Shown here: piece by piece, positions 1 to 64,000 of the stretch | Layout: the number at the start of each line of letters is the position of its first letter | Position numbering within the stretch: position 1 is the first letter of the stretch | Assembly: GCF_000818015.1 (NCBI RefSeq) | Contig: NZ_CP007511.1 | Coordinates: 1,412,001 to 1,476,000 of the forward strand | Length of the DNA: 64,000 nucleotides | Direction: 5' to 3' | Origin: Stutzerimonas balearica DSM 6083 | GTDB taxonomy: Bacteria > Pseudomonadota > Gammaproteobacteria > Pseudomonadales > Pseudomonadaceae | Notes under the pieces: generated by a model | Database searches by the model: none | The model's input: only the letters and a program-made list of their open reading frames with translations | What the model was told of the DNA's origin: nothing | Program-made: the position numbers and the translations under genes

Positions 1-4
1 TATT

Positions 5-34
5 AAAGCAGAACGCCCGGCGACTGGGCCGGGC
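5..34 (-). terminator. Probable intrinsic terminator of ndvB
   Basis: A 7-bp GC stem (GCCCGGC at 15-21 with GCCGGGC at 28-34, 6-nt loop) is followed on the minus strand by a short T-rich stretch. It lies just downstream of the glucan synthase gene that ends at 56. The T-tract is weak, so termination strength is uncertain. Confidence 0.55.
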
Positions 35-55
35 CTTGCGGGTGTTGCGGCAGGC

Positions 56-2644
56 TCAGGCGGGCTTGGCCTGCGCATGCTGCTCGGGCTTGGGCAACGA
101 CGAGAGCATCGCCATGGCCAGCGCCGCGACATAGGGCAGCGACTGGATCAGCAGCACCGCGACCCAGAACATCACATCCAGCCCCGGCTGCGGCTGGGTG
201 ATGGCGATGCCGAGCGCGGCGCCCCACAACAGCAGCATGACGAAGGCCTCCTCGCGCGCCTCCGCCAGCGCCAGCAACAGCCCGTGGTTGCTGCGCATCT
301 TCGGCGTGCGGAAGAACGGGATGCTGCGCGTGACCATGCCGAACAGCACGGCCTTGGCGATGGTGTGCGACAGTGCCAGGCCGGCGATCGCCGCCGACGC
401 CGCATCGCGCATATTCACGCCCACCGCACGGCGATAGAGGAACAGGATCTTGCCGAGCTTGAAGAAGAACAATGCCAGCGGCGGCAGGGCGAAGATCAAC
501 AGCGGCGGGTCGACCCGGTTGGGGACGATGATCATCGCCGCCGACCAGAGCAGCGCACCGGCGGTGAAGAAGATGTTCAACCCGTCGGCCACCCACGGCA
601 GCCAGCCGGCGACGAAGTGGTAGCGCTGGCCGCGGGTCAGCTCGCTGCCCTTGCCGAAGAACAGGCTGGCCAGATGGCGCTTCATGATCTGCATTGCGCC
701 ATAGGCCCAGCGGAAGCGCTGCTTCTTGAAGTCGATGAAGGTGTCGGGCATCAGGCCCTTGCCGTAGCTCTGTTCGAAATAGGCCGCCGACAGCCCTTTC
801 TCGAACACCCGCAGGCCCAGCTCGGCATCCTCGGTGATGCACCAGTCGGCCCATTTCAGCTCGTCGAGCACCTTGCGCCGGGTCATGGTCATGGTGCCGT
901 GCTGGATGATCGCGTCGCGGTCGTTGCGCGTGACCATGCCGATGTGGAAGAAGCCCTTGTATTCGGCGTAGCAGAGCTTCTTGAACAGCGACTCATGCTC
1001 GTCGCGATAATCCTGCGGCGACTGCACCACGGCGATTTTCGGATCGGCGAAGTGCGGCACCATGTGGCGCAGCCAGTCGGGGCTGACGCAGTAGTCCGAG
1101 TCGATCACCGCGACCACCTCGGCGTCCGGATGGGTGCGCTCCAGCGCATAGTTCAGCGCACCGCCCTTGAAGCCGGCCAGTGGCGCGACGTGGAAGAAGC
1201 GGAAGCGCTCGCCGAGCGCTTCGCAATGCGCCTGCACCGGCTCCCAGACCGCGGGGTCGCGGGTGTTGTTGTCGATTACCAGCACTTCGAAATTCGGGTA
1301 GTCCAGGCGCGCCAGGGCGTTGAGCGTCTGCTTCACCATTTCTGGCGGCTCGTTGTAGCAGGGCACGTGGACCGACACCATCGGCCGGTAGCCGGTCTCG
1401 TCGGTCACCGGCAGGAACGGTCGCACGCGCTTGCGCTTCCACACCGTTTCGGCCAGCTCGTGGGCCTCGGTGAGCAGTACCACCATCACGCCCAGGGCAC
1501 CGAGCGCCAGCAGCACGCCGACGGTCAGGCTGAACCAGGTGCTGTACTGCTGGCTGAAGTCGTAGGCGATCCACACCAGCATGGTCGCGGCGAGAAAGGC
1601 GACGATGGTGAGGAAGGTACGCCCGCGCTGGCGCAGGGCGCTGCCGTCGATCAGCAGCAGGGCCAAGGCGAGCAGCGCGAGGATGCCCGAGGCGCTGGCC
1701 AGCAGGCGCCACTGCGGGATTTCCACCACCGGCCCGGTGAGCGGGAACTTGGGTTGGCGCGCGGCGTTGTAGACGCCCCAGTAGGCGCCGACCGCACCTT
1801 CCTCGCCGGCCTTCCAGGGTTGGTCGAAGGCCTCGATGACGAAGTAGTTGAAGCCCTTGGCGTTGAGCTTGTTGACCAGCGTGCGCAGATAGATCGCCTG
1901 CTCGGCCTGGTCGGCCTCGGCGCCACCGCGGGTCCGGCCGTTGCTCGGCCAGCCGACTTCGGCCAGCAGCAGCGGTTTTTTCGGGAACTGTTTCTTCAGC
2001 TCGCGGGCCCGCTCGAGCACGAAGTCCACCGAATCTTCGCGCGGGATGAATTCCCAGTAAGGCAGCACGTGGGCGGCGATGAGGTCGACGTGGCGGGCCA
2101 GCTCCGGGTATTTCTGCCAGATGTGCCACTGTTCGGCGGTGGTCACCGGGACCTTCAGCGCGCTGCGCACCCGGTCGAGATAGCCGATCATCTGTTCGAC
2201 CGTCACCTCTTCGCGAAACAGCGCTTCGTTGCCGACCACCACGCGGATCACGCTGCGTTCGTTGCGCGCGATCTCGATGCCACGCGCGATCTGCCGCTCG
2301 TTGGCTTCCAGGTCGTTGCTCAGCCAGATGCCGAGCGTCACCCGCATGCCGAGTTCCTCGGCCAGGTGCGGGATGTCACCGAGCGTGCCGTCGACCGAAT
2401 AGGTACGGATGTTGTCGGTCTGATTGCTGAGCAGCTCGAGGTCGGCGCGGATCTCGTCGTCGCTCGGGTAGATGTTGTCCTGGGGCGACTGGTGCAGGCG
2501 GAACGGGGAAAACGAATAGCCGGAGATCTGGTCGGGCCAGTCCGGTGCATCCACCGGTTGGTTGAACCAGGCCCACAGGCCAGTGAACAGCGAGGCCACG
2601 GCCACGACCATGACCAGGTTGAGACCCAATTTGCGAGCAGACAT
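56..2644 (-). CDS. ndvB: Cyclic beta-(1,3)-glucan synthase NdvB: GH17-type domain fused to family 2 glycosyltransferase
   Basis: Inner-membrane protein expected to build periplasmic beta-glucans. The 862-aa product has an N-terminal membrane segment (about 8-27), a GH17-type domain (about 40-305) with both candidate catalytic acids present (E140 in VVVGNEAL, E229 in LLLAEVGWPS), two membrane segments (about 315-395), and a family 2 glycosyltransferase domain with DSD at 515-517, ED at 605-606 and QRFRW at 642-646. A C-terminal block of membrane segments follows. Length and domain order match Pseudomonas NdvB, which in P. aeruginosa is linked to biofilm antibiotic tolerance. It is a single gene, divergent from tcdA. 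No strong ribosome site precedes the ATG; the start is chosen because the signal-anchor begins there. The family is clear; the exact glucan linkage is inferred. Confidence 0.88.
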   Translation of the reverse strand: MSARKLGLNLVMVVAVASLFTGLWAWFNQPVDAPDWPDQISGYSFSPFRLHQSPQDNIYPSDDEIRADLELLSNQTDNIRTYSVDGTLGDIPHLAEELGMRVTLGIWLSNDLEANERQIARGIEIARNERSVIRVVVGNEALFREEVTVEQMIGYLDRVRSALKVPVTTAEQWHIWQKYPELARHVDLIAAHVLPYWEFIPREDSVDFVLERARELKKQFPKKPLLLAEVGWPSNGRTRGGAEADQAEQAIYLRTLVNKLNAKGFNYFVIEAFDQPWKAGEEGAVGAYWGVYNAARQPKFPLTGPVVEIPQWRLLASASGILALLALALLLIDGSALRQRGRTFLTIVAFLAATMLVWIAYDFSQQYSTWFSLTVGVLLALGALGVMVVLLTEAHELAETVWKRKRVRPFLPVTDETGYRPMVSVHVPCYNEPPEMVKQTLNALARLDYPNFEVLVIDNNTRDPAVWEPVQAHCEALGERFRFFHVAPLAGFKGGALNYALERTHPDAEVVAVIDSDYCVSPDWLRHMVPHFADPKIAVVQSPQDYRDEHESLFKKLCYAEYKGFFHIGMVTRNDRDAIIQHGTMTMTRRKVLDELKWADWCITEDAELGLRVFEKGLSAAYFEQSYGKGLMPDTFIDFKKQRFRWAYGAMQIMKRHLASLFFGKGSELTRGQRYHFVAGWLPWVADGLNIFFTAGALLWSAAMIIVPNRVDPPLLIFALPPLALFFFKLGKILFLYRRAVGVNMRDAASAAIAGLALSHTIAKAVLFGMVTRSIPFFRTPKMRSNHGLLLALAEAREEAFVMLLLWGAALGIAITQPQPGLDVMFWVAVLLIQSLPYVAALAMAMLSSLPKPEQHAQAKPA

Positions 2645-2757
2645 CGGTGCGAAGTTCCAGGAGAAGGAACGAAGGGAAGGACCGGCGGACGCCGGCTGGC
2701 GCGCATCCTACTCTCGGCCTCGACGGCTGTATAGAGGGCCCGAAAAGGGCGCGCCGA

Positions 2758-2788
2758 TTGCGATTCGGCAGCCCCGAACACCTATAAT
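2758..2788 (+). promoter_or_regulatory. Candidate sigma-70 promoter of tcdA
   Basis: A perfect TATAAT -10 box lies at 2783-2788, 26 nt before the tcdA start. TTGCGA at 2758-2763 is the best -35 candidate, but the 19-nt spacing is long. Confidence 0.45.
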
Positions 2789-2814
2789 CGCGGCTGGTTT
2801 TCGGGGGGTGTGAG

Positions 2815-3624
2815 ATGACGGTCGATGAGCAGCGTTTCGGCGGCATAGCCAGGCTTTACGGGCGCGACGGGCTCGAGCGGCTGGCCGCTGCGCACGTGGC
2901 GGTGGTCGGGCTCGGCGGGGTCGGTTCCTGGGTCGCCGAGGCCCTGGCGCGCAGCGGCGTCGGCGAGATCAGCCTGTTCGACCTGGACGATGTCTGCATC
3001 ACCAATACCAACCGGCAGATCCAGGCCATCGACGGCGCCGTGGGCAAGCCGAAGGTCGACGAGATGGCCGCGCGCATCCGCGCGATCAACCCAGCCTGTC
3101 GGGTGCATGCCGTGGCCGACTTCGTCACCCGCGAGACCATGGCCGAGTACATCACCGAAGACCTCGACTGCGTCATCGACTGCATCGACAGCGTACCGGC
3201 CAAGGCTGCGCTGATCGCCTGGTGCAAGCGCCGCAAGATCCAGATCGTCGCCACCGGCGGCGCCGGCGGGCAGGTCGACCCGACACAGATCCAGGTCGCC
3301 GATCTGAACAAGACCTACAACGACCCGCTCGCGGCCAAGGTGCGCTCGCTGCTGCGCCGCGAGTACGGCTTCTCGCGCACACCGGGGCGAACCTACAGCG
3401 TGCCGTGCGTGTTCTCCACCGAACAGCTGCGCTACCCCAAGCCGGACGGCGGGGTCTGCCAGAGCAAGAGCTTCGTCGGCGAGGGCGTCAAGCTCGACTG
3501 TGCCGGCGGCTTCGGCGCCGCGATGATGGTCACCGCGAGCTTCGGCATGGTCGCCGCCGCACGCGCGGTGGACAAGCTGGTAGCCGGTGCGCGGCGGCCC
3601 AGCGAGCGCGCCGGGCGCGACTGA
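2815..3624 (+). CDS. tcdA: tRNA threonylcarbamoyladenosine dehydratase TcdA (CsdL)
   Basis: E1-like enzyme that uses ATP to cyclise t6A to ct6A at position 37 of ANN-decoding tRNAs in the cytoplasm. The 269-aa product has the ThiF/MoeB/E1 fold: the nucleotide-binding GLGGVG loop at residues 32-37, the acidic strand end FDLDDV (55-60) and the TNTNRQ segment typical of E1-like adenylyltransferases. Length matches the family. A purine-rich stretch (GGGGGGTGTGAG) sits directly before the ATG. It appears monocistronic, followed by a 200-bp gap that holds the porin control region. ThiF and MoeB paralogues are the alternatives, but the whole-length pattern fits TcdA best. Confidence 0.92.
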   Translation: MTVDEQRFGGIARLYGRDGLERLAAAHVAVVGLGGVGSWVAEALARSGVGEISLFDLDDVCITNTNRQIQAIDGAVGKPKVDEMAARIRAINPACRVHAVADFVTRETMAEYITEDLDCVIDCIDSVPAKAALIAWCKRRKIQIVATGGAGGQVDPTQIQVADLNKTYNDPLAAKVRSLLRREYGFSRTPGRTYSVPCVFSTEQLRYPKPDGGVCQSKSFVGEGVKLDCAGGFGAAMMVTASFGMVAAARAVDKLVAGARRPSERAGRD

Positions 3625-3704
3625 TCGAGCGCACCGCGGCGCGCTACCGCTCGTCGTCAATGGCTGGCCAGCCGCTCTGCGACGCGCTTCGGGCAAAAGT
3701 TCCC

Positions 3705-3733
3705 GTGTCACAAAACCTTTACGCAACAGCCAC
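3705..3733 (+). promoter_or_regulatory. Candidate Pho box: three 11-bp PhoB half-sites
   Basis: Three consecutive 11-bp units resemble the PhoB half-site CTGTCAY plus four A/T-rich bases: GTGTCACAAAA at 3705-3715, CCTTTACGCAA at 3716-3726 and a weaker CAGCCAC at 3727-3733. The array sits about 92 nt before a phosphate-porin-type gene, where PhoB control is expected. An extended -10-like TGCAATAAC follows a few bases later. The first two repeats are convincing, the third is degenerate. Confidence 0.6.
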
Positions 3734-3824
3734 TTGGCTGCAATAACCGCTCGCCAACATTCCCCCGCAACACAAAGAGCCCAACTCGTGTGTTTCCGAC
3801 GCTAAACATAAAGGGGAATTTTGG

Positions 3825-5114
3825 ATGATCCGCAAGCACTTCGCCGGTTTCGCTGCCAGCGCCCTGGCTCTGGCCGTTTCCGCCCAGGCTTTCGCCGGCA
3901 CCGTCACCACCGATGGCGCCGATCTCGTTATCAAGACCAAGGGAGGCCTGGAGGTCGGGACCACCGACAAGGAGTTCTCCTTCAAGATCAACGGTCGCCT
4001 GCAGGCCGATGCCGACAGCTTCGACGGTTTCTACACCCAGAACGGCGAGCGCGCCGACGAGACCTACTTCCGCCGCGCGCGTCTGGAAATCTCCGGCGTT
4101 GCCTTCACCGACTGGGGCTACACCTTCAACCGCAACTTCACCAATGACTCGAGCAACTGGGACGAGCTGGCGATCCACTACAACGGCTGGGAGCCGGTGC
4201 AGCTGTCGATCGGCCGCATCAAACCGACCTTCGGCCTGGAAGAAGCGATCAGCTCCAAGTGGATCACCGCGATCGAGCGTTCCTCGATCTATGACCTGGC
4301 GCCCTGGCTGAACAGCCACGAAGATGGCGAAGGTGTCCGCCTGCGCACCACCGTCGGCATGTTCCACGGTGAGGCCGGTGCCTATCGTCAGGACGGCGGC
4401 GAAGGCGCCGACATGCTCGAGGACGAAGATGGCTCCAACAACACCAGCTTCGTGCTGCGTGGCGTGATCGCACCGATCGTCGAGAAGGACCAGGTGCTGC
4501 ACCTGGGCGCGAGCTTCGGCAGCCGCGACGTGGAAGAAGGCTACCGCGAGCGCATCCGTCCGCGCCTGTCGGTGCGCGGCACCACCGAAGACAGCGCCAA
4601 CGGCAACCGTGCCACTTTCGGCGGCACCATGACCGACGGCACCGATCAGGCCTGGGGCCTGGAAGCGGCCTACATGATCGGCCCGTTCTCGGTGCAGGGT
4701 GAATACCTGACCCGTACCGTCGATGGCATGGAAGGTTTCGAAGACCTCGAAGCCACCGGCTACAACGTGCAGCTGGCCTACACCCTCACCGGTGAGTCGC
4801 GCTCCTACAAGCTCGACGGCGGCAAGTTCGACAAGATCAAGCCGGAAAACAAGCGTACCGGCGCCTGGGAAGTCTTCTACCGCTTCGACGACATCACCGT
4901 CGACGAGACCGGTATCGCCCCGAGCGGTTATGTCGGTGCGCTGGACAGCGCAGAAGCCGGTGCCAAGACCCACACCATCGGTGTGAACTGGTACGCCAAC
5001 GAGTCGGTCAAGCTGTCGGCCAACTACCTGAAGACCAGCGTCGACGACGTAGTCAACGCCAATGGCGACGACGACGGCGACGCCATCAGCCTGCGCGCTC
5101 AGTACGTGTTCTAA
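3825..5114 (+). CDS. OprO/OprP-family phosphate/polyphosphate-selective porin
   Basis: Outer-membrane beta-barrel porin of the Pseudomonas OprP/OprO family, trimeric anion channels for phosphate or pyrophosphate. The 429-aa precursor has a clear signal peptide (about 1-25, ending AQAFAG). The mature protein alternates aromatic and polar residues and ends QYVF, with a C-terminal Phe as in outer-membrane barrels. It contains the family's GRLQADADSF and GRIKPTFGLE-like strands. Ribosome site AAAGGGGA precedes the ATG. It is monocistronic, with a Pho-box-like array upstream and an intrinsic terminator downstream. Whether it prefers orthophosphate (OprP) or polyphosphate (OprO) cannot be read from the sequence, so no symbol is given. 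Confidence 0.88.
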   Translation: MIRKHFAGFAASALALAVSAQAFAGTVTTDGADLVIKTKGGLEVGTTDKEFSFKINGRLQADADSFDGFYTQNGERADETYFRRARLEISGVAFTDWGYTFNRNFTNDSSNWDELAIHYNGWEPVQLSIGRIKPTFGLEEAISSKWITAIERSSIYDLAPWLNSHEDGEGVRLRTTVGMFHGEAGAYRQDGGEGADMLEDEDGSNNTSFVLRGVIAPIVEKDQVLHLGASFGSRDVEEGYRERIRPRLSVRGTTEDSANGNRATFGGTMTDGTDQAWGLEAAYMIGPFSVQGEYLTRTVDGMEGFEDLEATGYNVQLAYTLTGESRSYKLDGGKFDKIKPENKRTGAWEVFYRFDDITVDETGIAPSGYVGALDSAEAGAKTHTIGVNWYANESVKLSANYLKTSVDDVVNANGDDDGDAISLRAQYVF

Positions 5115-5155
5115 CCGACACGTCGTTTCATCTCTTCATCCGTAACGCTCCCTTG

Positions 5156-5184
5156 AACCCCGCCGACTGGCGGGGTTTTTTTCG
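5156..5184 (+). terminator. Intrinsic terminator of the OprP-like porin gene
   Basis: The stem AACCCCGCC/GGCGGGGTT with loop GACT is followed by a run of seven T. It lies 41 nt after the porin stop codon. Confidence 0.9.
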
Positions 5185-5210
5185 TCGCCGAGGCCGGGCA
5201 GACTGCGCGC

Positions 5211-6335
5211 ATGCCCATCCAGACTCTTTCCCGGCTCGCGGATATTCCCGCCCAGCACTGGGACGCCTTGCTCGCGAACCGCCAGCCGTTCCTGCGCCAC
5301 GCCTTTCTGTCTTCGCTCGAAGACAGTGGCAGCGTGGGTGGCCGCAGTGGCTGGCAGCCCGAGCATCGCCTGCTGCTGGATGCCGATGGCGTGCCGCGCG
5401 CCGCGTTGCCGCTGTATCGCAAGGCACACTCCTATGGCGAGTACGTATTCGACTGGGCCTGGGCCGATGCCTGCCAGCGAGCCGGCATTCGCTACTACCC
5501 CAAGCTGCTCTGTGCGGTGCCTTTTTCGCCGGTCGCCGGGCAGCGCCTGCTGGGTGATGCGCAGGCGGCGGCCGGAGTGCTTGACGAGCTGAGCCGCGGG
5601 CTCGACGCCGCCGGCCTGTCGGGGCTGCATCTGAATTTCAGCGAGCCGGCAGCCGATGCGCTGCTCGCCGGGCGGGATGGCTGGCTCGAGCGCATCGGCT
5701 GCCAGTTCCACTGGCACAACCGCGGTTATCGCGACTTCCAGGACTTTCTCGATGCCCTCGCCTCGCGCAAGCGCAAGCAGTTGCGCAAGGAACGAGAACA
5801 GGTGGCGGGGCAGGGGTTGGCGTTCGACTGGCGCAGCGGCGGGGAGCTGAGCGAGGCCGACTGGGATTTCGTCTACGCCTGCTACGCCAATACCTACCAG
5901 GTACGCGGCCAGGCTCCTTACCTGACGCGCAGCTTCTTCAGCCTGCTGGCCGAGCGGATGCCCGAGGCGATTCGCCTGATCTGGGTGCGCCAGGGCGAGC
6001 GGCCGGTGGCGATGGCGTTCTGCCTGTGCGATGACGACACGCTGTACGGCCGTTACTGGGGCTGCCTGGCCGAGTTCGACCGGCTGCACTTCGAGACCTG
6101 TTTCTACCAGGGCATCGAGTGGGCGATTGCCAGCGGCCTGCGGCGTTTCGATGCCGGCGCGCAGGGGGAACACAAACTTATCCGCGGTTTCGAGCCGGTG
6201 ATCACCCGTTCATGGCATTACCTGGCGCACCCGGGATTGCGTGCGGCTGTTGCCGACTTTCTTGGCCAGGAGCGCGTCGGCGTACTGGCCTATCGGCAGG
6301 CGGCGCAGGCCGCGCTGCCGTATCGCCAGGGCTGA
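5211..6335 (+). CDS. FemAB/GNAT-like acyltransferase (DUF482, COG3146 family)
   Basis: A 374-aa cytoplasmic protein of the DUF482 family, often annotated as a GNAT-type N-acetyltransferase or peptidoglycan-related protein. No signal peptide or membrane segment is seen. Characteristic stretches are PFLRHAFLSSLEDSGS near the N-terminus, SRKRKQLRKERE near the middle, and GRYWGCLAEFDRLHFETCFYQG with FDAGAQGEHKLIRGF in the C-terminal half, which gives the family its FemAB-like double-GNAT pattern. Substrate and pathway are unknown. The gene stands alone between the porin terminator and a convergent hydrolase gene, so context does not help. Confidence 0.8.
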   Translation: MPIQTLSRLADIPAQHWDALLANRQPFLRHAFLSSLEDSGSVGGRSGWQPEHRLLLDADGVPRAALPLYRKAHSYGEYVFDWAWADACQRAGIRYYPKLLCAVPFSPVAGQRLLGDAQAAAGVLDELSRGLDAAGLSGLHLNFSEPAADALLAGRDGWLERIGCQFHWHNRGYRDFQDFLDALASRKRKQLRKEREQVAGQGLAFDWRSGGELSEADWDFVYACYANTYQVRGQAPYLTRSFFSLLAERMPEAIRLIWVRQGERPVAMAFCLCDDDTLYGRYWGCLAEFDRLHFETCFYQGIEWAIASGLRRFDAGAQGEHKLIRGFEPVITRSWHYLAHPGLRAAVADFLGQERVGVLAYRQAAQAALPYRQG

Positions 6336-6338
6336 ACG

Positions 6339-6361
6339 AAGCCGGCCGATGCGACCGGCTT
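6339..6361. terminator. Hairpin between convergent genes
   Basis: AAGCCGG (6339-6345) pairs with CCGGCTT (6355-6361) around a 9-nt loop, between the convergent DUF482 and hydrolase genes. A bidirectional terminator is likely, although no long T-tract follows on either strand. Confidence 0.5.
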
Positions 6362-6370
6362 GTGCCAGCC

Positions 6371-7156
<786 letters not shown>

Positions 7157-7270
7157 CGGGGAGTCTCCTTGACGGGCAGTACGGCAGAGTGAGGTGTCAC
7201 AGAAGGATAGCGACTCTTCGACCCGTTGGCAGGGGAAGGGTTCTGGCGCCGATCGCCCGGCTTGCCAGGA

Positions 7271-7389
7271 GGTGGCGTGGATGACGGTGCACCTCATCCA
7301 CGCGTGGGTTCGCCGGCTGCGAGGGCCGCCAGGCTCGGTGCCTTACGCCACGGGGCGCGTGGAAAACGCTTTGCGGTTTTCCACCCTAC
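7271..7389. repeat. Intergenic repeat element, copy 1 (left end degraded)
   Basis: This copy is closely similar to the element at 7437-7557. Both have a left hairpin arm (GTGGATGACGG... CATCCAC), a shared middle, and a right arm GTGGAAAACGCTTTGCGG closing with TTTTCCACCCTAC. The left end here reads GGTGGCGTGG instead of GTAGGGTGG. No coding potential fits. The 430-bp gap 7157-7586 holds only these two elements and their linker. Confidence 0.8.
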
Positions 7390-7436
7390 ATCCGGCGCCT
7401 GCCGCTCGGGAGATCGGGCGGCGCTTGTGGGGGGCC

Positions 7437-7557
7437 GTAGGGTGGATGACGGCGCCGCCTCATCCACGCGTGGGGTCGCCGGCTGCGAGGGTCCGCCAGG
7501 CTCGATGCCTTACGCAACGGGGCGCGTGGAAAACGCTTTGCGGTTTTCCACCCTACG
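7437..7557. repeat. Intergenic repeat element, copy 2 (intact ends)
   Basis: About 120 bp, beginning GTAGGGTGGA and ending TCCACCCTAC, a 10-bp perfect terminal inverted repeat. Each half can fold into its own hairpin. It is a direct repeat of 7271-7389, with about 47 bp between the two. It lies in the gap between the convergence-side end of napC and the 5' end of the hydrolase gene. It resembles a REP-pair or MITE-type short element. Confidence 0.8.
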
Positions 7558-7586
7558 GTCGCGGCGCTGGCCGAGGGCCGGGCTCC

Positions 7587-8183
7587 TTACCAGCCCGGCA
7601 CCCCCTTCATGTCCGGCAGGCGGTGGGCGATCCCTTTGTGGCAATCGATGCAGGTCGCTTCGCCGTTGGCCAGGGCGGTGGAGTGGAACTTGGCTGCACG
7701 CGGACTCTGGCGAGTGAAGTCCATGAAGTCGAAGTCGTGGCAGTTGCGGCACTCCAGCGAATCGTTGGCCTTGAGCCGCGCCCATTCGTGCTCGGCCAGT
7801 TCGCGGCGCTTCTCGAGGAACTTCTCGCGGGTATTGATGGTGCCGAAGATCTTGCCCCAGACCTCCTTGGAGGCCTGCATCTTGCGCGCGATCTTGTCGG
7901 TCCATTCGTGCGGCACATGGCAGTCCGGGCAGGTGGCGCGCACGCCGGAGCGGTTGGTGTAGTGGATGGTGTCCTTGATCTCGACGTAGACGTTGCTTTC
8001 CATCTCGTGACAAGAGATGCAGAACGCCTCCGTGTTGGTCGCTTCCAGCGCGGTGTTGAAGCCGCCCCAGAAGATGATCCCGGCGATGAAGCCGCCAAGG
8101 GTTAGCACGCCGAGGCTGTAGTGCACGCTGGGGCGACGCAGCACGCCCCAGTAGCGCTTGAGCATGGCCATTATCGACTTCAT
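7587..8183 (-). CDS. napC: NapC, membrane-anchored tetraheme quinol dehydrogenase
   Basis: NapC/NirT-family cytochrome c that oxidises membrane quinol and passes electrons to periplasmic NapB-NapA. The 198-aa product has one N-terminal membrane anchor (about 20-42) and four heme-binding CXXCH sites: CISCH, CPDCH, CRNCH and CIDCH. That is the expected count for NapC. It is the last gene of napEDABC, 10 nt after napB, so it is translated from the same message. A NirT or TorC-type paralogue is the alternative, but position at the end of a nap operon decides it. Confidence 0.95.
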
Positions 8184-8193
8184 TCAGGCCTCC

Positions 8194-8682
8194 TCAGTTC
8201 TGCTTCCCGGTGGCGGGATTTTCCCGATACAGCAGGTCGTCGATGTTCTTGAACTGGTTTTCCACCAGCGGCTTGGCGTCGTGCTGGGGTACGTGGCACT
8301 GCGTGCAGAAATAGCGCCGCGGGGACACGGCGGCGAGCACCTGGCCGTCGCGGTCGCTGAAGTGGGTAATGCTGATCATCGGCGCTTGGGTCCGCGCGCT
8401 GGCCTCGCGGCTGTGGCACGACAGGCACTTGTTGGCGTTCTTGTCGATGGCGTAGCCGCGGATGGTGTGCGGAATGGTCGGCGGTTGCTCGGGATAGTTG
8501 CGTTCGCGGCGCAGGTCCTTGTTCTCCTCGTCGCGCAAGGGCGGCGGGGTGAACTCCTGGGTGAGGGTGCCGCCCGGACGGCGACCGTCCGGCGCCGGGG
8601 CATCGAGCGGGTAGTTCACGTCCGCGGCAACGGCCAGGCCGAACACCGCGAGCAGAGACAACGGCAGGAAACGGAATGTCAT
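8194..8682 (-). CDS. napB: NapB, periplasmic diheme cytochrome c subunit of nitrate reductase
   Basis: Small electron-transfer subunit (162 aa) that relays electrons from NapC to NapA. It starts with a Sec signal peptide (MTFRFLPLSLLAVFGLAVAA) and carries two heme sites, CLSCH and CTQCH. The start is set at this Met because a GGAGAG ribosome site precedes it and the signal peptide begins there; a longer in-frame reading is not supported. It lies 11 nt after napA and 10 nt before napC, as in other nap operons. Confidence 0.95.
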   Translation of the reverse strand: MTFRFLPLSLLAVFGLAVAADVNYPLDAPAPDGRRPGGTLTQEFTPPPLRDEENKDLRRERNYPEQPPTIPHTIRGYAIDKNANKCLSCHSREASARTQAPMISITHFSDRDGQVLAAVSPRRYFCTQCHVPQHDAKPLVENQFKNIDDLLYRENPATGKQN

Positions 8683-8693
8683 GTCGGCTCTCC

Positions 8694-11198
8694 TCAGGCG
8701 ATGCTGACCACTTCGATCTTCACCGCACACTTCTTGAAGTCGGTCTGCTTGGAGATCGGGTCGGTGGCGTCGAGGGTGACCTTGTTGACCAGCTTGTTGG
8801 CATCGAAGAACGGCACGAACACCAGCCCCTGTGGCGGCTTGTTGCGCCCGCGCGTCTCGATGCGGCCCTGCATCTCGCCGCGCCGGCTGATCACCTTCAC
8901 CACGCTGCCGCGGCGGGCGTTGAGCTTGCGTGCGTCCTCGGGATGCATGTACACCAGCGCATCCGGCACGGCCTGGTAGAGCTCGTCGACCCGCTGCGTC
9001 ATGCTGCCGGTGTGCCAGTGCTCGAGCACCCGGCCGGTACTGAGCCAGAAGGGGTAATCCTCGTCCGGCACCTCGGCGGGCACTTCGTAGGGCAGGGCGA
9101 AGATGATCGCCTTCTTGTCGGCGTTGCCATAGAACTGCACGCCACTGCCTTTTTCCACGTAGGGGTCCAGCCCCTCGCGGTAGCGCCAGCGCGTCTCCTG
9201 GCCGTCGACCACCGGCCAGCGCAGGCCGCGCTCCTGGTGATAGGTATCGAACGGGGCCAGGTCGTGGCCATGGCCGCGGCCGAACGAGGCGTATTCCTCG
9301 AACAGGCCCTTCTGGATATAGAAGCCGAAGTCCTCGGCCTCATGGTTGCCGAAGCCCTCGGCGATTTCCTCGTTGGGGAAGCGGTCGACCTGGCCGTTGG
9401 TGAACAGCACCTGGTAGAGCGTCTTGCCCTTGAGTTCCGGCGCCTTGGCCAGCAGGTCGGCCGGCCAGACCTCGTCGACGGTGAAGCGCTTGGAGAATTC
9501 CACCAGCTGCCAGAGGTCCGAGCGTGCTTCGCCGGGTGCCTCGACCAGTTGGTGCCAGAACTGCGTGCGGCGCTCGGCGTTGCCATAGGCGCCTTCCTTC
9601 TCCACCCACATGGCGCTTGGCAGGATGAGGTCGGCCGCCTGTGCCGAGACGGTCGGGTAGACGTCCGAGACGACGACAAAGGTTTCCGGGTTGCGCCAGC
9701 CGGGCAGGACCTCCTGCATGATGTTCGGCCCGGCCTGCATGTTGTTGGTCACCTGCGTCCAATAGACCTTGAGCACGCCATCCTTGAGCATGCGGCTCTG
9801 CTCGACGGCGTGGAAACCGGGCTTTTCCTGGATGGTGCCGGCCGGCAGTTTCCAGATTTTCTCGCTGGTGGCGCGGTGCTTGGGGTTGGTCACTGCCATG
9901 TCCGCCGGCAGGCGGTGGGAGAAGGTGCCGACCTCGCGCGCCGTGCCGCAGGCCGAGGGCTGGCCGGTAAGCGAGAACGGGCTGTTGCCCGGCTCACTGA
10001 TCTTTCCGGTCAGCAGGTGGATGTTGTAGATCATGTTGTTCGCCCAGACACCGCGCGTGTGCTGGTTGAAACCCATGGTCCAGAACGACATGACCTTGGT
10101 TTTCGGGTCGGCATAGAGCTTGGCCAGCGCTTCGAGCCGTTCTGCCGGCACGCCGCTTTCGCGCGCGGCATGTTCGAGCGTGTAGGGCTCGAGGAACTTG
10201 GCGTAGTCCTCGAAGCTCATGTCGGTCCAGGTATTGGCCACCCCGCGGTTCTCGGCCTTGAGCTCCAGCGGGTCGGTCGGTCGCAGGCCGTAGCCGATGT
10301 TGGTCGCGCCCTTGGCGAAGCGGGTGTGCTTGTCGACGAATTCCTTGTTCACCGCGCCGCTCTGGATGATGTGGTTGGCGATGTAGTTGAGGATCACCAG
10401 ATCGGTCTGCGGGTTGAACACCATGGGGATGTCGGCCAGCTCGAAACTGCGGTGCTCGAAGGTGGACATCACTGCGACCTTCACGTGCGGCGCGCTGAGG
10501 CGGCGGTCGGTGACCCGCGTCCACAGCACCGGGTGCATCTCGGCCATGTTCGAACCCCAGAGCACGAAGGCGTCGGCCGCTTCGATGTCGTCGTAGCAGC
10601 CCATCGGCTCGTCCATGCCGAAGGTGCGCATGAAGCCGAACGCTGCCGAGGCCATGCAATGGCGCGCATTGGGGTCGATGTTGTTGGAGCGGAACCCCGC
10701 TTTCATCAACTTGTTGGCGGCGTAGCCTTCCCAGATCGTCCATTGCCCAGAACCGAACATGCCGATGGCCTCGGGACCTCCGGCCTTGAGGGCCGCCTTG
10801 TACTTCTCGGCCATGATGTCGAAGGCCTGGTCCCAGGTGACCGGCTCGAACGCGCCCTGCTTGTCGTACTGGCCGTTCTTCATGCGCAGCAAGGGCTGGG
10901 TCAGGCGGTCGGCGCCGTACATGATCTTCGACAGGAAGTAGCCCTTGACGCAGTTGATGCCGCGGTTGACCTCCGCCTTGATGTCGCCGTGGGTGGCGAC
11001 CACGCGGTTCTCGCGGGTCGCCACCATGACGCTGCAGCCGGTACCGCAGAAGCGGCACGGTGCCTTGTTCCACTTGAGATTGGTGGCATCGGCCTCGGTG
11101 ATCAGGTTGCTGGCGGTGCTGGCGATCGGCAGGCCGGCCACCGTCGCAGCGATGGCGGCTGCGTTGGCCTTGGCGAATTCGCGGCGAGTCAGGCTCAT
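8694..11198 (-). CDS. napA: NapA, catalytic subunit of periplasmic nitrate reductase
   Basis: Mo-bis-MGD enzyme that reduces nitrate to nitrite in the periplasm. The 834-aa length is typical. A twin-arginine signal (TRREFAKAN, residues 4-12) sends the folded, cofactor-loaded protein through Tat. A [4Fe-4S] cluster motif follows (CRFCGTGC, then a distal Cys in NCVKGYF), then molybdopterin oxidoreductase domains and a C-terminal dinucleotide-binding domain. The start codon overlaps the napD stop by four bases (ATGA), and this fixes the start. In-frame sequence further upstream is napD shadow. Confidence 0.97.
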
Positions 11199-11458
11199 GG
11201 GGCTTCTCCTTCGAGGCTGAGGAGTTCTTCGTGATAGATCAGCGCGGCATTGAGCACGCCGGGCAGCTGCTGGATGTGCTCCAGCGTGGCGAGAATGTCG
11301 CGTTCGTGGTCCGCTTCGAGGACCACCACCAGCTTGCCTGCGGGGCTGTGCTGGTGAAGCTCGACGCCGGGCAGCAGGCCCAGGTTCGCTTTCACCGCGT
11401 CCAGCCATTGTGGCCGGCAGTGCACCAGCAGGCTGGCGATGTGCAGGGCTGTCTCCAT
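11195..11458 (-). CDS. napD: NapD, NapA-specific Tat-signal chaperone
   Basis: Cytoplasmic chaperone that binds the NapA twin-arginine signal until the cofactor is inserted. The 87-aa product begins [16 protein letters not shown] and has the NapD ferredoxin-like pattern (IASLLVH, then [19 protein letters not shown]). A GGAAG ribosome site precedes the chosen ATG. It is translationally coupled to napA by an ATGA overlap. Order napE-napD-napA-napB-napC without napF corresponds to the Paracoccus-type cluster. Confidence 0.93.
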
Positions 11459-11532
11459 GAAAGACTTCCAACCAGGTCGTGACGAGGTGCGCGGCGAGGG
11501 CACCGGTTCAGCTGGGCGTCGGCGCCCCGGGC

Positions 11533-11706
11533 TCAGCTCGCCGGGCCGGGCGGCCCGAAGAACATCTGCGTGATCCAGACGATGAAGCCGTAGCCGGCCA
11601 CGAGCAGTACGCTGAGCATGGGGAAGAGGAAAACGATCAGGAAAACGAAGAGGCGGGTTTCTTCGCGCTTGCTGGAGGACTGTTCAGGCGTGTGTGTTGT
11701 TGTCAT
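11533..11706 (-). CDS. napE: NapE, small membrane protein of the nap operon
   Basis: A 57-aa single-pass membrane protein read directly from the sequence on the minus strand. It opens MTTTHTPEQSSSKREETRLF, followed by a hydrophobic span (about 20-45) and ends GPPGPAS. The charged KREETRLF stretch before the membrane span, and the position as first gene before napD, are typical of NapE. Its function is not well defined; it is generally found only with nap genes. A 74-nt gap separates it from napD. No clear FNR/Dnr-type TTGAT-N4-ATCAA box was found in the 274 bp upstream. Confidence 0.88.
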   Translation of the reverse strand: MTTTHTPEQSSSKREETRLFVFLIVFLFPMLSVLLVAGYGFIVWITQMFFGPPGPAS

Positions 11707-11980
11707 TGCCAAACTCCGAACCGGCGATACAGAGGGAGTCTAGTAAGGGACTCGGTCGGCGCCATTCGGTTCGGTCGTTGACCGACAGGCGGGGCGTTGG
11801 AATGGGCCCGCTGGCACGGACGGCTTTGGCGTGCGTCGGTGCCGCGAGCCTGATGTCGAAAGACAGACCGCGCGCCGCCATGGGCCAGCGTCTGGCGTTG
11901 CAGGCCTCTGTGGTGGCGTATATGGCCTCTTTGTGTGCTAGGCTCCGCGGCTTTTTTCCACTCTCTCGGCGACGGGAAAC

Positions 11981-13165
11981 ATGACGACCGACACCCTTCA
12001 CACCCACTTGCGGCAGGGCACTGCGGCTTATCGCAGGGCCACGCTGGCGCTGTTCTGCGCCGGCTTCGCCACCTTTGCGATGCTCTATTGCGTGCAGCCG
12101 CTGTTGCCGTTGTTGGCAGCGCATTTCGCCGTGTCGGCGGCGACCAGCAGTCTGGCGCTGTCGCTGACCACCCTGTGCCTGGCGCTCTGTCTGCTGGTGT
12201 CCGGAGCGCTGGCCGAGAGCTGGGGACGCAAGCCGGTGATGGCCGCCGCGCTCGGCCTGGCCAGCCTGCTGGGCCTGGCCTGCGTGCTGGTGGAGTCGTG
12301 GAACCTGTTGCTGGTGCTGCGGGCCTTGCTGGGGCTGGCGCTGAGCGGTCTGCCGGCGCTGGCGATGGCCTATGTGGGCGAGGAATTCGACCCGCCTTCG
12401 TTGCCGGCGGCAATGGGACTCTATATCGGTGGAACGGCACTGGGTGGGCTGCTCGGTCGCCTGCTGTCGGGGCTGCTCAGTGACATCGGCGGCTGGGAAC
12501 TCGCCCTGGGCGGCATCGCCGGACTCGGCCTGCTCGCGCTGGGCCTGTTCGTCTGGCTGTTGCCGGCTTCGCGCCACTTCAAGGCGCAGCCGCTCTCGCT
12601 TCGGGTGCTGCTCGGCAACTTCCGTTTGCATCTGCGCAACCCCAGGCTGCGCGGGTTGTTTCTCCAGGCCTTCCTGCTGATGGGCGGTTTCGTCGCCCTG
12701 TTCAACTACATTGGCTTCCGCCTGGCAGGCGCGCCGTTCGGGCTGTCTTCGACGGTCATCGGGCTGCTGTTCGTCGTCTATCTGGCCGGCATCTTCAGCG
12801 CCGGCTGGGCCGGACGGCTGGTGCCTCGCTTCGGCGCGCGTAACGTGTTGCGCGGTGGCGTCGGGCTGATGTTGCTCGGTGTGGCGCTCTGTGCCAGTGC
12901 CTGGCTGGCGGCGATCGTGTTGGGCCTGGGCTTGTTCACGCTGGGGTTCTTTGCCGCGCACGCGGTGGCCAGCGGTCAGGTCGGCATCCATGCCGAGGGC
13001 GCCAAGGCGCAGGCTTCGGCGCTGTACCTGTGCGCTTACTACCTGGGCTCGAGCGTGGTGGGTTATGTCGCCGGTTATGTCTGGGAACACGCCGGCTGGC
13101 TGCCATTGATGGCGGTGCTGGCGGCTCTGTTCGTGATCGCCGCCTGGCGCGCCCGCAGCCTGTAG
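11981..13165 (+). CDS. MFS transporter, YnfM-like
   Basis: Inner-membrane major facilitator of 394 aa with about 12 hydrophobic segments. The conserved loop between segments 2 and 3 is present as GALAESWGRKP. The N-terminus (YRRATLALFCAGFATFAMLYCVQPLLPLLA) resembles the E. coli YnfM branch of putative drug/arabinose exporters. Substrate is unknown. The stop codon TAG lies inside the first bases (GTAGGG) of a downstream repeat element, and 66 bp of the 3' end is repeated at 13272-13336. The start ATG is the first after a GGGAAAC stretch. Transcribed divergently from napE. Confidence 0.85.
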   Translation: MTTDTLHTHLRQGTAAYRRATLALFCAGFATFAMLYCVQPLLPLLAAHFAVSAATSSLALSLTTLCLALCLLVSGALAESWGRKPVMAAALGLASLLGLACVLVESWNLLLVLRALLGLALSGLPALAMAYVGEEFDPPSLPAAMGLYIGGTALGGLLGRLLSGLLSDIGGWELALGGIAGLGLLALGLFVWLLPASRHFKAQPLSLRVLLGNFRLHLRNPRLRGLFLQAFLLMGGFVALFNYIGFRLAGAPFGLSSTVIGLLFVVYLAGIFSAGWAGRLVPRFGARNVLRGGVGLMLLGVALCASAWLAAIVLGLGLFTLGFFAAHAVASGQVGIHAEGAKAQASALYLCAYYLGSSVVGYVAGYVWEHAGWLPLMAVLAALFVIAAWRARSL

Positions 13166-13269
13166 GGTGGATAGCGGCGCAGCCTTATCCACGCGCCAGG
13201 TTCGGCTGACATCCGTTGCTTGGCATGTCGGAACGCGGCGGAAAACGCGTTGCGGTTTTCCACCCTACG
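13161..13269. repeat. Intergenic repeat element, copy 3
   Basis: A 107-109-bp element with 10-bp terminal inverted repeats (GTAGGGTGGA / TCCACCCTAC). The left arm folds GTGGATA with TTATCCAC and the right arm pairs CGGAAAACGC with GCGGTTTTCC. It supplies the stop codon of the MFS gene. Termini match the 7.4-kb element, while the middle differs. Confidence 0.85.
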
Positions 13270-13271
13270 CA

Positions 13272-13336
13272 CTGGGAACATGCCGGCTGGCTGCCCTGTC
13301 GGCGGTGCTGGCGGCTCTGTTCGTGATCGCTGCCTG
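13272..13336 (+). pseudogene. Duplicated 3' fragment of the MFS transporter gene
   Basis: 65 bp nearly identical to 13081-13146, the last part of the MFS coding region, with a few substitutions and a one-base loss. It is followed by a second repeat element. In the duplicate, 16 bp between two GCCTG repeats (GCCTGGCGCGCCCGCA) has been lost relative to the parent. It cannot be expressed as an intact protein. Confidence 0.85.
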
Positions 13337-13445
13337 TAGGGTGGATAACGGCGCAGCCTTATCCACCTGCCAGGTTCGGCTGACTTCCGTTGCTTGGCAT
13401 GTCGGAACGCGGCGGAAAAAACGCGCTGCGGTTTTCCAGCCTACG
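13336..13445. repeat. Intergenic repeat element, copy 4
   Basis: Second copy of the element at 13161-13269, with about 90% visible identity. The right end has drifted (TTTTCCAGCCTAC instead of TTTTCCACCCTAC). Together with the 65-bp gene fragment it forms a direct duplication of about 175-190 bp. The 310-bp gap 13166-13475 contains nothing else. Confidence 0.85.
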
Positions 13446-13475
13446 CAGCCTGGTTTTCGCCAGGGCGCTGGCTCA

Positions 13476-13970
13476 TCACTCGACGCGCTGCTGGCCGCTG
13501 TAGGCGAGCGGGGCACGGCAGCTGCGACACAGATAACGACGGCCCTTGCGCACCAGCGCGTGGCGCTGGGCGGTGAACGGAAACTCCTGCTCGGGGCAGC
13601 GGCAACGGTAGATGTAGCGCATGCTGGGGCGGCGCTGGATCTCGTAGCTGTGACAGCGATCGGCTGGCAGCTCGTAGACGCCGCGCATGATCAGCTGCCA
13701 CTCCTCGCCATGTGGCTGGATACGTGGGCCGAACATCTGGTGGGCGATGAGGTGGGCGACCTCGTGCGCCACGGTCTGGCGCAGGAAATGCTCGGTATTC
13801 TCGCGATACAGCTGGGCGTTGAAACGCAGCAGGTTCTGGTTCAGATGGGCGACGCCGGCCTTCTGGCCGCGCAGCTTGAAGCTCACCTGCGGCCGCTCGA
13901 AGCGGCGCGCGAAGAACTGTTCGGCAAGCTGGTAGCAGGCCTCGACACGCGCATGAAGTCGTTCGGGCAT
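13476..13970 (-). CDS. sprT: SprT-family zinc metalloprotease
   Basis: A 164-aa SprT-like protein. The zinc-binding HEVAH motif sits in VAHEVAHLIAHQMFG, with a third His downstream. A C-terminal zinc-ribbon has CRCP and CRSC pairs. Eukaryotic SPRTN relatives degrade DNA-protein crosslinks; the bacterial role is not established. The reading begins MPERLHARVEACYQLAEQFF, as in other pseudomonad SprT proteins. Single gene, convergent with the MFS gene across the repeat elements. Confidence 0.88.
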   Translation of the reverse strand: MPERLHARVEACYQLAEQFFARRFERPQVSFKLRGQKAGVAHLNQNLLRFNAQLYRENTEHFLRQTVAHEVAHLIAHQMFGPRIQPHGEEWQLIMRGVYELPADRCHSYEIQRRPSMRYIYRCRCPEQEFPFTAQRHALVRKGRRYLCRSCRAPLAYSGQQRVE

Positions 13971-14043
13971 AGGGCACTCCTGGGGAGTGCCGCATTATGC
14001 CAAAGCGCTCGCCGTCGGACAGCGCCAGCGGACCGGCGTCACG

Positions 14044-14745
14044 TCACTCGTTCGGCCGTTCGTTGAAGCGGCGCTCGTTGTCCACGCCGCCCGGCGCTTC
14101 CTGCGGGCGGTTTTCCTCGAAGCCGTAGCTCTGGTTCTGCACACCGGAGCGCTCGTAGGTCGGGTCCAGCGCCAGCGACCAGAACAGGATCATCGGCACC
14201 TTGAGGTTGACCAGCACGAGCAGCCCGACGGCCCAGGTACTGACGCCGTAGAGAAAGGTATTGCGATCATCGATGCGCATGAACTTCGGCAGGCCGACGA
14301 ACAGCAGATAGGTCGAATACAGCCCTGCGGCGACGAGCACGAGAACGGCCGTCCAGCGCGTCGGGTAAAGCGCGCCCAGGCCGGCGATGAAGAACGGTGT
14401 GATCAGATAAGCGATGAAGCCGACGCACTGGTTGAATGTCGGTCGTGCCTCGAAGCTGCGTGACATCCAGCGCAGAAAGAAGCCCATGATGAAGGTGCCG
14501 AGGATGATCGTCAGGTAGATCAGCCCGCTCAGCTGCAGGGCGCTGCGGGTGTCCAGCCAGATCCGCTCGTTCTCGACCAGGCTCCAGCCGACATAGCGCG
14601 TGCCGATGAACATGCAGACTGCAGGCAATAACGCCCAGAGCAGCAGATGGATCAGGTAGTTCGAGCTGTGCTTTTCCTCGTCGCGGCGGATGTCGGCCCA
14701 AGCCTGGTCAGGCCGGGTCATCAAGGTAAGAAAGTGAGGACTCAT
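14044..14745 (-). CDS. Yip1-family inner-membrane protein (paralogue 1)
   Basis: A 233-aa protein with a short cytoplasmic head (MSPHFLTLMTRPDQAWADIR), about five hydrophobic segments and a charged 35-residue C-terminal tail rich in N, E and R. It belongs to the bacterial Yip1/YIF1 domain group; no function is established. It shares TYLLFVGLPKFM, the head motif P(D/G)Q(A/E)W and the QC...TP...GL..LYP pattern with the next gene (14904-15503), so the two are tandem paralogues. The polar tail is unique to this copy. Confidence 0.75.
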   Translation of the reverse strand: MSPHFLTLMTRPDQAWADIRRDEEKHSSNYLIHLLLWALLPAVCMFIGTRYVGWSLVENERIWLDTRSALQLSGLIYLTIILGTFIMGFFLRWMSRSFEARPTFNQCVGFIAYLITPFFIAGLGALYPTRWTAVLVLVAAGLYSTYLLFVGLPKFMRIDDRNTFLYGVSTWAVGLLVLVNLKVPMILFWSLALDPTYERSGVQNQSYGFEENRPQEAPGGVDNERRFNERPNE

Positions 14746-14903
14746 GAGCGATCTCCATCTGCCTGGAAAGGCCCGGCCGAGCGCTGCGCGTCGGCTGGCG
14801 TTCCTGTTTAGAACGGCAGATGCGCCAAGGGTTTCCGCCGCAAAGGGGCGGCCCCTGGCGCAGAGATCGGTGAAGCGGGCCGCAGGTCCCGGCCCGCTGA
14901 TGT

Positions 14904-15503
14904 TTAGCGCACGTAGACCGGGCCCATGCCCATGCCCCAGACGATCACCGAGGTGGCGATGATGGCGACCAGCACCACCAGGCCAACCGCCAGCACCGAG
15001 CTGGAGAACATGAAGCCCTCATCGCTGGGAATGTTCATGAATTTCGGCAGCCCGACGTAGAGCAGGTAGGCCGTGTAGCAGACCGCCGCGGTACCGACTG
15101 TCAGTGCGACCCAGATGTGCGGATACAGCCCGGCAAGCCCGCCGACGAACAGCGGCGTGGCGGTATAGGCGGCGAACACGATGCACTGGGCCAGGGTCGG
15201 GTTGGCGTCGTAGGTCCGCGCCATCCAGTGGATGAAAGCGCCCATCACCGCGACGCCGGCAAGCATGGCCAGGTAGGACATCACCGCCAGTTGCATACAG
15301 CTGGCCTGCGTGAGCTTGACGGGCTCGCCGCCGCCGATGCTCCAGCCGACCTGCGTCGCGCCGATGAAGCCAGATACCGCCGGGATGGCGGCGAGCAGCA
15401 GCACGTGAGTCAGGTACATGTGGCTGATGGTTTCTTCCTCTCCGCGAATCGACTGCCACTCCTGACCGGGGTGGGCGAAAAGGCCCCATACGTGATTGAT
15501 CAT
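14904..15503 (-). CDS. Yip1-family inner-membrane protein (paralogue 2)
   Basis: A 199-aa membrane protein of the same family as its downstream neighbour, with the head MINHVWGLFAHPGQEWQSIR, about five hydrophobic segments and the shared AYLLYVGLPKFMNI motif. It ends right after the last membrane segment, without the polar tail of paralogue 1. The ATG is preceded by a GAGGAGACG ribosome site. The 158 bp between the two genes has no clear terminator, so they may be co-transcribed. Function unknown. Confidence 0.75.
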   Translation of the reverse strand: MINHVWGLFAHPGQEWQSIRGEEETISHMYLTHVLLLAAIPAVSGFIGATQVGWSIGGGEPVKLTQASCMQLAVMSYLAMLAGVAVMGAFIHWMARTYDANPTLAQCIVFAAYTATPLFVGGLAGLYPHIWVALTVGTAAVCYTAYLLYVGLPKFMNIPSDEGFMFSSSVLAVGLVVLVAIIATSVIVWGMGMGPVYVR

Positions 15504-15644
15504 GCCGGCGTCTCCTCAATGGTGGTGAGGCCGCTCGCCTGGTTTGCCTTGTGCCGTGGCTTTTGGCTGCGACCTTATGCCGCAGTATAGGAGTGCGGCC
15601 CGCGCTTGCAGACCAGCGGATTAGAGCGAATGGGAGCTATGCGC

Positions 15645-16241
15645 TCAGCGGTAATAGCGCTCCAGAATTTCCAGCGCCAGGTTGATCGACTGCAGCCGCT
15701 CCGTACTGCCGCCTCGGTCCGGGTGATGCAGGCTGACCAGTTGCCTGTAGCGCTGCTTGATCATCAGTGCGGTCACCGGCTCGGCGACGCGGTCGAGCTC
15801 GAACAGCTCCAGCGCCGCCTGCTTTTCGTCACTGCCCTGCATGCGCGTCCAGAAGCTGGCCAGTAATCGCTCGACATCGTCCTCGTCGGTGTCGCGCAGG
15901 TTGCGCAGGTCCAGGTAGTAGTCGCGCAACGGATCGCGTTCGGCGAGCGCCGCTTCGCCGCTGCTATAGGGCAGCAGGCGGATCGCCATGGGATTGATCG
16001 ACAGATGGGCGATGTCGGCTTCGCCCAGGCGGTCACGCAGCAGATAGAGCGCGTTGAATACCAGGAAATGTGTCCTGAAGAGCACCAGCTTGTCGGCCAG
16101 CGGCAGGTTCGGCACGTGCGTGCTGTGCCGCTGCTTGAGCCGCTGGATCAGCTCGTATTCGCTCAAGCCGTGCGGCTGCTCGCGCAGGAGCACGAGCAGC
16201 TGCTCGGGCAGGTCGAGGGAAGGGCAGAGGTCATCGTTCAT
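15645..16241 (-). CDS. DnaJ-related protein with C-terminal J-domain
   Basis: A 198-aa protein of the DNA-J-related family. The N-terminal part (about 1-115, LPEQLLVLLREQPHGLSEYELIQRL) is the family-specific domain. The C-terminal 55 residues are a J-domain-like segment with the HPD signature in SLHHPDRGGS, the motif that stimulates DnaK ATPase. No Gly/Phe region or zinc fingers are present, so it is not DnaJ itself. Likely a specialised DnaK co-chaperone; its client is unknown. Divergent from ttcA. Confidence 0.85.
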   Translation of the reverse strand: MNDDLCPSLDLPEQLLVLLREQPHGLSEYELIQRLKQRHSTHVPNLPLADKLVLFRTHFLVFNALYLLRDRLGEADIAHLSINPMAIRLLPYSSGEAALAERDPLRDYYLDLRNLRDTDEDDVERLLASFWTRMQGSDEKQAALELFELDRVAEPVTALMIKQRYRQLVSLHHPDRGGSTERLQSINLALEILERYYR

Positions 16242-16370
16242 GCGAGGACCCTAGCACGCGGGCCACCCCAGCGTGTGGCGCGGCGTCACAGCCGAGGGTG
16301 ACGGTCGGGCTGGGGCGATGCGTGCTTTGCGCGTAAAATGCGCGGCTTTGCATTCCTCCGGACATCCACC

Positions 16371-17195
16371 ATGGGCACCCTTTCGGTCAACCAGAACAAG
16401 CTGCAGAAGCGCATTCGCCGCCTGGCCGGCGAAGCCATCACCGATTTCAACATGATCGAGGACGGCGACAAGGTCATGGTCTGCCTGTCCGGCGGCAAGG
16501 ACAGCTACACCATGCTCGACGTGCTGCTCTATCTGCAGAAGGTCGCGCCGATCCGCTTCGAGGTGGTGGCGGTAAACATGGACCAGAAGCAGCCGGGCTT
16601 TCCCGAGCATGTCCTGCCCGAGTACCTGAAGGCGCTGGGGGTCGAGTACCACATCATCGAGAAGGACACCTACTCGGTGGTCAAGGAGAAGATCCCGGAA
16701 GGCAAGACCACCTGCTCGCTGTGCTCGCGCCTGCGCCGTGGCACGCTGTACACCTTCGCCGACGAGATCGGCGCGACCAAGATGGCGCTCGGGCACCACC
16801 GCGACGACATCCTCGAGACCTTTTTCCTCAACATGTTCTACGGCGGCACGCTCAAGGCCATGCCACCCAAGCTGCTTTCCGACGATGGCCGCAACGTGGT
16901 GATCCGTCCGCTCGCCTACTGCAACGAGGCGGACATCGAAGCCTATTCGAAGATGAAGGAGTTCCCGATCATCCCGTGCAACCTCTGCGGCTCGCAGGAG
17001 AACCTGCAGCGTCAGGTGGTCAAGGAAATGTTGCAGGAGTGGGAGCGCAAGTCGCCGGGGCGCACCGAGATCATGTTCCGGGCGTTGCAGAACGTGGTGC
17101 CGTCGCAGTTGGCCGATCGCAACCTGTTCGACTTCAAGAGCCTGCGCATTGACGACAACGCCACGCCGCGCTTCGTCGAGGTGATGAGCCTGTAG
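16371..17195 (+). CDS. ttcA: tRNA 2-thiocytidine(32) synthetase TtcA
   Basis: Iron-sulfur enzyme that thiolates C32 in certain tRNAs. The 274-aa product carries the PP-loop ATP site SGGKDS (about 44-49) and two CXXC pairs, CSLC and CNLC, that hold the [4Fe-4S] cluster. The start [10 protein letters not shown] is the usual one for pseudomonads; an in-frame ATG 33 nt upstream is weaker. Monocistronic, followed by a palindromic repeat at 17215-17283. Confidence 0.95.
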
Positions 17196-17214
17196 GCCGG
17201 GCGCCGGAAGCGGG

Positions 17215-17283
17215 CGTAGGGCGGGCCTCAGCCCGCCATGCGCGTCCACGAGCTGGCGCGGTGGGCTGAAGCCCACCCTACGT
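17215..17283. repeat. Palindromic intergenic repeat (second family)
   Basis: About 69 bp beginning GTAGGGCGGGCCTCAGCCCGCC and ending GGTGGGCTGAAGCCCACCCTAC (each arm 22 bp with a self-complementary core GGGC-TCA/GAA-GCCC). The outer GTAGGG/CCCTAC ends are shared with the elements at 7.4 and 13.2 kb but the arms differ. It sits 20 bp after the ttcA stop and may act as a terminator or mRNA-stabilising structure. Confidence 0.75.
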
Positions 17284-17372
17284 ATGAAGCCCCCCTAGCA
17301 AGCTTCTTCGCCAGGCGGGTTGAAAGCCGCACGCCCGGCGGGGTATGGTTCGGCCATCGTCTGGAGATCAGC

Positions 17373-17501
17373 ATGTCCCTGAAACCCGTAGCCGTTCACG
17401 TTGTCGATGCCGGTGCCATGTGCGCTGCGCTCGTTCGTGGGCAGATTGCGGCTGCGGTCTATTACTTCTTTGGGTATTGGTTTAGCCATAGGCGCGCCTG
17501 A
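17373..17501 (+). CDS. Aromatic-rich leader peptide 1 (probable attenuator leader)
   Basis: A 42-residue reading frame beginning ATGTCCCTG, with a GGAG ribosome site 7 nt upstream. Near its end it holds AVYYFFGYWFSH, in which seven of eight consecutive residues are Tyr, Phe or Trp except one Gly. The stop at 17501 lies 52 nt before a 14-bp perfect terminator stem. Leader peptides with clustered codons for the end product, followed by a terminator, are the classical layout of transcription attenuation in amino-acid operons. The gene downstream is a DAHP synthase, first enzyme of aromatic amino-acid synthesis. Regulation by charged Tyr, Phe or Trp tRNA is inferred; alternative pairing was not computed. 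Confidence 0.75.
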   Translation: MSLKPVAVHVVDAGAMCAALVRGQIAAAVYYFFGYWFSHRRA

Positions 17502-17553
17502 TACCCCACAGGCGGCCTAGCAAGCAGGGTCGCCACCAGAGACGTTTTCCAAG

Positions 17554-17594
17554 AAACCCCCGGTCGGCAACCCGACCGGGGGTTTTGTTTTTTT
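17554..17594 (+). terminator. Strong intrinsic terminator (probable attenuator)
   Basis: A perfect 14-bp stem (17554-17567 with 17572-17585, loop CAAC) is followed by TG and a run of T. It lies between leader peptide 1 and the DAHP synthase gene, so readthrough must be regulated if the promoter is upstream of leader 1. GGGTATTGGTTT in the aromatic codon run could pair in part with AAACCCCC of the left arm, a possible antiterminator; this is inference. Confidence 0.92.
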
Positions 17595-17630
17595 CCGGCC
17601 ATCACGGCCAACGCAACGAGGAAATGAGCC

Positions 17631-17729
17631 ATGACTACTTACCGCACCGACCGTTACTACCGCTACGACTGGCGATTTAGCCGCTTCACCGCCGCCGCGC
17701 TCAAACCTCACGACCGAACACTCGACTAG
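17631..17729 (+). CDS. Tyr-rich leader peptide 2 before DAHP synthase
   Basis: A 32-residue reading frame with a strong ribosome site (GAGGAAATGAGCC then ATG). It opens MTTYRTDRYYRYDWRF: four Tyr, one Trp and one Phe in 16 residues, with Arg between. It lies after the terminator and ends 44 nt before the DAHP synthase start. A hairpin at 17731-17754 separates its stop from the next ribosome site. The composition argues for a regulatory leader rather than a stable protein. It could be a second, translational control layer or a reinitiation leader. No homologue is recalled. Confidence 0.6.
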   Translation: MTTYRTDRYYRYDWRFSRFTAAALKPHDRTLD

Positions 17730-17730
17730 C

Positions 17731-17754
17731 GCCGACGCGGGAAACCGCGCCGGC
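17731..17754 (+). promoter_or_regulatory. Hairpin between leader 2 and DAHP synthase ribosome site
   Basis: GCCG-A-CGCGG pairs with CCGCG-C-CGGC around a GAAA tetraloop, 9 base pairs with one mismatch. No T-run follows, so it is not a terminator. It ends 2 nt before the AAGGAA ribosome site of the DAHP synthase and begins right after the leader 2 stop, where a stalled or terminating ribosome would disturb it. Confidence 0.6.
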
Positions 17755-17772
17755 CGAAGGAATCGCCAGATC

Positions 17773-18849
17773 ATGCATACCACCGCTACCGCCCAGAGCC
17801 TCATCGAGCCCAGTCCCAGCCAGGCTGGCGCCGCCCGCCGCAGTGCTCAACCCTTGCCCAGCCCCGCCGTCCTGCGTCAGCGCCTGCCCCTATCGGACGC
17901 GCTTGCCGCACGTGTACACGATGATCGCAACGCCATCCGCGCCGTGCTCGATGGTCGCGACCCACGCCTGTTGGTCGTCGTCGGCCCCTGTTCCCTGCAT
18001 GACCCCGTCGCCGCGCTGGAATACGCCGAACGTCTCGCCGCGCTGGCACCGGAGCTGAGCGACCAGCTGCTGCTGGTCATGCGCGCCTATGTGGAGAAGC
18101 CTCGGACCACCGTGGGCTGGAAAGGCCTGCTCTACGATCCGCATTTGGACGGCCGCGGCGACATGGCCGAGGGCTTGCGCCTGTCGCGTCGATTGATGCT
18201 GGACATCCTCGAAGCCGGACTGCCGTTGGCCACCGAGCTGCTGCAACCGATGGCGGCCAGCTACTTCGACGATCTGCTTGGCTGGGCCGCGATCGGCGCG
18301 CGCACCAGCGAGTCGCAGATCCACCGTGAGCTGGTCAGCGGGCTGGACTTGCCGGTGGGCTTCAAGAACGGCACCGACGGCAGCCTGACCATCGCCTGCG
18401 ATGCGATGCGCTCGGCCGCGCATCCCCATCGGCATTTCGGCATCGACGCGCTGGGCCACCCGGCGCTGCTGGAAACCCACGGCAACCCCGACACGCATCT
18501 CGTTCTGCGCGGCGGCCATCGCGGGCCGAATCACGATGCCGCGAGCGTGGCGCAGGCCCGGGCAGCGCTGGCCAAGCAGGGGATTGCCGTGCGGCTGGTG
18601 GTCGATTGCAGCCACGCCAACAGCGGCAAGGACCCCCTGCGCCAGCCGGCCGTGCTGGCAGAGGTTATCGAGCAGCGGCTGGCCGGCGATGTCAGCCTGC
18701 GCGGCGTGATGCTCGAGAGCAATCTGTTCGATGGTTGCCAGCCGCTGTCCGGCGAGCTGCGTTACGGCGTGTCGATCACCGATGGCTGCCTGGGCTGGAT
18801 CGGCACCGAGCGGCTGCTGCGCGAAACCGCCGAGGCGCTGCGCGGCTGA
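17773..18849 (+). CDS. Type I 3-deoxy-7-phosphoheptulonate (DAHP) synthase
   Basis: First enzyme of the shikimate pathway: condenses phosphoenolpyruvate with erythrose 4-phosphate. The 358-aa protein is of the AroF/AroG/AroH (type I-alpha) class. Seen are VVVGPCSLHDP (about 69-79), the metal and substrate region YVEKPRTTVGWKGL, FKNGTDGS, LRGGHRGPNHD and VDCSHANSGKDP. The N-terminal extension, where the feedback amino acid binds, is present. Which of the three letters applies depends on feedback specificity, which cannot be read here; the Tyr-rich leaders hint at a Tyr-responsive enzyme. The start is set by the AAGGAA site upstream. It follows two leader peptides and a terminator. Confidence 0.93.
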   Translation: MHTTATAQSLIEPSPSQAGAARRSAQPLPSPAVLRQRLPLSDALAARVHDDRNAIRAVLDGRDPRLLVVVGPCSLHDPVAALEYAERLAALAPELSDQLLLVMRAYVEKPRTTVGWKGLLYDPHLDGRGDMAEGLRLSRRLMLDILEAGLPLATELLQPMAASYFDDLLGWAAIGARTSESQIHRELVSGLDLPVGFKNGTDGSLTIACDAMRSAAHPHRHFGIDALGHPALLETHGNPDTHLVLRGGHRGPNHDAASVAQARAALAKQGIAVRLVVDCSHANSGKDPLRQPAVLAEVIEQRLAGDVSLRGVMLESNLFDGCQPLSGELRYGVSITDGCLGWIGTERLLRETAEALRG

Positions 18850-19228
18850 GATGCGCGGGTGGCGGACGGTGAATGTGCGGATGGCGACGGTGCGGTTCTC
18901 TGCCCCGGGGCCTGGCCGGGCGCGTGGCGGAGATCGCTGCGCGAGAGGTCCGTTCTGTGCCGTAGGGCCGATGGCCGCAGCCATCTACCGGCTCCGCCGG
19001 GCAAGGATGTGCTGGCAGAAAGCCTCCGGCTCGGGCCCTGTCGGTGGCTCGCTGTGGAAAGATCGCCGTGCGTGCTTTCCACCCTGCGCCTTCGTCGGCA
19101 GGAGGGCCCAAGCCGCACAGCGGCGTGGCTTGATCGCAGCCGCGGTCAGCTGGGTGTCGGCGGTGCTTGCGGCCGGTCGTCATCCTCGGCACCCTTTGCC
19201 GTCGTTTGCTCAACCGAAAGGCCCGCCC
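18850..19228. other. 379-bp gap with a degenerate repeat element
   Basis: No convincing gene. The stretch 18962-19087 looks like a decayed relative of the 13.2-kb element. It has a left end GTAGGGCCGATGGCCGCAGCC and a right end GTGGAAAGATCGCCGTGCGTGCTTTCCACCCTGC (19055-19087, quoted in part: GTGGAAAG / CTTTCCACCC). The rest is GC-rich sequence without a good ribosome site except for the one before the next gene. Confidence 0.5.
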
Positions 19229-19900
19229 ATGCATGATTACCAGTGGCTGCACGAATACTGCCTCAACCGCTTCGGCTCGGCCGCCGCGCTGGAGGCACGG
19301 CTGCCGCAGCCGCACACTGCCGAAGAGTTGCGCGCGCTGCCGGACGACCGCTACCTGTCGTTGATCGCCCTGCGCATCTTTCGCGCCGGCCTGAAACACA
19401 GCCTGGTCGACGCCAAGTGGCCCGCGTTCGAAAAGGCGTTCTTTGGTTTCCAGCCGGACAAGGTCGTGCTGATGGGCGGCGAGCACATCGAGCGTCTGAT
19501 GCAGAACGCCGAACTGATCCGTCACCTCGGCAAGTTGAAGAGCGTGCCACGCAACGCCCAGTTCGTACTCGACGTGGCGCGGGAGAAGGGCAGTTTCGGC
19601 AATCTGATCGCCGATTGGCCGGGCACCAACATCGTCGGTCTGTGGCGCTATCTGGCCAGGCAGGGCAGCCAATTGGGCGGCCTCTCCGCGCCGCGCCTGC
19701 TGCGCATGGTCGGCAAGGACACCTTCGTTCCCAGCAACGATGTGGTCGCCGCACTCAAGGCTCAGGAAATCATCGACAAGGCCCCCACCAGCCAGCGCGA
19801 TCTGGCCACGGTGCAGGCCGCCTTCAACCGCTGGCAGGAGCAGAGTGGCCGTTCGCTCTGCCAGCTCTCGGCGATGCTGGCGTTCACCGTGAATCATTGA
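19229..19900 (+). CDS. DNA-3-methyladenine glycosylase I-like protein (Tag family)
   Basis: A 223-aa HhH-GPD-type protein of the Tag group (COG2818). It has the Tag-like features SLIALRIFRAGLKHSLVDAKWPAFEKAFFGF, DKVVLMGGEHIERLMQN and PRNAQFVLDVAREKGSF-like helices. E. coli Tag uses Cys/His residues near both ends as a zinc snap. The N-terminal Cys and the C-terminal His-X3-Cys are not found here, as in several long-branch Tag homologues, so excision of 3-methyladenine is inferred. The start MHDYQWL follows a GAAAGG site; upstream in-frame sequence is noncoding. Confidence 0.75.
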   Translation: MHDYQWLHEYCLNRFGSAAALEARLPQPHTAEELRALPDDRYLSLIALRIFRAGLKHSLVDAKWPAFEKAFFGFQPDKVVLMGGEHIERLMQNAELIRHLGKLKSVPRNAQFVLDVAREKGSFGNLIADWPGTNIVGLWRYLARQGSQLGGLSAPRLLRMVGKDTFVPSNDVVAALKAQEIIDKAPTSQRDLATVQAAFNRWQEQSGRSLCQLSAMLAFTVNH

Positions 19901-19974
19901 TCGCCCGCTCCTGCGGCGATGCTGCGACGCTTTGCCTCGTTTCGCCGTTGCGGTGGCGGGCATAGAGTTCAAAC

Positions 19975-20346
19975 ATGACCAGCGTCAAGAAAAACCGCAG
20001 CCTGCTCGCCTGGATGTTGCTGATCCTCATCCTCGCGAACGCCTATGCCTGCGCGCTGGAACATGCCACTCACATCGGTTTTCGCCTGGCGCTGGGTGGC
20101 CCGGCGTTGTGCCTGTCAGACCCCGATGCGCCCGGCGCCGATGCGGCGCTTAGCCTCGGGCACGCGCATGAGTCGGCCGACATGCCGTTCGATTGCCCGC
20201 TGTGCAGCTCGCTGCTGCTGCTCGGCGCTCTTCTGCTGTGTCTGGGCTGGCTCGGCCGCCCCGCCAGGCAGCGGTTGCGGGCCGCAGACGGACCCTTGCG
20301 CACGCCACGTGCGCATTGGCCGTCGCTGAATCCTCGCGCACCCTGA
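19975..20346 (+). CDS. DUF2946 family membrane/exported protein
   Basis: A 123-aa protein with a hydrophobic N-terminal segment (about 11-27, LAWMLLILILANAYACA), a middle part with HAHESADMPFDCPLCSS, and a second hydrophobic segment (about 76-92). The small size and the CPLC motif are typical of DUF2946 proteins, which often neighbour copper or TonB-related genes. The Cys/His motif could bind metal, but this is inference. The Arg-rich C-terminus is weakly conserved in the family. Confidence 0.65.
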   Translation: MTSVKKNRSLLAWMLLILILANAYACALEHATHIGFRLALGGPALCLSDPDAPGADAALSLGHAHESADMPFDCPLCSSLLLLGALLLCLGWLGRPARQRLRAADGPLRTPRAHWPSLNPRAP

Positions 20347-20371
20347 TTCGCTCCTGAACCTTGCCCGGTCT

Positions 20372-20394
20372 CCGGCGGCTTCGGCTGCCGGTTT
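20372..20394 (+). terminator. Hairpin after the DUF2946 gene
   Basis: CCGGCGGC-TTCG-GCTGCCGG with one mismatch, followed by TTT. It lies 25 nt after the stop codon at 20346 and before the next ribosome site. Moderate terminator candidate. Confidence 0.45.
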
Positions 20395-20435
20395 GTCGTG
20401 CCGCGTTCGGCGTGGCTCACTCAGGAGAAACCAAT

Positions 20436-20987
20436 ATGACCGCGATGGAAAGATTTGCCCGGGCCGAAGGCCGCGCAGCCTATCGCCTGCCGTTTCCGGA
20501 CTTCCCCAGCCATGCACGTAGCTTCGTGCATCTGGATGCCAGGCTACTGCCGTATTGGCATGCACTGTTCGATGTATGCCCCGGTTTGCTCAAACTGGAC
20601 CCGCCCGACGGGCTGAACCTGTTTCGCCAGTTCATGACCTGGGCCTACGGGCGACAGCTGGCGCTCGACTGGACCCTTCACCTCAATGTCTGCCGCTGGT
20701 TGCTGGGTTCGCCCTACGGCAGCCGGGTCGACGACGAACTGGTCGACGCGATGCTGGTGGCGGCGGCGGCGCGCTGGGTCAGCAGCGATGAAAGCCCGGC
20801 GCTAGGCGTCGTGCTTGGTTGGCAGGGCGGGCCGTGCGTCTACGACTGGAAGCCGCGACTGCGGCTGGGCGGTCGTCAGCCGGCTGCCGAGGCCGAGGAG
20901 CTGCCGCCGTTGCCCTGGGATTTCGCCTGGTGTCCGTTGTCCAGCACGGGCGCGACGGCGTTCCGCCGCTGGCTGCAGGTGTCGTGA
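20436..20987 (+). CDS. Hypothetical protein, 183 aa
   Basis: Not recognised. The reading is supported by a CAGGAG site 8 nt before the ATG, typical codon use and a composition of a folded soluble protein. It contains many aromatic residues (LPYWHALFDVCPG, FMTWAYGRQLALDWTLHL, LPPLPWDFAWCPLSS) and no signal peptide. It ends overlapping the ATG of the next small frame (TGATG at 20985-20989). The same strand continues to cydP, so it could be co-transcribed with the oxidase, but no link in function is visible. Confidence 0.6.
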   Translation: MTAMERFARAEGRAAYRLPFPDFPSHARSFVHLDARLLPYWHALFDVCPGLLKLDPPDGLNLFRQFMTWAYGRQLALDWTLHLNVCRWLLGSPYGSRVDDELVDAMLVAAAARWVSSDESPALGVVLGWQGGPCVYDWKPRLRLGGRQPAAEAEELPPLPWDFAWCPLSSTGATAFRRWLQVS

Positions 20988-21382
20988 TGCGACAGCCTGC
21001 CGCAGCAGGGCGGCTCTGTGGCGTGCGCTTTCCCATGGGCGGCGGCAGAGTCGGTCGACACCTGCCGGGCTATCTGGCGGCCGCGTTGATCTGGCGCAGT
21101 TTTGCCGCGGGTTGTCTGGCTGCCTTCGCCGGCCCGGCATCTACGCTTGTGCGGTCGGCTCCGCACGAGTGCGCAGGGCCTGCGGCAGGCTGTCGCAATT
21201 GTTGCCGTTTCGCCTGCGCCGGACACTGCGCCCGTCTGGTGCCGGAGCATTCCACGGCAAGGCGCGAGGCAAGGCGATTGAGCCGGGCAGCCATGGCCGG
21301 TCAAGGCCCTCGCCCCATCGGGGGCCGTCAATCGCAGACTGCGCATCGGCTCGCCGGGCGCAGCGGCGACGCGACGCGTTGA
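20987..21382 (+). CDS. Hypothetical Cys-rich protein, doubtful
   Basis: A 131-codon frame that starts by TGATG overlap with the previous gene. It has one hydrophobic stretch (about 30-50) and a Cys cluster, HECAGPAAGCRNCCRF. The second half is Arg-rich and reads like noncoding GC-rich sequence. No homologue is recalled. The overlap and cysteine cluster are the only support; the alternative is a 400-bp noncoding leader of the cyd operon. Confidence 0.3.
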   Translation: MRQPAAAGRLCGVRFPMGGGRVGRHLPGYLAAALIWRSFAAGCLAAFAGPASTLVRSAPHECAGPAAGCRNCCRFACAGHCARLVPEHSTARREARRLSRAAMAGQGPRPIGGRQSQTAHRLAGRSGDATR

Positions 21383-21395
21383 AGGAGCAAGAGGC

Positions 21396-21575
21396 ATGTT
21401 CAAGTCATCCCTGCGACGCGATGTCGTCATCATCCTGCTGGTCAAGCTCGCCATTCTTATAAGCATAAAAATCATCTGGTTCGATGCGCCCAGCATTCCG
21501 CAAAACGGTTCGGCACGCGTGGCCGAGCACTTGCTTGAATCACGAAGCCAGAACTTCGAGGGAGGGCCGAGATGA
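21396..21575 (+). CDS. cydP: CydP, small subunit candidate of cytochrome bd oxidase
   Basis: A 59-aa single-pass membrane protein. It begins [20 protein letters not shown], has one membrane span (about 10-28), and ends with a polar part containing RVAEHLL. The pattern of LLVKLA within a single span, followed by W-F and an AEHLL segment, fits the CydP family of putative small subunits found directly before cydA in proteobacteria. It has a GAAGGAGC ribosome site and overlaps the cydA start by four bases (ATGA), indicating translational coupling. Confidence 0.8.
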
Positions 21576-23209
21576 TCTCGGAAAGCGTTGTCGATCTATC
21601 CCGTCTGCAGTTCGCCATGACGGCGATGTACCACTTTCTGTTCGTGCCGCTGACGCTCGGGCTGGCGTTCCTGCTCGCCATCATGGAGTCGGTCTATGTA
21701 ATGACCGGCAAGCAGGTGTACCAGGACATGGTCAAGTTCTGGGGCAAGCTGTTCGGCATCAACTTCGCCCTGGGCGTCACTACCGGGCTGACCATGGAGT
21801 TCCAGTTCGGCACCAATTGGGCCTACTACAGCCACTATGTCGGCGACATCTTCGGTGCGCCGCTGGCGATCGAAGGGTTGATGGCGTTCTTCCTCGAATC
21901 GACCTTCATCGGGCTGTTCTTCTTCGGCTGGGACCGCCTTTCCAAGGTGCAGCACCTGGCGGTGACCTGGCTGGTGGCGCTGGGTTCGAACCTGTCGGCG
22001 CTGTGGATTCTCATCGCCAACGGTTGGATGCAGAACCCGGTGGGCTCGGAGTTCAACTTCGAAACCATGCGCATGGAGCTGGTGGATTTCGGCGCATTGC
22101 TGTTCAACCCGGTGGCGCAGGTCAAGTTCGTTCACACGGTGTCGGCCGGTTATGTCACCGGGGCGATATTCGTGCTGGCGATTTCTTCCTTCTATCTGTT
22201 GAAGAAGCGCGACCTGGGCTTCGCCCGTCGTTCGTTCGCCATCGCCGCGGTGTTCGGCCTGGCGTCGACGATCTCGGTGATCATCCTCGGCGATGAATCC
22301 GGCTACGAAATCGGCGATGTGCAGAAGGTCAAGCTGGCGGCCATCGAGGCGGAGTGGGAGACCCATCCTGCGCCGGCCGGCTTCACCTTGTTCGGTCTGC
22401 CGAATCAGGATGCCCAGCGCACCGACTACGCGGTGAAGATTCCCTATGTGCTCGGGCTGATCGCAACCCGTTCGCTGGACGAGCAGGTCACCGGTATCAA
22501 GGATCTGATCGCCGACCACGAGCGGCGCATTCGCAACGGCATCCTGGCCTACGAGCGGCTGCAACGGCTGCGTGGCGGTGACAAGTCGGCCGAGGCGATT
22601 GCCGCATTCAACGAGGTCAAGGGCGACCTTGGCTACGGCCTGCTGCTGAAGAAGTACACCGCCGATGTGGTGGATGCCACCGATGAGCAGATCAAGCAGG
22701 CCGCGCTCGATACCATTCCTGACGTGTTCAGTCTGTTCTGGACGTTCCGCGTGATGGTCGCCTCGGGCTTCCTGATGCTGCTGCTATTCGCCCTCGCCAG
22801 CTGGGCCTCGATCAAGCGGGATGCGGAAAGCAAGCCCTGGCTATTGCGTTTCGCGCTGTTCAGCCTGCCGTTGCCTTGGATTGCCGCGCAGACCGGCTGG
22901 TATGTGGCCGAGCACGGCCGCCAGCCCTGGTCGATCGGCGAGGTGTTGCCGACGCATCTGTCCACCTCGACGCTGGCTGCGGGCGACATCTGGGGCTCGT
23001 TGATCGCCCTGGTGGGCTTCTACAGCCTGCTGTTGGTGGTGGAAATGTTTTTGATGATCCGCTTTGCACGCCTCGGCCCCAGCAGCCTGCATACCGGGCG
23101 TTACCACTTCGAACGTGGGCAGGCCGCAGCCGGCCAGGCGCCGAAATCGCCTGAGGCGATTGCGAGGCCTGTCGCAAAGGATGCCCCCACCGAACCTACC
23201 ACCGTGTGA
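21572..23209 (+). CDS. cydA: Cytochrome bd ubiquinol oxidase subunit I (CydA), long Q-loop type
   Basis: Quinol-oxidising subunit of cytochrome bd, which reduces O2 to water in the inner membrane without proton pumping. The 545-aa protein begins [19 protein letters not shown], with the heme b595 His in its first helix, and contains the GRQPW motif. It has the long C-terminal Q-loop typical of E. coli CydA ([20 protein letters not shown]), not the short loop of pseudomonad CioA. It is translationally coupled to cydP and followed after 10 nt by cydB. Ligands for the hemes were not all checked one by one. Confidence 0.95.
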
Positions 23210-23219
23210 GGTAACGAAG

Positions 23220-24362
23220 ATGTTCGATTACGAAGTGCTCAAACTCGTATGGTGGGTGCTGATCGGTGTGCTCCTGATCGGCTTCGCCCTGACCGATGGC
23301 TTCGACATGGGCGCCATGGCGCTGATGCCCTTCGTCGGCAAGACCGACAACGAGCGGCGCGCGGCGATCAATACGATTGCGCCGCACTGGGACGGCAACC
23401 AGGTGTGGTTCATTACCGCCGGTGGCGCGCTGTTCGCCGCCTGGCCGATGGTCTATGCGGTGGCGTTCTCCGGGCTGTACTGGGCCATGTTGCTGGTGCT
23501 GTTCGCGCTGTTCTGCCGGCCGGTGGGCTTCGACTATCGCAGCAAGGTCGAAGACCCGCGCTGGCGCAATGCCTGGGACTGGGCGCTGTTCGTCGGTGGT
23601 GCGGTGCCGGCGCTGGTGTTCGGCGTGGCCTTCGGCAACCTGTTTATCGGGCTGCCGTTCCAGCTCGACGAGCTGATGCGCTCGACCTACCAGGGCTCGT
23701 TCTTTGCGTTGCTCAATCCGTTTGCGCTGCTCTGTGGCATCGTCAGCCTGAGCATGCTCTGCGCTCACGGCGGTGCCTGGCTGATGCTTCGCACCGATGG
23801 CGCACTGGGCGAGCGCTCGCGCCAGGCGACGCGGTTGTGCGCACTGGTGTTCCTGCTCGGCTTCCTCGCCGCGGGTGCCTGGCTGGCGCTGGGCATTCAC
23901 GGTTTTAGCCAGCTGTCGGTGAGTGACCCGGGCGCGGCGCTCAATCCGCTGCTGGACAAGCAGGTGGCGCAGGACAATGTCGGCTGGTTGGCCAACTACG
24001 GTCGCTATCCGCTGACCCTCATCGCGCCCATCGCCGGCGTGGTCGGTGCCTTGCTGGCACTGCTTGGCTCGACCCGCAACCACGGTGGCGTAAGTTTTCT
24101 CGGCACCAGCCTGATGATCGTCGGCAGCATCTGCACTGCCGGGTTCGCGCTGTTTCCGTTCGTTTTCCCGTCGAGCCTGGACCCGGCATCGAGCCTGACC
24201 TTGTGGGACGCGGTGTCGAGCCACAAGACCTTGGGGATCATGTTCGTGGTGGCGTGCATCTTCGTGCCACTGATCCTCTGCTACACGCTCTGGAGCTATG
24301 TGCGGATGTGGGGGCGGATCAACCAGCAGACCATCGAAGCCAATCCGCATGGCCTGTATTGA
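23220..24362 (+). CDS. cydB: Cytochrome bd ubiquinol oxidase subunit II (CydB)
   Basis: Integral-membrane partner of CydA, 380 aa (E. coli CydB is 379). The N-terminus MFDYEVLKLVWWVLIGVLLI and the following GFALTDGFDMG are characteristic. About eight or nine hydrophobic segments are visible. The GAGGTAACG ribosome site lies between the cydA stop and the ATG, so upstream in-frame sequence is cydA shadow. A 150-bp gap with hairpins follows before cydX. Confidence 0.95.
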   Translation: MFDYEVLKLVWWVLIGVLLIGFALTDGFDMGAMALMPFVGKTDNERRAAINTIAPHWDGNQVWFITAGGALFAAWPMVYAVAFSGLYWAMLLVLFALFCRPVGFDYRSKVEDPRWRNAWDWALFVGGAVPALVFGVAFGNLFIGLPFQLDELMRSTYQGSFFALLNPFALLCGIVSLSMLCAHGGAWLMLRTDGALGERSRQATRLCALVFLLGFLAAGAWLALGIHGFSQLSVSDPGAALNPLLDKQVAQDNVGWLANYGRYPLTLIAPIAGVVGALLALLGSTRNHGGVSFLGTSLMIVGSICTAGFALFPFVFPSSLDPASSLTLWDAVSSHKTLGIMFVVACIFVPLILCYTLWSYVRMWGRINQQTIEANPHGLY

Positions 24363-24367
24363 GATAC

Positions 24368-24408
24368 CCGGCGTTTGCGCAACGCCGGTTCGCGGCGCAC
24401 CTGCGCCG
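24368..24408 (+). other. Double hairpin between cydB and cydX
   Basis: CCGGCGTT (24368-24375) pairs with AACGCCGG (24381-24388) around TGCGC. A second stem, CGGCGCA with TGCGCCG, follows at about 24392-24408. There is no T-run. The location inside an operon suggests a role in mRNA stability or partial attenuation of cydX-ybgE, or a short repeat. Confidence 0.6.
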
Positions 24409-24513
24409 TCCTTAATTCAAGCGGGTGGGCAACGGCTGCCCTCGCGCAGAATTTCCGGCTTGTACGGCGCTGCCTGCTTCATCGGTGCCCATCCGGGCCA
24501 AGGAGAATGAACG

Positions 24514-24639
24514 ATGTGGTACTTCACCTGGATTCTTGGCGTGTTGCTGGCCTGCAGCTTCGGCATCATCAACGCGCTCTGGCTGGAGGCAACCCAGGAC
24601 CTCGATGCGCCGGCGAATGATGAACACGCCCGACGCTGA
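24514..24639 (+). CDS. cydX: CydX, small subunit of cytochrome bd oxidase
   Basis: A 41-aa single-pass membrane protein beginning MWYFTWILGVLLACSFGIIN, nearly the E. coli CydX start. CydX is needed for stability of the CydAB heme site. It has an AAGGAGAA ribosome site. It lies 151 nt after cydB, a larger gap than the usual few bases, and overlaps the start of ybgE. Confidence 0.93.
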   Translation: MWYFTWILGVLLACSFGIINALWLEATQDLDAPANDEHARR

Positions 24640-24922
24640 GTCAGCATTCGTGTACCGGCCGGCCGCGCGTACGCTGTCCTTGCTGCTGGCCAGCCCGCTG
24701 GCGCTGTTGCTGCTGATCCATCCGGCCGCGATGCTCGATGGCCAGGATGGCTATAGCCATCCGCAACTGCTGCTGGTGATGTGGGGCATCTCGGCGGGCT
24801 TCGTTCATGGCGTCGGGTTCGTTCCGACCAATCGCCCGGTGCGTTGGGGCCTCGGGCCGCTGCCGGCCTGGGGCCTGTGCGCGCTGGGCTATTGGATTCT
24901 GGCTCGAGCGCTGCTGGGGTAG
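24605..24922 (+). CDS. ybgE: Cyd operon protein YbgE
   Basis: A small inner-membrane protein of the YbgE family (about 101-105 aa), commonly the last gene of cydABX operons. It has three hydrophobic segments and the family motif ISAGFVHGVGFVP (E. coli: VCAGVIHGVGFRP). Two starts are possible: ATG at 24605 (MRRRMMN) with AGGA 5 nt before it, or ATG at 24617 (MMNTPD). The first is chosen for its ribosome site. It overlaps cydX by 35 nt. Its role in oxidase assembly is not defined. Confidence 0.8.
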   Translation: MRRRMMNTPDAESAFVYRPAARTLSLLLASPLALLLLIHPAAMLDGQDGYSHPQLLLVMWGISAGFVHGVGFVPTNRPVRWGLGPLPAWGLCALGYWILARALLG

Positions 24923-25037
24923 CGGCGCTAGACGATTTGTCGCAGTTCATTCGTCACAATTGGACCAATGAAATTTGCTTATCGCCCCGATAGGCGGCAT
25001 AGTCGCGCGATTCCAATTTCCAGACACGGTCGTGCCC

Positions 25038-25676
25038 ATGCGCTCACGCTTCGCACCCCTCGTGCCTTTCGCACTCATCGCACTGCTGTCGGCCTGCGCC
25101 GGCCAGCAGCTTCAGCCCGAACCCGCGCAGCCCAGCGTTTCGGCGCGTGGCTCTGCCAGCACCGAAATCGACTTCGACGCCATCTTCGCCCCGGTGCATG
25201 CCGAACAGGCTTCGCCTGGCGAACTGCATGCCGACGGTGGCTATCAGTTGCCGCAGCTGGCCGACAGCGTGATCGAGCTTGGCTTTTCATTGATGGGCAC
25301 GCCCTACCGTTACGGTGGCACGTCGGCCAAGACCGGTTTCGACTGCAGCGGCTTCGTCAACTTCGTTTTTCGCAAGGAAGCGGGCCTCGAACTGCCGCGC
25401 TCCACGCGCGAACTGATCAATCTCGACGCGCCCTTGGTCAAGCGCGACGAGCTCGAACCTGGCGACGTGGTGTTCTTCAACAATCGCGGCCGGGGGCGCG
25501 TCAGCCACGCCGGTATCTATATCGGTGACGATCGCTTCATTCATTCCGCCAGTCGTCGCAGTGGCGGCGTACGGGTAGACAGCCTGGACGACAAGTATTG
25601 GCGCAGCAGTTACCTGGAAGCCAAGCGCGTGCTCGCACTGGCGCCTGATCTGCCGAGCGCTACCGTTCACCGCTGA
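25038..25676 (+). CDS. NlpC/P60 (C40) peptidoglycan endopeptidase lipoprotein 1
   Basis: A 212-aa lipoprotein. The signal peptide ends in a lipobox (LLSAC, Cys about residue 20). The C-terminal domain (about 85-205) is NlpC/P60 with catalytic Cys in TGFDCSGFVNFVF, catalytic His in VSHAGIYIG and a following polar residue. Such enzymes cleave meso-DAP-containing cross-links or stem peptides (MepS/Spr-like). An in-frame upstream Met gives no signal peptide, so the ATG at 25038 is preferred. A tandem paralogue follows 79 bp later. PA-type homologues exist as similar tandem pairs in pseudomonads. Confidence 0.88.
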   Translation: MRSRFAPLVPFALIALLSACAGQQLQPEPAQPSVSARGSASTEIDFDAIFAPVHAEQASPGELHADGGYQLPQLADSVIELGFSLMGTPYRYGGTSAKTGFDCSGFVNFVFRKEAGLELPRSTRELINLDAPLVKRDELEPGDVVFFNNRGRGRVSHAGIYIGDDRFIHSASRRSGGVRVDSLDDKYWRSSYLEAKRVLALAPDLPSATVHR

Positions 25677-25755
25677 GCCAATTTCCCTTGCATGGGGTTG
25701 CACCGATCCAGCGGTGCCGGCAGAGTGATGGCTCATTTGCCAGGATCGCTCTGCC

Positions 25756-26277
25756 ATGCCTCTTCCGGCTCGCCTCACGATCATTCTTCTGGCCGCGCTG
25801 CTGACCGCCTGCGCCGGTCGCAGCCCTGTCCTCGAGCCCAGCGGCGTACCGCCTGAACCCGTTTCCGCTACCGCTGCCAACGACGTACTGTTTCGTGCGC
25901 TGGGGCTCGTCGGTACGCCTTATCGTTATGGCGGCAACACGCCGGACAGCGGGTTCGATTGCAGCGGGCTGATCGGCTACGTCTATCGCGATGCCGCCGG
26001 CCTCGCTCTGCCGCGAACGACGCAGCAGATGAGTCAGGCCCAGGGCGCGAATGTGCGGCGTGAGGCGCTGCAGGCCGGCGATCTGGTGTTCTTCGCCACC
26101 AGTGGCGGGCGCCGCGTCAGCCATGCCGGAATCTACGTCGGCGAAGGCCGTTTCGTGCATGCGCCGTCCAGTGGCGGCACCGTTCGCCTCGACAGCCTGG
26201 GCAACCGCTACTGGAACAAGACTTATCTTGGCGCCAAGCGCGTGCTCGGCAACCCCGCGCTGGCACGCAACCCTTGA
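25756..26277 (+). CDS. NlpC/P60 (C40) peptidoglycan endopeptidase lipoprotein 2
   Basis: A 173-aa lipoprotein with lipobox LLTAC (Cys about residue 21). The NlpC/P60 domain has SGFDCSGLIGYVY with the nucleophile Cys and RVSHAGIYVG with the His. It is shorter than its upstream neighbour because the linker between anchor and domain is shorter. The domains share long identical stretches (GTPYRYGG, VSHAGIY, FVHAPSS/FIHSASR-like ends), which points to tandem duplication. It is convergent with the metallophosphoesterase, with only 8 bp between the stops. Confidence 0.88.
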   Translation: MPLPARLTIILLAALLTACAGRSPVLEPSGVPPEPVSATAANDVLFRALGLVGTPYRYGGNTPDSGFDCSGLIGYVYRDAAGLALPRTTQQMSQAQGANVRREALQAGDLVFFATSGGRRVSHAGIYVGEGRFVHAPSSGGTVRLDSLGNRYWNKTYLGAKRVLGNPALARNP

Positions 26278-26285
26278 GGTCGCGG

Positions 26286-27092
26286 CTATGGCCAGCCCAG
26301 ATTGAAGTGCGAGCCGAGGACGAAGTGATCGTCGAGCATGTCCCAGCGCTCCACGCAGACTTTCTTGGCCTCGCCGGGATGCAGCTTCAGCCGGTTGAAC
26401 GAGTTGGGCGAGGTGCCGCGCAGGCGCGAGGATAGCGTCGTCCCGGCCTGAACCATCCAGATCTCCCGAGACAGCGCGGGATACTGCTTGGACAGGGGCA
26501 GCACGTAGGGCAGATGAATGTGCCCGCCCATCACCAGATCCAGACCACAGTCGGCCCAGCCCTGCAGCGCATCTGCTGCGCCATGCTGCAGGTTGCGCAG
26601 GTCGCTCGGCAGCATGGCGCCGAAGGGCTGGTGGGCGACGACGATGCGCAGCTTCTTGGCAGAGGTCGCCTGCAGACGGCGGGTCACTGCGGCTCGCTGC
26701 GCGGCGGTGATCGCGCCATCCTTGTGGCGCCTTGGGTGGGTGGTATTGAGCCCGATCACCAGGGCGTCGTCATTTTCGAACACCGGCTCGAGCTCATTGC
26801 CGAAGTGCCGGCGATAGTTGCGATACGGCGTCAGAAAGCGAGCGAACAGGTTGTACAGCGGGATATCGTGGTTGCCGGGTATGACCAACGTGCGCGGCAC
26901 GCCATAGCCTTCGAGACGGCGGACAAAGGCCTCGGCGGCAGCGAACTGGCTGCGACGGGCGCGCTGGGTGATGTCGCCGGAAAACACCAACAGGTCGACC
27001 GCATGCTCGCGCACGTGCCGTTCGAGCGCCTCGACGACATGCGGCTGTTCGGTGCCGAAGTGAGCGTCGGAAATCTGCAGGATGCTGGTCAT
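26286..27092 (-). CDS. Calcineurin-like metallophosphoesterase
   Basis: A cytoplasmic phosphoesterase of 268 aa, close to the CpdA/YfcE-like class of dimetal enzymes. The metal-binding pattern is present in order: SDAHFG (D-x-H), FSGDIT (GD), PGNHDIP (GNHD), VVAHQPFG and GGHIHLP (GHxH). Start at MTSILQISDAHFG; the longer in-frame N-terminus is rejected because the fold begins at this strand. Substrate (cAMP, nucleotide or other) is not decided. It lies alone, convergent with the lipoprotein pair. Confidence 0.85.
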   Translation of the reverse strand: MTSILQISDAHFGTEQPHVVEALERHVREHAVDLLVFSGDITQRARRSQFAAAEAFVRRLEGYGVPRTLVIPGNHDIPLYNLFARFLTPYRNYRRHFGNELEPVFENDDALVIGLNTTHPRRHKDGAITAAQRAAVTRRLQATSAKKLRIVVAHQPFGAMLPSDLRNLQHGAADALQGWADCGLDLVMGGHIHLPYVLPLSKQYPALSREIWMVQAGTTLSSRLRGTSPNSFNRLKLHPGEAKKVCVERWDMLDDHFVLGSHFNLGWP

Positions 27093-27251
27093 CGGCCGGA
27101 CTGTTCCTTGGGTCTGCTGGCGGTCTTCGAATGATTGCTGTAGGGGCCCGATGGCAACCCTCAGCGGGCGCTGCCCTGTATTCGAAGCCGCCGGTCGATT
27201 CGATGTTCCCGGCATCGGCGCACCAGATGCAAGCGCAGGTTGCCGGAGCGA

Positions 27252-28346
27252 TCAAGCCAGCAGGGCGACGGTCTTGATCTGGGCCCAGAGCGACAGCCCT
27301 GGCGCGATCCGCAGCTGATCGAGCGAACGCCTGGTGATACGGGCAAGCAGCGGCGTTCCGCCTGCTTCCAGGCGGACCAGTACGTGTGCTGGCGAATCGG
27401 CCGCGGCAATCGCTACCACGCGCGCGGGCAGCAGGTTGGTGATGCTGGTGCCCGCGGCGCGTTCCAGCGCAAGGCTGACATCCCGCGCATGCACGCGGAA
27501 GCGCAACCGGCTGCCGGGAGGCTCGTGGCGTCGAGCGACGAGCACCTCGCCACCTGCAAAGGCCAGGCGGGTGAGGTGGTAATGGTCGTCGTGACCGGCG
27601 ACTTGCGACTCGACCACCACGCCGGCGTCTTCCTGCAGGGCGATCGGCAGATCCAGGCGCGCCAGGGTTGCCTGCAGCTCGCCCTGGGCGACGACGCGGC
27701 CCTGTTCGAGCAGTACCAGGTGATCGGCGAGCTGCGCGACCTCATCCGGCGAGTGGCTGACGTAGAGGATCGGAATGGCAAGCTCGCCATGCAGGCGCTC
27801 GAGATACGGCAGGATTTCACGACGTCGCGGCAGGTCCAGGGCGGCCAGTGGTTCGTCCATCAGCAGCAGACGTGGACTGGTGAGCAGGGCGCGGGCAATC
27901 CCGACGCGCTGGCGCTCGCCGCCGGAGAGGCGGGCGGGCATGCGTTGCAGCAGGTGCTCGATTCCCAGGAGGTCGATGGCCTGCTCCCAGGCGATGCGCC
28001 GGGAAGACGCAGCGACGCGGCGCATGCCGTATTCCAGGTTGCGGCGCACCGACAGATGCGAGAACAGATTGGCGTCCTGGAAGACATAGCCGATGGCGCG
28101 GCGATGCGTGGGGGTGAACCAGCCGCGTTCGGTGTCCTGCCAGCACTCGCCGTTGACCGACAGCTGGCCATACGCCGCCTGCTCCAGCCCGGCGACGCAG
28201 CGCAGGCAGGTCGTTTTGCCAGAGCCGGACGGGCCGAACAGCGCGGTAATGCCGCTACCTGGAAGCGCGAGGTCCACGTCCAGCGAAAAGCCGGAGTAGC
28301 TGAGGCGAAAGCGTGCCTGAATGCCTCGGCAGTCGTCCGGGCTCAT
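27252..28346 (-). CDS. modC: ModC, molybdate ABC transporter ATP-binding protein
   Basis: A 364-aa ATPase of the molybdate importer. Walker A is GPSGSGKT (about 36-43), the signature is LSGGERQR, Walker B is [12 protein letters not shown], and a switch His follows in YVSHSPDE. The C-terminal 70 residues form a TOBE/Mop-type regulatory domain ([25 protein letters not shown]), typical of ModC. The ATG overlaps the modB stop (ATGA). Last gene of modABC. Confidence 0.95.
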
Positions 28347-29026
28347 CCCTGCCACCCCGCGCGGTCGCGTCCGCTGTAGAGAAACAGCAGCACGGCGAAG
28401 GAAAACAACAGCATGCCGCCGGCCAGCCAGTGCGCTTGGGCATACTCCATCGCTTCGACGTGGTCGTAGATCTGCACCGAAACCACCCGGGTCTGCTGCG
28501 GGATGTTGCCGCCCAGCATCAGCACGACACCGAACTCGCCGACCGTGTGGGCGAAGCCGAGAATGCTTGCACTCACGAAACCGGGGCGGGCCAGCGGCAG
28601 TACCACGCTGAAGAACCGGTCCCAGGGGCTGGCGCGCAGCGTAGCGGCAGCCTCCAGGGGCTGTTCGCCAATTGCCTGGAACGCATTCTGCAGTGGCTGG
28701 ACCACGAACGGCATCGAGTACAAGACCGAACCCACCACCAGGCCGGAAAAGGTGAAAGGCAGTGTGCCGAGGCCGAGCGCCTGGGTCAGCTGACCGATGG
28801 CGCCTTGCGGGCCGAGCACGACGAGCAGGTAGAAGCCGAGCACGGTCGGCGGTAACACCAGGGGAAGGGCCACCACGGCGCCGATCGGCCCCTTCAGTGG
28901 TGAACGCGTGCGCGCCAGCCACCACGCCAGCGGTGTGCCGAGCAGCAGCAAGAGCAGGGTCGTCAGGCCGGCCAGCCTAAGCGTGAGCCAGATCGCAGCC
29001 AGTGCCGCGTCGTCCAGTTGCGGCAT
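28343..29026 (-). CDS. modB: ModB, molybdate ABC transporter permease
   Basis: A 227-aa inner-membrane permease with about five to six hydrophobic segments. The EAA-type cytoplasmic loop [17 protein letters not shown] couples it to ModC. The start [13 protein letters not shown] is only 1 nt after the modA stop; the stop overlaps modC by four bases. Length matches ModB/CysU-type permeases. Confidence 0.95.
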
Positions 29027-29027
29027 G

Positions 29028-29771
29028 TCAGGGAACCCGATAGCCGTAGCGCTCGATCACCTCGCGGGCTGCCGGTTCGCGAAGAAAGGCCAGCAGGGCG
29101 ACAGCGGCGGGATTGCCGGCGCCGCGTTCGAGCAGAACGGCGTCCTGGCGAATCGGCCGATGGTAATTGCCTGGCACCAGCCAGCCGCCATCGGGTTCGC
29201 CGTTCCGAATGACCTGCGACAAGGCGACGAAGCCGAGCTCGGCGTTGCCGCTTGCCACGAACTGATGCGTCTGCGCGATGTTCTCGCCCTGGACCAGGCG
29301 TGCCCGCAGTGGCTCGGCGAGGCCAAGATGCTCGAGGGTGTCCATCGCCGCGACACCGTAGGGTGCGGTCTTCGGATTGGCGACGGCCAGATGGCGGAAG
29401 TCCCCGGTCTTCAGAGCGTTTTCGTCGAGGGCCTTACGGCTTGGCGACCAGAGCACCAGGCGGCCAATGGCATAGGTGAAGCGGCTGCTCTCAACGGCGT
29501 CGCCTTCCTGCGCCAGGCGTGCCGAGACCTTGTCGTCGGCAGCCAGCAGCACGTCGAAGGGCGCGCCATTGCGAATCTGCGCGTAGAACTTGCCGGTTGC
29601 GCCGAACGCAAGGCGCGCCTGATGGCCGCTGGCCTGCTCGAACAGCGCCGACAGTTCGCGCATCGGCGCGGCGAAATTCGAGGCGACGGCAACCTGAACC
29701 TCGTCGGCCTGGCAGGCGAGCGCTGGAAGCGCGGCCAGCAAGAATGCGGCAAGGACGTGGCGAAGGGACAT
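29028..29771 (-). CDS. modA: ModA, periplasmic molybdate-binding protein
   Basis: A 247-aa solute-binding protein with a Sec signal peptide (ending in ALACQA). The mature protein starts [15 protein letters not shown], with the SNF loop that holds the oxyanion, and includes [11 protein letters not shown] and [12 protein letters not shown], conserved in ModA/WtpA. It is 12 nt downstream of modE, so the order modE-A-B-C is a single operon. Confidence 0.94.
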
Positions 29772-29783
29772 GGGCGACTCCTT

Positions 29784-30596
29784 TCAATCGGTGGCGAGAA
29801 TGACCTGCGAGGCCTTGATCAAGGCGGTGCAGGGCTGCCCGACGGTCAGTTGCAGCTCTTCGGCGGACTCGTTGGTAATCACCGCGCCAAGCGTGCGATT
29901 GCCGGGGAGGCTGAGCTTGACTTCGCAATTGACCGCGCCTGGCCGCAACGTGGTGATGGTGCCGTGCAGGCGATTGCGCGCGCTGATGCGGATCTGCGGG
30001 TCGGGTGAGAGCAGCACGAAACTTGCCTTGATCAGGGCGATCGCCGGGCTGCCAATGCCAAGCTGCAGTTCGTCGATGCTGTCGTTCGTCAGGGTGGCGG
30101 TGATCGTTTGTCCGGCTCCGATATCCAGTGTCACGCTGCCGTTGACGGCGCCTTTCTCGAGGCTGCTGACGGTGCCGCGTAACTGGTTGCGGGCGCTGGT
30201 TTTCATGGCAATGGCCTTGAGCAGTCGATCGATATCGTCAAAGTCCTCGATGCCCAGTGCGACCTGCTCGAGGAACCGTTCGTATTCGCGCTGCATGCGT
30301 CGCCACACGTGCAGCATTTGCCGGCCGAACTCGGTTAGCCGGGTTCCACCGCCGCCGGCACCGCCGGTCGAGCGCACCACCAGCGGCCGTTCGGACAGAT
30401 TGTTCATCGCATCCACGGCATCCCAGGCGGCCTTGTAGCTGATGCCGGCTGCCTTGGCGGCGCGGCTGATCGAACCGGTCGCTTCGATCTGTTCCAGCAG
30501 GTCGATTCGCTTGCCGCTCAGATAGCCTTTGTCGCTGCGGTTGAAGCGCAGTTCGCCATCGATCTGCAGTGCGGGAGGGAGGCGTTTGCTGGCCAT
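29784..30596 (-). CDS. modE: ModE, molybdate-responsive transcription regulator
   Basis: A 270-aa regulator. The N-terminal winged helix (about 20-115) has GSISRAAKAAGISYKAAWDAVDAM, the LysR-like DNA-binding helix-turn-helix of ModE. Two TOBE/MopI domains (about 130-195 and 200-268) bind molybdate: SARNQLRGTVSSLEKGAVN and SARNRLHGTITTLRPGAVN. The start is the second Met, 7 nt after TGGAG; an in-frame ATG 12 nt earlier contains this ribosome site. A ModE operator lies 35 nt upstream, so it represses its own operon when molybdate is plentiful. Confidence 0.95.
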   Translation of the reverse strand: MASKRLPPALQIDGELRFNRSDKGYLSGKRIDLLEQIEATGSISRAAKAAGISYKAAWDAVDAMNNLSERPLVVRSTGGAGGGGTRLTEFGRQMLHVWRRMQREYERFLEQVALGIEDFDDIDRLLKAIAMKTSARNQLRGTVSSLEKGAVNGSVTLDIGAGQTITATLTNDSIDELQLGIGSPAIALIKASFVLLSPDPQIRISARNRLHGTITTLRPGAVNCEVKLSLPGNRTLGAVITNESAEELQLTVGQPCTALIKASQVILATD

Positions 30597-30630
30597 GCGG
30601 TGCTCCATCGGATTGGGCGCATTCTGGCCT

Positions 30631-30654
30631 CGTTATATTCGTCTGTATATAGCG
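30631..30654 (-). promoter_or_regulatory. ModE operator upstream of modEABC
   Basis: An inverted repeat with half-sites CGTTATATT (30631-30639) and TATATAGCG (30646-30654) separated by 6 nt. It matches the known E. coli ModE box (CGTTATAT...TATATAACG type) with one difference. It is 35 nt before the modE start and overlaps the likely -10 region on the minus strand, which would give repression. Confidence 0.85.
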
Positions 30655-30744
30655 CAGCCGAATTTCGGTTGGCTTGGTGGCGGAGGGTTTGCGGCAGCCC
30701 GCAACCGACGCTAGCTTGTGAGCAGACCGTTCGGAGGCATGGCT

Positions 30745-31290
30745 ATGAGACATCGATTCTGGTTTGGCGCCTGTCTGGCTCTGGCGGCGGGTGCCGTACA
30801 GGCGGGCGAATGCCCGGCACTGCTGCAACATGAGTTACCCGAGTTGCGCTCCAAGGGGCAGGTCAATTTCTGCGAGCGCTTTGCCGGCAAGGCTTTGCTC
30901 GTCGTCAATACTGCGAGCCACTGCGGCTTTACTCCCCAGTTCAAGGGATTGGAGGCGCTTTATCAGCGTTACCGGGAGCAGGGGCTGGAGGTCGTCGGCG
31001 TACCGTCCGATGACTTTTTTCAGGAGGATGATGACGCCGCCGAAACGGCGAAGGTCTGCTACGTCAATTATGGCGTCACCTTCACCATGACAGCCGAGCA
31101 ACCGGTGCGTGGCGATGATGCGACCCCGTTGTTCCGCGAGCTGGCCGAACAGGCCGGGCGCGCGCCGCGCTGGAATTTCTACAAATACGTGGTGGACCGC
31201 GAGGGGCGGGTGGTGGCGTCGTTCTCGAGCAAGGTCACGCCTGACGACCCGGAGTTGCTCGCCGCCGTCGAGAAAGCGCTGGGCAAATAG
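30745..31290 (+). CDS. Periplasmic glutathione peroxidase family protein
   Basis: A 181-aa thiol peroxidase of the GPx family with a signal peptide ([20 protein letters not shown]). The catalytic Cys is in [16 protein letters not shown], where animal enzymes carry selenocysteine. The family Trp/Asn pair is in [17 protein letters not shown] lies 7 nt before the chosen ATG and only 1 nt from an earlier ATG, which decides the start. Export suggests defence against periplasmic hydroperoxides, perhaps with thioredoxin-type reductants. Divergent from modE. Confidence 0.9.
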
Positions 31291-31305
31291 TCGTCTTGAA
31301 AGCAA

Positions 31306-31327
31306 AACCCCGGCCGAAGCCGGGGTT
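31306..31327. terminator. Bidirectional terminator between gpx and fadL-type genes
   Basis: AACCCCGGC (31306-31314) pairs with GCCGGGGTT (31319-31327) around CGAA. On the minus strand TTTTGC follows, on the plus strand only TTGATT. It lies between convergent genes with stops at 31290 and 31335. Confidence 0.85.
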
Positions 31328-31334
31328 GATTGCA

Positions 31335-32669
31335 TCAGAAGCGGTAACTCAAGGCAGCGCCGAAGCCGTGAGCGCTGTTCTCGTACTTCGAGCTGTAGCT
31401 CTGGCCGACAGCACCACCTGCATAGGTTTTGCTTTGGTCGATGCTGACTTCTTCTTCCATCAGGTAGGAGTAGGCCAGGTCCACGGTGATGTCTTCTGTC
31501 GGACTCCAGCCGAGACCCACGCTGACTGCCGTACGGTCGCCAGTGGGGATTCGCGGAGAGCGATGGGTGTTATTCGCCGGGCTCTGATCGAAGGCAAGGC
31601 CGGTACGCAGCGTCCATTGCGGATTCAGCTTGTAGGCGGCGCCCAAGGCGTAGGACCAGGTGTCATGCCAATCCTGCTCCTCGGTGATGGTGCCGAATTG
31701 GCCGGCCGCGGCCGCGCCCACGCCTTCGTTCTCCACGGTGATCTCTTCGAGCCGGCTCCAGCGCGTCCACATGGCGCCAGCATAGAGCGTCCAGTTGGCG
31801 TTCAGCTCGTGCGTGATGGAGACGTCCACGGATTCGGGGGTTTCGAGGTCCAGGGACGCATCGTATTCGCCGTAAGCGTTAATGCTCAAACCCGGGATGC
31901 CGTTGCCCAGCACCGGATCGCTGCCCGACACTTTGGTGTCGCCTTCGAGCTTGTAGTCCACGCTCGAGTGATAGGTGATACCGGCGCGCGTGTGCGGAGT
32001 GAATTCGTAGAGCAAGCCGGCGTTGAAGCCAAGCGCGGTATCGTCGCCCTCGATTTTTACCCGGCTGTCATTCGGGCCGGCGATACCCGGCACTGCGCTT
32101 TCCAGTTGACCGTCGATACGGTTGATGGTCGGGCCAAAGCCGATCGACAGTTTCTCGTTGAAGCGGTAGCTCACCGTTGGCTGGACGGTGATTACCCGGA
32201 CCTCGCTGTAGTCGCCGAAATAACGACCCTGGAAGCCACCCTCATAGTCGGTGATCAGGCCGAACGGCACGTAGACGCCGACGCCCAGCGCCCACTTGTC
32301 ATCGATCGGCTTGACGTAGTAGCCCATCGGGACGGCGGTCGTCGGCACCATGTCGCCATCGTTACTGCCGCTCGTGGGGCCAGCGGCCGGACCGAGGCCG
32401 TTGAAAAAGCTGCCGGAGGCATCGTCGATATCCGTCTTGGCATGAATCGCCGCCATGCCGAAGCTGACTTCCTCACGCTTGAGGCGAGCCATGCCCGCCG
32501 GGTTGCCGAACAAGGTGGTAGCGTCATCGGCAGACGAGGAGCGGCCGGCGAAGGAGGTGCCCATGCCACTGATGCTCTGCTCGTTGAGCGCGAAGCCGGA
32601 AGCCATCAGCTGGGTGGACATTGCACTTACGGCCACTGCGAGAGCGGTTTTCAACCATCTTGTTTTCAT
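31335..32669 (-). CDS. OmpP1/FadL-family outer-membrane porin
   Basis: An outer-membrane barrel of the FadL family, 444 aa, which lets hydrophobic compounds such as long-chain fatty acids cross. A signal peptide (MKTRWLKTALAVAVSAMSTQLMASG region) is followed by the plug-domain start FALNEQSISGMGTSFAGRSS and the NPAGM motif at about residue 55. The C-terminal residue is Phe, as in outer-membrane barrels. A GAGGAG ribosome site precedes the chosen ATG. Substrate is not determined by the sequence. Confidence 0.9.
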   Translation of the reverse strand: MKTRWLKTALAVAVSAMSTQLMASGFALNEQSISGMGTSFAGRSSSADDATTLFGNPAGMARLKREEVSFGMAAIHAKTDIDDASGSFFNGLGPAAGPTSGSNDGDMVPTTAVPMGYYVKPIDDKWALGVGVYVPFGLITDYEGGFQGRYFGDYSEVRVITVQPTVSYRFNEKLSIGFGPTINRIDGQLESAVPGIAGPNDSRVKIEGDDTALGFNAGLLYEFTPHTRAGITYHSSVDYKLEGDTKVSGSDPVLGNGIPGLSINAYGEYDASLDLETPESVDVSITHELNANWTLYAGAMWTRWSRLEEITVENEGVGAAAAGQFGTITEEQDWHDTWSYALGAAYKLNPQWTLRTGLAFDQSPANNTHRSPRIPTGDRTAVSVGLGWSPTEDITVDLAYSYLMEEEVSIDQSKTYAGGAVGQSYSSKYENSAHGFGAALSYRF

Positions 32670-32831
32670 TGTGTACTCCTCAGGTAAAAGCGGCTCGGAA
32701 CCTACCAACTTTGTCTGAGCAGCAGCAAACGAAAGAGTGCAATTTTTCGTAAATACGGCGACGATCGGTCGTAAATACCTGCAAAAGTCAAGGTGATTGT
32801 GAAACCGTCAATCCTCTTGGTGACCGATTGG

Positions 32832-33674
32832 TCAGGAATCGCCGCGTGCTACCGGTCGTGCGGGGTCTGTGATCCACTCGCTCCATGAGCCGGCATACAG
32901 GCGCGGCAGGCCAAGCCCTGCCAGGGACATGGCGAACAGATTGTGGCAAGCCGTTACGCCCGATCCGCAATAGGCAACGAGGGGCCGAGCGTCGCCGTCG
33001 CTGATCGATAGAAAGCGCTGACGCAGTTGGTCTGGGGCGAGGAAGCGCCCGTCGCCGCCGAGATTCTCGCTGAACGGTGCGCAGATGGCGCCCGGAATGT
33101 GGCCTGCCACCGGGTCCAGGGGCTCGACATCGCCACGGAATCGCGGCTGTGCTCGGGCGTCGAGCAGCTGGAAATCCGCTAGCTGTCGCGCCAGTTCTGT
33201 GGCTTCGATCAGCATCTGCGGGTCCGGCTGGCCGGTGAACGTTCCGCATTCTGCGGAGCACTCATGAGCCTCCAGTGGCAGACCAGCCTGTCGCCAGGCG
33301 GCAAGCCCTCCATCGAGCAGATAGACATCGTTGCGCTTGCCGAGCCAGGCCAGCAGCCACCAGGCGCGTGCGGCAAAGGCGCCGGGGCCGTCGTCGTAGA
33401 GCACGATGCGGCTGTCGTTGTCGACGCCGATTTCACGCAATCGGCGTATCAGCCGCTGCGGCTCCGGCAGCGGATGGCGCCCGGTCACGCCGGGCTCCAC
33501 CGGGCCGGAGAGATCGCGCTCCAGATCCAGGAAGCGCGCGCCTGGCAGATGGCCTTCGAGATAGCTGCGCTGGCCATGGCTGGGGTCTTCAAGGGCAAAG
33601 CGGCAATCGATCAGCAGGCTCTGCGGCAGGCTGCCGGCCAGTTGCTGGGCGGTGATCAGGCGTGCAAGCGACAT
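32832..33674 (-). CDS. sseA: 3-mercaptopyruvate/thiosulfate sulfurtransferase SseA
   Basis: A two-rhodanese-domain enzyme of 280 aa. The N-terminal domain lacks a catalytic Cys loop; the C-terminal domain has C236 in YCGSGVTA. CGSGVTA rather than CRKGVTA is typical of 3-mercaptopyruvate sulfurtransferase. A GAGGAG ribosome site 6 nt before the chosen ATG decides the start, and the longer in-frame N-terminus runs into the rnd control region. It is divergent from rnd. Confidence 0.88.
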   Translation of the reverse strand: MSLARLITAQQLAGSLPQSLLIDCRFALEDPSHGQRSYLEGHLPGARFLDLERDLSGPVEPGVTGRHPLPEPQRLIRRLREIGVDNDSRIVLYDDGPGAFAARAWWLLAWLGKRNDVYLLDGGLAAWRQAGLPLEAHECSAECGTFTGQPDPQMLIEATELARQLADFQLLDARAQPRFRGDVEPLDPVAGHIPGAICAPFSENLGGDGRFLAPDQLRQRFLSISDGDARPLVAYCGSGVTACHNLFAMSLAGLGLPRLYAGSWSEWITDPARPVARGDS

Positions 33675-33808
33675 AGGGAGCTCCTCGGCAAGAGCGGAAA
33701 CACTAGCAGGCCTCCGATGAGGCAGAAACGCCTGATGCCGGTAACTGGCGATATACTGCCGGCCTCGTTCGGCCGTGCGGCGGTCGTCCGCCGAAACAAG
33801 GAGGCCGA

Positions 33809-34933
33809 GTGGCCATCGAAACCCAATGGGTGCTGGATGATGAGCATCTGACCCGTCTGTGCGATGCCTGGCGGCAGCTGCCGTTCGTCGCACTGGACAC
33901 CGAATTCATGCGTGTCGACACCTTTTATCCCATCGCCGGCCTGATTCAGGTGGGTGATGGCTGCTGCGCCTATCTCATCGATCCATTGCGGATCAGCGAC
34001 TGGTCCGCGTTCTGCGGGCTGCTCGAGGACGAGCGCGTGACCAAGGTGCTGCATGCCTGCAGCGAGGATCTGGAGGTCTTGCTGCGGCTGACCGGCAGCC
34101 TGCCTTCGCCACTGTTTGATACGCAGCTGGCGGCCGGCTACCTCAACATCGGTTTTTCGATGGGCTATTCGCGGCTGGTGCAGGCGGTGCTCGGTATCGA
34201 GCTGCCGAAGGGGGAGACGCGCTCGGACTGGCTGCAACGCCCTCTTAGCGAAATGCAGGTGCGCTACGCCGCCGAAGACGCCCAGCACCTGGCTGAACTC
34301 TACCTGGCGCTGCTGCCCAGGCTGGATTCGAGCAAGCGTGCCTGGATACTCGAGGATGGCGAAGAGCTGGTCGCCAACCTGCGTCGTCATAGCGATCCGC
34401 TGGAGGCCTATCGTGAGGTCAAGCAGGCCTGGCGGCTCAAGCCGCAGCAGCTCGCGGTCCTGCGCGCCTTGACCGCCTGGCGTGAAAGCGAGGCGCGAAC
34501 GCGCAACCAGCCGCGCAACCGTATCCTGCGTGAGGCGAGCCTTTGGCCGCTGGCGCGCACCCAGCCGAAGGATCTGGTTGCGCTGGCACGGATCGAGGAT
34601 ATGCATCCACGCACCGTGCGCCAGGATGGCGAGACGATTCTCGCGCTGATCGGCGAGGCTGCCGCGTCAGACGCGGCGACCTGGCCGGCACCGCTGCCTG
34701 AGCCATTGCCGTTGGAGGCCGGCGGCCTGCTGAAAAAACTGCGTGCGGTAGGCCAGCGAGAGGCTGAGCGTCTGGACATTGCGCCCGAGCTGATGCTGCG
34801 CAAGAAATCCCTCGAGGCGCTCATAAAGAGCGGCTATCCACAGGGTCCCTATCGCCTGCCCGACTCGTTGCGCGGATGGCGGCGCGAGCTCATGGGGCAG
34901 GCTCTGCTCGACGTTATGGAACATAAGCAATGA
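33809..34933 (+). CDS. rnd: Ribonuclease D
   Basis: A 3'-5' exoribonuclease for tRNA 3' maturation, 374 aa. The DEDDy catalytic set is visible: D30 and E32 in LDTEFMRVD, an Asp in [10 protein letters not shown], and YAAEDAQHL with the final Tyr/Asp. An HRDC domain (about 210-290) follows. Translation starts at GTG, with AAGGAGG 4 nt upstream. Its ATGA overlaps ycgL, as often seen in pseudomonads. Confidence 0.94.
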
Positions 34934-35223
34934 AATTGATCTGCTCGGTGTACAAGAGTCCGCGCAAGCGCGAGATGTATCTCTACGTGGAAAAGAAGGA
35001 TGCGCTCAAACGCGTCCCCGAGGCTCTGCTGGCTGCTTTCGGCCCGCCGCAGCTGGCGTTCGATCTGGTCCTGAGCCCTGAGCGAAAGCTGGCCCGCGAG
35101 GACGTCGACAAGGTGCTGGCGAATGTGCGTGAGCAGGGCTACCACCTGCAGATGCCGCCACCGGAGGAGGAATACATCGAGCATCTGCCCGACGAGTTGC
35201 TGCGGATGAACGATCCCGTCTGA
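34930..35223 (+). CDS. YcgL domain protein
   Basis: A 97-aa protein of the YcgL family. The family signature [19 protein letters not shown] opens it and the C-terminal half has [11 protein letters not shown]. The structure of E. coli YcgL is known but not its function. It is translationally coupled to rnd (ATGA). In pseudomonads it is regularly located next to rnd and near ycgN, which suggests a conserved but undefined RNA- or cell-division-related role. Confidence 0.92.
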
Positions 35224-35310
35224 ATCGCTCGTGAAATTGTTCTCACGCAAGGCCGGCTGGCAGACCAAGGCTATGCTTGCTCTGGGTTGGAACACTCGAG
35301 GAGAAGCACG

Positions 35311-35706
35311 ATGGACGTCCGTTCGATTTTGCTGGGTGCGCTGATGCTGGGCGCGGCGGTAGGGGCCTCGGCGCAGGATGCCGCAACCGATGATTCCGCT
35401 TGGCAGAAGCACTGGCAGCAGATGCAGGAATATCGCCAGGCGTGGCGCCAGGCCAAGACGCCTGAAGAGCGCATGAAGTTGCGCGAACAGCACTGGCGGA
35501 GCATGCAGTCCGGCGCGGGAATGATGGGCGGCTGCCCGCTGGGTGGCCCCGGCGCCGGAGGCATGGGGATGCAGGGCGGCGCGGGCATGGGCCCGGGTGC
35601 GTTCGGCGGCGCACCGACCAAGGAAGTGCTCGACATGCGCATTCAGCGCATGGAACAGCTGCTCGAGCAGATGCGCAGTCATCGGCAGATGCTCGACAAG
35701 CAGTAG
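35311..35706 (+). CDS. Exported Met/Gly-rich protein of unknown function
   Basis: A 131-aa protein not recognised by function. It has a signal peptide (about 1-20, ending GASAQD) and a helical charged part (WQKHWQQMQEYRQAWRQAK; KTPEERMKLREQHWRSM). A Gly/Met-rich middle follows (GAGMMGGCPLGGPGAGGMGM and further), then a coiled-coil-like tail with MRIQRMEQLLEQMRSHRQML. Met-rich segments with Cys in periplasmic proteins can bind Cu(I), and the layout is reminiscent of CpxP/Spy-like helices, but both are inference. GAGGAG lies 7-8 nt before the ATG. Confidence 0.75.
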   Translation: MDVRSILLGALMLGAAVGASAQDAATDDSAWQKHWQQMQEYRQAWRQAKTPEERMKLREQHWRSMQSGAGMMGGCPLGGPGAGGMGMQGGAGMGPGAFGGAPTKEVLDMRIQRMEQLLEQMRSHRQMLDKQ

Positions 35707-35806
35707 CGTGACGCAAGGTCACCGCACACTGACCATGGCAGGGTCACGCTTGGCCGTGCCATGGCCAGTCGCTAGACTTGCCTCTTTGCAATAGCGGTGA
35801 CTAAGC

Positions 35807-36256
35807 ATGGCGGCAAAGGTCGAACCTTTCTGGAAGCGCAAGACGCTGGCCCAGCTCGACAAAGAAGAGTGGGAATCGCTTTGCGATGGCTGTGGCTTGT
35901 GTTGCTTGCAGAAGCTGGAGGATGAGGAAGACGGCAGCGTCTACTACACCCGCATCGCCTGTCGCCTGCTCGACCTTCAGAGCTGCCGCTGTACCGATTA
36001 TTCCAATCGACGTGCCAGCGTTCCGGACTGCATCGAACTCAGCGTGCGCGATGCGGCTGAGTTCAAATGGCTGCCGCCCACCTGCGCCTATCGGCTGGTA
36101 GGTGAAGGAAAGGATCTCCCTCTTTGGCATTACTTGGTCTGCGGCGACCGCGAGCAGGTGCATGCCGAGCGCATCTCCCAGGCCGGTCGCATGCTCGCCG
36201 AGGGCAGCGTGCCTGAGCAGGAGTGGGAGGCGCATCTGATTTTCCGCGCAGGGTGA
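35807..36256 (+). CDS. YcgN family cysteine-cluster protein
   Basis: A 149-aa protein of the UPF0260/YcgN family. It has the cysteine-rich motif [11 protein letters not shown] (about 26-36) plus further Cys in [15 protein letters not shown] and in CAYRL and VCGD, which suggests a metal site. Function is unknown. The start [14 protein letters not shown] is the family start. It is usually found near ycgL, as here, with one intervening exported-protein gene. Confidence 0.92.
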
Positions 36257-36311
36257 ATCCGTATCCCTCGCTAGCGTCATAGCTGAATCCACTCCCAGGA
36301 GTCATACCCGA

Positions 36312-37529
36312 ATGCGCGCCCGTCTGCTGACGCTGTTTTCACTGCTGCTGTGTGTCGTCTCCGCCCAGGCGGCCCAGCGTGTCGATCTCGACTATCAGGT
36401 ACGGCTTATGCCGCAGGACGACCAGGCGGAAGTCCGGTTGACTCTGGAACGGGGCGAAGTGATACGCAGCCTCGATCTGAACCTCGGTGATGAAGGGCGT
36501 TACAGCGATTTCGAGGCGGATGGGGAGTGGATTCAGGAGCAGGCCGGCCGCGGTGTCTGGAAGCCAGCGAACGGCAAGGCGCAGCTCAGGTATCGCGTTC
36601 GCCTCAGTCATCAGCGCGAGAATGGCCGTTTCGATGCGCGCATGACCGATAGCTGGGCGCTGTTTCGTGGCGATGATCTGGTGCCGTCGGCGCACCTGGA
36701 CGAAGTCGATGGCACCGAGCTGGTGGCGCGCCTGCAGTTCGAACTCCCCGAAGGGTGGAAAAGCGTCGAAACCGGCTGGAAGCGCATCGGCAAGAACCGC
36801 TTCCGCATCGATAACCCCGAACGCATTTTTGATCGTCCGACCGGCTGGATTCTCGCAGGCAAGCTGGGCACACGTCGCGCCCGGCTAGGCGAGACCGATG
36901 TCACTGTGGCAGCGCCGGTAGGGGAGGGCGTGCGACGCATGGACATCCTGACGATGCTGACCTTCGTCTGGCCGGAGTTGCAGAATGTCTTCCCGCGCGA
37001 CCCCGCCAAGCTGCTCATCGTCGGCGCAGGCGATCCGATGTGGCGCGGCGGTCTGTCCGGGCCCAACTCGCTCTACATGCATGCCGATCGACCACTGGTA
37101 AGCGAGAACGGCACCAGCTCGCTGGTGCATGAGTTGGTGCACGTCTTCAGTCGCATCAGTGATGCCGATCGCAGCGACTGGATCAGCGAAGGGCTCGCCG
37201 AGTACTACGCGATCGAGTTGGTGCGGCGCGCTGGTGGGCTCAGTGAGGATCGCTATCGGATCGTGCGCGAACATCTGGCCAAATGGAGCCGAGGCGTCAG
37301 CAGTCTGCGCACCGAGCACTCGACCGGGCCGGTCACGGCGCGTGCCGTGCTGATGCTGCAGGATCTGGATCGCGAGATTCGTCAGCGCAGCAAAGGGCGG
37401 CATTCGCTTGACGACGTGAGCCGCGGGCTGATGCGGTTGGACAAGGTCACCACGAACGACTTCATCGACATTACCGAAACCATGCTCGGCGGCGCGGCGA
37501 AGACACTCGACATGGACTTGCTGCGCTGA
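36312..37529 (+). CDS. Exported gluzincin-like metalloprotein (HELVH), function unknown
   Basis: A 405-aa periplasmic protein with a signal peptide (MRARLLTLFSLLLCVVSAQAA). The first half is beta-rich, in the style of an M61-like N-terminal domain. A zinc motif follows: HELVH at 273-277 and WISEGLAEYY (E293), giving HExxH-X15-E. This resembles the WxxEG ligand segment of M1/M61 peptidases, although their spacing to E is 18. All putative ligands are intact, so it may be an active peptidase. Not recognised as a named enzyme. Two consecutive genes before it are ycgN and a Met-rich exported protein, but none suggests a pathway. Confidence 0.7.
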   Translation: MRARLLTLFSLLLCVVSAQAAQRVDLDYQVRLMPQDDQAEVRLTLERGEVIRSLDLNLGDEGRYSDFEADGEWIQEQAGRGVWKPANGKAQLRYRVRLSHQRENGRFDARMTDSWALFRGDDLVPSAHLDEVDGTELVARLQFELPEGWKSVETGWKRIGKNRFRIDNPERIFDRPTGWILAGKLGTRRARLGETDVTVAAPVGEGVRRMDILTMLTFVWPELQNVFPRDPAKLLIVGAGDPMWRGGLSGPNSLYMHADRPLVSENGTSSLVHELVHVFSRISDADRSDWISEGLAEYYAIELVRRAGGLSEDRYRIVREHLAKWSRGVSSLRTEHSTGPVTARAVLMLQDLDREIRQRSKGRHSLDDVSRGLMRLDKVTTNDFIDITETMLGGAAKTLDMDLLR

Positions 37530-37665
37530 CAGCCCGATGCGGGGAGGGGCAGGGTAGTGGTTGCCGGCCTCGCTCCGCACAAACGGTGCGTTCTGTCCCT
37601 GTCAGGCCTTGTCGAATCGCTTGATTCTCTTGCGCCGATCCCCTATACCCGGCGCGCAGGCCCGA

Positions 37666-37671
37666 TATAAT
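37666..37671 (+). promoter_or_regulatory. Candidate -10 box for alaS
   Basis: TATAAT at 37666-37671, 107 nt before the alaS start, gives a 5' leader of about 100 nt. No good -35 is visible. Confidence 0.4.
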
Positions 37672-37777
37672 GGGGCCCTTTGCCGACTACCTGCTCGGGG
37701 TAGTTGTGAATCGCTCGGCGGTGCCGCCACCTCGTGGCGTTTTGCAGCCGTTCGGCCGCCGTCTTCTGGAAGAAATT

Positions 37778-40402
37778 ATGAAAAGCGCAGAAATCCGTGA
37801 AGCCTTCCTCCGCTTCTTCGAAGAGAAGGGCCATACCCGCGTCGCCTCCAGCTCGCTGATTCCGGCGAACGATCCGACCCTGCTGTTCACCAATGCCGGC
37901 ATGAACCAGTTCAAGGACTGCTTCCTCGGCCTGGAGAAGCGCGCCTACACCCGCGCGACCACCAGCCAGAAGTGCGTGCGTGCCGGTGGCAAGCACAACG
38001 ACCTGGAGAACGTCGGTTATACCGCGCGCCATCACACCTTCTTCGAGATGCTCGGCAACTTCAGCTTTGGCGACTACTTCAAGCGCGACGCGATTCACTA
38101 TGCCTGGGAATTTCTCACCAGTGACAAGTGGCTGAAGCTGCCCAAGGAAAAGCTGTGGGTCACCGTCTATGCCACCGATGACGAGGCCTACGACATCTGG
38201 ACCAAGGAAGTCGGCGTGCCGGCCGAGCGCATGGTGCGGATCGGTGACAACAAGGGCGCCCCATATGCGTCGGACAACTTCTGGGCGATGGGCGACACCG
38301 GCCCCTGTGGTCCCTGCACCGAGATTTTCTTCGACCACGGCGAGCACATCTGGGGCGGCCCGCCCGGCTCGCCTGAAGAAGACGGCGACCGTTACATCGA
38401 GATCTGGAACAACGTGTTCATGCAGTTCAATCGCACTGCAGATGGTGTGCTGCATCCATTGCCGGCACCGAGCGTCGATACCGGCATGGGGCTCGAGCGC
38501 ATTAGCGCAGTACTCCAGCACGTCAACTCGAACTACGAGATCGACCTGTTCCAGAGCCTGCTGAACGCCGCGGCTGATGCAATCGGCTGCCGCAACGAGG
38601 GGCAGGCGTCATTGAAGGTGGTTGCCGATCACATTCGCTCCTGCGGTTTTCTGATTGCCGATGGAGTGACTCCGTCGAACGAGGGGCGTGGCTATGTGCT
38701 GCGGCGGATCATTCGTCGAGCGTGTCGCCACGGCAACAAGCTCGGCGCCAAGGGCGCCTTCTTCCACAAGATCGTGGCTGCACTGGTTGCGGAAATGGGC
38801 GACGCATTTGCCGAGTTGCGCCAGCAGCAGGCGCATATCGAGCGGGTGCTGCGCAATGAAGAAGAGCAGTTCGCCAAGACGCTCGAACAGGGGCTGCGAA
38901 TCCTCGAGCAGGATCTCGCTTCGCTCGAGGGTAGCGTCATTCCGGGGGCTGTGGTGTTCAAGCTGTACGATACCTACGGCTTCCCTGTCGACCTGACCAA
39001 TGACATCGCTCGCGAGCGCAACCTTACATTGGACGAAGCCGGCTTCGAACGTGAGATGGAGGCCCAGCGCGAGCGGGCTCGTTCTGCCAGCGCCTTTGGC
39101 ATGGATTACAACAGCCTGGTCAAGATCGAAGGTGAAACCGAGTTCCGCGGCTATCAAACGACGCGTGATGCCGGCAAGGTCGTCGCGTTGTTCAAGGAAG
39201 GCATGTCGGTACAGAAACTGACGGCGGGCGAGGAGGGCGTCGTGGTGCTGGATCGCACCCCGTTCTACGCCGAGTCCGGTGGCCAGGTCGGCGATTGCGG
39301 CTACCTTGCTGCCGAGGGGGTGCGCTTCGATGTTCGTGACACCACCAAGGCGGGCGCGGCGTTTCTGCATCATGGCGTTCTCGACAGTGGTTCGCTGGAA
39401 GTCGGCGCGCAGATCGAGGCGGTGGTGGATGACTCCGTACGCCAGTCGACGGCGCTGAACCACTCGGCGACCCACCTGCTGCATGCCGCGCTGCGCAAGT
39501 TGCTGGGCGAACATGTGAGCCAGAAGGGTTCGCTTGTCGACAGCCAGCGCCTGCGTTTCGACTTCAGTCACTTCGAAGCCATTCGCCCCGAGCAGATCAA
39601 GGCGCTGGAGGACCTGGTCAACGCTGAGATTCGCCGCAATACCGCCGTCGAGATCGAGGAAACGGACATCGATACCGCCAAGTCCAAAGGCGCGATGGCG
39701 CTCTTTGGCGAGAAGTACGGCGATACTGTCCGCGTTCTTTCCATGGGCGGCGGGTTCTCCGTCGAGCTTTGCGGCGGTACGCACGTTGCGCGTACCGGCG
39801 ATATCGGCCTGTTCAAGATCATCAGCGAAGGCGGTGTTGCCGCGGGCGTGCGTCGCATCGAGGCGGTGACCGGGGCAGCGGCGCTGGCCTACCTGAACCA
39901 GGCTGAGGAGCAGCTTCGGGAGGCCGCCGGCCTGGTCAAGGGCAGTCGCGATAACCTGCTCGACAAGCTCGCCGGTGTATTGGAGCGCAATCGCCAGCTG
40001 GAAAAGGAGCTCGAGCAGCTCAAAGCGAAGGCTGCCAGCGCCGCGGGTGATGATCTGGCTGGCTCGGCGATCGATGTCGGGGGCGTCCGGGTGCTTGCAG
40101 CACGGCTGGACGGGCTCGATGGCAAGGCGTTGCTGGCCCTGGTCGATCAGCTGAAGAACAAGCTCGGTAGTGCGGTGATCCTATTGGGCGGTGCGCAGGA
40201 AGATAAAGTCGTGCTGGTGGCGGGCGTCACCCAGGATCTGACCACGCGCTTCAAGGCTGGCGAGCTGATGAAGCAGGCTGCGGCGGCAGTGGGCGGCAAG
40301 GGCGGTGGGCGTCCTGACATGGCTCAGGGCGGCGGCACCGATGTCGGCGCCCTCGACGACGCGCTGGCACTGGCGGCGAAGTTCGTCGAGCAGGGACTCT
40401 GA
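37778..40402 (+). CDS. alaS: Alanyl-tRNA synthetase
   Basis: A class II aminoacyl-tRNA synthetase, 874 aa. It starts [19 protein letters not shown] and has the class II motifs GTSxx-type [12 protein letters not shown] and [12 protein letters not shown], with the aminoacylation domain through about 440. The editing domain has [11 protein letters not shown] (HxxxH) and [11 protein letters not shown] (CxxxH partner). A C-terminal coiled coil and Ala-rich domain follow. Start chosen by the TGGAAG ribosome site 5-6 nt upstream. It is followed by lysC on the same strand, as in many pseudomonads. Confidence 0.97.
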
Positions 40403-40496
40403 AAGAGGTGTTGCTGTATCCGCCGAGCGTCCATTCGCTCGGCGGGGGATGAATGACAGGTTCAATGAACGCCCGTTTGGGCATAGGCGGCATGAA

Positions 40497-41732
40497 ATGG
40501 CTTTGATCGTACAGAAGTTTGGCGGTACTTCCGTCGGCACCGTCGAGCGTATCGAGCAGGTGGCAGAGAAGGTCAAAAAGTTTCGCGATGCCGGTGACGA
40601 CATCGTGGTAGTGGTTTCGGCCATGAGCGGCGAGACGAACCGCCTGATCGATCTGGCCAAGCAGATCAGTGAGCAGCCGGTGCCGCGTGAGTTGGACGTC
40701 ATGGTGTCCACCGGGGAGCAGGTCACCATCGCCTTGCTGGCCATGGCGCTGATCAAGCGCGGCGTACCGGCCGTGTCCTATACCGGTAATCAGGTGCGCA
40801 TCCTGACCGACAGTGCCTTCACCAAGGCGCGCATTCTGCAGATCGATTCGCAGCGCATTCAGCGCGACCTCAAGGCTGGACGGGTCGTCGTGGTAGCAGG
40901 CTTCCAGGGTGTCGATGAGAAAGGCAACATTACGACCCTCGGCCGTGGCGGTTCGGACACGACCGGAGTGGCGTTGGCCGCGGCACTGAAGGCTGACGAG
41001 TGCCAGATCTACACTGACGTGGACGGCGTTTACACCACGGACCCGAGGGTTGTCGCCAAAGCGCAGCGGTTGGACAAGATCACCTTCGAAGAAATGCTGG
41101 AAATGGCTAGCCTGGGCTCGAAGGTCCTGCAGATCCGGGCAGTCGAGTTCGCTGGCAAGTACAGCGTACCGCTGCGGGTGCTGCACAGCTTTCAGGAGGG
41201 TCCGGGGACCCTCATTACCCTTGATGAAGAGGAATCCATGGAACAGCCCATCATTTCCGGCATCGCTTTCAATCGCGACGAAGCCAAGCTCACCATCCGT
41301 GGGGTGCCGGATACTCCCGGTGTGGCGTTCAAGATCCTCGGTCCGATCAGCGCCGCAAACGTCGAAGTCGACATGATCGTGCAGAACGTGGCGCACGATA
41401 ACACCACAGACTTCACCTTCACCGTGCACCGTAACGACTATAACAACGCCTTGAAAATCCTGAACGCCATCGCTCAACAGATGGGGGCGCGCGAAGTCAT
41501 TGGTGATACTGACATCGCAAAAGTGTCTATCGTGGGCGTCGGCATGCGCTCGCATGCCGGTGTGGCGAGTCGTATGTTCGAGGCGCTGGCCAAGGAGAAC
41601 ATCAACATCCAGATGATCTCGACGTCAGAGATCAAGGTGTCGGTGGTGATCGAAGAGAAGTATCTGGAGCTGGCTGTGCGCGCCTTGCATACCGCTTTCG
41701 AACTGGACGCGCCTGCTGGTTCGGCAGAATAG
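40497..41732 (+). CDS. lysC: Aspartate kinase LysC
   Basis: The first enzyme of the aspartate family pathway, phosphorylating L-aspartate for Lys, Thr and Met. The 411-aa protein starts MALIVQKFGGTSVGT with the KFGGTS motif. It has GRGGSDTTGVALA and the C-terminal pair of ACT domains (about 265-405, VPDTPGVAFKILG and VGVGMRSHAGVAS) for Lys/Thr feedback. Start at 40497 is chosen because translation from the more distal frames has no homology. It is followed by csrA, a common neighbour in pseudomonads. Confidence 0.96.
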   Translation: MALIVQKFGGTSVGTVERIEQVAEKVKKFRDAGDDIVVVVSAMSGETNRLIDLAKQISEQPVPRELDVMVSTGEQVTIALLAMALIKRGVPAVSYTGNQVRILTDSAFTKARILQIDSQRIQRDLKAGRVVVVAGFQGVDEKGNITTLGRGGSDTTGVALAAALKADECQIYTDVDGVYTTDPRVVAKAQRLDKITFEEMLEMASLGSKVLQIRAVEFAGKYSVPLRVLHSFQEGPGTLITLDEEESMEQPIISGIAFNRDEAKLTIRGVPDTPGVAFKILGPISAANVEVDMIVQNVAHDNTTDFTFTVHRNDYNNALKILNAIAQQMGAREVIGDTDIAKVSIVGVGMRSHAGVASRMFEALAKENINIQMISTSEIKVSVVIEEKYLELAVRALHTAFELDAPAGSAE

Positions 41733-41737
41733 TCGTC

Positions 41738-41763
41738 AGAAGGCCCGTTTTAGCGCGCCTTCT
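41738..41763 (+). terminator. Hairpin after lysC
   Basis: AGAAGGC (41738-41744) pairs with GCCTTCT (41757-41763) around a 12-nt loop just after the stop at 41732. No T-run is present, so it is at most a partial terminator. Confidence 0.4.
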
Positions 41764-41911
41764 GTCGTGTTGGCCTGCCGTCGAGGAACTTTAGCGTCCC
41801 GCGTGCTGGTCAATAGCTGGTGTAAGGCTTTTGGCTATATGTCTGACGGACAATATCCGTTTTTATTCTTTGCAGACTGCTTACTGACTGAATCCGTTTA
41901 AGGAGAAAGGA

Positions 41912-42097
41912 ATGCTGATTCTGACTCGCCGGGTCGGAGAGACCCTGATGGTGGGTGACGACGTTACCGTCACCGTGTTGGGCGTAAAGGGGAACCAGGT
42001 ACGTATCGGCGTGAACGCACCCAAGGAGGTTGCGGTGCATCGCGAGGAGATTTACCAGCGGATCCAGAAAGAAAAGGACCAGGAACCAAGCCACTAA
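41912..42097 (+). CDS. csrA: CsrA/RsmA carbon storage (RNA-binding) regulator
   Basis: A 61-aa global post-transcriptional regulator that binds GGA motifs in 5' leaders. The whole sequence matches the family, starting [18 protein letters not shown] and containing [19 protein letters not shown]. RsmA is the pseudomonad name. AAGGAGAAAGG precedes the ATG. It lies between lysC and a tRNA-Ser gene, the usual pseudomonad arrangement. Confidence 0.97.
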
Positions 42098-42117
42098 TTT
42101 TTATGTAATTTTTGGCT

Positions 42118-42145
42118 TTGCAAACGGGGTAAAGATCGGTATTAT
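42118..42145 (+). promoter_or_regulatory. Promoter of tRNA-Ser(GCT)
   Basis: -35 TTGCAA at 42118-42123 and -10 TATTAT at 42140-42145, 16-nt spacing, ending 14 nt before the tRNA. Confidence 0.6.
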
Positions 42146-42159
42146 GCGCCCCGTGTTGC

Positions 42160-42250
42160 GGAGAGGTGGCCGAGTGGCCGAAGGCGCTCCCCTGCTAAGG
42201 GAGTACACCTCAAAAGGGTGTCGGGGGTTCGAATCCCCCCTTCTCCGCCA
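42160..42250 (+). tRNA. tRNA-Ser (anticodon GCT)
   Basis: A 91-nt class II tRNA. The acceptor stem is GGAGAGG/CCTTCTCC, and the anticodon loop CTGCTAA lies in a CTCCC/GGGAG stem, giving anticodon GCT. A long variable arm and an encoded CCA end are present. It reads AGC/AGU Ser codons. Confidence 0.95.
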
Positions 42251-42291
42251 TATTGCATGATCGGGTGGTTTGTCAGAGTGCTTTGTTGCTC

Positions 42292-42319
42292 TTGACGCTA
42301 AGGTTTACCACCCTATAAT
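42292..42319 (+). promoter_or_regulatory. Strong sigma-70 promoter of tRNA-Arg(ACG) pair
   Basis: -35 TTGACG at 42292-42297 and -10 TATAAT at 42314-42319, 16-nt spacing, 13 nt before the first tRNA-Arg. Confidence 0.8.
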
Positions 42320-42332
42320 GCGCACCCTTAGC

Positions 42333-42409
42333 GCACTCATAGCTCAGCTGGATAGAGTACTCGGCTACGAACCGAGCGGTCGGAGGTTCGAATCCTCCTG
42401 AGTGCGCCA
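42333..42409 (+). tRNA. tRNA-Arg (anticodon ACG), copy 1
   Basis: A 77-nt tRNA. Acceptor GCACTCA pairs with TGAGTGC, discriminator G, encoded CCA. The anticodon stem CTCGG/CCGAG with loop CTACGAA gives ACG, read as inosine-CG for CGU/CGC/CGA. Confidence 0.95.
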
Positions 42410-42473
42410 TATCATGAAGCCTCGTTCTGCGGGGTTTATGAAGCCAGGGCGGTCTGGTTTAAAAAACGCACAC

Positions 42474-42550
42474 GCACTCATAGCTCAGCTGGATAGAGTA
42501 CTCGGCTACGAACCGAGCGGTCGGAGGTTCGAATCCTCCTGAGTGCGCCA
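42474..42550 (+). tRNA. tRNA-Arg (anticodon ACG), copy 2
   Basis: An identical 77-nt copy, with a 64-nt spacer. It likely belongs to the same transcript, ended by the terminator at 42555-42586. Confidence 0.95.
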
Positions 42551-42554
42551 TTTG

Positions 42555-42586
42555 AAAAGGGCCTGCAGAAATGCAGGCCCTTTTTT
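42555..42586 (+). terminator. Intrinsic terminator after the tRNA cluster
   Basis: AAAAGGGCCTGCA pairs with TGCAGGCCCTTTT and ends in a T-run. It is placed 5 nt after the tRNA-Arg CCA end and can serve the converging DUF4124 gene as well. Confidence 0.92.
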
Positions 42587-42591
42587 ATTGG

Positions 42592-43077
42592 CTAGCGCTT
42601 GGTGGTTACGCAGCCTTCGTTGTCGAGGGTGACGGTCCGGCTTCGTCCGCGCTCGCTCTCATAGCGCCACTGGGTCCTGCCGTTAGTTGTTGCCACTCTG
42701 TCAGGCGTGCCTAGGGCGCTCTGCACGTCCTCTTGGGTCATTCCAGGCACTATCCGTTTCTCGATGATGGCCCTTCGGCGATCTCTGCTGGTCAGCTGGC
42801 TTCCGCATTTGTCGTGATGAGTGCCGACGACTACGAGCTCTCTGGCTTCGCCTTGACTGGCGCGTGGCTTGCTTGAGGGCGCCCTGCGCCTCGGATTGCT
42901 GTGGTCGGTGCTGACGTTGCTGATCTTTTGCGGTTTGCCGATCATTTCTTCGGGACAGCCCTGCTGGCGAAAGCTGACATGGTTGGCGCTGTCGACGCAG
43001 CGGTAAACAGTGGTGGCATGTGCGCTGGTGCCTGCGCAGGCGAGCAGGCACCAGGCCAAAACGGTATGTCTTGGCAT
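42592..43077 (-). CDS. DUF4124 protein with C-terminal BamE/SmpA-like motif
   Basis: A 161-aa exported protein. A signal peptide ends at about residue 21 (AHA). The DUF4124 part follows directly as TTVYRCVDSANHVSFRQQGCP, with two Cys that may form a disulfide. The C-terminal part, KRIVPGMTQEDVQSALGTPD and QWRYE, has the BamE/SmpA-like 'GMT..V...LG.PD' pattern. Function unknown. The ribosome site (GAGGACG) lies before the ATG. It faces the tRNA cluster. Confidence 0.75.
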   Translation of the reverse strand: MPRHTVLAWCLLACAGTSAHATTVYRCVDSANHVSFRQQGCPEEMIGKPQKISNVSTDHSNPRRRAPSSKPRASQGEARELVVVGTHHDKCGSQLTSRDRRRAIIEKRIVPGMTQEDVQSALGTPDRVATTNGRTQWRYESERGRSRTVTLDNEGCVTTKR

Positions 43078-43390
43078 TCTCGTCCTCCTTGACGTTTGAC
43101 TGGCATATCGAGCCTAGCGCTTCTTGCGTCGTGCGAGGGAGGGTGTCTTCGCCGCTCGTGATGACGTCGACACTGCAGGAGGCGGATTTGTGTTGCGCAA
43201 CTACTTGTATTGTCACTGAAAGCTCGCATTGCTGAGCCGCTGCGGTGTTATCATTGCGCGGTCCGCCCCGTTGGGCTTGTAGAAACAAATCCCCCTCATG
43301 GACTTACCCAGTAGTCGTTCCAAATTCCTGCCTGCCCGCTTGATTGTCTGATTCTCCCGGCGTGCCCCAGAGCTGGGGGTGGAGTGCGCC
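43078..43390. other. 313-bp divergent gap with mgtE 5' leader
   Basis: No gene of usual size. A TTATCAT -10-like box lies at 43248-43254, without a good -35. A 17-codon frame starts with ATG at 43298 (MDLPSSRSKFLPARLIV) but has no ribosome site. A short hairpin (CCCCA 43365-43369 with TGGGG 43374-43378) ends 2 nt before the mgtE ribosome site GGAG at 43381-43384. No M-box-like aptamer was recognised. Confidence 0.4.
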
Positions 43391-44824
43391 ATGACCGAAG
43401 TAGAAGCCAAGAAGCCACAAGAAACACTGCAGGATCGCCTGGCGCAGGTGCTCGAACTGCTGCATCGCCATGATCTTGCTGAGGCGCTCGCCCAGCAGCA
43501 TGGCGGCGAATCACTGACGGATCCTGCTCAGATCGATGATCTCGCGCAGTTGCAGTTGAGGCTCGACGAGCTGCACCCTGCAGACGTTGCCCACATTCTC
43601 GAAGCGCTTCCGCTCGATGAGCGCCTCGCTGTCTGGCAGCTGGTCAAGACCGAGCGAGACGGCGATATCCTGCTTGAAGTGTCGGACGCGGTCCGTGAAA
43701 CGCTGATCGCCGACATGGATGATCAGGAGCTTCTTGCGGCGGCCAAGGAGATGGACGCCGACGAGTTGGCTGATCTCGCGCCGGAGTTGCCTCGCGACGT
43801 CGTTCACGAGTTGATGGAAAGCCTGGACGCCCAGCAGCGCGAGCGCGTCCGCTCCGCGTTGTCCTACGATGAGGACCAGGTCGGCGCGTTGATGGACTTC
43901 GAGATGGTCACCATCCGGGAAGATGTCAGTCTGGAAGTGGTATTGCGCTATCTGCGTCGTCTCAAGGAGCTGCCAGGGCATACCGACAAGCTGTTTGTGG
44001 TCGATTACGACGGTGTGCTCAAAGGTGTTCTGCCGATAAAGCGGTTGCTGGTCAATGATCCCGAAAAACAAGTCGCCGAGGTGATGGCCACCGATCCGGT
44101 GACCTTTCATCCCGATGAAGATGCTTACGAGGCTGCGCAGGCTTTCGAGCGATACGATCTTGTTTCAACGCCCGTTGTCGATAAGGGGGGCAAGCTGATC
44201 GGGCGCCTGACCATCGATGAAATGGTCGACCTCATTCGCGAAGAGAGCGAGAGTGAAGTTCTCAACATGGCGGGCCTTCGCGAAGAGGAGGATATCTTCG
44301 CCTCGGTATGGAAGTCAGTGCGTAACCGTTGGGCCTGGCTCGCTGTCAATCTGGTCACTGCGTTTCTGGCTTCCCGTGTAATTGGGTTGTTTGATGGCTC
44401 GATCGAAAAGCTGGTCGCCCTGGCTGCGCTTATGCCGATCGTCGCGGGAATTGGCGGCAACTCCGGAAATCAAACCATCACCATGATCGTGAGAGCCATG
44501 GCGCTGGATCAGGTCGGTACAGGCAATACCCTGCGGCTGTTGCGCAAGGAGGCCGGCGTGGGGTTGGTCAACGGCCTGTTGTGGGGTGGGGTGATAGGTT
44601 TCGTCGCGTATTGGCTGTACGGTAACTGGGCGCTGGGCGTGGTGATGACTGCGGCAATGACGTTGAATTTGCTGCTGGCTGCGCTTATGGGGGTGCTGAT
44701 TCCTATGACGTTGGCGCGACTTGGGCGAGACCCTGCGATGGGTGCGAGCGTCATGATCACTGCGATGACCGACAGCGGTGGTTTTTTCATCTTCCTGGGG
44801 TTGGCGACACTGTTCCTGCTATAG
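43391..44824 (+). CDS. mgtE: Magnesium transporter MgtE
   Basis: A Mg2+ channel of 477 aa. The cytoplasmic part has an MgtE N-domain (about 40-140, LHPADVAHILEALP; DELADLAPELP) and two CBS domains (about 150-270) that close the pore when Mg2+ is bound. Five membrane segments follow, with PIVAGIGGNSGNQT, the pore-lining signature. GGAG 6 nt upstream fixes the start at 43391; an in-frame ATG 12 nt earlier contains the ribosome site. Confidence 0.95.
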   Translation: MTEVEAKKPQETLQDRLAQVLELLHRHDLAEALAQQHGGESLTDPAQIDDLAQLQLRLDELHPADVAHILEALPLDERLAVWQLVKTERDGDILLEVSDAVRETLIADMDDQELLAAAKEMDADELADLAPELPRDVVHELMESLDAQQRERVRSALSYDEDQVGALMDFEMVTIREDVSLEVVLRYLRRLKELPGHTDKLFVVDYDGVLKGVLPIKRLLVNDPEKQVAEVMATDPVTFHPDEDAYEAAQAFERYDLVSTPVVDKGGKLIGRLTIDEMVDLIREESESEVLNMAGLREEEDIFASVWKSVRNRWAWLAVNLVTAFLASRVIGLFDGSIEKLVALAALMPIVAGIGGNSGNQTITMIVRAMALDQVGTGNTLRLLRKEAGVGLVNGLLWGGVIGFVAYWLYGNWALGVVMTAAMTLNLLLAALMGVLIPMTLARLGRDPAMGASVMITAMTDSGGFFIFLGLATLFLL

Positions 44825-44846
44825 GTAGGTGTTTGGTCGCTAGCAC

Positions 44847-44879
44847 AAAAAAGCCGGCGAACAACGCCGGCTTTTTTTA
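44847..44879 (+). terminator. Intrinsic terminator after mgtE
   Basis: AAAGCCGGCG pairs with CGCCGGCTTT around AACAA and is followed by seven T. It stands between mgtE and the opposite-strand amrZ. Confidence 0.92.
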
Positions 44880-44900
44880 TGTCTCGCGGCAGCGAGCCTG

Positions 44901-45227
44901 TCAGGCTTCGTCCTTGGCCAGCTCGGTATCTTGCGCAATCAGTGCGATCAAGGCGTTCTGCTGGCGGTGGGTGAGCTGGCGGAACCGCTGAAGCAGTTCG
45001 CGCTCGTGAAGACTCAGCTCAGGGCTATCGAGTCGCATGTTCAGATCATCATCCAGCGCGCCCTCCTGCAGAAGGCTCTGCTCGAGTCGTGCAATGATCT
45101 CTGAGTTCATGCTTCGGTGGTGGTTGCGTGATACCTCGGCGATACGCTCGCGCATGCCGTCAGGTAACCGAACCACAAATTTGTCAGCCGTGCGGCTGGA
45201 ATAAACTGCCTGTTTCATTGGGCGCAT
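44901..45227 (-). CDS. amrZ: AmrZ, ribbon-helix-helix alginate and motility regulator
   Basis: A 108-aa Arc-family DNA-binding protein, nearly identical to P. aeruginosa AmrZ (AlgZ) along its length. The ribbon-helix-helix segment (about 14-66) includes the DNA-contacting KFVVRLP strand and [19 protein letters not shown]. The C-terminal part has [26 protein letters not shown], which in AmrZ mediates tetramer formation. In P. aeruginosa AmrZ activates alginate genes and represses fleQ. Start MRPMKQ as in homologues. Confidence 0.95.
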
Positions 45228-45448
45228 AGTAAAACCGGTTAGTCAGGTTGCGTGGTAGCGAATTGCCGTGGAAGTCATCGGTCTGACAACCGCCCACCCG
45301 CGCTGTTCCGCTTGTCCTGAAAAAACTATAGATGGTCGGCTTGCTGACGCCAATTGTACGTCTTCAGCTTGATTAGTAAAGGCGTTTTGCTATCAGAAAG
45401 CCAATGTGTGACCGGCTGCCCATGCGCATGGTGCTGTTGCACTGCGTG

Positions 45449-45634
45449 CTAGCGCAGGATGGGATCGAACTTCACTCGACGCCCGATCAGCAGGCCGGCG
45501 AACGTCGAGAGACTGAATATCGCCATGCCGTACTGGCTGACAGCGCGAGCTGCTTCGCTTGGCGCCCAGAGTGCGGTCAATCCGCATATGGCCAACAGGA
45601 CAAGGCTATAAGCCGCTAGCTTGGACATTCTCAT
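45449..45634 (-). CDS. Small two-span membrane protein, unknown
   Basis: A 61-aa protein with two hydrophobic segments (about 7-24, AAYSLVLLAICGLTALWA, and about 37-50) and a basic loop and tail (GRRVKFDPILR). GGAGG lies 3 nt before the first ATG and 9 nt before a second ATG (45628), so either start may be used. It follows the small frame at 45651-45875 by 16 nt and may share its transcript. No homologue is recalled. Confidence 0.55.
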   Translation of the reverse strand: MRMSKLAAYSLVLLAICGLTALWAPSEAARAVSQYGMAIFSLSTFAGLLIGRRVKFDPILR

Positions 45635-45650
45635 TTTCCTCCAAGGATCG

Positions 45651-45875
45651 TCAGAACACCCAGCGCTGGGCTCTGGTGGGGGCGATGATGTGATCGCCGC
45701 TGAGATTGAATAGCTTGGCCGTGGGATGCCGATTCGGTTGGGGGGAGATCGAGCGTGCGTAGGTGGCGGCTGGGCTGGCGTTGGCAGCGTGCTTTTCGGC
45801 GGAGGGCAGCTGCAGGGCAAATGCCGCGGCAATCGAGACAGCTGTGGTGCTGATCAAATAAAGGGGCTTCGGCAT
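45651..45875 (-). CDS. Small exported protein, unknown
   Basis: A 74-aa frame with a signal-like N-terminus (MPKPLYLISTTAVSIAAAFA). The mature part is polar and ends APTRAQRWVF. An AAGGAAA ribosome site lies about 9 nt upstream. With the next gene it forms a probable two-gene unit between amrZ and a tRNA-Arg. Function unknown. Confidence 0.45.
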   Translation of the reverse strand: MPKPLYLISTTAVSIAAAFALQLPSAEKHAANASPAATYARSISPQPNRHPTAKLFNLSGDHIIAPTRAQRWVF

Positions 45876-46071
45876 CTCTGCGTTTCCTTCGCGATCGAAA
45901 GTTCAATGCGAAATGCATAGCAGGTGTTGTGCCAAGCAGTTTTATACGAAAAAAATGTTGTAAATCAATAAGTTATGCTTTCAGCTCTAGCGCCTGCGAT
46001 TTGCACTTTGCAAGCTCTGCCTGATGGCTTCGTGCAAAATGCAAGGGGATAAATGACAGCCGGCGCGGGGC

Positions 46072-46100
46072 ATGACAAACATGCCGGGGGTCGTTAACAT
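46072..46100 (+). promoter_or_regulatory. Promoter of tRNA-Arg(CCT)
   Basis: -35 ATGACA at 46072-46077 and -10 TAACAT at 46095-46100, 17-nt spacing, ending 10 nt before the tRNA. Confidence 0.6.
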
Positions 46101-46110
46101 GCGCCCCCGA

Positions 46111-46187
46111 GTCCCAGTAGCTCAATTGGATAGAGCATCCCCCTCCTAAGGGGAAGGTTGTGAGTTCGAACCTCGCCTGGGACGCCA
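46111..46187 (+). tRNA. tRNA-Arg (anticodon CCT)
   Basis: A 77-nt tRNA. Acceptor GTCCCAG pairs with CTGGGAC, discriminator G, encoded CCA. The anticodon loop CTCCTAA in a CCCC/GGGG stem gives CCT, which reads AGG. Confidence 0.95.
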
Positions 46188-46258
46188 CTTGTTTCTCAAG
46201 TGCGCTTGAACGGGTTCGTCGGGGGAGGCTTGCCGCTCCCCTGGAGCGGCAGGCGGGT

Positions 46259-47005
46259 TCAAGCGAACGGCGCGTCGCTTTGTCGTCTGGCTTCGCGTTG
46301 CAGCTGATAGACGAAGCGTTCTATCTGGCGCTGAAGCAATCCGCTCATCTGATAAAAACGCATTCCGCAGAAAGTAGCGTCGCGGCGCTCATCATAGCTG
46401 ACGTGCCGCAGTTCGACGGCGCACTTGGCTGGACCTGAGGGAAGCTCTGCGCAAAAGTCCGGGTAGACCTGCCCAGTCTGAAGACCGGTTTCGACGTTGC
46501 CTTTGAAGCTCATCTTGCAGCCTGTGGCTGAAAGATCGAGCAGTCGCCCGGTGAGTGTCCTGCTCAGCGGTGCGCCACCGAGCGTCGCGGTGATAGGTAT
46601 CGAATCCAGCCGAGCACGGTACGCATTGCGGCGCTGATGATAGGTCAGCTCGTCGGGTAGTGGCGTCCAATAGCAGCGAGCCCCATCGTAGTCGGCTGGA
46701 TGTACCGTTTGATGGTTTTTCCAAGAGAGGCGGGCCCCCTCATAGAAGGCTTCGGCTTCGAACGGCTCGCTGGCCATCATCAGGCGATCACCATCACTGG
46801 GAATGAGTTCGTCGAAAGCGAGCCAGCCCCTGTCACGGTGAAGATCGATTAAATAGCTCTGGTAGCGCTGATTGCGCTCCAGAAAGCGGATGCTGACAGG
46901 AACGTTGTTGTCCAGCAGCTGCTTGAGATTGGCCTGTATTTCGAGTGGGGCGGTCAGAACCTTCGGGGGTTGCGGACCGGCTTCGTCAAAGAACGGATTC
47001 GACAC
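46259..47005 (-). CDS. ycgR: YcgR, c-di-GMP-responsive flagellar brake protein
   Basis: A 248-aa protein with an N-terminal YcgR domain (about 15-120) and a C-terminal PilZ domain (about 123-240). The PilZ c-di-GMP motifs RRNAYR (RxxxR) and DLSATGCKMSF (D/NxSxxG) are intact. YcgR binds the flagellar motor to slow it when c-di-GMP is high. It stands 72 bp downstream of flgN on the same strand, hence likely in the flgMN transcript, as in P. aeruginosa. Confidence 0.93.
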   Translation of the reverse strand: MSNPFFDEAGPQPPKVLTAPLEIQANLKQLLDNNVPVSIRFLERNQRYQSYLIDLHRDRGWLAFDELIPSDGDRLMMASEPFEAEAFYEGARLSWKNHQTVHPADYDGARCYWTPLPDELTYHQRRNAYRARLDSIPITATLGGAPLSRTLTGRLLDLSATGCKMSFKGNVETGLQTGQVYPDFCAELPSGPAKCAVELRHVSYDERRDATFCGMRFYQMSGLLQRQIERFVYQLQREARRQSDAPFA

Positions 47006-47077
47006 GTCCGCTGTTCTCCAGCACTAGGCAATGCTGCGTTACGGGCCTGGGCCCGAGCATCCTTAGAGTTGTAATGG

Positions 47078-47548
47078 TCACGCCTGGCTCAGCGGCCGGT
47101 GCTGGCTGCTTTTGGCGGTGGCGCCACGACGATTGTACAGGTCGGGCGTTTCGTTGCTGCCTTGCAGAATGGCGAGCAAGCTGCCGACGGCACCCTGATT
47201 GGCGCGAATCAGTCGCCCGTTGCGTTCGTTGGCGGCTTGGCAGTCTTGCAGCAGCGCCTCAAGCTCGGACGAGCGGGCCAGAATGGCGTCACCCTGCGAG
47301 GAGATCGAAGCAAACGCTTCCAGCCCGCTACGGTCGTTGCTCAACTGGCGCTCAGTGAGCATCCTGCTGCGCTCGACGCCATGCTGGCCGAGCAGCGCTA
47401 ACAGAGGCTGCTTTTTCGTCAGAATAATTTCCAGCTCGGCCAGGTTTCGCTCGGCGAGTGCCGCGAGTTCGTGCTCGATCAGTTCGAGCAGTTGCTTGGC
47501 GGTATTGATGTCATCGACAAGTTGTTGCAGCAGATTTTCGTCGTGCAT
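47078..47548 (-). CDS. flgN: FlgN, chaperone for hook-associated proteins
   Basis: A 156-aa cytoplasmic chaperone that escorts FlgK and FlgL to the export gate. It is mostly helical. The C-terminal end LYNRRGATAKSSQHRPLSQA is the conserved pattern of pseudomonad FlgN. It follows flgM with a 28-nt gap, so the two are co-transcribed. Confidence 0.92.
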   Translation of the reverse strand: MHDENLLQQLVDDINTAKQLLELIEHELAALAERNLAELEIILTKKQPLLALLGQHGVERSRMLTERQLSNDRSGLEAFASISSQGDAILARSSELEALLQDCQAANERNGRLIRANQGAVGSLLAILQGSNETPDLYNRRGATAKSSQHRPLSQA

Positions 47549-47576
47549 TTCGAACCTGGCTGGATCTACCTCGGGA

Positions 47577-47903
47577 TTACTGCTGCGATTCGAAGGCGGT
47601 CAGCTTGGCGGCTAGGCGCTTCGGATCGATCTCATAAGTGCCATCGGAAATCGCTTGGCGAATGCGCTCGACACGCGCCTGGTCGACGACCGGCTGCTGA
47701 CTGAGCTGCTCGGTGGCCTGCTGCAGCCGCTGCGCTTCCGGGCTCAGCTGTACCGGCTCGCCAGCTGCAGCGCCGGTCTCCTGGCTGCTCACCGCGTTGT
47801 CGGAAGGTTGCGTCGCAGTCGGGCGCTCACTGCCTTGAATCTGATTGCTACGGCTGGCGCCGGGACCGGCGGGGCCATTGGGTCTATTGAAGTCGATAAC
47901 CAT
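47577..47903 (-). CDS. flgM: FlgM, anti-sigma-28 factor
   Basis: A 108-aa anti-sigma factor that holds FliA until it is exported through the finished hook-basal body. It opens MVIDFNRPNG, has a disordered middle and a C-terminal sigma-binding helix region with ARVERIRQAISDGTYEIDP. A sigma-28 promoter precedes it. Confidence 0.94.
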   Translation of the reverse strand: MVIDFNRPNGPAGPGASRSNQIQGSERPTATQPSDNAVSSQETGAAAGEPVQLSPEAQRLQQATEQLSQQPVVDQARVERIRQAISDGTYEIDPKRLAAKLTAFESQQ

Positions 47904-47937
47904 GATGCAAACCTCGAGAATCAGTACGCTTGCCTGG

Positions 47938-47964
47938 CTTTCGGCGTGGTGTGCTGAAACTTTA
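47938..47964 (-). promoter_or_regulatory. Sigma-28 (FliA) promoter of flgMN
   Basis: On the minus strand TAAAGTTT (47957-47964), 11-nt spacer, GCCGAAAG (47938-47945). Consensus is TAAAGTTT-N11-GCCGATAA. It is 34 nt before the flgM start. Confidence 0.88.
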
Positions 47965-48010
47965 GTATTTTTTCTGGCGCCGCGGAGAAAAGCGTCGAGC
48001 CTGTGACGCG

Positions 48011-48766
48011 TTACATCGCGGCCTCGACCTGCCCGGGGCCGGTCACGCGGGCTCTGACTATACGCCCCGAGCGAAGATTCTTCACGCGGATCTGCTCGCC
48101 GGGCGCTCCGTCGGTTAACGCCTCGCCTGGCATACGCACATTGACCGATTGATTCCCGGCCGAGATAACGACCTGGTCGCCCCTGCGTATTACCTCGGCC
48201 AGCTCCAGCATTGCCGGCGTCAGCACCTGGCCTGGCTGCACGATGCGGGTGAGTTTGGTCCCTGCGACTTGCGCTGGGGTCGTCAGGTAACCCTGGGTGA
48301 GCAGAGAGATGTCGCGTTCCGCCTCATTGATATCGCTATCGCCAAGTGCCGCGCCGCGTTGGAGGGCCTTATTGGTAACCAGGACCTTGCGGTACAGCTT
48401 GACCTGGGCAGGGACGAACACTGACCAGGGAGAGCTACCGCTACAGCTGACTCTCAAGGTCACGCGGCCCACTGGCTGATCGGGGCTTTCCAATTGTGCG
48501 CTAAGGGGGGCGTCGCAATAGGCCAGGCGCAGGCGCGGGTCGAGACGGCTGAAGTGAATCTCCCGCCGGCCGTCGATGGCGCTACGCTGTAAATAATTGT
48601 CCACTGCTTGCTCAAGAAAGCTGCGGGCGGCGTCGATAAGTTGATCAGGATGAGTCATGGCTTCGGCGTGCGCGCCGTTGCTTGCGGTCAATAGCAGGAC
48701 CAGCCAGGCGAGTATTTGCTTACGCCTGGAGGTTAGATGTCGAGAAATAGTCATTCGCCTGTTCAT
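48011..48766 (-). CDS. flgA: FlgA, P-ring assembly chaperone
   Basis: A 251-aa periplasmic protein that helps FlgI assemble the P-ring. It has a signal peptide (about 10-34, ending AHA) and a C-terminal SAF-type domain (GVTPAML-like VLTPAMLELAEVIRRGDQV). Start at 48766; ATG at 48754 is an alternative. It stands next to flgM on the same strand, divergent from cheV by 68 bp. Confidence 0.92.
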   Translation of the reverse strand: MNRRMTISRHLTSRRKQILAWLVLLLTASNGAHAEAMTHPDQLIDAARSFLEQAVDNYLQRSAIDGRREIHFSRLDPRLRLAYCDAPLSAQLESPDQPVGRVTLRVSCSGSSPWSVFVPAQVKLYRKVLVTNKALQRGAALGDSDINEAERDISLLTQGYLTTPAQVAGTKLTRIVQPGQVLTPAMLELAEVIRRGDQVVISAGNQSVNVRMPGEALTDGAPGEQIRVKNLRSGRIVRARVTGPGQVEAAM

Positions 48767-48777
48767 GCCGTGTTGGT

Positions 48778-48793
48778 TGCAAAGTACATGCCC
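48778..48793 (-). promoter_or_regulatory. Sigma-54 promoter of flgA
   Basis: GGGCATG-TACT-TTGCA on the minus strand, in which GG and GC are 10 nt apart, matching TGGCAC-N5-TTGC. It is 12 nt before the flgA start, which is close, so a start at 48754 would also fit. Confidence 0.65.
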
Positions 48794-48834
48794 GCGTGGC
48801 GAACGTCGTTCATTTGATCAGAGAGGTCACTGGC

Positions 48835-49767
48835 ATGGCCGGTGTTTTGGATTCGGTTAATCAGCGCACTCAGCTGGTGGGGCAAAACCGGCTCGAATTG
48901 CTGCTGTTTCGCCTGGACGGCGCGCAGCTCTATGGAATCAACGTGTTCAAAGTCAAGGAAGTGCTGCCTTGTCCCAAATTGACCCATATGCCGCAGTCAG
49001 CACCCGTCATCCGCGGTGTGGCTTCGATTCGGGGTAGCACGCTGCCAATCCTCGATCTTGCATTGGCAACCGGCAAGTCCAGCCTTAAGGATGCCGGCAA
49101 CAGCTTCGCCATCATTACCGAATACAACAATCGTACGCTCGGCTTCCTGGTGCGGTCCGTGGAGCGCATCGTCAACATGAACTGGGAAAAGATTCTTCCG
49201 CCTCCCAAAGGCGCCGGCCGCGACCATTACCTGACGGCTGTGACCCATATTGATGGTAGCCTCGTCGAAATCATCGATGTCGAGAAGGTGCTGGCGGAGG
49301 CAACGCCTGGATCCGATTCGATGCCGATGCCCGAGGTAGACTCCGACGTGCAGTCCAAGGCCGTTTCGTGCCGGGTATTGATCGTCGATGACTCTTCCGT
49401 CGCTCGCAAGCAGGTGACACGCTGTCTGCAGAACATCGGCGTGGAAGTGGTCTCCTTGAACGATGGTCGCGAGGCGCTGACTTACCTGAAGCGCATGGCT
49501 GACGAGGGGCGGGCTCCGGCAGATGAGTTTCTGATGCTGATCTCTGACATCGAAATGCCCGAGATGGACGGTTATACGCTGACCACCGAAATCCGCCGCG
49601 ATCCACGCATGCAGAACATGCACGTACTGCTGCATACTTCGCTCTCCGGTGTCTTCAACCAGAACATGGTCAAGCGTGTTGGCGCAAACGACTTTCTGGC
49701 AAAGTTTCAGCCCGATGATCTCGCCGGGCGCGTCGTGGAACGAATCAGGCAGGCAGATGCAAACTGA
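48835..49767 (+). CDS. cheV: CheV, CheW-receiver chemotaxis coupling protein
   Basis: A 310-aa hybrid of a CheW domain (about 20-160, RLDGAQLYGINVFKVKEVL) and a receiver domain (about 180-305) with the phosphoacceptor Asp in LMLISDIEMPEMDG and the acidic pair in LIVDDSSVA. It couples receptors to CheA and may buffer phosphorylation. GAGG 9 nt upstream of the ATG. Followed by cheR after 35 nt. Confidence 0.94.
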   Translation: MAGVLDSVNQRTQLVGQNRLELLLFRLDGAQLYGINVFKVKEVLPCPKLTHMPQSAPVIRGVASIRGSTLPILDLALATGKSSLKDAGNSFAIITEYNNRTLGFLVRSVERIVNMNWEKILPPPKGAGRDHYLTAVTHIDGSLVEIIDVEKVLAEATPGSDSMPMPEVDSDVQSKAVSCRVLIVDDSSVARKQVTRCLQNIGVEVVSLNDGREALTYLKRMADEGRAPADEFLMLISDIEMPEMDGYTLTTEIRRDPRMQNMHVLLHTSLSGVFNQNMVKRVGANDFLAKFQPDDLAGRVVERIRQADAN

Positions 49768-49802
49768 GGCTGGGTCCTCGCATTCGACAGTGAGGCAATT
49801 TG

Positions 49803-50627
49803 GTGTCAGTTGATCAGGATTTCGAGCAGTTCCGAACGTTTCTGGAAAAGACCTGTGGGATTCTGCTTGGCAGCAACAAGCAGTATCTGGTCTCCAGTCG
49901 GCTCAACAAGCTCATGGAGCAGCAGGGTATCAAGAGCCTTGGTGAGTTGGTTCGAAAGATCCAGGCGACTCCGCGCTCGGGCTTGAAGGAGCAGGTGGTC
50001 GATGCCATGACGACCAACGAGACGCTCTGGTTTCGCGATACCTACCCCTTCGAAGTGCTCAAGAATCGTGTTTTCCCTGAGTTGGTGAAGTCAGGTGTCG
50101 GTCAGCGTCTGCGGATCTGGTCAGCCGCGTGTTCGTCCGGCCAGGAGCCCTATTCCATATCGATGACCGTTGATGAATACGAAAGGGCTGCGCCCAGTCA
50201 GCCGAAGCTGGGCGTGCAGATCGTTGCGACCGAGCTGTCGGGGGCTATGCTTGCGGCCAGCAAGGCGGCCGAATACGACACGCTGGCGATCGCGCGCGGG
50301 TTGTCGAGTGAGCGGCTCCAGCGCTACTTCGAGCCCAAGGGGCCGGGGCGTTGGGTGGTAAAGCCTGCTGTCCGGGCGCGTGTCGAGTTTCGCGTGCAGA
50401 ATCTGCTCGACAGCTACGCAGCGCTCGGCAAGTTCGATATCGTCTTTTGTCGCAACGTACTCATCTACTTCTCGGCCGACGTCAAGAAAGACATCCTCAA
50501 GCGCATCCACGCCACGCTCAAGCCCGGCGGTTATCTGTTTCTGGGCGCTTCCGAAGCGCTGAATGGTCTGCCCGAGCTGTATCAGATGGTTCAGTGCAGC
50601 CCCGGTATCATCTACAAGGCCAAGTGA
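49803..50627 (+). CDS. cheR: CheR, chemoreceptor methyltransferase
   Basis: A 274-aa SAM-dependent methyltransferase of receptor glutamates. The CheR N-terminal helical domain (about 5-65) and C-terminal Rossmann domain are seen, with RIWSAACSSGQEPYSISM as the SAM-binding loop and FDIVFCRNVLIYF at the active site. It starts at GTG with GAGG 7 nt before it; an upstream TTG is not preferred. A terminator follows, separating it from flgB. Confidence 0.93.
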   Translation: MSVDQDFEQFRTFLEKTCGILLGSNKQYLVSSRLNKLMEQQGIKSLGELVRKIQATPRSGLKEQVVDAMTTNETLWFRDTYPFEVLKNRVFPELVKSGVGQRLRIWSAACSSGQEPYSISMTVDEYERAAPSQPKLGVQIVATELSGAMLAASKAAEYDTLAIARGLSSERLQRYFEPKGPGRWVVKPAVRARVEFRVQNLLDSYAALGKFDIVFCRNVLIYFSADVKKDILKRIHATLKPGGYLFLGASEALNGLPELYQMVQCSPGIIYKAK

Positions 50628-50658
50628 CGGCAAAAAACCGTCACCTCTCGGTCGCTCG

Positions 50659-50692
50659 GCGGCAAGCAAGGCGGTAATCGCTTGCCGCTTTT
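50659..50692 (+). terminator. Intrinsic terminator after cheVR
   Basis: GCGGCAAGC (50659-50667) pairs with GCTTGCCGC (50680-50688) and is followed by TTTT. It lies 32 nt after the cheR stop. Confidence 0.85.
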
Positions 50693-50750
50693 GACGCTTC
50701 TTCCTACCAACTGAGCAGGCGACCCTTGAATAATCAAGGGCTTGCGCTTG

Positions 50751-50766
50751 TGGCATGGGCTTTGCT
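50751..50766 (+). promoter_or_regulatory. Sigma-54 promoter of flgBCDE
   Basis: TGGCATG-GGCT-TTGCT, with GG at 50752-50753 and GC at 50764-50765 (10 nt between). It is 35 nt before the flgB start. Confidence 0.9.
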
Positions 50767-50800
50767 TTTGTCTCGTCAGCGAGTCAATGGAGGCAAGCCG

Positions 50801-51205
50801 ATGAGCATCAGTTTCGACAAGGCTCTGGGCATACACGAGAAAGCCCTGGGGTTCCGTGCGCAGCGCGCAGAGGTCTTGGCCAACAACATCGCCAATGCCG
50901 ATACGCCGAATTACAAGGCGCGCGACCTCGATTTCAAGACCGTACTTGCGCAGCAGGCTGCCCGCACGCAGGGCGGGTTCGGCGTCGAACGTACCAATGA
51001 GCGGCACATCGCCGCTGAAGGTATGGAGTTGGCCGACCCGGCCCTGCGCTTTCGGGTTCCGTCTCAACCTTCGCTGGATCAGAACACCGTCGATATGCAG
51101 ATCGAGCAGTCCAACTACGCCCAGAATGCGATCGATTTCCAGGCCAGCTTCACCCTGCTCAATAGTAAATTCCGCGGGCTGATGAACGCCCTGCGCGGCG
51201 AATAA
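50801..51205 (+). CDS. flgB: FlgB, proximal rod protein
   Basis: A 134-aa rod subunit. The family N-terminal motif is RAEVLANNIANADTPNYKARDLDF. C-terminal helix present. GGAGG 8 nt before the ATG; longer in-frame upstream sequence includes the promoter and is rejected. First gene of flgBCDE. Confidence 0.95.
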   Translation: MSISFDKALGIHEKALGFRAQRAEVLANNIANADTPNYKARDLDFKTVLAQQAARTQGGFGVERTNERHIAAEGMELADPALRFRVPSQPSLDQNTVDMQIEQSNYAQNAIDFQASFTLLNSKFRGLMNALRGE

Positions 51206-51219
51206 CGGAGCGAACAACC

Positions 51220-51663
51220 ATGTCACTGAGCAGCGTCTTCAACATTGCCGGAACCGGCATGAGCGCCCAGAGCACTCGCCTCAACACGATCTCCAGCAAC
51301 ATCGCCAACGCCGAGACGGTTTCGTCCAGCGTCGATCAGACCTACCGCGCGCGCCATCCAGTGTTCGCCACGATGCTGCAGCAGGCGGGCGGCGACAGCA
51401 GCGGTTCGTTGTTCGCCGAGCAGCAGCAGGCAGGCGTTGGCGTTCAGGTGCTCGGTGTTGTTGAAGATCAGGGCGAGCTTCAGGCGCGCTATGAGCCGAA
51501 TCATCCGGCGGCCGACGACAAGGGCTACGTCTATTACCCGAACGTCAACGTCGTCGAGGAAATGGCAGACATGATTTCGGCAAGCCGGTCGTTTCAGACC
51601 AACGCTGAACTGATGAACACCGCCAAAACCATGTTGCAGAAAGTGTTGACCCTTGGTCAGTGA
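51220..51663 (+). CDS. flgC: FlgC, proximal rod protein
   Basis: A 147-aa rod subunit with the motif TRLNTISSNIANAETVSSS near its start, and the C-terminal motif NPNVNVVEEMADMI-like (PNVNVVEEMADMISASRSFQ). Fourteen nt after flgB. Confidence 0.95.
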   Translation: MSLSSVFNIAGTGMSAQSTRLNTISSNIANAETVSSSVDQTYRARHPVFATMLQQAGGDSSGSLFAEQQQAGVGVQVLGVVEDQGELQARYEPNHPAADDKGYVYYPNVNVVEEMADMISASRSFQTNAELMNTAKTMLQKVLTLGQ

Positions 51664-51678
51664 TAGCGAGCGAAGACG

Positions 51679-52362
51679 ATGACGACTACCAGTGGCGTGG
51701 GTGCCGGCAGCTCGGTGCTGGATCAATACCAGATCGGCAATGACCGCGAGGCCAAGGGCAATGATCTGGGCAAAAACGAGTTTCTCGAGCTGTTGGTTGC
51801 GCAGCTGAACAACCAGAATCCACTCGAGCCTCAGGAAAACGGCGAGTTCATCGGCCAGCTGGCTCAGTTCAGCACCGTGGAAGGGGTCGAGAAGCTGAAC
51901 TCGAGCATGGAAACGATTCTCTCGGGTTATCAGTCATCCCAGGCGCTACAGGCCTCTTCGCTGGTTGGGCGCAAGGTGATCGTGCCGTCCGAGAAAGCGG
52001 TGGTCGATACCAGCGAAACCTTCAAGGCGAGCCTGATCCTGCCGACGTCGAGCAGCAACGTGTTCGTCAACGTTTATGACAGCTCCGGAACGCTGGTCAA
52101 CCGGGTCAACCTCGGCCAGCAGCAGGCCGGCAACGTGTCGTTCATGTGGGACGGCAAGAACGCCAGCGGTGAAGTGGTGCCGCCTGGTACCTATCGCTTC
52201 GAGGCGCAAGCGACCTACCAGAATGAAACCAAAGGGCTGTATACCCTGCTGCCCGCAAACGTGGACAGCGTCACCCTCGGACAGAATGGCGGGGAGCTGA
52301 TGCTCAATCTGGCTGGCGTCGGCAGCGTCGGTCTCTCTCAGGTCCAGATCATCGGTCAATAA
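51679..52362 (+). CDS. flgD: FlgD, hook cap/scaffold protein
   Basis: A 227-aa hook-capping protein. The N-terminal conserved region is NEFLELLVAQLNNQNPLEPQ and the C-terminal half has FlgD tudor/Ig-like strands with WDGKNASGEVVPPGTY. It ends VGLSQVQIIGQ. Fifteen nt after flgC. Confidence 0.95.
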   Translation: MTTTSGVGAGSSVLDQYQIGNDREAKGNDLGKNEFLELLVAQLNNQNPLEPQENGEFIGQLAQFSTVEGVEKLNSSMETILSGYQSSQALQASSLVGRKVIVPSEKAVVDTSETFKASLILPTSSSNVFVNVYDSSGTLVNRVNLGQQQAGNVSFMWDGKNASGEVVPPGTYRFEAQATYQNETKGLYTLLPANVDSVTLGQNGGELMLNLAGVGSVGLSQVQIIGQ

Positions 52363-52392
52363 GCGCTGCCAGGCTCGGCAGAGGAGCATCAC

Positions 52393-53832
52393 ATGTCTTT
52401 CAATATCGGCCTCAGCGGCATGCGCGCCGCCAGCAAGGACCTCAACGTCACCGGTAACAACATCGCCAACGCCGGCACCGTCGGCTTCAAGCAGTCGCGG
52501 GCGGAGTTCTCCGATGTCTACGCGGCGTCCGTGCTGGGAACCGGCAAGAATCCACAGGGCAGCGGGGTGCTGCTGAGTAACGTTTCGCAGCAGTTCAATC
52601 AGGGCAACATCAATTACACGCAGAATGCCCTCGATCTGGCGATCAATGGCAACGGGTTCTTCCAGGTCAGCAACAATGGCGCACTGAGCTATACGCGTGC
52701 CGGTTATTTCGGTACCGACCGTGACGGCTTCATCGTCGACAACTTCGGCTACAAGTTGCAGGGCTATCCGGTCGATGGTAGCGGCAACCTGCAAAACGGT
52801 GTGATCGGCGACATGCGTGTCCAGACGACCAACCAGGCGCCGAAGGCTACCAGTGCGATCAACACCACCTTCAACCTGAATTCGGCGTTGAGCACGCCGA
52901 CTACCTGGCAGGCGACCTACGATTCGTACCTGCAGACCAATGCCGCCGATCCGGCTGCACCGACCGCGGCGGAACGGACAGCTGCAGCGGCGGCTGCCGG
53001 TGCCACATTCGACCCCACCGACCCGACTACCTACAACAGCTCGACTTCGCTCAACATTTACGATTCTCAGGGCAACGCTCACGTACTGACGCAGTATTTC
53101 GTCAAGACAGACGCCAATACCTGGGATATGAAGGTGCTGGTCGACGGTCGCAACCCGGCCGATCCGGCGCAAGAGCCGCCTCAGCCGTACGTAATGGGCT
53201 TGACCTTCGATTCCACCGGCAAGCTGACCGGTGTCGATAACGGTGGCTCGACCTTGTTCAGCGTATCGCCTGATCTCAAGGTCACGCTCAACAGCGCTAC
53301 CGCGGCCGATCCCAATGGCGGCTGGGTGCCAGCCATCAGTAATGGCGGCAATCCTCCGACCTGGACGGCCAACGGTGCGCTGGCCAACCCGGCGGGAATC
53401 GTCATGGATTTCAGTCAGGCGACTCAGTTCGCCAGCTCCTTTGCGGTCAATAGCGTTGCCCAGGACGGCTATACCACCGGTGAGCTGGCCGGTCTGGAAA
53501 TCGACGACACCGGCGTGATCTTCGCGCGCTACACCAACGGCCAGTCAAAGGTGCAGGGGCAGATCGTGCTGGCCAACTTTGCCAACGTGCAGGGCCTGAC
53601 CCCGGTAGGCAAGACTCAGTGGGTTCAATCCTTCGAGTCGGGTGAGCCGGTTGTGGGTACGCCGCGCTCGGGTACGCTCGGCGCCCTGCAAGCCGGTGCG
53701 CTCGAAGACTCGAACGTCGAGCTTTCCGATCAACTGGTCAATCTGATCGTTGCGCAGCGCAACTACCAGGCGAATGCCAAGACCATCGAGACCGAAAGCG
53801 CGGTGACCCAGACGATTATCAACCTGCGCTAA
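52393..53832 (+). CDS. flgE: FlgE, flagellar hook protein
   Basis: A 479-aa hook subunit. The N-terminal motif is FNIGLSGMRAASKDLNVTGNNIANAGTVGF and the C-terminal motif is VAQRNYQANAKTIETE. The variable middle has an Ala-rich insert (about 178-208) that makes the protein longer than the enteric form (402 aa). Followed by a stem-loop and by the flgF promoter. Confidence 0.94.
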   Translation: MSFNIGLSGMRAASKDLNVTGNNIANAGTVGFKQSRAEFSDVYAASVLGTGKNPQGSGVLLSNVSQQFNQGNINYTQNALDLAINGNGFFQVSNNGALSYTRAGYFGTDRDGFIVDNFGYKLQGYPVDGSGNLQNGVIGDMRVQTTNQAPKATSAINTTFNLNSALSTPTTWQATYDSYLQTNAADPAAPTAAERTAAAAAAGATFDPTDPTTYNSSTSLNIYDSQGNAHVLTQYFVKTDANTWDMKVLVDGRNPADPAQEPPQPYVMGLTFDSTGKLTGVDNGGSTLFSVSPDLKVTLNSATAADPNGGWVPAISNGGNPPTWTANGALANPAGIVMDFSQATQFASSFAVNSVAQDGYTTGELAGLEIDDTGVIFARYTNGQSKVQGQIVLANFANVQGLTPVGKTQWVQSFESGEPVVGTPRSGTLGALQAGALEDSNVELSDQLVNLIVAQRNYQANAKTIETESAVTQTIINLR

Positions 53833-53893
53833 CGCTAGAGGGTGGCAGTATCACCTTGCCGCCCACGGCAGTATTCCGCCGCTTTACCCGCAG

Positions 53894-53909
53894 AGGCCCG
53901 AAAGGGCCT
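53894..53909 (+). terminator. Stem-loop after flgE
   Basis: AGGCCC (53894-53899) pairs with GGGCCT (53904-53909) around GAAA, followed after a few bases by TTTT. It is a likely terminator of flgBCDE before the separate flgF promoter. Confidence 0.6.
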
Positions 53910-53965
53910 TTGCCCGTTTTGAATAACTAGCTGATTTAAAAGATAAAAATTAGTTGGTTCTGGCC

Positions 53966-53981
53966 TGGCATGGGCCTTGCT
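53966..53981 (+). promoter_or_regulatory. Sigma-54 promoter of flgFGHIJKL
   Basis: TGGCATG-GGCC-TTGCT, with GG at 53967-53968 and GC at 53979-53980 (10 nt between). It is 54 nt before the flgF start. Confidence 0.9.
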
Positions 53982-54034
53982 AAATCTCTATCGACTTCAG
54001 CTTGGCGCGTCAAAACCTGCGCCTGGAGAACTCG

Positions 54035-54775
54035 ATGGACAAGATGCTCTATGTGGCCATGACCGGCGCCAGCCAGAACGCACGGGCGCAGCAGGCCCAT
54101 GCGAACAACCTGGCGAACATCTCGACTACGGGGTTTCGGCGCGATTTCGAGCAGGCACGCTCGATGCAGGTCTTCGGCGACAGTTTTCCGTCGCGCGTGT
54201 ACGCGATGAGTGAGCGCCCCGGCACGGATTTCACCTCGGGAACCCTGCAGGAAACCGGACGCGATCTGGACGTGGCCGTGGAGGGCGAAGGTTGGCTGGC
54301 CGTCCAGGCAGCCGATGGCAGCGAGGCCTATGTGCGCACCGGCAGCCTGAATGTCGATGTCCTGGGCGTGCTGCGCACTGCGGACGGTTTGCCGGTGATG
54401 GGTAATGCCGGCCCGATAGCCATTCCCCCGGAAGAGAAGATCGAAATCGGGCATGACGGCACCATCAGCATTCGTGCGCTGGGTGAAGACCCGAATGTGG
54501 TGGTCAGCGTCGATCGCTTGAAGCTCGTCAATCCCGACCCGGCGCAGCTTGAGAAGGGCACCGACGGCCTGATCCGCATGAAGAACGGTCAGCCCGTGGA
54601 GGCCGATGCGGCCGTTCGGGTGACCTCGGGTTTTCTCGAGTCGAGCAACGTCAATGCGGTTGCCGAAATGACCTCGATGCTGGCGTTGTCTCGCCAGTTC
54701 GAACTGCACGTGAAAATGATGCGAACCGCCGAGGAAGATGCGGCGGCCATGTCTCGCGTCCTGCAAATCAGCTAA
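54035..54775 (+). CDS. flgF: FlgF, proximal rod protein
   Basis: A 246-aa rod protein with the motif ARAQQAHANNLANISTTGFRRD near its start and SSNVNAVAEMTSML near the end. GGAG 7-8 nt before the ATG. First gene of the flgF-L operon. Confidence 0.94.
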   Translation: MDKMLYVAMTGASQNARAQQAHANNLANISTTGFRRDFEQARSMQVFGDSFPSRVYAMSERPGTDFTSGTLQETGRDLDVAVEGEGWLAVQAADGSEAYVRTGSLNVDVLGVLRTADGLPVMGNAGPIAIPPEEKIEIGHDGTISIRALGEDPNVVVSVDRLKLVNPDPAQLEKGTDGLIRMKNGQPVEADAAVRVTSGFLESSNVNAVAEMTSMLALSRQFELHVKMMRTAEEDAAAMSRVLQIS

Positions 54776-54803
54776 TCAGCGCGTCGCGCCGAGGAGAAAG
54801 CAC

Positions 54804-55589
54804 ATGCTTCCTGCACTCTGGGTCAGCAAGACCGGCCTGTCCGCTCAGGACATGAACCTGACCACCATCTCCAACAACCTGGCGAACGTCTCGACGACCG
54901 GTTTCAAGAAGGACCGAGCGGAGTTTCAGGATCTGCTTTACCAGATCCGTCGCCAACCTGGTGGCCAGTCGACACAGGACAGCGAGTTGCCGTCGGGCCT
55001 GCAACTGGGTACCGGTGTGCGCATCACCGGCACGCAGAAGATTTTCACCACCGGCAGCCTGCAGACCACCGAGCAGCCGCTGGACATGGCCATCAATGGC
55101 CGTGGTTTCTTTCAGGTCCTGTTGCCCGACGGCACGGTGTCCTACACCCGTGACGGCAGCTTTCATCTGAATGCCGACGGCCAGGTGGTGACTTCCAACG
55201 GCTACGCGCTTGAACCGGCGATCGTGGTACCGCCGGAAACCCAGACCTTTACCGTGGGCGAAGACGGGACCGTGTCGGTCACCACCTTCGGCAATCCGCA
55301 GCCGCAGATCATTGGCAACCTGCAGACGGCCGACTTCATCAATCCGGCCGGCTTGCAGGCAATGGGCAACAACCTGTTCCTGGAGACCGCTGCCAGTGGC
55401 GCGCCGCAAGTCAGCACGCCGGGCCTCAATGGCCTCGGCACGGTGCTGCAGAACACCTTGGAAAATTCGAACGTGAGCGTCGTCGAGGAGTTGGTGAACA
55501 TGATCACTACGCAGCGCGCCTACGAGATGAATTCCAAGGTGATCTCGACCGCCGACCAGATGTTGTCCTTCGTCACCCAGCAGCTCTGA
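54804..55589 (+). CDS. flgG: FlgG, distal rod protein
   Basis: A 261-aa distal rod subunit. It opens [35 protein letters not shown], with the C-terminal motif [15 protein letters not shown] and the final [20 protein letters not shown] precedes the ATG. 28 nt after flgF. Confidence 0.95.
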
Positions 55590-55663
55590 CGGGCGCTGGC
55601 CGTTGTAGGCGGGGCATGTCGTTCCGTCGCCGTTTCAATGGCCCTGAAAGGCTTGAGGTACTT

Positions 55664-56359
55664 ATGAGCCGCATGATGTTTGCTTTCTCCCTGGCCTCGG
55701 CCTTGACGCTGAGCGGCTGTGTCGCGCCGGCGCCCAAGCCGAACGATCCCTACTACGCACCGGTGTTGCCGCGTACGCCGCTCCCGGCGGCGCAGACCAA
55801 CGGTGCCATCTACCAGGCGGGCTTCGAAACCAACCTGTATGACGACCGCAAGGCCTTCCGGGTCGGCGACATCATCACCATCACGCTCAACGAGCGTACC
55901 CAGGCCAGCAAGAACGCCAGCTCGCAGATTTCGAAGGACAGCAATGCCAACATAGGGCTCGGATCGCTGTTCGGTGGCGCGGTCTCGATGGCCAACCCGC
56001 TTACCGGTAACAACATGTCGCTCGGCGCTGAATTCGATGCCACCCGAGAGGCGTCGGGCTCTGGCCAAGCAGGGCAGAGCAACAGCCTCTCTGGCTCGAT
56101 TACCGTCACGGTCTCCGAGGTGCTGCCCAACGGCATCCTGGCGGTGCGCGGTGAGAAATGGCTGACGCTCAACACCGGCGATGAGTTGGTTCGTATCGCC
56201 GGCCTGGTGCGTTCGGACGACATTTCGACTGACAACACCGTGTCTTCCATGCGCGTTGCCGATGCGCGCATCACCTATTCCGGGACCGGCGCGTTCGCCG
56301 ACGCCAGCCAGCCGGGGTGGTTGAGCCGCTTCTTCGTCAGCCCGCTGTGGCCGTTCTGA
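55664..56359 (+). CDS. flgH: FlgH, L-ring lipoprotein
   Basis: A 231-aa outer-membrane lipoprotein. The lipobox LSGC (Cys about residue 18) is followed by the L-ring domain with [20 protein letters not shown] and [25 protein letters not shown] 3-4 nt upstream of the ATG. An in-frame upstream start gives no lipobox at the right place. Confidence 0.94.
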
Positions 56360-56370
56360 GGACCACCGAC

Positions 56371-57471
56371 ATGTGTGCAAGACTTCTCGTGCTTCTCGGT
56401 CTGCTGTTGGTAGGGGTTTCGGCGCATGCCGAGCGTCTGAAGGATATCGCCAGCATCAGTGGTGTACGAACCAACCAGCTGATTGGCTATGGCCTGGTGG
56501 TCGGCCTCAATGGAAGCGGCGACCAGACTACGCAGACGCCCTTTACCGTGCAGACCTTCAACAACATGATGGCCCAGTTCGGCATCAAGGTACCCAATGG
56601 CGGCAATGTGCAGCTGAAGAACGTCGCGGCGGTTTCCGTGCACGCTGAGCTCCCGCCATTTGCCAAACCGGGGCAGACGATCGACATCACCGTATCGTCG
56701 ATCGGCAACGCCAAGAGCCTGCGTGGCGGCAGTCTGCTGATGACGCCGCTCAAGGGTATCGATGGCAATGTCTACGCGGTGGCGCAGGGCAACCTGGTCG
56801 TCGGCGGCTTCGATGCCGGTGGCGCCGACGGCTCGCGCATCACGGTCAATGTGCCGTCGGCCGGTCGTATTCCCAGCGGCGCCACTGTCGAGCGCCCGGT
56901 GCCGAGCGGCTTCAATCAGGGCAATACGCTGACGCTGAATCTGAATCGTCCCGATTTCACCACCGCAAAAAATATCGTCGACCAGATCAATGAACTGCTT
57001 GGCCCGGGCGTGGCCCAGGCGCTCGATGGGGGATCGATCAGCGTGACCGCGCCGCTGGATCCAGGCCAGCGCGTCGATTACCTGTCGATTCTGGAAAATC
57101 TGCAGGTCGAGGTTGGCCAGGCCGTGGCCAAGGTGATCATCAATTCCCGTACCGGCACCATTGTGATTGGCCAGAACGTCCGCGTTCAGCCGGCGGCGGT
57201 GACACACGGAAGCCTGACGGTGACGATTACCGAGGATCCGCAGGTCAGCCAGCCGGAGCCGCTCTCGGGTGGGCAGACCGTTGTGCTGCCGAACTCCAAG
57301 GTCAAGGCCGAGCAGGAGGCCAAACCGATGTTCAAGTTCGGCCCGGGTACCACGCTGGATGACATCGTCCGCGCCGTGAACCAGGTCGGCGCAGCACCGA
57401 GCGACCTGATGGCGATTCTTGAGGCGCTCAAGCAGGCCGGTGCGTTGCAGGCCGATCTGATTGTGATCTAA
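56371..57471 (+). CDS. flgI: FlgI, P-ring protein
   Basis: A 366-aa periplasmic ring protein with a signal peptide (ending AHAE). The mature sequence starts [20 protein letters not shown], a family signature, and has [16 protein letters not shown] and the C-terminal [14 protein letters not shown]. FlgA helps its assembly. 11 nt after flgH. Confidence 0.96.
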
Positions 57472-57485
57472 GGGGTTTGGCGGTT

Positions 57486-58661
57486 ATGGATACTCGACTC
57501 GGCGCCGGCCGGCGTAGCCTGGACAGCGGAAGCTACAACGATCTCAATCGGCTGAGCCAGCTCAAGGTCGGCAAGGAGCGCGACAGCCAGGAGAACGTCC
57601 ACAAGGTCGCCCAGGAGTTCGAGTCGCTGTTTCTGAACGAAATGCTCAAGTCGATGCGCTCGGCGACCGATGTACTGGCCAAGGACAGTCCATTCAACAG
57701 CCCGGCGGCCAAGCAGTACCAGGAAATGTACGACCAGCAGCTCTCTGTGAGCCTCTCCAAGGAAGGCGGCGGTATCGGTCTGGCCGATGTGCTGGTGCGC
57801 CAGTTGAGCAAGCAGACCGCTTCGACCAGTCGGCCCAATCCGTTCGCCCAGGTCGAGCGCACCCAGGCGGCGGCCTGGCCGCAGAATCCGGGGCAGGCAA
57901 CCGAGTCGTCGCGTGACGATTCTCGCTTGCTCAATCAACGACGGCTGGCGATCCCTGGGCGCCTGGCGGAACGGCCACTCGCCGAAACCCCAGCGGCGAC
58001 GGCCGCGGTTGTCGGCGATGCCACTCCGCAACCGCTGGTGGACCTCAACTGGAAGCCTGCTACCGCATTCGCCGCTCCCAAGGAGCGCGCGCTGATCGTC
58101 AATGGCGTCGAGGCCGGAAAGGGCGTCGCAGCCAGTCGGACCCGTTTCGATTCGCCGCAGGATTTCATCTCTACCATGCTGCCGATGGCCGAAAAGGCCG
58201 CCGAGCGCCTGGGCGTCGAACCGCGCTTCCTGGTGGCCCAGGCGGCGCTGGAAACGGGCTGGGGCAAGTCGATGATTCGCCATCGCGACGGCACCGACAG
58301 CCACAATTTGTTCGGTATCAAGTCGACCGGCTGGCAGGGCGAGTCGGCGGCCGCCACCACTACCGAGTACGTCAACGGCATGGCCACGCGTCAGGTGGCC
58401 GGCTTCCGTGCGTACGACTCCTTCGAGCAGAGCTTCAACGACTACGTGAACCTGCTGCAGAACAATGACCGCTATCGCTCTGCGATCCAGGTGGCCAGCC
58501 AGACCGGCGATTCCGAACGTTTCGTCCGCGAATTGCAGAAGGCCGGCTACGCGACCGACCCGCAGTATGCGCGCAAGATCAGTCAGATCGCGCGCAAGAT
58601 GCAGACCTATCAGACCGTCGCCGATGCAGGATCGGCGCCCGCCATGCGGACCAGAGGCTAA
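57486..58661 (+). CDS. flgJ: FlgJ, rod cap with muramidase (glucosaminidase) domain
   Basis: A 391-aa protein. The N-terminal rod-binding domain (about 30-110) has FESLFLNEMLKSMRSATDV. The C-terminal glucosaminidase domain (about 215-370) has QAALETGWGKSM and NLFGIK. It caps the rod and opens the peptidoglycan. Start ATG at 57486 is preferred over TTG at 57477, because the AGGGG site is at the right distance. Confidence 0.93.
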   Translation: MDTRLGAGRRSLDSGSYNDLNRLSQLKVGKERDSQENVHKVAQEFESLFLNEMLKSMRSATDVLAKDSPFNSPAAKQYQEMYDQQLSVSLSKEGGGIGLADVLVRQLSKQTASTSRPNPFAQVERTQAAAWPQNPGQATESSRDDSRLLNQRRLAIPGRLAERPLAETPAATAAVVGDATPQPLVDLNWKPATAFAAPKERALIVNGVEAGKGVAASRTRFDSPQDFISTMLPMAEKAAERLGVEPRFLVAQAALETGWGKSMIRHRDGTDSHNLFGIKSTGWQGESAAATTTEYVNGMATRQVAGFRAYDSFEQSFNDYVNLLQNNDRYRSAIQVASQTGDSERFVRELQKAGYATDPQYARKISQIARKMQTYQTVADAGSAPAMRTRG

Positions 58662-58664
58662 TTC

Positions 58665-60677
58665 ATGGCTGATCTACTCAATATTGGCCTGTCGGGCCTA
58701 TCCGCCAGCAAGACGCAGCTGTCGATCACCGGGCACAACGTGACCAACGTGAATACCCCTGGCTATACGCGTCAGGACGCGACGCAAGCCACGCGTACGC
58801 CCCAGTTCAGCGGTGCCGGCTATATCGGTTCGGGTACCTCGCTGGTCGAAGTACGGCGCAGCTATAGCGAGTTCCTGACCGCGCAGTTGCGCAACAGCAC
58901 CTCCTTGAGCCGGGACGTCGAGGCCTATAAAAGCCAGATCGACCAGCTCGACTCGCTGCTGGCCGGTACCACTACCGGCATCACACCGTCACTCAACAGC
59001 TTCTTCTCGGCTCTGCAGACCGCAGCCGAAGACCCTGCCAACATTCCGGCACGTCAGCTGGTGCTCGCCGAGTCCGAAGGGCTGGCGCGCCGCTTCAACA
59101 CGGTTTACGACCGGCTCTATCAGCAGAACGATTCGCTGAACAAGCAGATGCAGACCGTCACTGACCAGGTCAATCGGCTTGCTGGCAGCATCGGCAGCCT
59201 CAATGATGCAATCGCGGTGGCCGCGGCGAACGGCAAGCAGCCCAATGATCTGCTCGACCAGCGCGATGAAGCCGTGCGGCAGCTTTCGCAGTACGTCGGC
59301 GTGACGGTCGTTCCGCAGGACGACAGCTCGTTCAACATCTTCGTGGGTAGTGGCCAGCCTTTGGTGGTCGGTGCGACGGTCAACCGCCTGGAGGTTCGCC
59401 CCGGCAGCAGCGACCCCACCCGTGCCCAGGTCGACTTCGTCAGTGGCAGTTCGCGGCAGACGGTTACTACGATGCTCAGTGGCGGCGAACTGGGTGGCCT
59501 GATCCGCTACCGCGAAGAGGTGCTTGACCCAACCCTGAACTCGCTCGGCCGGCTGGCCCTGAGCGTTGCGGACGAAATGAACGCACAGTTGGGCCAGGGC
59601 CTGGACCTGAAGGGCAACGTCGGTGTCGATCTGTTCAAGGACATCAACTCGCCGGATCTGGTCGACAAGCGCAGCTATCCGACGGGCGTGAATGTCAATA
59701 TCACCGACACCAGCCAGCTAGGCACCAAGGATTACGAAATCGAGATCGTCAGCCTTGATGGCGCGGGCGGTGGGACCTACCGCATTCGAGAAGCGGGTGG
59801 CGCCTGGAGCAATGGCGCTTTTGGTGACGACAAGTTCGGCTTCTCTCTTGATCTGGCTGGTGGCAACACGCTCGGCGTCGGCGATCGCGTGCAGATCATG
59901 CCGACCCGTCGTGGTGCGGCGGGTATCAGCGTCGAGCTGGACCAGGCAGACCAACTGGCTTTCGCATCGCCTGCACGCGCCGAGGCGGACATACAAAATG
60001 CTGGTACTGGCAGCATTACCCAGCCCAGTCTGATTTCCGCGCCGTCTCCGATCGATCGGGATGCACTCAAGGTGGCGTTCACGGCGTTGCCAGCGCTGCA
60101 GGCCAACGTAGCGGCCGATGGCAGCTACACGCTGGATCCGGCAGCTCTGCCTGCGGGCTGGAGCTACGTCGATCAAGCGGGCAACCCCACGACCCCGACT
60201 CTTCAATCGGGAAGCGGCAATACGCTGCGGCTGGCCTATACAACCGCAGGCGAGACGTACCAGTTCGAGTTTTCCATGAATGGCCGGCCGCAAACCGGTG
60301 ACAAGTTCGCCCTGACGTTCAACCAGAGTGGCGTGTCCGACAACCGCAACGCGCTGGCACTGGTGGACCTGCAGAACAAGCAGGTGCTAGGCGTAACGGT
60401 AGCCGCTGACGGCTCGGTGTCGGGTGCCAGCTTCACCGATGGCTACGGCGAGCTGGTCGAGCGTGTCGGTACGCTGACTGCCCAATCCCGTTTGGACAGC
60501 GAAGCCACGGGCGCCATCCTCAAGCAGGCTACGGATAATCGAGATTCGTTATCGGCAGTCAACCTCGACGAAGAGGCCGCCAACCTGATCAAGTTCGAGC
60601 AGTACTACAACGCCTCGGCACAGATCATTCAAGTTGCACGTTCTCTGTTCGATACCTTGATCAGCACCTTCCGCTAA
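58665..60677 (+). CDS. flgK: FlgK, hook-filament junction protein 1
   Basis: A 670-aa junction protein. It opens with NIGLSGLSASKTQLSITGHN and TNVNTPGYTRQD, the FlgK signature, and ends in the conserved helix VNLDEEAANLIKFEQYYNAS. The middle is a long variable region. It is the longest of the flg proteins here, as usual in Pseudomonas. FlgN is its chaperone. Confidence 0.95.
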   Translation: MADLLNIGLSGLSASKTQLSITGHNVTNVNTPGYTRQDATQATRTPQFSGAGYIGSGTSLVEVRRSYSEFLTAQLRNSTSLSRDVEAYKSQIDQLDSLLAGTTTGITPSLNSFFSALQTAAEDPANIPARQLVLAESEGLARRFNTVYDRLYQQNDSLNKQMQTVTDQVNRLAGSIGSLNDAIAVAAANGKQPNDLLDQRDEAVRQLSQYVGVTVVPQDDSSFNIFVGSGQPLVVGATVNRLEVRPGSSDPTRAQVDFVSGSSRQTVTTMLSGGELGGLIRYREEVLDPTLNSLGRLALSVADEMNAQLGQGLDLKGNVGVDLFKDINSPDLVDKRSYPTGVNVNITDTSQLGTKDYEIEIVSLDGAGGGTYRIREAGGAWSNGAFGDDKFGFSLDLAGGNTLGVGDRVQIMPTRRGAAGISVELDQADQLAFASPARAEADIQNAGTGSITQPSLISAPSPIDRDALKVAFTALPALQANVAADGSYTLDPAALPAGWSYVDQAGNPTTPTLQSGSGNTLRLAYTTAGETYQFEFSMNGRPQTGDKFALTFNQSGVSDNRNALALVDLQNKQVLGVTVAADGSVSGASFTDGYGELVERVGTLTAQSRLDSEATGAILKQATDNRDSLSAVNLDEEAANLIKFEQYYNASAQIIQVARSLFDTLISTFR

Positions 60678-60689
60678 CAGGCAGCCGTC

Positions 60690-61916
60690 ATGCGAATTTC
60701 CACCTTGCAAGCGTTCAACAATGGCGTCTCGGGGCTGCAGCGCAACTATGCCAATGTGACCCGTACGCAGGAGCAGATCAGTACCGGTGACCGCATCTTG
60801 ACTCCGGCGGATGACCCGGTCGCGTCGGTACGCCTGTTGCAGCTCGATCAGCAGCAGAGTGTGCTCGATCAGTACAACTCGAACCTGACTGCGGCGAAGA
60901 ACAGCCTGACCCAGGAAGAGGTCACGCTCAATTCGGTCAATACCGTGTTGCAACGGGTGCGTGAACTCGCCGTGCAGGCTGGCAACGGCGCGCTCGATCC
61001 GGAGGATCGCAAGTCGATTGCGTCCGAGCTGCGCGAGCGCGAGGACGAGCTGCTTTCCTTGATGAATACGCGCAATGCCCGCGGGGAATATCTGTTCTCC
61101 GGTTTCCAGGGCAAGACTCAGCCATTCGTGCGCACCGGCGATGGCAGCTATCGCTACGACGGTGACGAGGGGCAGCGCAAGCTGCAGATCGCCAGCTCGT
61201 TGAGTGTGCCCATCAGCGATAACGGGAAGTCGATATTCGAGAATGTAACCAATGCCGCTCGCGTTACGGCCGTCACGGCGACTGGTGACGGGTCGCCTTC
61301 GGCGCTTGCCATTTCCGCGCCTCTGGTGAGTGACGAAGTGGCATTCGCTGGGCTTGGCGACATCAGCATCACCTTCAGCGCCAGCCCGAACGAGCGCAGT
61401 TACACCGTGACCGATGCGAACGGCAATACCTTGGGCTCGGGTAGCCTAGATGATGATCCCGATCAGGAGGACAAGCTGGTCTTTGGTGGCGTCACCCTGT
61501 TCGTGAACGGTAATCCCTCCGCCTCGGGCGAAACCATCACACTCAGCCAGACCGGCAACCAGAAACAGGGGATTCTCGACACCATCGCGGGCTTGCGGCA
61601 AGCGCTGGAGACCACTGGCACAGCCAACGAGGACGTGCGCGACGCCGTTGGTGCGGCGCTGACCAACCTCGACCATGGCATGGTCAGTGTCGACGCGGCG
61701 CGCGGCAACATCGGCGCGCGCTTGAATGTGATCGAGTCGACGCTGACCGACAACGAAGATGTGGCGCTGGTCAACAAGGCGGTTCAGGCGGAACTGCGTG
61801 AACTCGACTACCCCGAGGCGCTGTCGCGCCTGTCGATGCAAAGCGTTGTGCTGCAGGCTGCCCAGCAGAGCTATGTAAAAATCAGTGGGCTGAGCCTGTT
61901 CAACGTGATGCGCTGA
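60690..61916 (+). CDS. flgL: FlgL, hook-filament junction protein 3
   Basis: A 408-aa protein with the flagellin-like N-terminal helix MRISTLQAFNNGVSGLQRNY and the C-terminal domain ending QSYVKISGLSLFNVMR. It has EEVTLNSVNTVLQRVRELAVQA. Last flg gene of the operon in this window. Twelve nt after flgK. Confidence 0.95.
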   Translation: MRISTLQAFNNGVSGLQRNYANVTRTQEQISTGDRILTPADDPVASVRLLQLDQQQSVLDQYNSNLTAAKNSLTQEEVTLNSVNTVLQRVRELAVQAGNGALDPEDRKSIASELREREDELLSLMNTRNARGEYLFSGFQGKTQPFVRTGDGSYRYDGDEGQRKLQIASSLSVPISDNGKSIFENVTNAARVTAVTATGDGSPSALAISAPLVSDEVAFAGLGDISITFSASPNERSYTVTDANGNTLGSGSLDDDPDQEDKLVFGGVTLFVNGNPSASGETITLSQTGNQKQGILDTIAGLRQALETTGTANEDVRDAVGAALTNLDHGMVSVDAARGNIGARLNVIESTLTDNEDVALVNKAVQAELRELDYPEALSRLSMQSVVLQAAQQSYVKISGLSLFNVMR

Positions 61917-62042
61917 GGTATGAAGCGTTTCGCAAAAATGCCCGGGCAGGTTTGACACCCGACAAACGCTGTCCGAAGCTGCGGCGGCTACGGAGCAGGA
62001 TGTCCCGTAGCCTCATCGTTCAGATCATAAGGACATGACTTC

Positions 62043-62363
62043 ATGAAAATGACGCTTCTGCGTTCCATGCTTTTGGCAACCGCGCTTTGCGGTGTCTCCG
62101 CAATCAGTCACGCGGCTCCCAATCAGGCCGATGGCGCACCATCTGCTCCTAGCGCTGCCGCTGTGCAGGCAATGGTCAACCTGAACACGGCAGATGCCGA
62201 GACCCTTGGCCGCGAACTTACTGGCATTGGCGCGACCAAGGCCCAGGCTATCGTCGCTTATCGCCAAGCCCATGGCCCGTTCCAGTCAGTGGACGAGCTG
62301 CTTGAGGTCAAAGGCATCGGAGCGGCCACGCTGGAAAAAAACCGCAGCAAGCTCCATCTGTGA
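62043..62363 (+). CDS. ComEA-like helix-hairpin-helix DNA-binding protein
   Basis: A 106-aa exported protein. The signal peptide ends at about SHA (residue 24). The (HhH)2 domain (about 42-106) has [29 protein letters not shown] and [18 protein letters not shown], as in ComEA. Without a membrane anchor, it is the short periplasmic form that is common in naturally transformable Gram-negatives, where it binds incoming DNA; natural transformation is well known in P. stutzeri. Not part of a com operon here. Confidence 0.88.
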
Positions 62364-62680
62364 AGGAAAGGCGGACCCGTTGGTCCGCCTGTCTCTCGAA
62401 CCCTCGCTCTGTCGTCAGGTCCGAACTGAAGTCGTTTCGACATCAGGCGGGCCTGGTTATGCACATTTCGCCACACTCCGAACGATCCAGCGCAATGATT
62501 CTGAGGAATGCTGATAGGCATAGCTAACTGCTTGTTTTTAAAGCAGTTGAAGTGTTGATCAAAAATGCGCCGTTCTGTTGTTGGGCCTTGGCAGTACTGA
62601 CTTGCCGGCATCGATCCAGGCTATTTCCACAGAGTTGTCCACAGCTTCGGTGGATAACCGAATCCCACGGAGTTGCCGAC
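62364..62680. other. 317-bp gap with stem-loop and DnaA-box-like sequences
   Basis: GGCGGACC pairs with GGTCCGCC around CGTT (62370-62389) just after the comEA-like gene, without a T-run. At 62622-62657 there are three 9-mers close to the DnaA box: TTTCCACAG, TTGTCCACA and, on the other strand, TTATCCACC. No gene is seen in between. Confidence 0.45.
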
Positions 62681-63118
62681 ATGAAAATGCCCCTGAAATT
62701 GCTGCCGTACCTGCCAATAGCGCGCCGACTCCTGGCCGGTGGACGGCTGCCCGGCTTGCTTGTAGCTGTCGCTCGCAAGGGTGGCTCCCGCGGCGTGATG
62801 AGCAGGCTCAGGGAACAGCTGGCCTTGCTCAGGCAACTCTGCTTGGCATGGTGGAAAGGTGAATACCGGGCGGTCAGCGCCCAGGCAATGGTGTCGATCG
62901 TGGCAGCCTTGCTTTATTTCCTGTCGCCGCTGGATGCGTTGCCCGACTGGATACCCGGCTTAGGCTTCATTGACGACGTTGCGGTGCTGAGCTGGGTGTT
63001 CCGAAAGTGGTCCGCCGAGCTGGCGGCGTTTCGCATCTGGCGTGACTCGATGTCTGCCTCAGAGCGGGCCGCGCTCGATCAGTTGCCTGCATCTGCGCAG
63101 GCTTCGTCCAAAGGCTGA
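62681..63118 (+). CDS. YkvA-family DUF1232 membrane protein
   Basis: A 145-aa protein with the DUF1232 signature YFLSPLDALPDWIPGLGFIDDVAVL in its C-terminal half (quoted motif residues YFLSPLDALPD and DDVAVL), which forms a hairpin of two hydrophobic stretches. The start MKMPLKLLPYL follows GGAG 9 nt upstream. Function unknown; such proteins are widespread. Confidence 0.8.
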   Translation: MKMPLKLLPYLPIARRLLAGGRLPGLLVAVARKGGSRGVMSRLREQLALLRQLCLAWWKGEYRAVSAQAMVSIVAALLYFLSPLDALPDWIPGLGFIDDVAVLSWVFRKWSAELAAFRIWRDSMSASERAALDQLPASAQASSKG

Positions 63119-63235
63119 TGCGCTTGGCATTCGCAGGCTGAACCCCGTCCAGGCTTGGGGCGAATTCGTGACTCAGCGATGCGTATCCGGTTAACGCTGA
63201 TAAGATCACGCCACAGCTTTGGTAAGGATGCGACG

Positions 63236-63562
63236 ATGAATGTGCAGGTGATTACCCGCGATGGCGTACCGGAGTATGCGGTCATTCCTTGGGATGAATA
63301 CCAGGCCTTGCTGGTCGCGGCAGGGCGCGAACCCGCCGCGGAGCAGGCAGCTGCTCCGGCACGGATGGAGCGCCCTTCGCTCTCGCGACTGGCTGAGCTG
63401 CGCGAGACAGCTGACCTGGACACCGATAGCCTGGCTCGTTCGATTGGCATCAGTCCGGCCTATATGACATTGATCGAGCGTGGAGAGCGCTTGCCCGATG
63501 CGGCCATTCGGCGAGCGCTTGCGCGCGTGTTGGGGGTCGATGGCTGGGAGGAGGACGATTGA
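63236..63562 (+). CDS. Xre-type helix-turn-helix regulator with antitoxin-like N-terminus
   Basis: A 108-aa protein. The N-terminal part (MNVQVITRDGVPEYAVIPWDEYQALL) has the pattern of Phd/RelB-like antitoxin N-domains. The C-terminal part (about 50-105) is an HTH_3/Xre domain with LARSIGISPAYMTLIERGERLPD. AGGA 7 nt before the ATG. The next gene overlaps it by TTGA. No toxin is recognised next to it; autoregulation is only a guess. Confidence 0.7.
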   Translation: MNVQVITRDGVPEYAVIPWDEYQALLVAAGREPAAEQAAAPARMERPSLSRLAELRETADLDTDSLARSIGISPAYMTLIERGERLPDAAIRRALARVLGVDGWEEDD

Positions 63563-63933
63563 CCGGCAGATCCGTACGCATTAGTCGTACGCATTGGGAG
63601 GCCTTGCTGGCGGAGTTGGCCGATGCCCAGCGGCAGCGTCATCTGGTCACCTACCGTGCGTTGCTCGAGCGTCTGCAACTGCCGGCACCGGCCATGCAGA
63701 CGCTGGCCGCAGCGCTGGAGCACCTGGCGATGTTGGATGCGAATGCCGAACGACCGCTACGCAGTGCTCTGGTGATCAGCCAGGGGGCTAGCCGTTTGCC
63801 GCGCCCGGGTTTCTTCGAATGCGTTGCACGCCTGGGGCGGTTCACTGGTGCGGCCGACGGTACCGCCGCGGCCAGTTGGCATGCTGGAGAGGTCGCCAGG
63901 GTGTTTGAATACGATTATTCAAGGACAGCTTGA
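63559..63933 (+). CDS. Hypothetical protein, 124 aa, coupled to the regulator
   Basis: A 124-aa frame that begins with TTG, overlapping the previous stop by four bases (TTGA). It contains RTHWEALLAELADAQRQRHL and SALVISQGASRLPRPGFFECV and ends VFEYDYSRTA. The layout resembles a small winged-helix-like protein family in pseudomonads that is annotated hypothetical. No internal ATG near the start gives a better choice. Same strand and overlap on both sides suggest a three-gene operon. Confidence 0.6.
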   Translation: MTGRSVRISRTHWEALLAELADAQRQRHLVTYRALLERLQLPAPAMQTLAAALEHLAMLDANAERPLRSALVISQGASRLPRPGFFECVARLGRFTGAADGTAAASWHAGEVARVFEYDYSRTA

Positions 63934-64000
63934 TGCTCAGGAAAATACAGGCCCGGACCGGTTATCTCGTGGCGCGCCGTCTGATGGCGTGGCGAGCAGC
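63933..64000 (+). CDS. Start of a further gene, cut by the window end
   Basis: An ATG at 63933 overlaps the previous stop (TGATG), with AAGGA 7-8 nt upstream. Only 22 codons are visible (MLRKIQARTGYLVARRLMAW and on). The basic N-terminus gives no family. Confidence 0.45.
   Translation, partial: MLRKIQARTGYLVARRLMAWRA

Follow-up and report, generated by a model that had tools for sequence, protein, structure and literature searches.

Organization of the leader region

The window, meaning the whole stretch of 64,000 nucleotides that was analysed, contains a DAHP synthase gene of the aroFGH type whose ATG lies at 17773. The stretch between ttcA and this gene is made up of a first leader peptide, an intrinsic terminator, a second leader peptide and a GAAA-capped hairpin, with the following features:

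16338-17195: ttcA, the gene upstream of the leader region
17320..17349, plus strand: promoter-like site TTGAAA-18-TATGGT for the whole leader, score 9 of 12
17363..17366, plus strand: Shine-Dalgarno sequence GGAG of leader 1, from the sequence
17373..17501, plus strand: leader peptide 1, 42 amino acids, with Tyr/Phe/Trp codons at 30-33 and 35-37 (17460-17483)
17459..17582, plus strand: match to Rfam RF00627, 'Pseudomonas sRNA P15', 100.2 bits (gathering score 70)
17554..17594, plus strand: intrinsic terminator T and its T-tract, stem 17554-17567 with 17572-17585
17618..17622, plus strand: Shine-Dalgarno sequence GAGGA of leader 2, from sequence and alignment
17631..17729, plus strand: leader peptide 2, 32 amino acids, with Tyr4/9/10/12, Trp14, Phe16 and Phe19
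17731..17754, plus strand: GAAA-capped hairpin between the leader 2 stop and the Shine-Dalgarno sequence of the DAHP synthase
17773..18849, plus strand: DAHP synthase (aroFGH type, type I), the regulated gene; TIGR00034 aroFGH at 433 bits, PF00793

The product of leader 1 (start 17373) is MSLKPVAVHVVDAGAMCAALVRGQIAAAVYYFFGYWFSHRRA. The original prediction, made from the DNA letters, described this anatomy, and it was recovered in full. The run YYFFGYWF of leader 1 has seven aromatic codons in eight, and the claimed perfect terminator has 14 perfect pairs, the loop CAAC and then the T-tract. Leader 2 has 32 codons with Tyr at residues 4, 9, 10 and 12 as well as Trp14, Phe16 and Phe19, and the GAAA-capped hairpin is present at 17731-17754, adjoining the ribosome site of the DAHP synthase. 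As a chance comparison, 88 open reading frames of 15-60 amino acids with an ATG and a Shine-Dalgarno-like site were taken from both strands of the 64-kb window; leader 1 ranks first among these small frames in aromatic density (7 in 12 residues) and leader 2 second (6 in 12).

Of the 154 loci that carry both leaders (see below), 128 have their best promoter-like site at -52 to -56 relative to leader 1, and the scores upstream of leader 1 range from 6 to 9 over all loci. Between the terminator and leader 2, the score is at most 6 in 138 of these loci and 7 to 9 in 16. The best score in the window there is 5 of 12, indicating that the strong promoter at 17595-17630 that would speak against the original prediction is not predicted in the window.

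Other elements of the surroundings can be described briefly. Two REP-like inverted repeats, GGCGGGCTGAGGCCCGCC (minus strand) and GGTGGGCTGAAGCCCACC, lie at 17220-17277 between ttcA and the leader promoter, and no further copies were found within the window at up to 3 mismatches. Four tRNA genes are located in 42160-46184, three of them at 42160-42547. The second DAHP synthase of this genome (G000:C1:1821004-1821996, L215) lies outside the window and is 52% identical to the first; no leader of this kind was seen before it.

Conservation and distribution of the two leaders

The RF00627 match runs from the last part of leader 1 into the terminator, and Rfam files P15 as an sRNA. Matches were obtained in 36 of 58 genomes (own genome included), that is, in 36 of 37 genomes of the genus, whereas none of the 21 genomes belonging to the order's other families gave one. 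In the family of the window, taken as Pseudomonadaceae, 244 of 298 genomes have a match. All 13 of the 54 P15-negative members that were searched lack this DAHP synthase. Each has one DAHP synthase match, 50-54% identical, which is the same identity class as the L215 gene. In these 13 loci a single short open reading frame with four aromatics was found (L249), and TGGCGATTTA was found in none. As far as tested, the leader and this DAHP synthase go together.

Loci for comparison were collected by DAHP synthase similarity (80 named loci kept) and from P15 matches. It had been predicted that both frames would be conserved in relatives, and leader 1 was recognized together with leader 2 in 154 of the 157 loci examined, all but L093, L167 and L183. 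For loci picked by P15 the presence of leader 1 is guaranteed, and that of leader 2 is not. The 25 loci selected by DAHP synthase similarity alone (L032-L056) all contain both leaders, and they are the most similar of the named loci. Among the other 55, a filter for at least 4 aromatics in 12 residues within 600 nt upstream picked out one locus with leader 1 and the terminator (L093) and three with other short frames (L061, L065 and L066). The 154 loci hold 140 distinct leader 2 sequences. The loci are related by descent, with effective sequence numbers of about 28 and 17.

At the level of codons, the Tyr-rich N-terminal part of leader 2 has a third-position bias of 0.46, with 811 synonymous versus 676 non-synonymous single changes, and the neighbouring non-coding stretches give 244:656 and 83:202. 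The C-terminal part of leader 2 (1244:1821) is intermediate, as is the variable part of leader 1 (1158:1762), where codon-position bias is weak. Leader 1 ends in a TGG TTT run in 154 of 154 loci, similar to the run in leader 2; this count is partly built in, given that leader 1 was chosen by an amino-acid motif and, in many loci, through the P15 model as well.

In a class-wide search with model R1, 19 of 369 genomes gave matches, two of them from the genus. The other genomes contributed 17 loci (L220-L236), of which four contain a DAHP synthase; the 13 without a DAHP synthase in the locus were set aside as probable chance matches. In L221 and L222, from another family of the order, the DAHP synthase is accompanied by both leaders. 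In L220 and L223, from another family of the class, leader 1 and the DAHP synthase are present and a leader 2 of the WRF type was not seen, and L093 (a Marinobacter MAG, positions 1100-1460) has leader 1 and the terminator with no recognizable leader 2. The occurrence of leader 1 alone in L093, L220 and L223, all outside the family, suggests gain or loss of the second stage.

More distant DAHP synthases have other short aromatic-containing frames upstream (L061, L065 and L066). These include MYVFWIEFFTSYGIVSPPH in L061, 142-82 nt before the match, and MTRTWRSYVSFFFFPLRG in L065, 146-89 nt before the match, which are possibly unrelated leader peptides.

Alternative structures around leader 1

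The helices of the leader 1 region were defined from ten loci folded with the ribosome-covered part cut. In addition to the terminator T, they are:

17472..17506, plus strand: terminating helix A, formed by 17472-17477 and 17501-17506; paired in 95-97% of cells, with a single doubly changed cell
17511..17534, plus strand: terminating helix B, formed by 17511-17517 and 17527-17534; paired in 97.4% of cells, with two doubly changed cells
17495..17514, plus strand: alternative helix A', 17495-17500 with 17509-17514; 80.7% of cells paired; competes with A and B
17527..17573, plus strand: antiterminator helix, 17527-17537 with 17562-17573; 91.8% of cells paired; competes with B and T

RNA folding thus bears out the expectation of mutually exclusive structures in the leader 1 region. 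RNAalifold on the same region gives mainly the terminator. Over 65 non-redundant loci, 96.8% of the cells of A, B and T are paired (96.7% for the 14-bp helix of the terminator), and 21 cells have changed on both sides, 18 of them in T, 2 in B and 1 in A. When compared with 500 shuffles, four of five measures for these helices beat 500 of 500 and the fifth beats 495. The antiterminator side, A' and the antiterminator taken together, is 87.6% paired versus 33-45% when slid, and its covariation shows no excess over shuffles in the 65 loci.

The predicted effect of a ribosome on leader 1 was evaluated on the same 65 loci. In RNA ending before the terminator, helix B forms to 0.79 without a ribosome; a ribosome placed on the stop codon raises this to 0.92, and one stalled at Trp/Phe lowers it to 0.41. 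Under the stalled ribosome it goes down in 43 loci and up in 5, with A' up to 0.50. This order fits that which a trp-type attenuator would need. A ribosome usually reaches about 12-15 nt, and stalls at codons 31-37 would cover the 5' strand of A and leave A' free; the aromatic cluster is within this span. When the RNA is cut inside the terminator, the antiterminator is predicted at 0.56 with the leader free, 0.73 with the ribosome stalled and 0.69 with the ribosome at the stop codon.

In the window itself, static folds give no such switch: helix B stays at 0.86-0.90 under the stalled ribosome, A' remains low and is weaker than B, and the antiterminator of the cut RNA is at 0.98-1.00 whether a ribosome is present or not. 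When the leader is folded in full, the terminator is obtained every time. Since the leader 1 folds of the window are unchanged by ribosome position, the case for the first stage is drawn from the relatives and from the anatomy. By anatomy, this stage is a trp-type attenuator, and it is highly probable that leader 1 and P15 form a leader-peptide transcription attenuator as a family; that the variant in the window works in this manner is less certain.

Leader 2 and the ribosome site of the DAHP synthase

Beyond the terminator, two further segments are predicted to interact:

17669..17678, plus strand: anti-ribosome-site strand in leader 2, c+TGG CGA TTT, codons 14-16
17757..17772, plus strand: DAHP synthase ribosome site, with Shine-Dalgarno sequence AAGGA at 17757-17761; 17760-17769 pairs with 17669-17678

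In the predicted duplex, the codons for Trp14-Arg15-Phe16 pair with the 3' part of the Shine-Dalgarno sequence and the spacer, and the duplex of the window outdoes all 100 shuffled strands. A ribosome on leader 2 was modelled as 31 nt barred from pairing, and the accessibility of the ribosome site was taken as the unpaired fraction of -12..+3. For the window, this fraction is 0.22 without a ribosome and 0.65 when the A-site is placed from -2 to +4 codons of Trp14. It is 0.53 at -4, 0.57 at +6 and 0.36 at +8, and at the remaining even offsets between -12 and +16 it differs from the starting value by no more than 0.05. The computed accessibility of the window therefore rises for stalls at codons 10-22 only, a zone that includes Tyr10, Tyr12, Trp14, Phe16 and Phe19. 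The Shine-Dalgarno sequence alone goes from 0.32 to 0.57 in the window on stalling.

The relatives were separated into two types, the long type comprising the P. fluorescens and P. putida groups and the Halomonadaceae. For 89 short-type loci the mean accessibility of the ribosome site goes from 0.39 to 0.53 on stalling, up in 63 and down in 6, and a ribosome at the stop codon gives no gain. In these 89 loci the Shine-Dalgarno sequence alone is at 0.52 in both states, and only the spacer and the start open. In a non-redundant set of 39 short-type loci, a stall at Trp14 gives a gain of 0.11, and from +10 on the gain is approximately zero; stalls 6-12 codons upstream also give gains of 0.04-0.05. 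Only 26% of the short-type duplexes reach p<0.05 against shuffled strands. Pairing with the ribosome site continues into the flanks slightly more often than chance would give (p about 0.046, 19 distinct combinations), and CGCCA or TGCCA is found near the start in 91 of 154 loci.

For 63 long-type loci the gain on stalling is small, from 0.47 to 0.53 (up in 17, down in 4). Their pairing of leader 2 with the ribosome site is mostly absent or weak, the duplex being on average no better than shuffled strands.

The GAAA-capped hairpin has a mean z of -2.1 over 153 loci, with 47% below -2, and does not form in L053 and L056. The distance from the leader 2 stop to the ATG of the DAHP synthase is mostly 36-50 nt (15-50 in 150 loci). 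A frameshift fusing leader 2 to the DAHP synthase was considered and rejected, given that the frame between them is not fixed (frames 2, 0 and 1 in 61, 55 and 38 of 154 loci). In this genome, leader 2 is somewhat more likely than not to act as a translational attenuator.

The TGG CGA TTT element

The Trp-Arg-Phe codons TGG CGA TTT are kept in 151 of 154 loci, and CGA and TTT are each kept in 151 of 154. Both codons are rare in the DAHP synthase genes of the same loci, where CGA accounts for 128 of 4164 Arg codons and TTT for 55 of 683 Phe codons. The near-invariance of the element in all clades is left unexplained by the pairing with the ribosome site, since only some clades keep this pairing. 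A single conserved partner for TGGCGATTT was searched for against shuffled strands in the ribosome site, the P15 region, the start of leader 2 and the tail. None of these four regions provided a universal partner across loci; only the short-type ribosome site stands out, with a mean z of -1.17 (the P15 region there gives -0.68). A mutual-information scan of the whole leader gave nothing usable beyond the terminator, since effective numbers of 28 and 17 left too much noise. A second genomic site of TGGCGATTTA was also considered, and the one other exact match was read as chance within coding sequence.

In the long type, two helices, S1 (CCGYUCGG:CCGAYCGG) and S2 (UGCCGCC:GGUGGCA), follow in pseudoknot order 9 nt after TTT. 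In 44 loci, 91.1% of the S1/S2 cells are paired and six cells have changed on both sides, a number reached in 0 of 500 shuffles, with the caveat that one S1 pair is unpaired in 39 of the 44 and that a slide of +3 scores higher covariation.

Pseudoknot-like helices just after TGGCGATTTA are seen in L053, L055, L056, L221, L037-L044 and other long-type loci, and the helix pair is common to the Halomonadaceae and the P. fluorescens and P. putida groups. A further in-frame stretch, CGA ACA C before the leader 2 stop (17715-17721), keeps its nucleotide sequence in most loci, and the search for a strand with which it could pair found none.

Proposed mechanism and alternative explanations

We propose a two-stage control of the DAHP synthase in which ribosomes read aromatic starvation, a model that we regard as somewhat favoured over its negation. 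In the first stage, which would act on transcription, a ribosome moving freely over leader 1 in fed cells would let A and B form, and the terminator would stop RNA polymerase and release a short P15 RNA. In starved cells, lack of Tyr, Phe or Trp would halt the ribosome near codons 31-37, where it would cover the 5' strand of A. A' would then replace B, and the freed 17527-17537 would capture the 5' arm of the terminator, allowing transcription to continue. In the second stage, acting on translation of the read-through mRNA, leader 2 would pair through its Trp-Arg-Phe codons with the ribosome site of the DAHP synthase and keep it shut, and a ribosome stalled at Tyr10-Phe19 during starvation would occupy this blocking strand and open the site.

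The frames and their conservation, the terminating helices and the competing pairings were computed directly, and in predicted folds the position of the ribosome affects helix B over the 65 loci and the ribosome site in the window and in most short-type loci. From these we infer stalling in vivo, changed read-through and translation and the sensing of Tyr, Phe and Trp all together. The first stage presumably operates in the genome of the window as it would in its relatives. The two checkpoints of the original prediction, transcription and then translation, thus hold in part. For this genome and the short type they are favoured by the conserved frames, the mutually exclusive folds of the relatives and the predicted leader 2 switch, and they are weakened by the insensitivity of the window's leader 1 folds to ribosome position and by the weak or absent pairing with the ribosome site in the long type. 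For this genome and its relatives of the short type, no reading is better supported than transcription followed by translation; for the long type, its support is weak.

A more far-reaching version is put forward only tentatively. The two leaders would be serial aromatic sensors of different principle, the output would be read-through times translation, the sensing codons of leader 2 would themselves be the blocking strand, and TGG CGA TTT, together with the pseudoknot-like fold 9 nt on in the long type, would be a new sort of programmed ribosome-pause element.

It is unlikely, in our estimate, that only leader 1 and the P15 terminator regulate, with leader 2 loading ribosomes for translational coupling or mRNA protection and sensing nothing. 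In its favour, the anatomy of leader 1 is by itself that of a complete attenuator, a WRF-type leader 2 was not seen in L093, L220 and L223, which have leader 1 and the DAHP synthase, and the leader 2 stop lies mostly 36-50 nt from the ATG of the DAHP synthase. However, leader 2 remains rich in aromatics throughout the 154 loci though other residues vary, its Tyr-rich part is coding-biased (811:676, against 244:656 and 83:202 in non-coding stretches), and the predicted effect of stalling in the window is centred on the aromatic codons. The conservation of TGG CGA TTT in rare codons in 151 of 154 loci, even without ribosome-site pairing, would also be consistent with leader 2 pausing ribosomes at this element and at the long-type pseudoknot-like fold, and so controlling Rho-dependent termination or RNase cleavage. 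The position of the long-type element, 9 nt before helix S1 of a fold with 91.1% of cells paired, points in the same direction. Nonetheless, in the window and in most short-type loci the element is predicted to pair with the ribosome site, and its occlusion to open that site; such control is regarded as improbable.

A reading of P15 as a small RNA that acts in trans, with the leader peptides as mere bystanders, is very improbable. The Rfam description, 'Pseudomonas sRNA P15', favours this explanation, and a terminated RNA of presumably about 240 nt could accumulate. Yet in the loci read the match takes in the aromatic-rich end of a conserved frame that precedes one particular DAHP synthase, an enzyme missing from all 13 P15-negative genomes that were tested. 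An additional trans role of the released P15 RNA beside control in cis is possible. The preferred reading continues to be the two-stage control, in which the almost frozen TGG CGA TTT codons constitute a testable puzzle over the further role of this element.

Relation to known systems

Attenuators of amino acid operons, of the trp, phe and his type of E. coli, act by ribosome-mediated attenuation of transcription. The leader described here is similar to them in having a leader peptide rich in codons for the product, mutually exclusive hairpins and an intrinsic terminator before the gene. It is unlike them in that leader 1 clusters all three aromatics (7 of 8 codons) and that a second leader peptide follows. 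The proposal is that the entry enzyme of the shikimate pathway is tuned to all three aromatic amino acids.

The P15 RNA of RF00627 is the same RNA as that covered by its match in the window. In contrast with its filing as an sRNA, it begins here with the last codons of a leader peptide and has the terminator as its 3' part, and an RNA matched in 244 of 298 genomes of the family thereby gains a likely mechanism. In the part of PMC2527527 that bears on it, P15 is described as possibly a riboswitch. The open-access literature searched yielded no paper that treats P15 as an attenuator of the leader-peptide kind or describes a leader peptide ahead of this DAHP synthase; an earlier prediction is possible in the original P15 report or in the 2004 survey of proteobacterial attenuators.

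In leader-peptide translational attenuation, a ribosome stalled on an upstream open reading frame switches the gene on, and the second stage would work like an attenuator of this kind. An example is ermB with two leader peptides (PMC8274638), where stalling depends on an antibiotic; codon starvation is proposed here instead, and the sensing codons themselves would form the blocking strand. In the tandem attenuators mgtM and mgtP of Salmonella mgtCBR (PMC3641672), both control transcription and they respond to different signals, ATP and proline. The present leader is like mgtCBR in that two successive short open reading frames within one leader would each influence expression, and unlike it in that both are aromatic and the second appears translational. 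If the second stage is true, it would represent an unusual natural stacking of transcriptional and translational attenuation in one leader. When the locus was evaluated as a tandem attenuator, both open reading frames and the candidate switches were found to be present in one leader.
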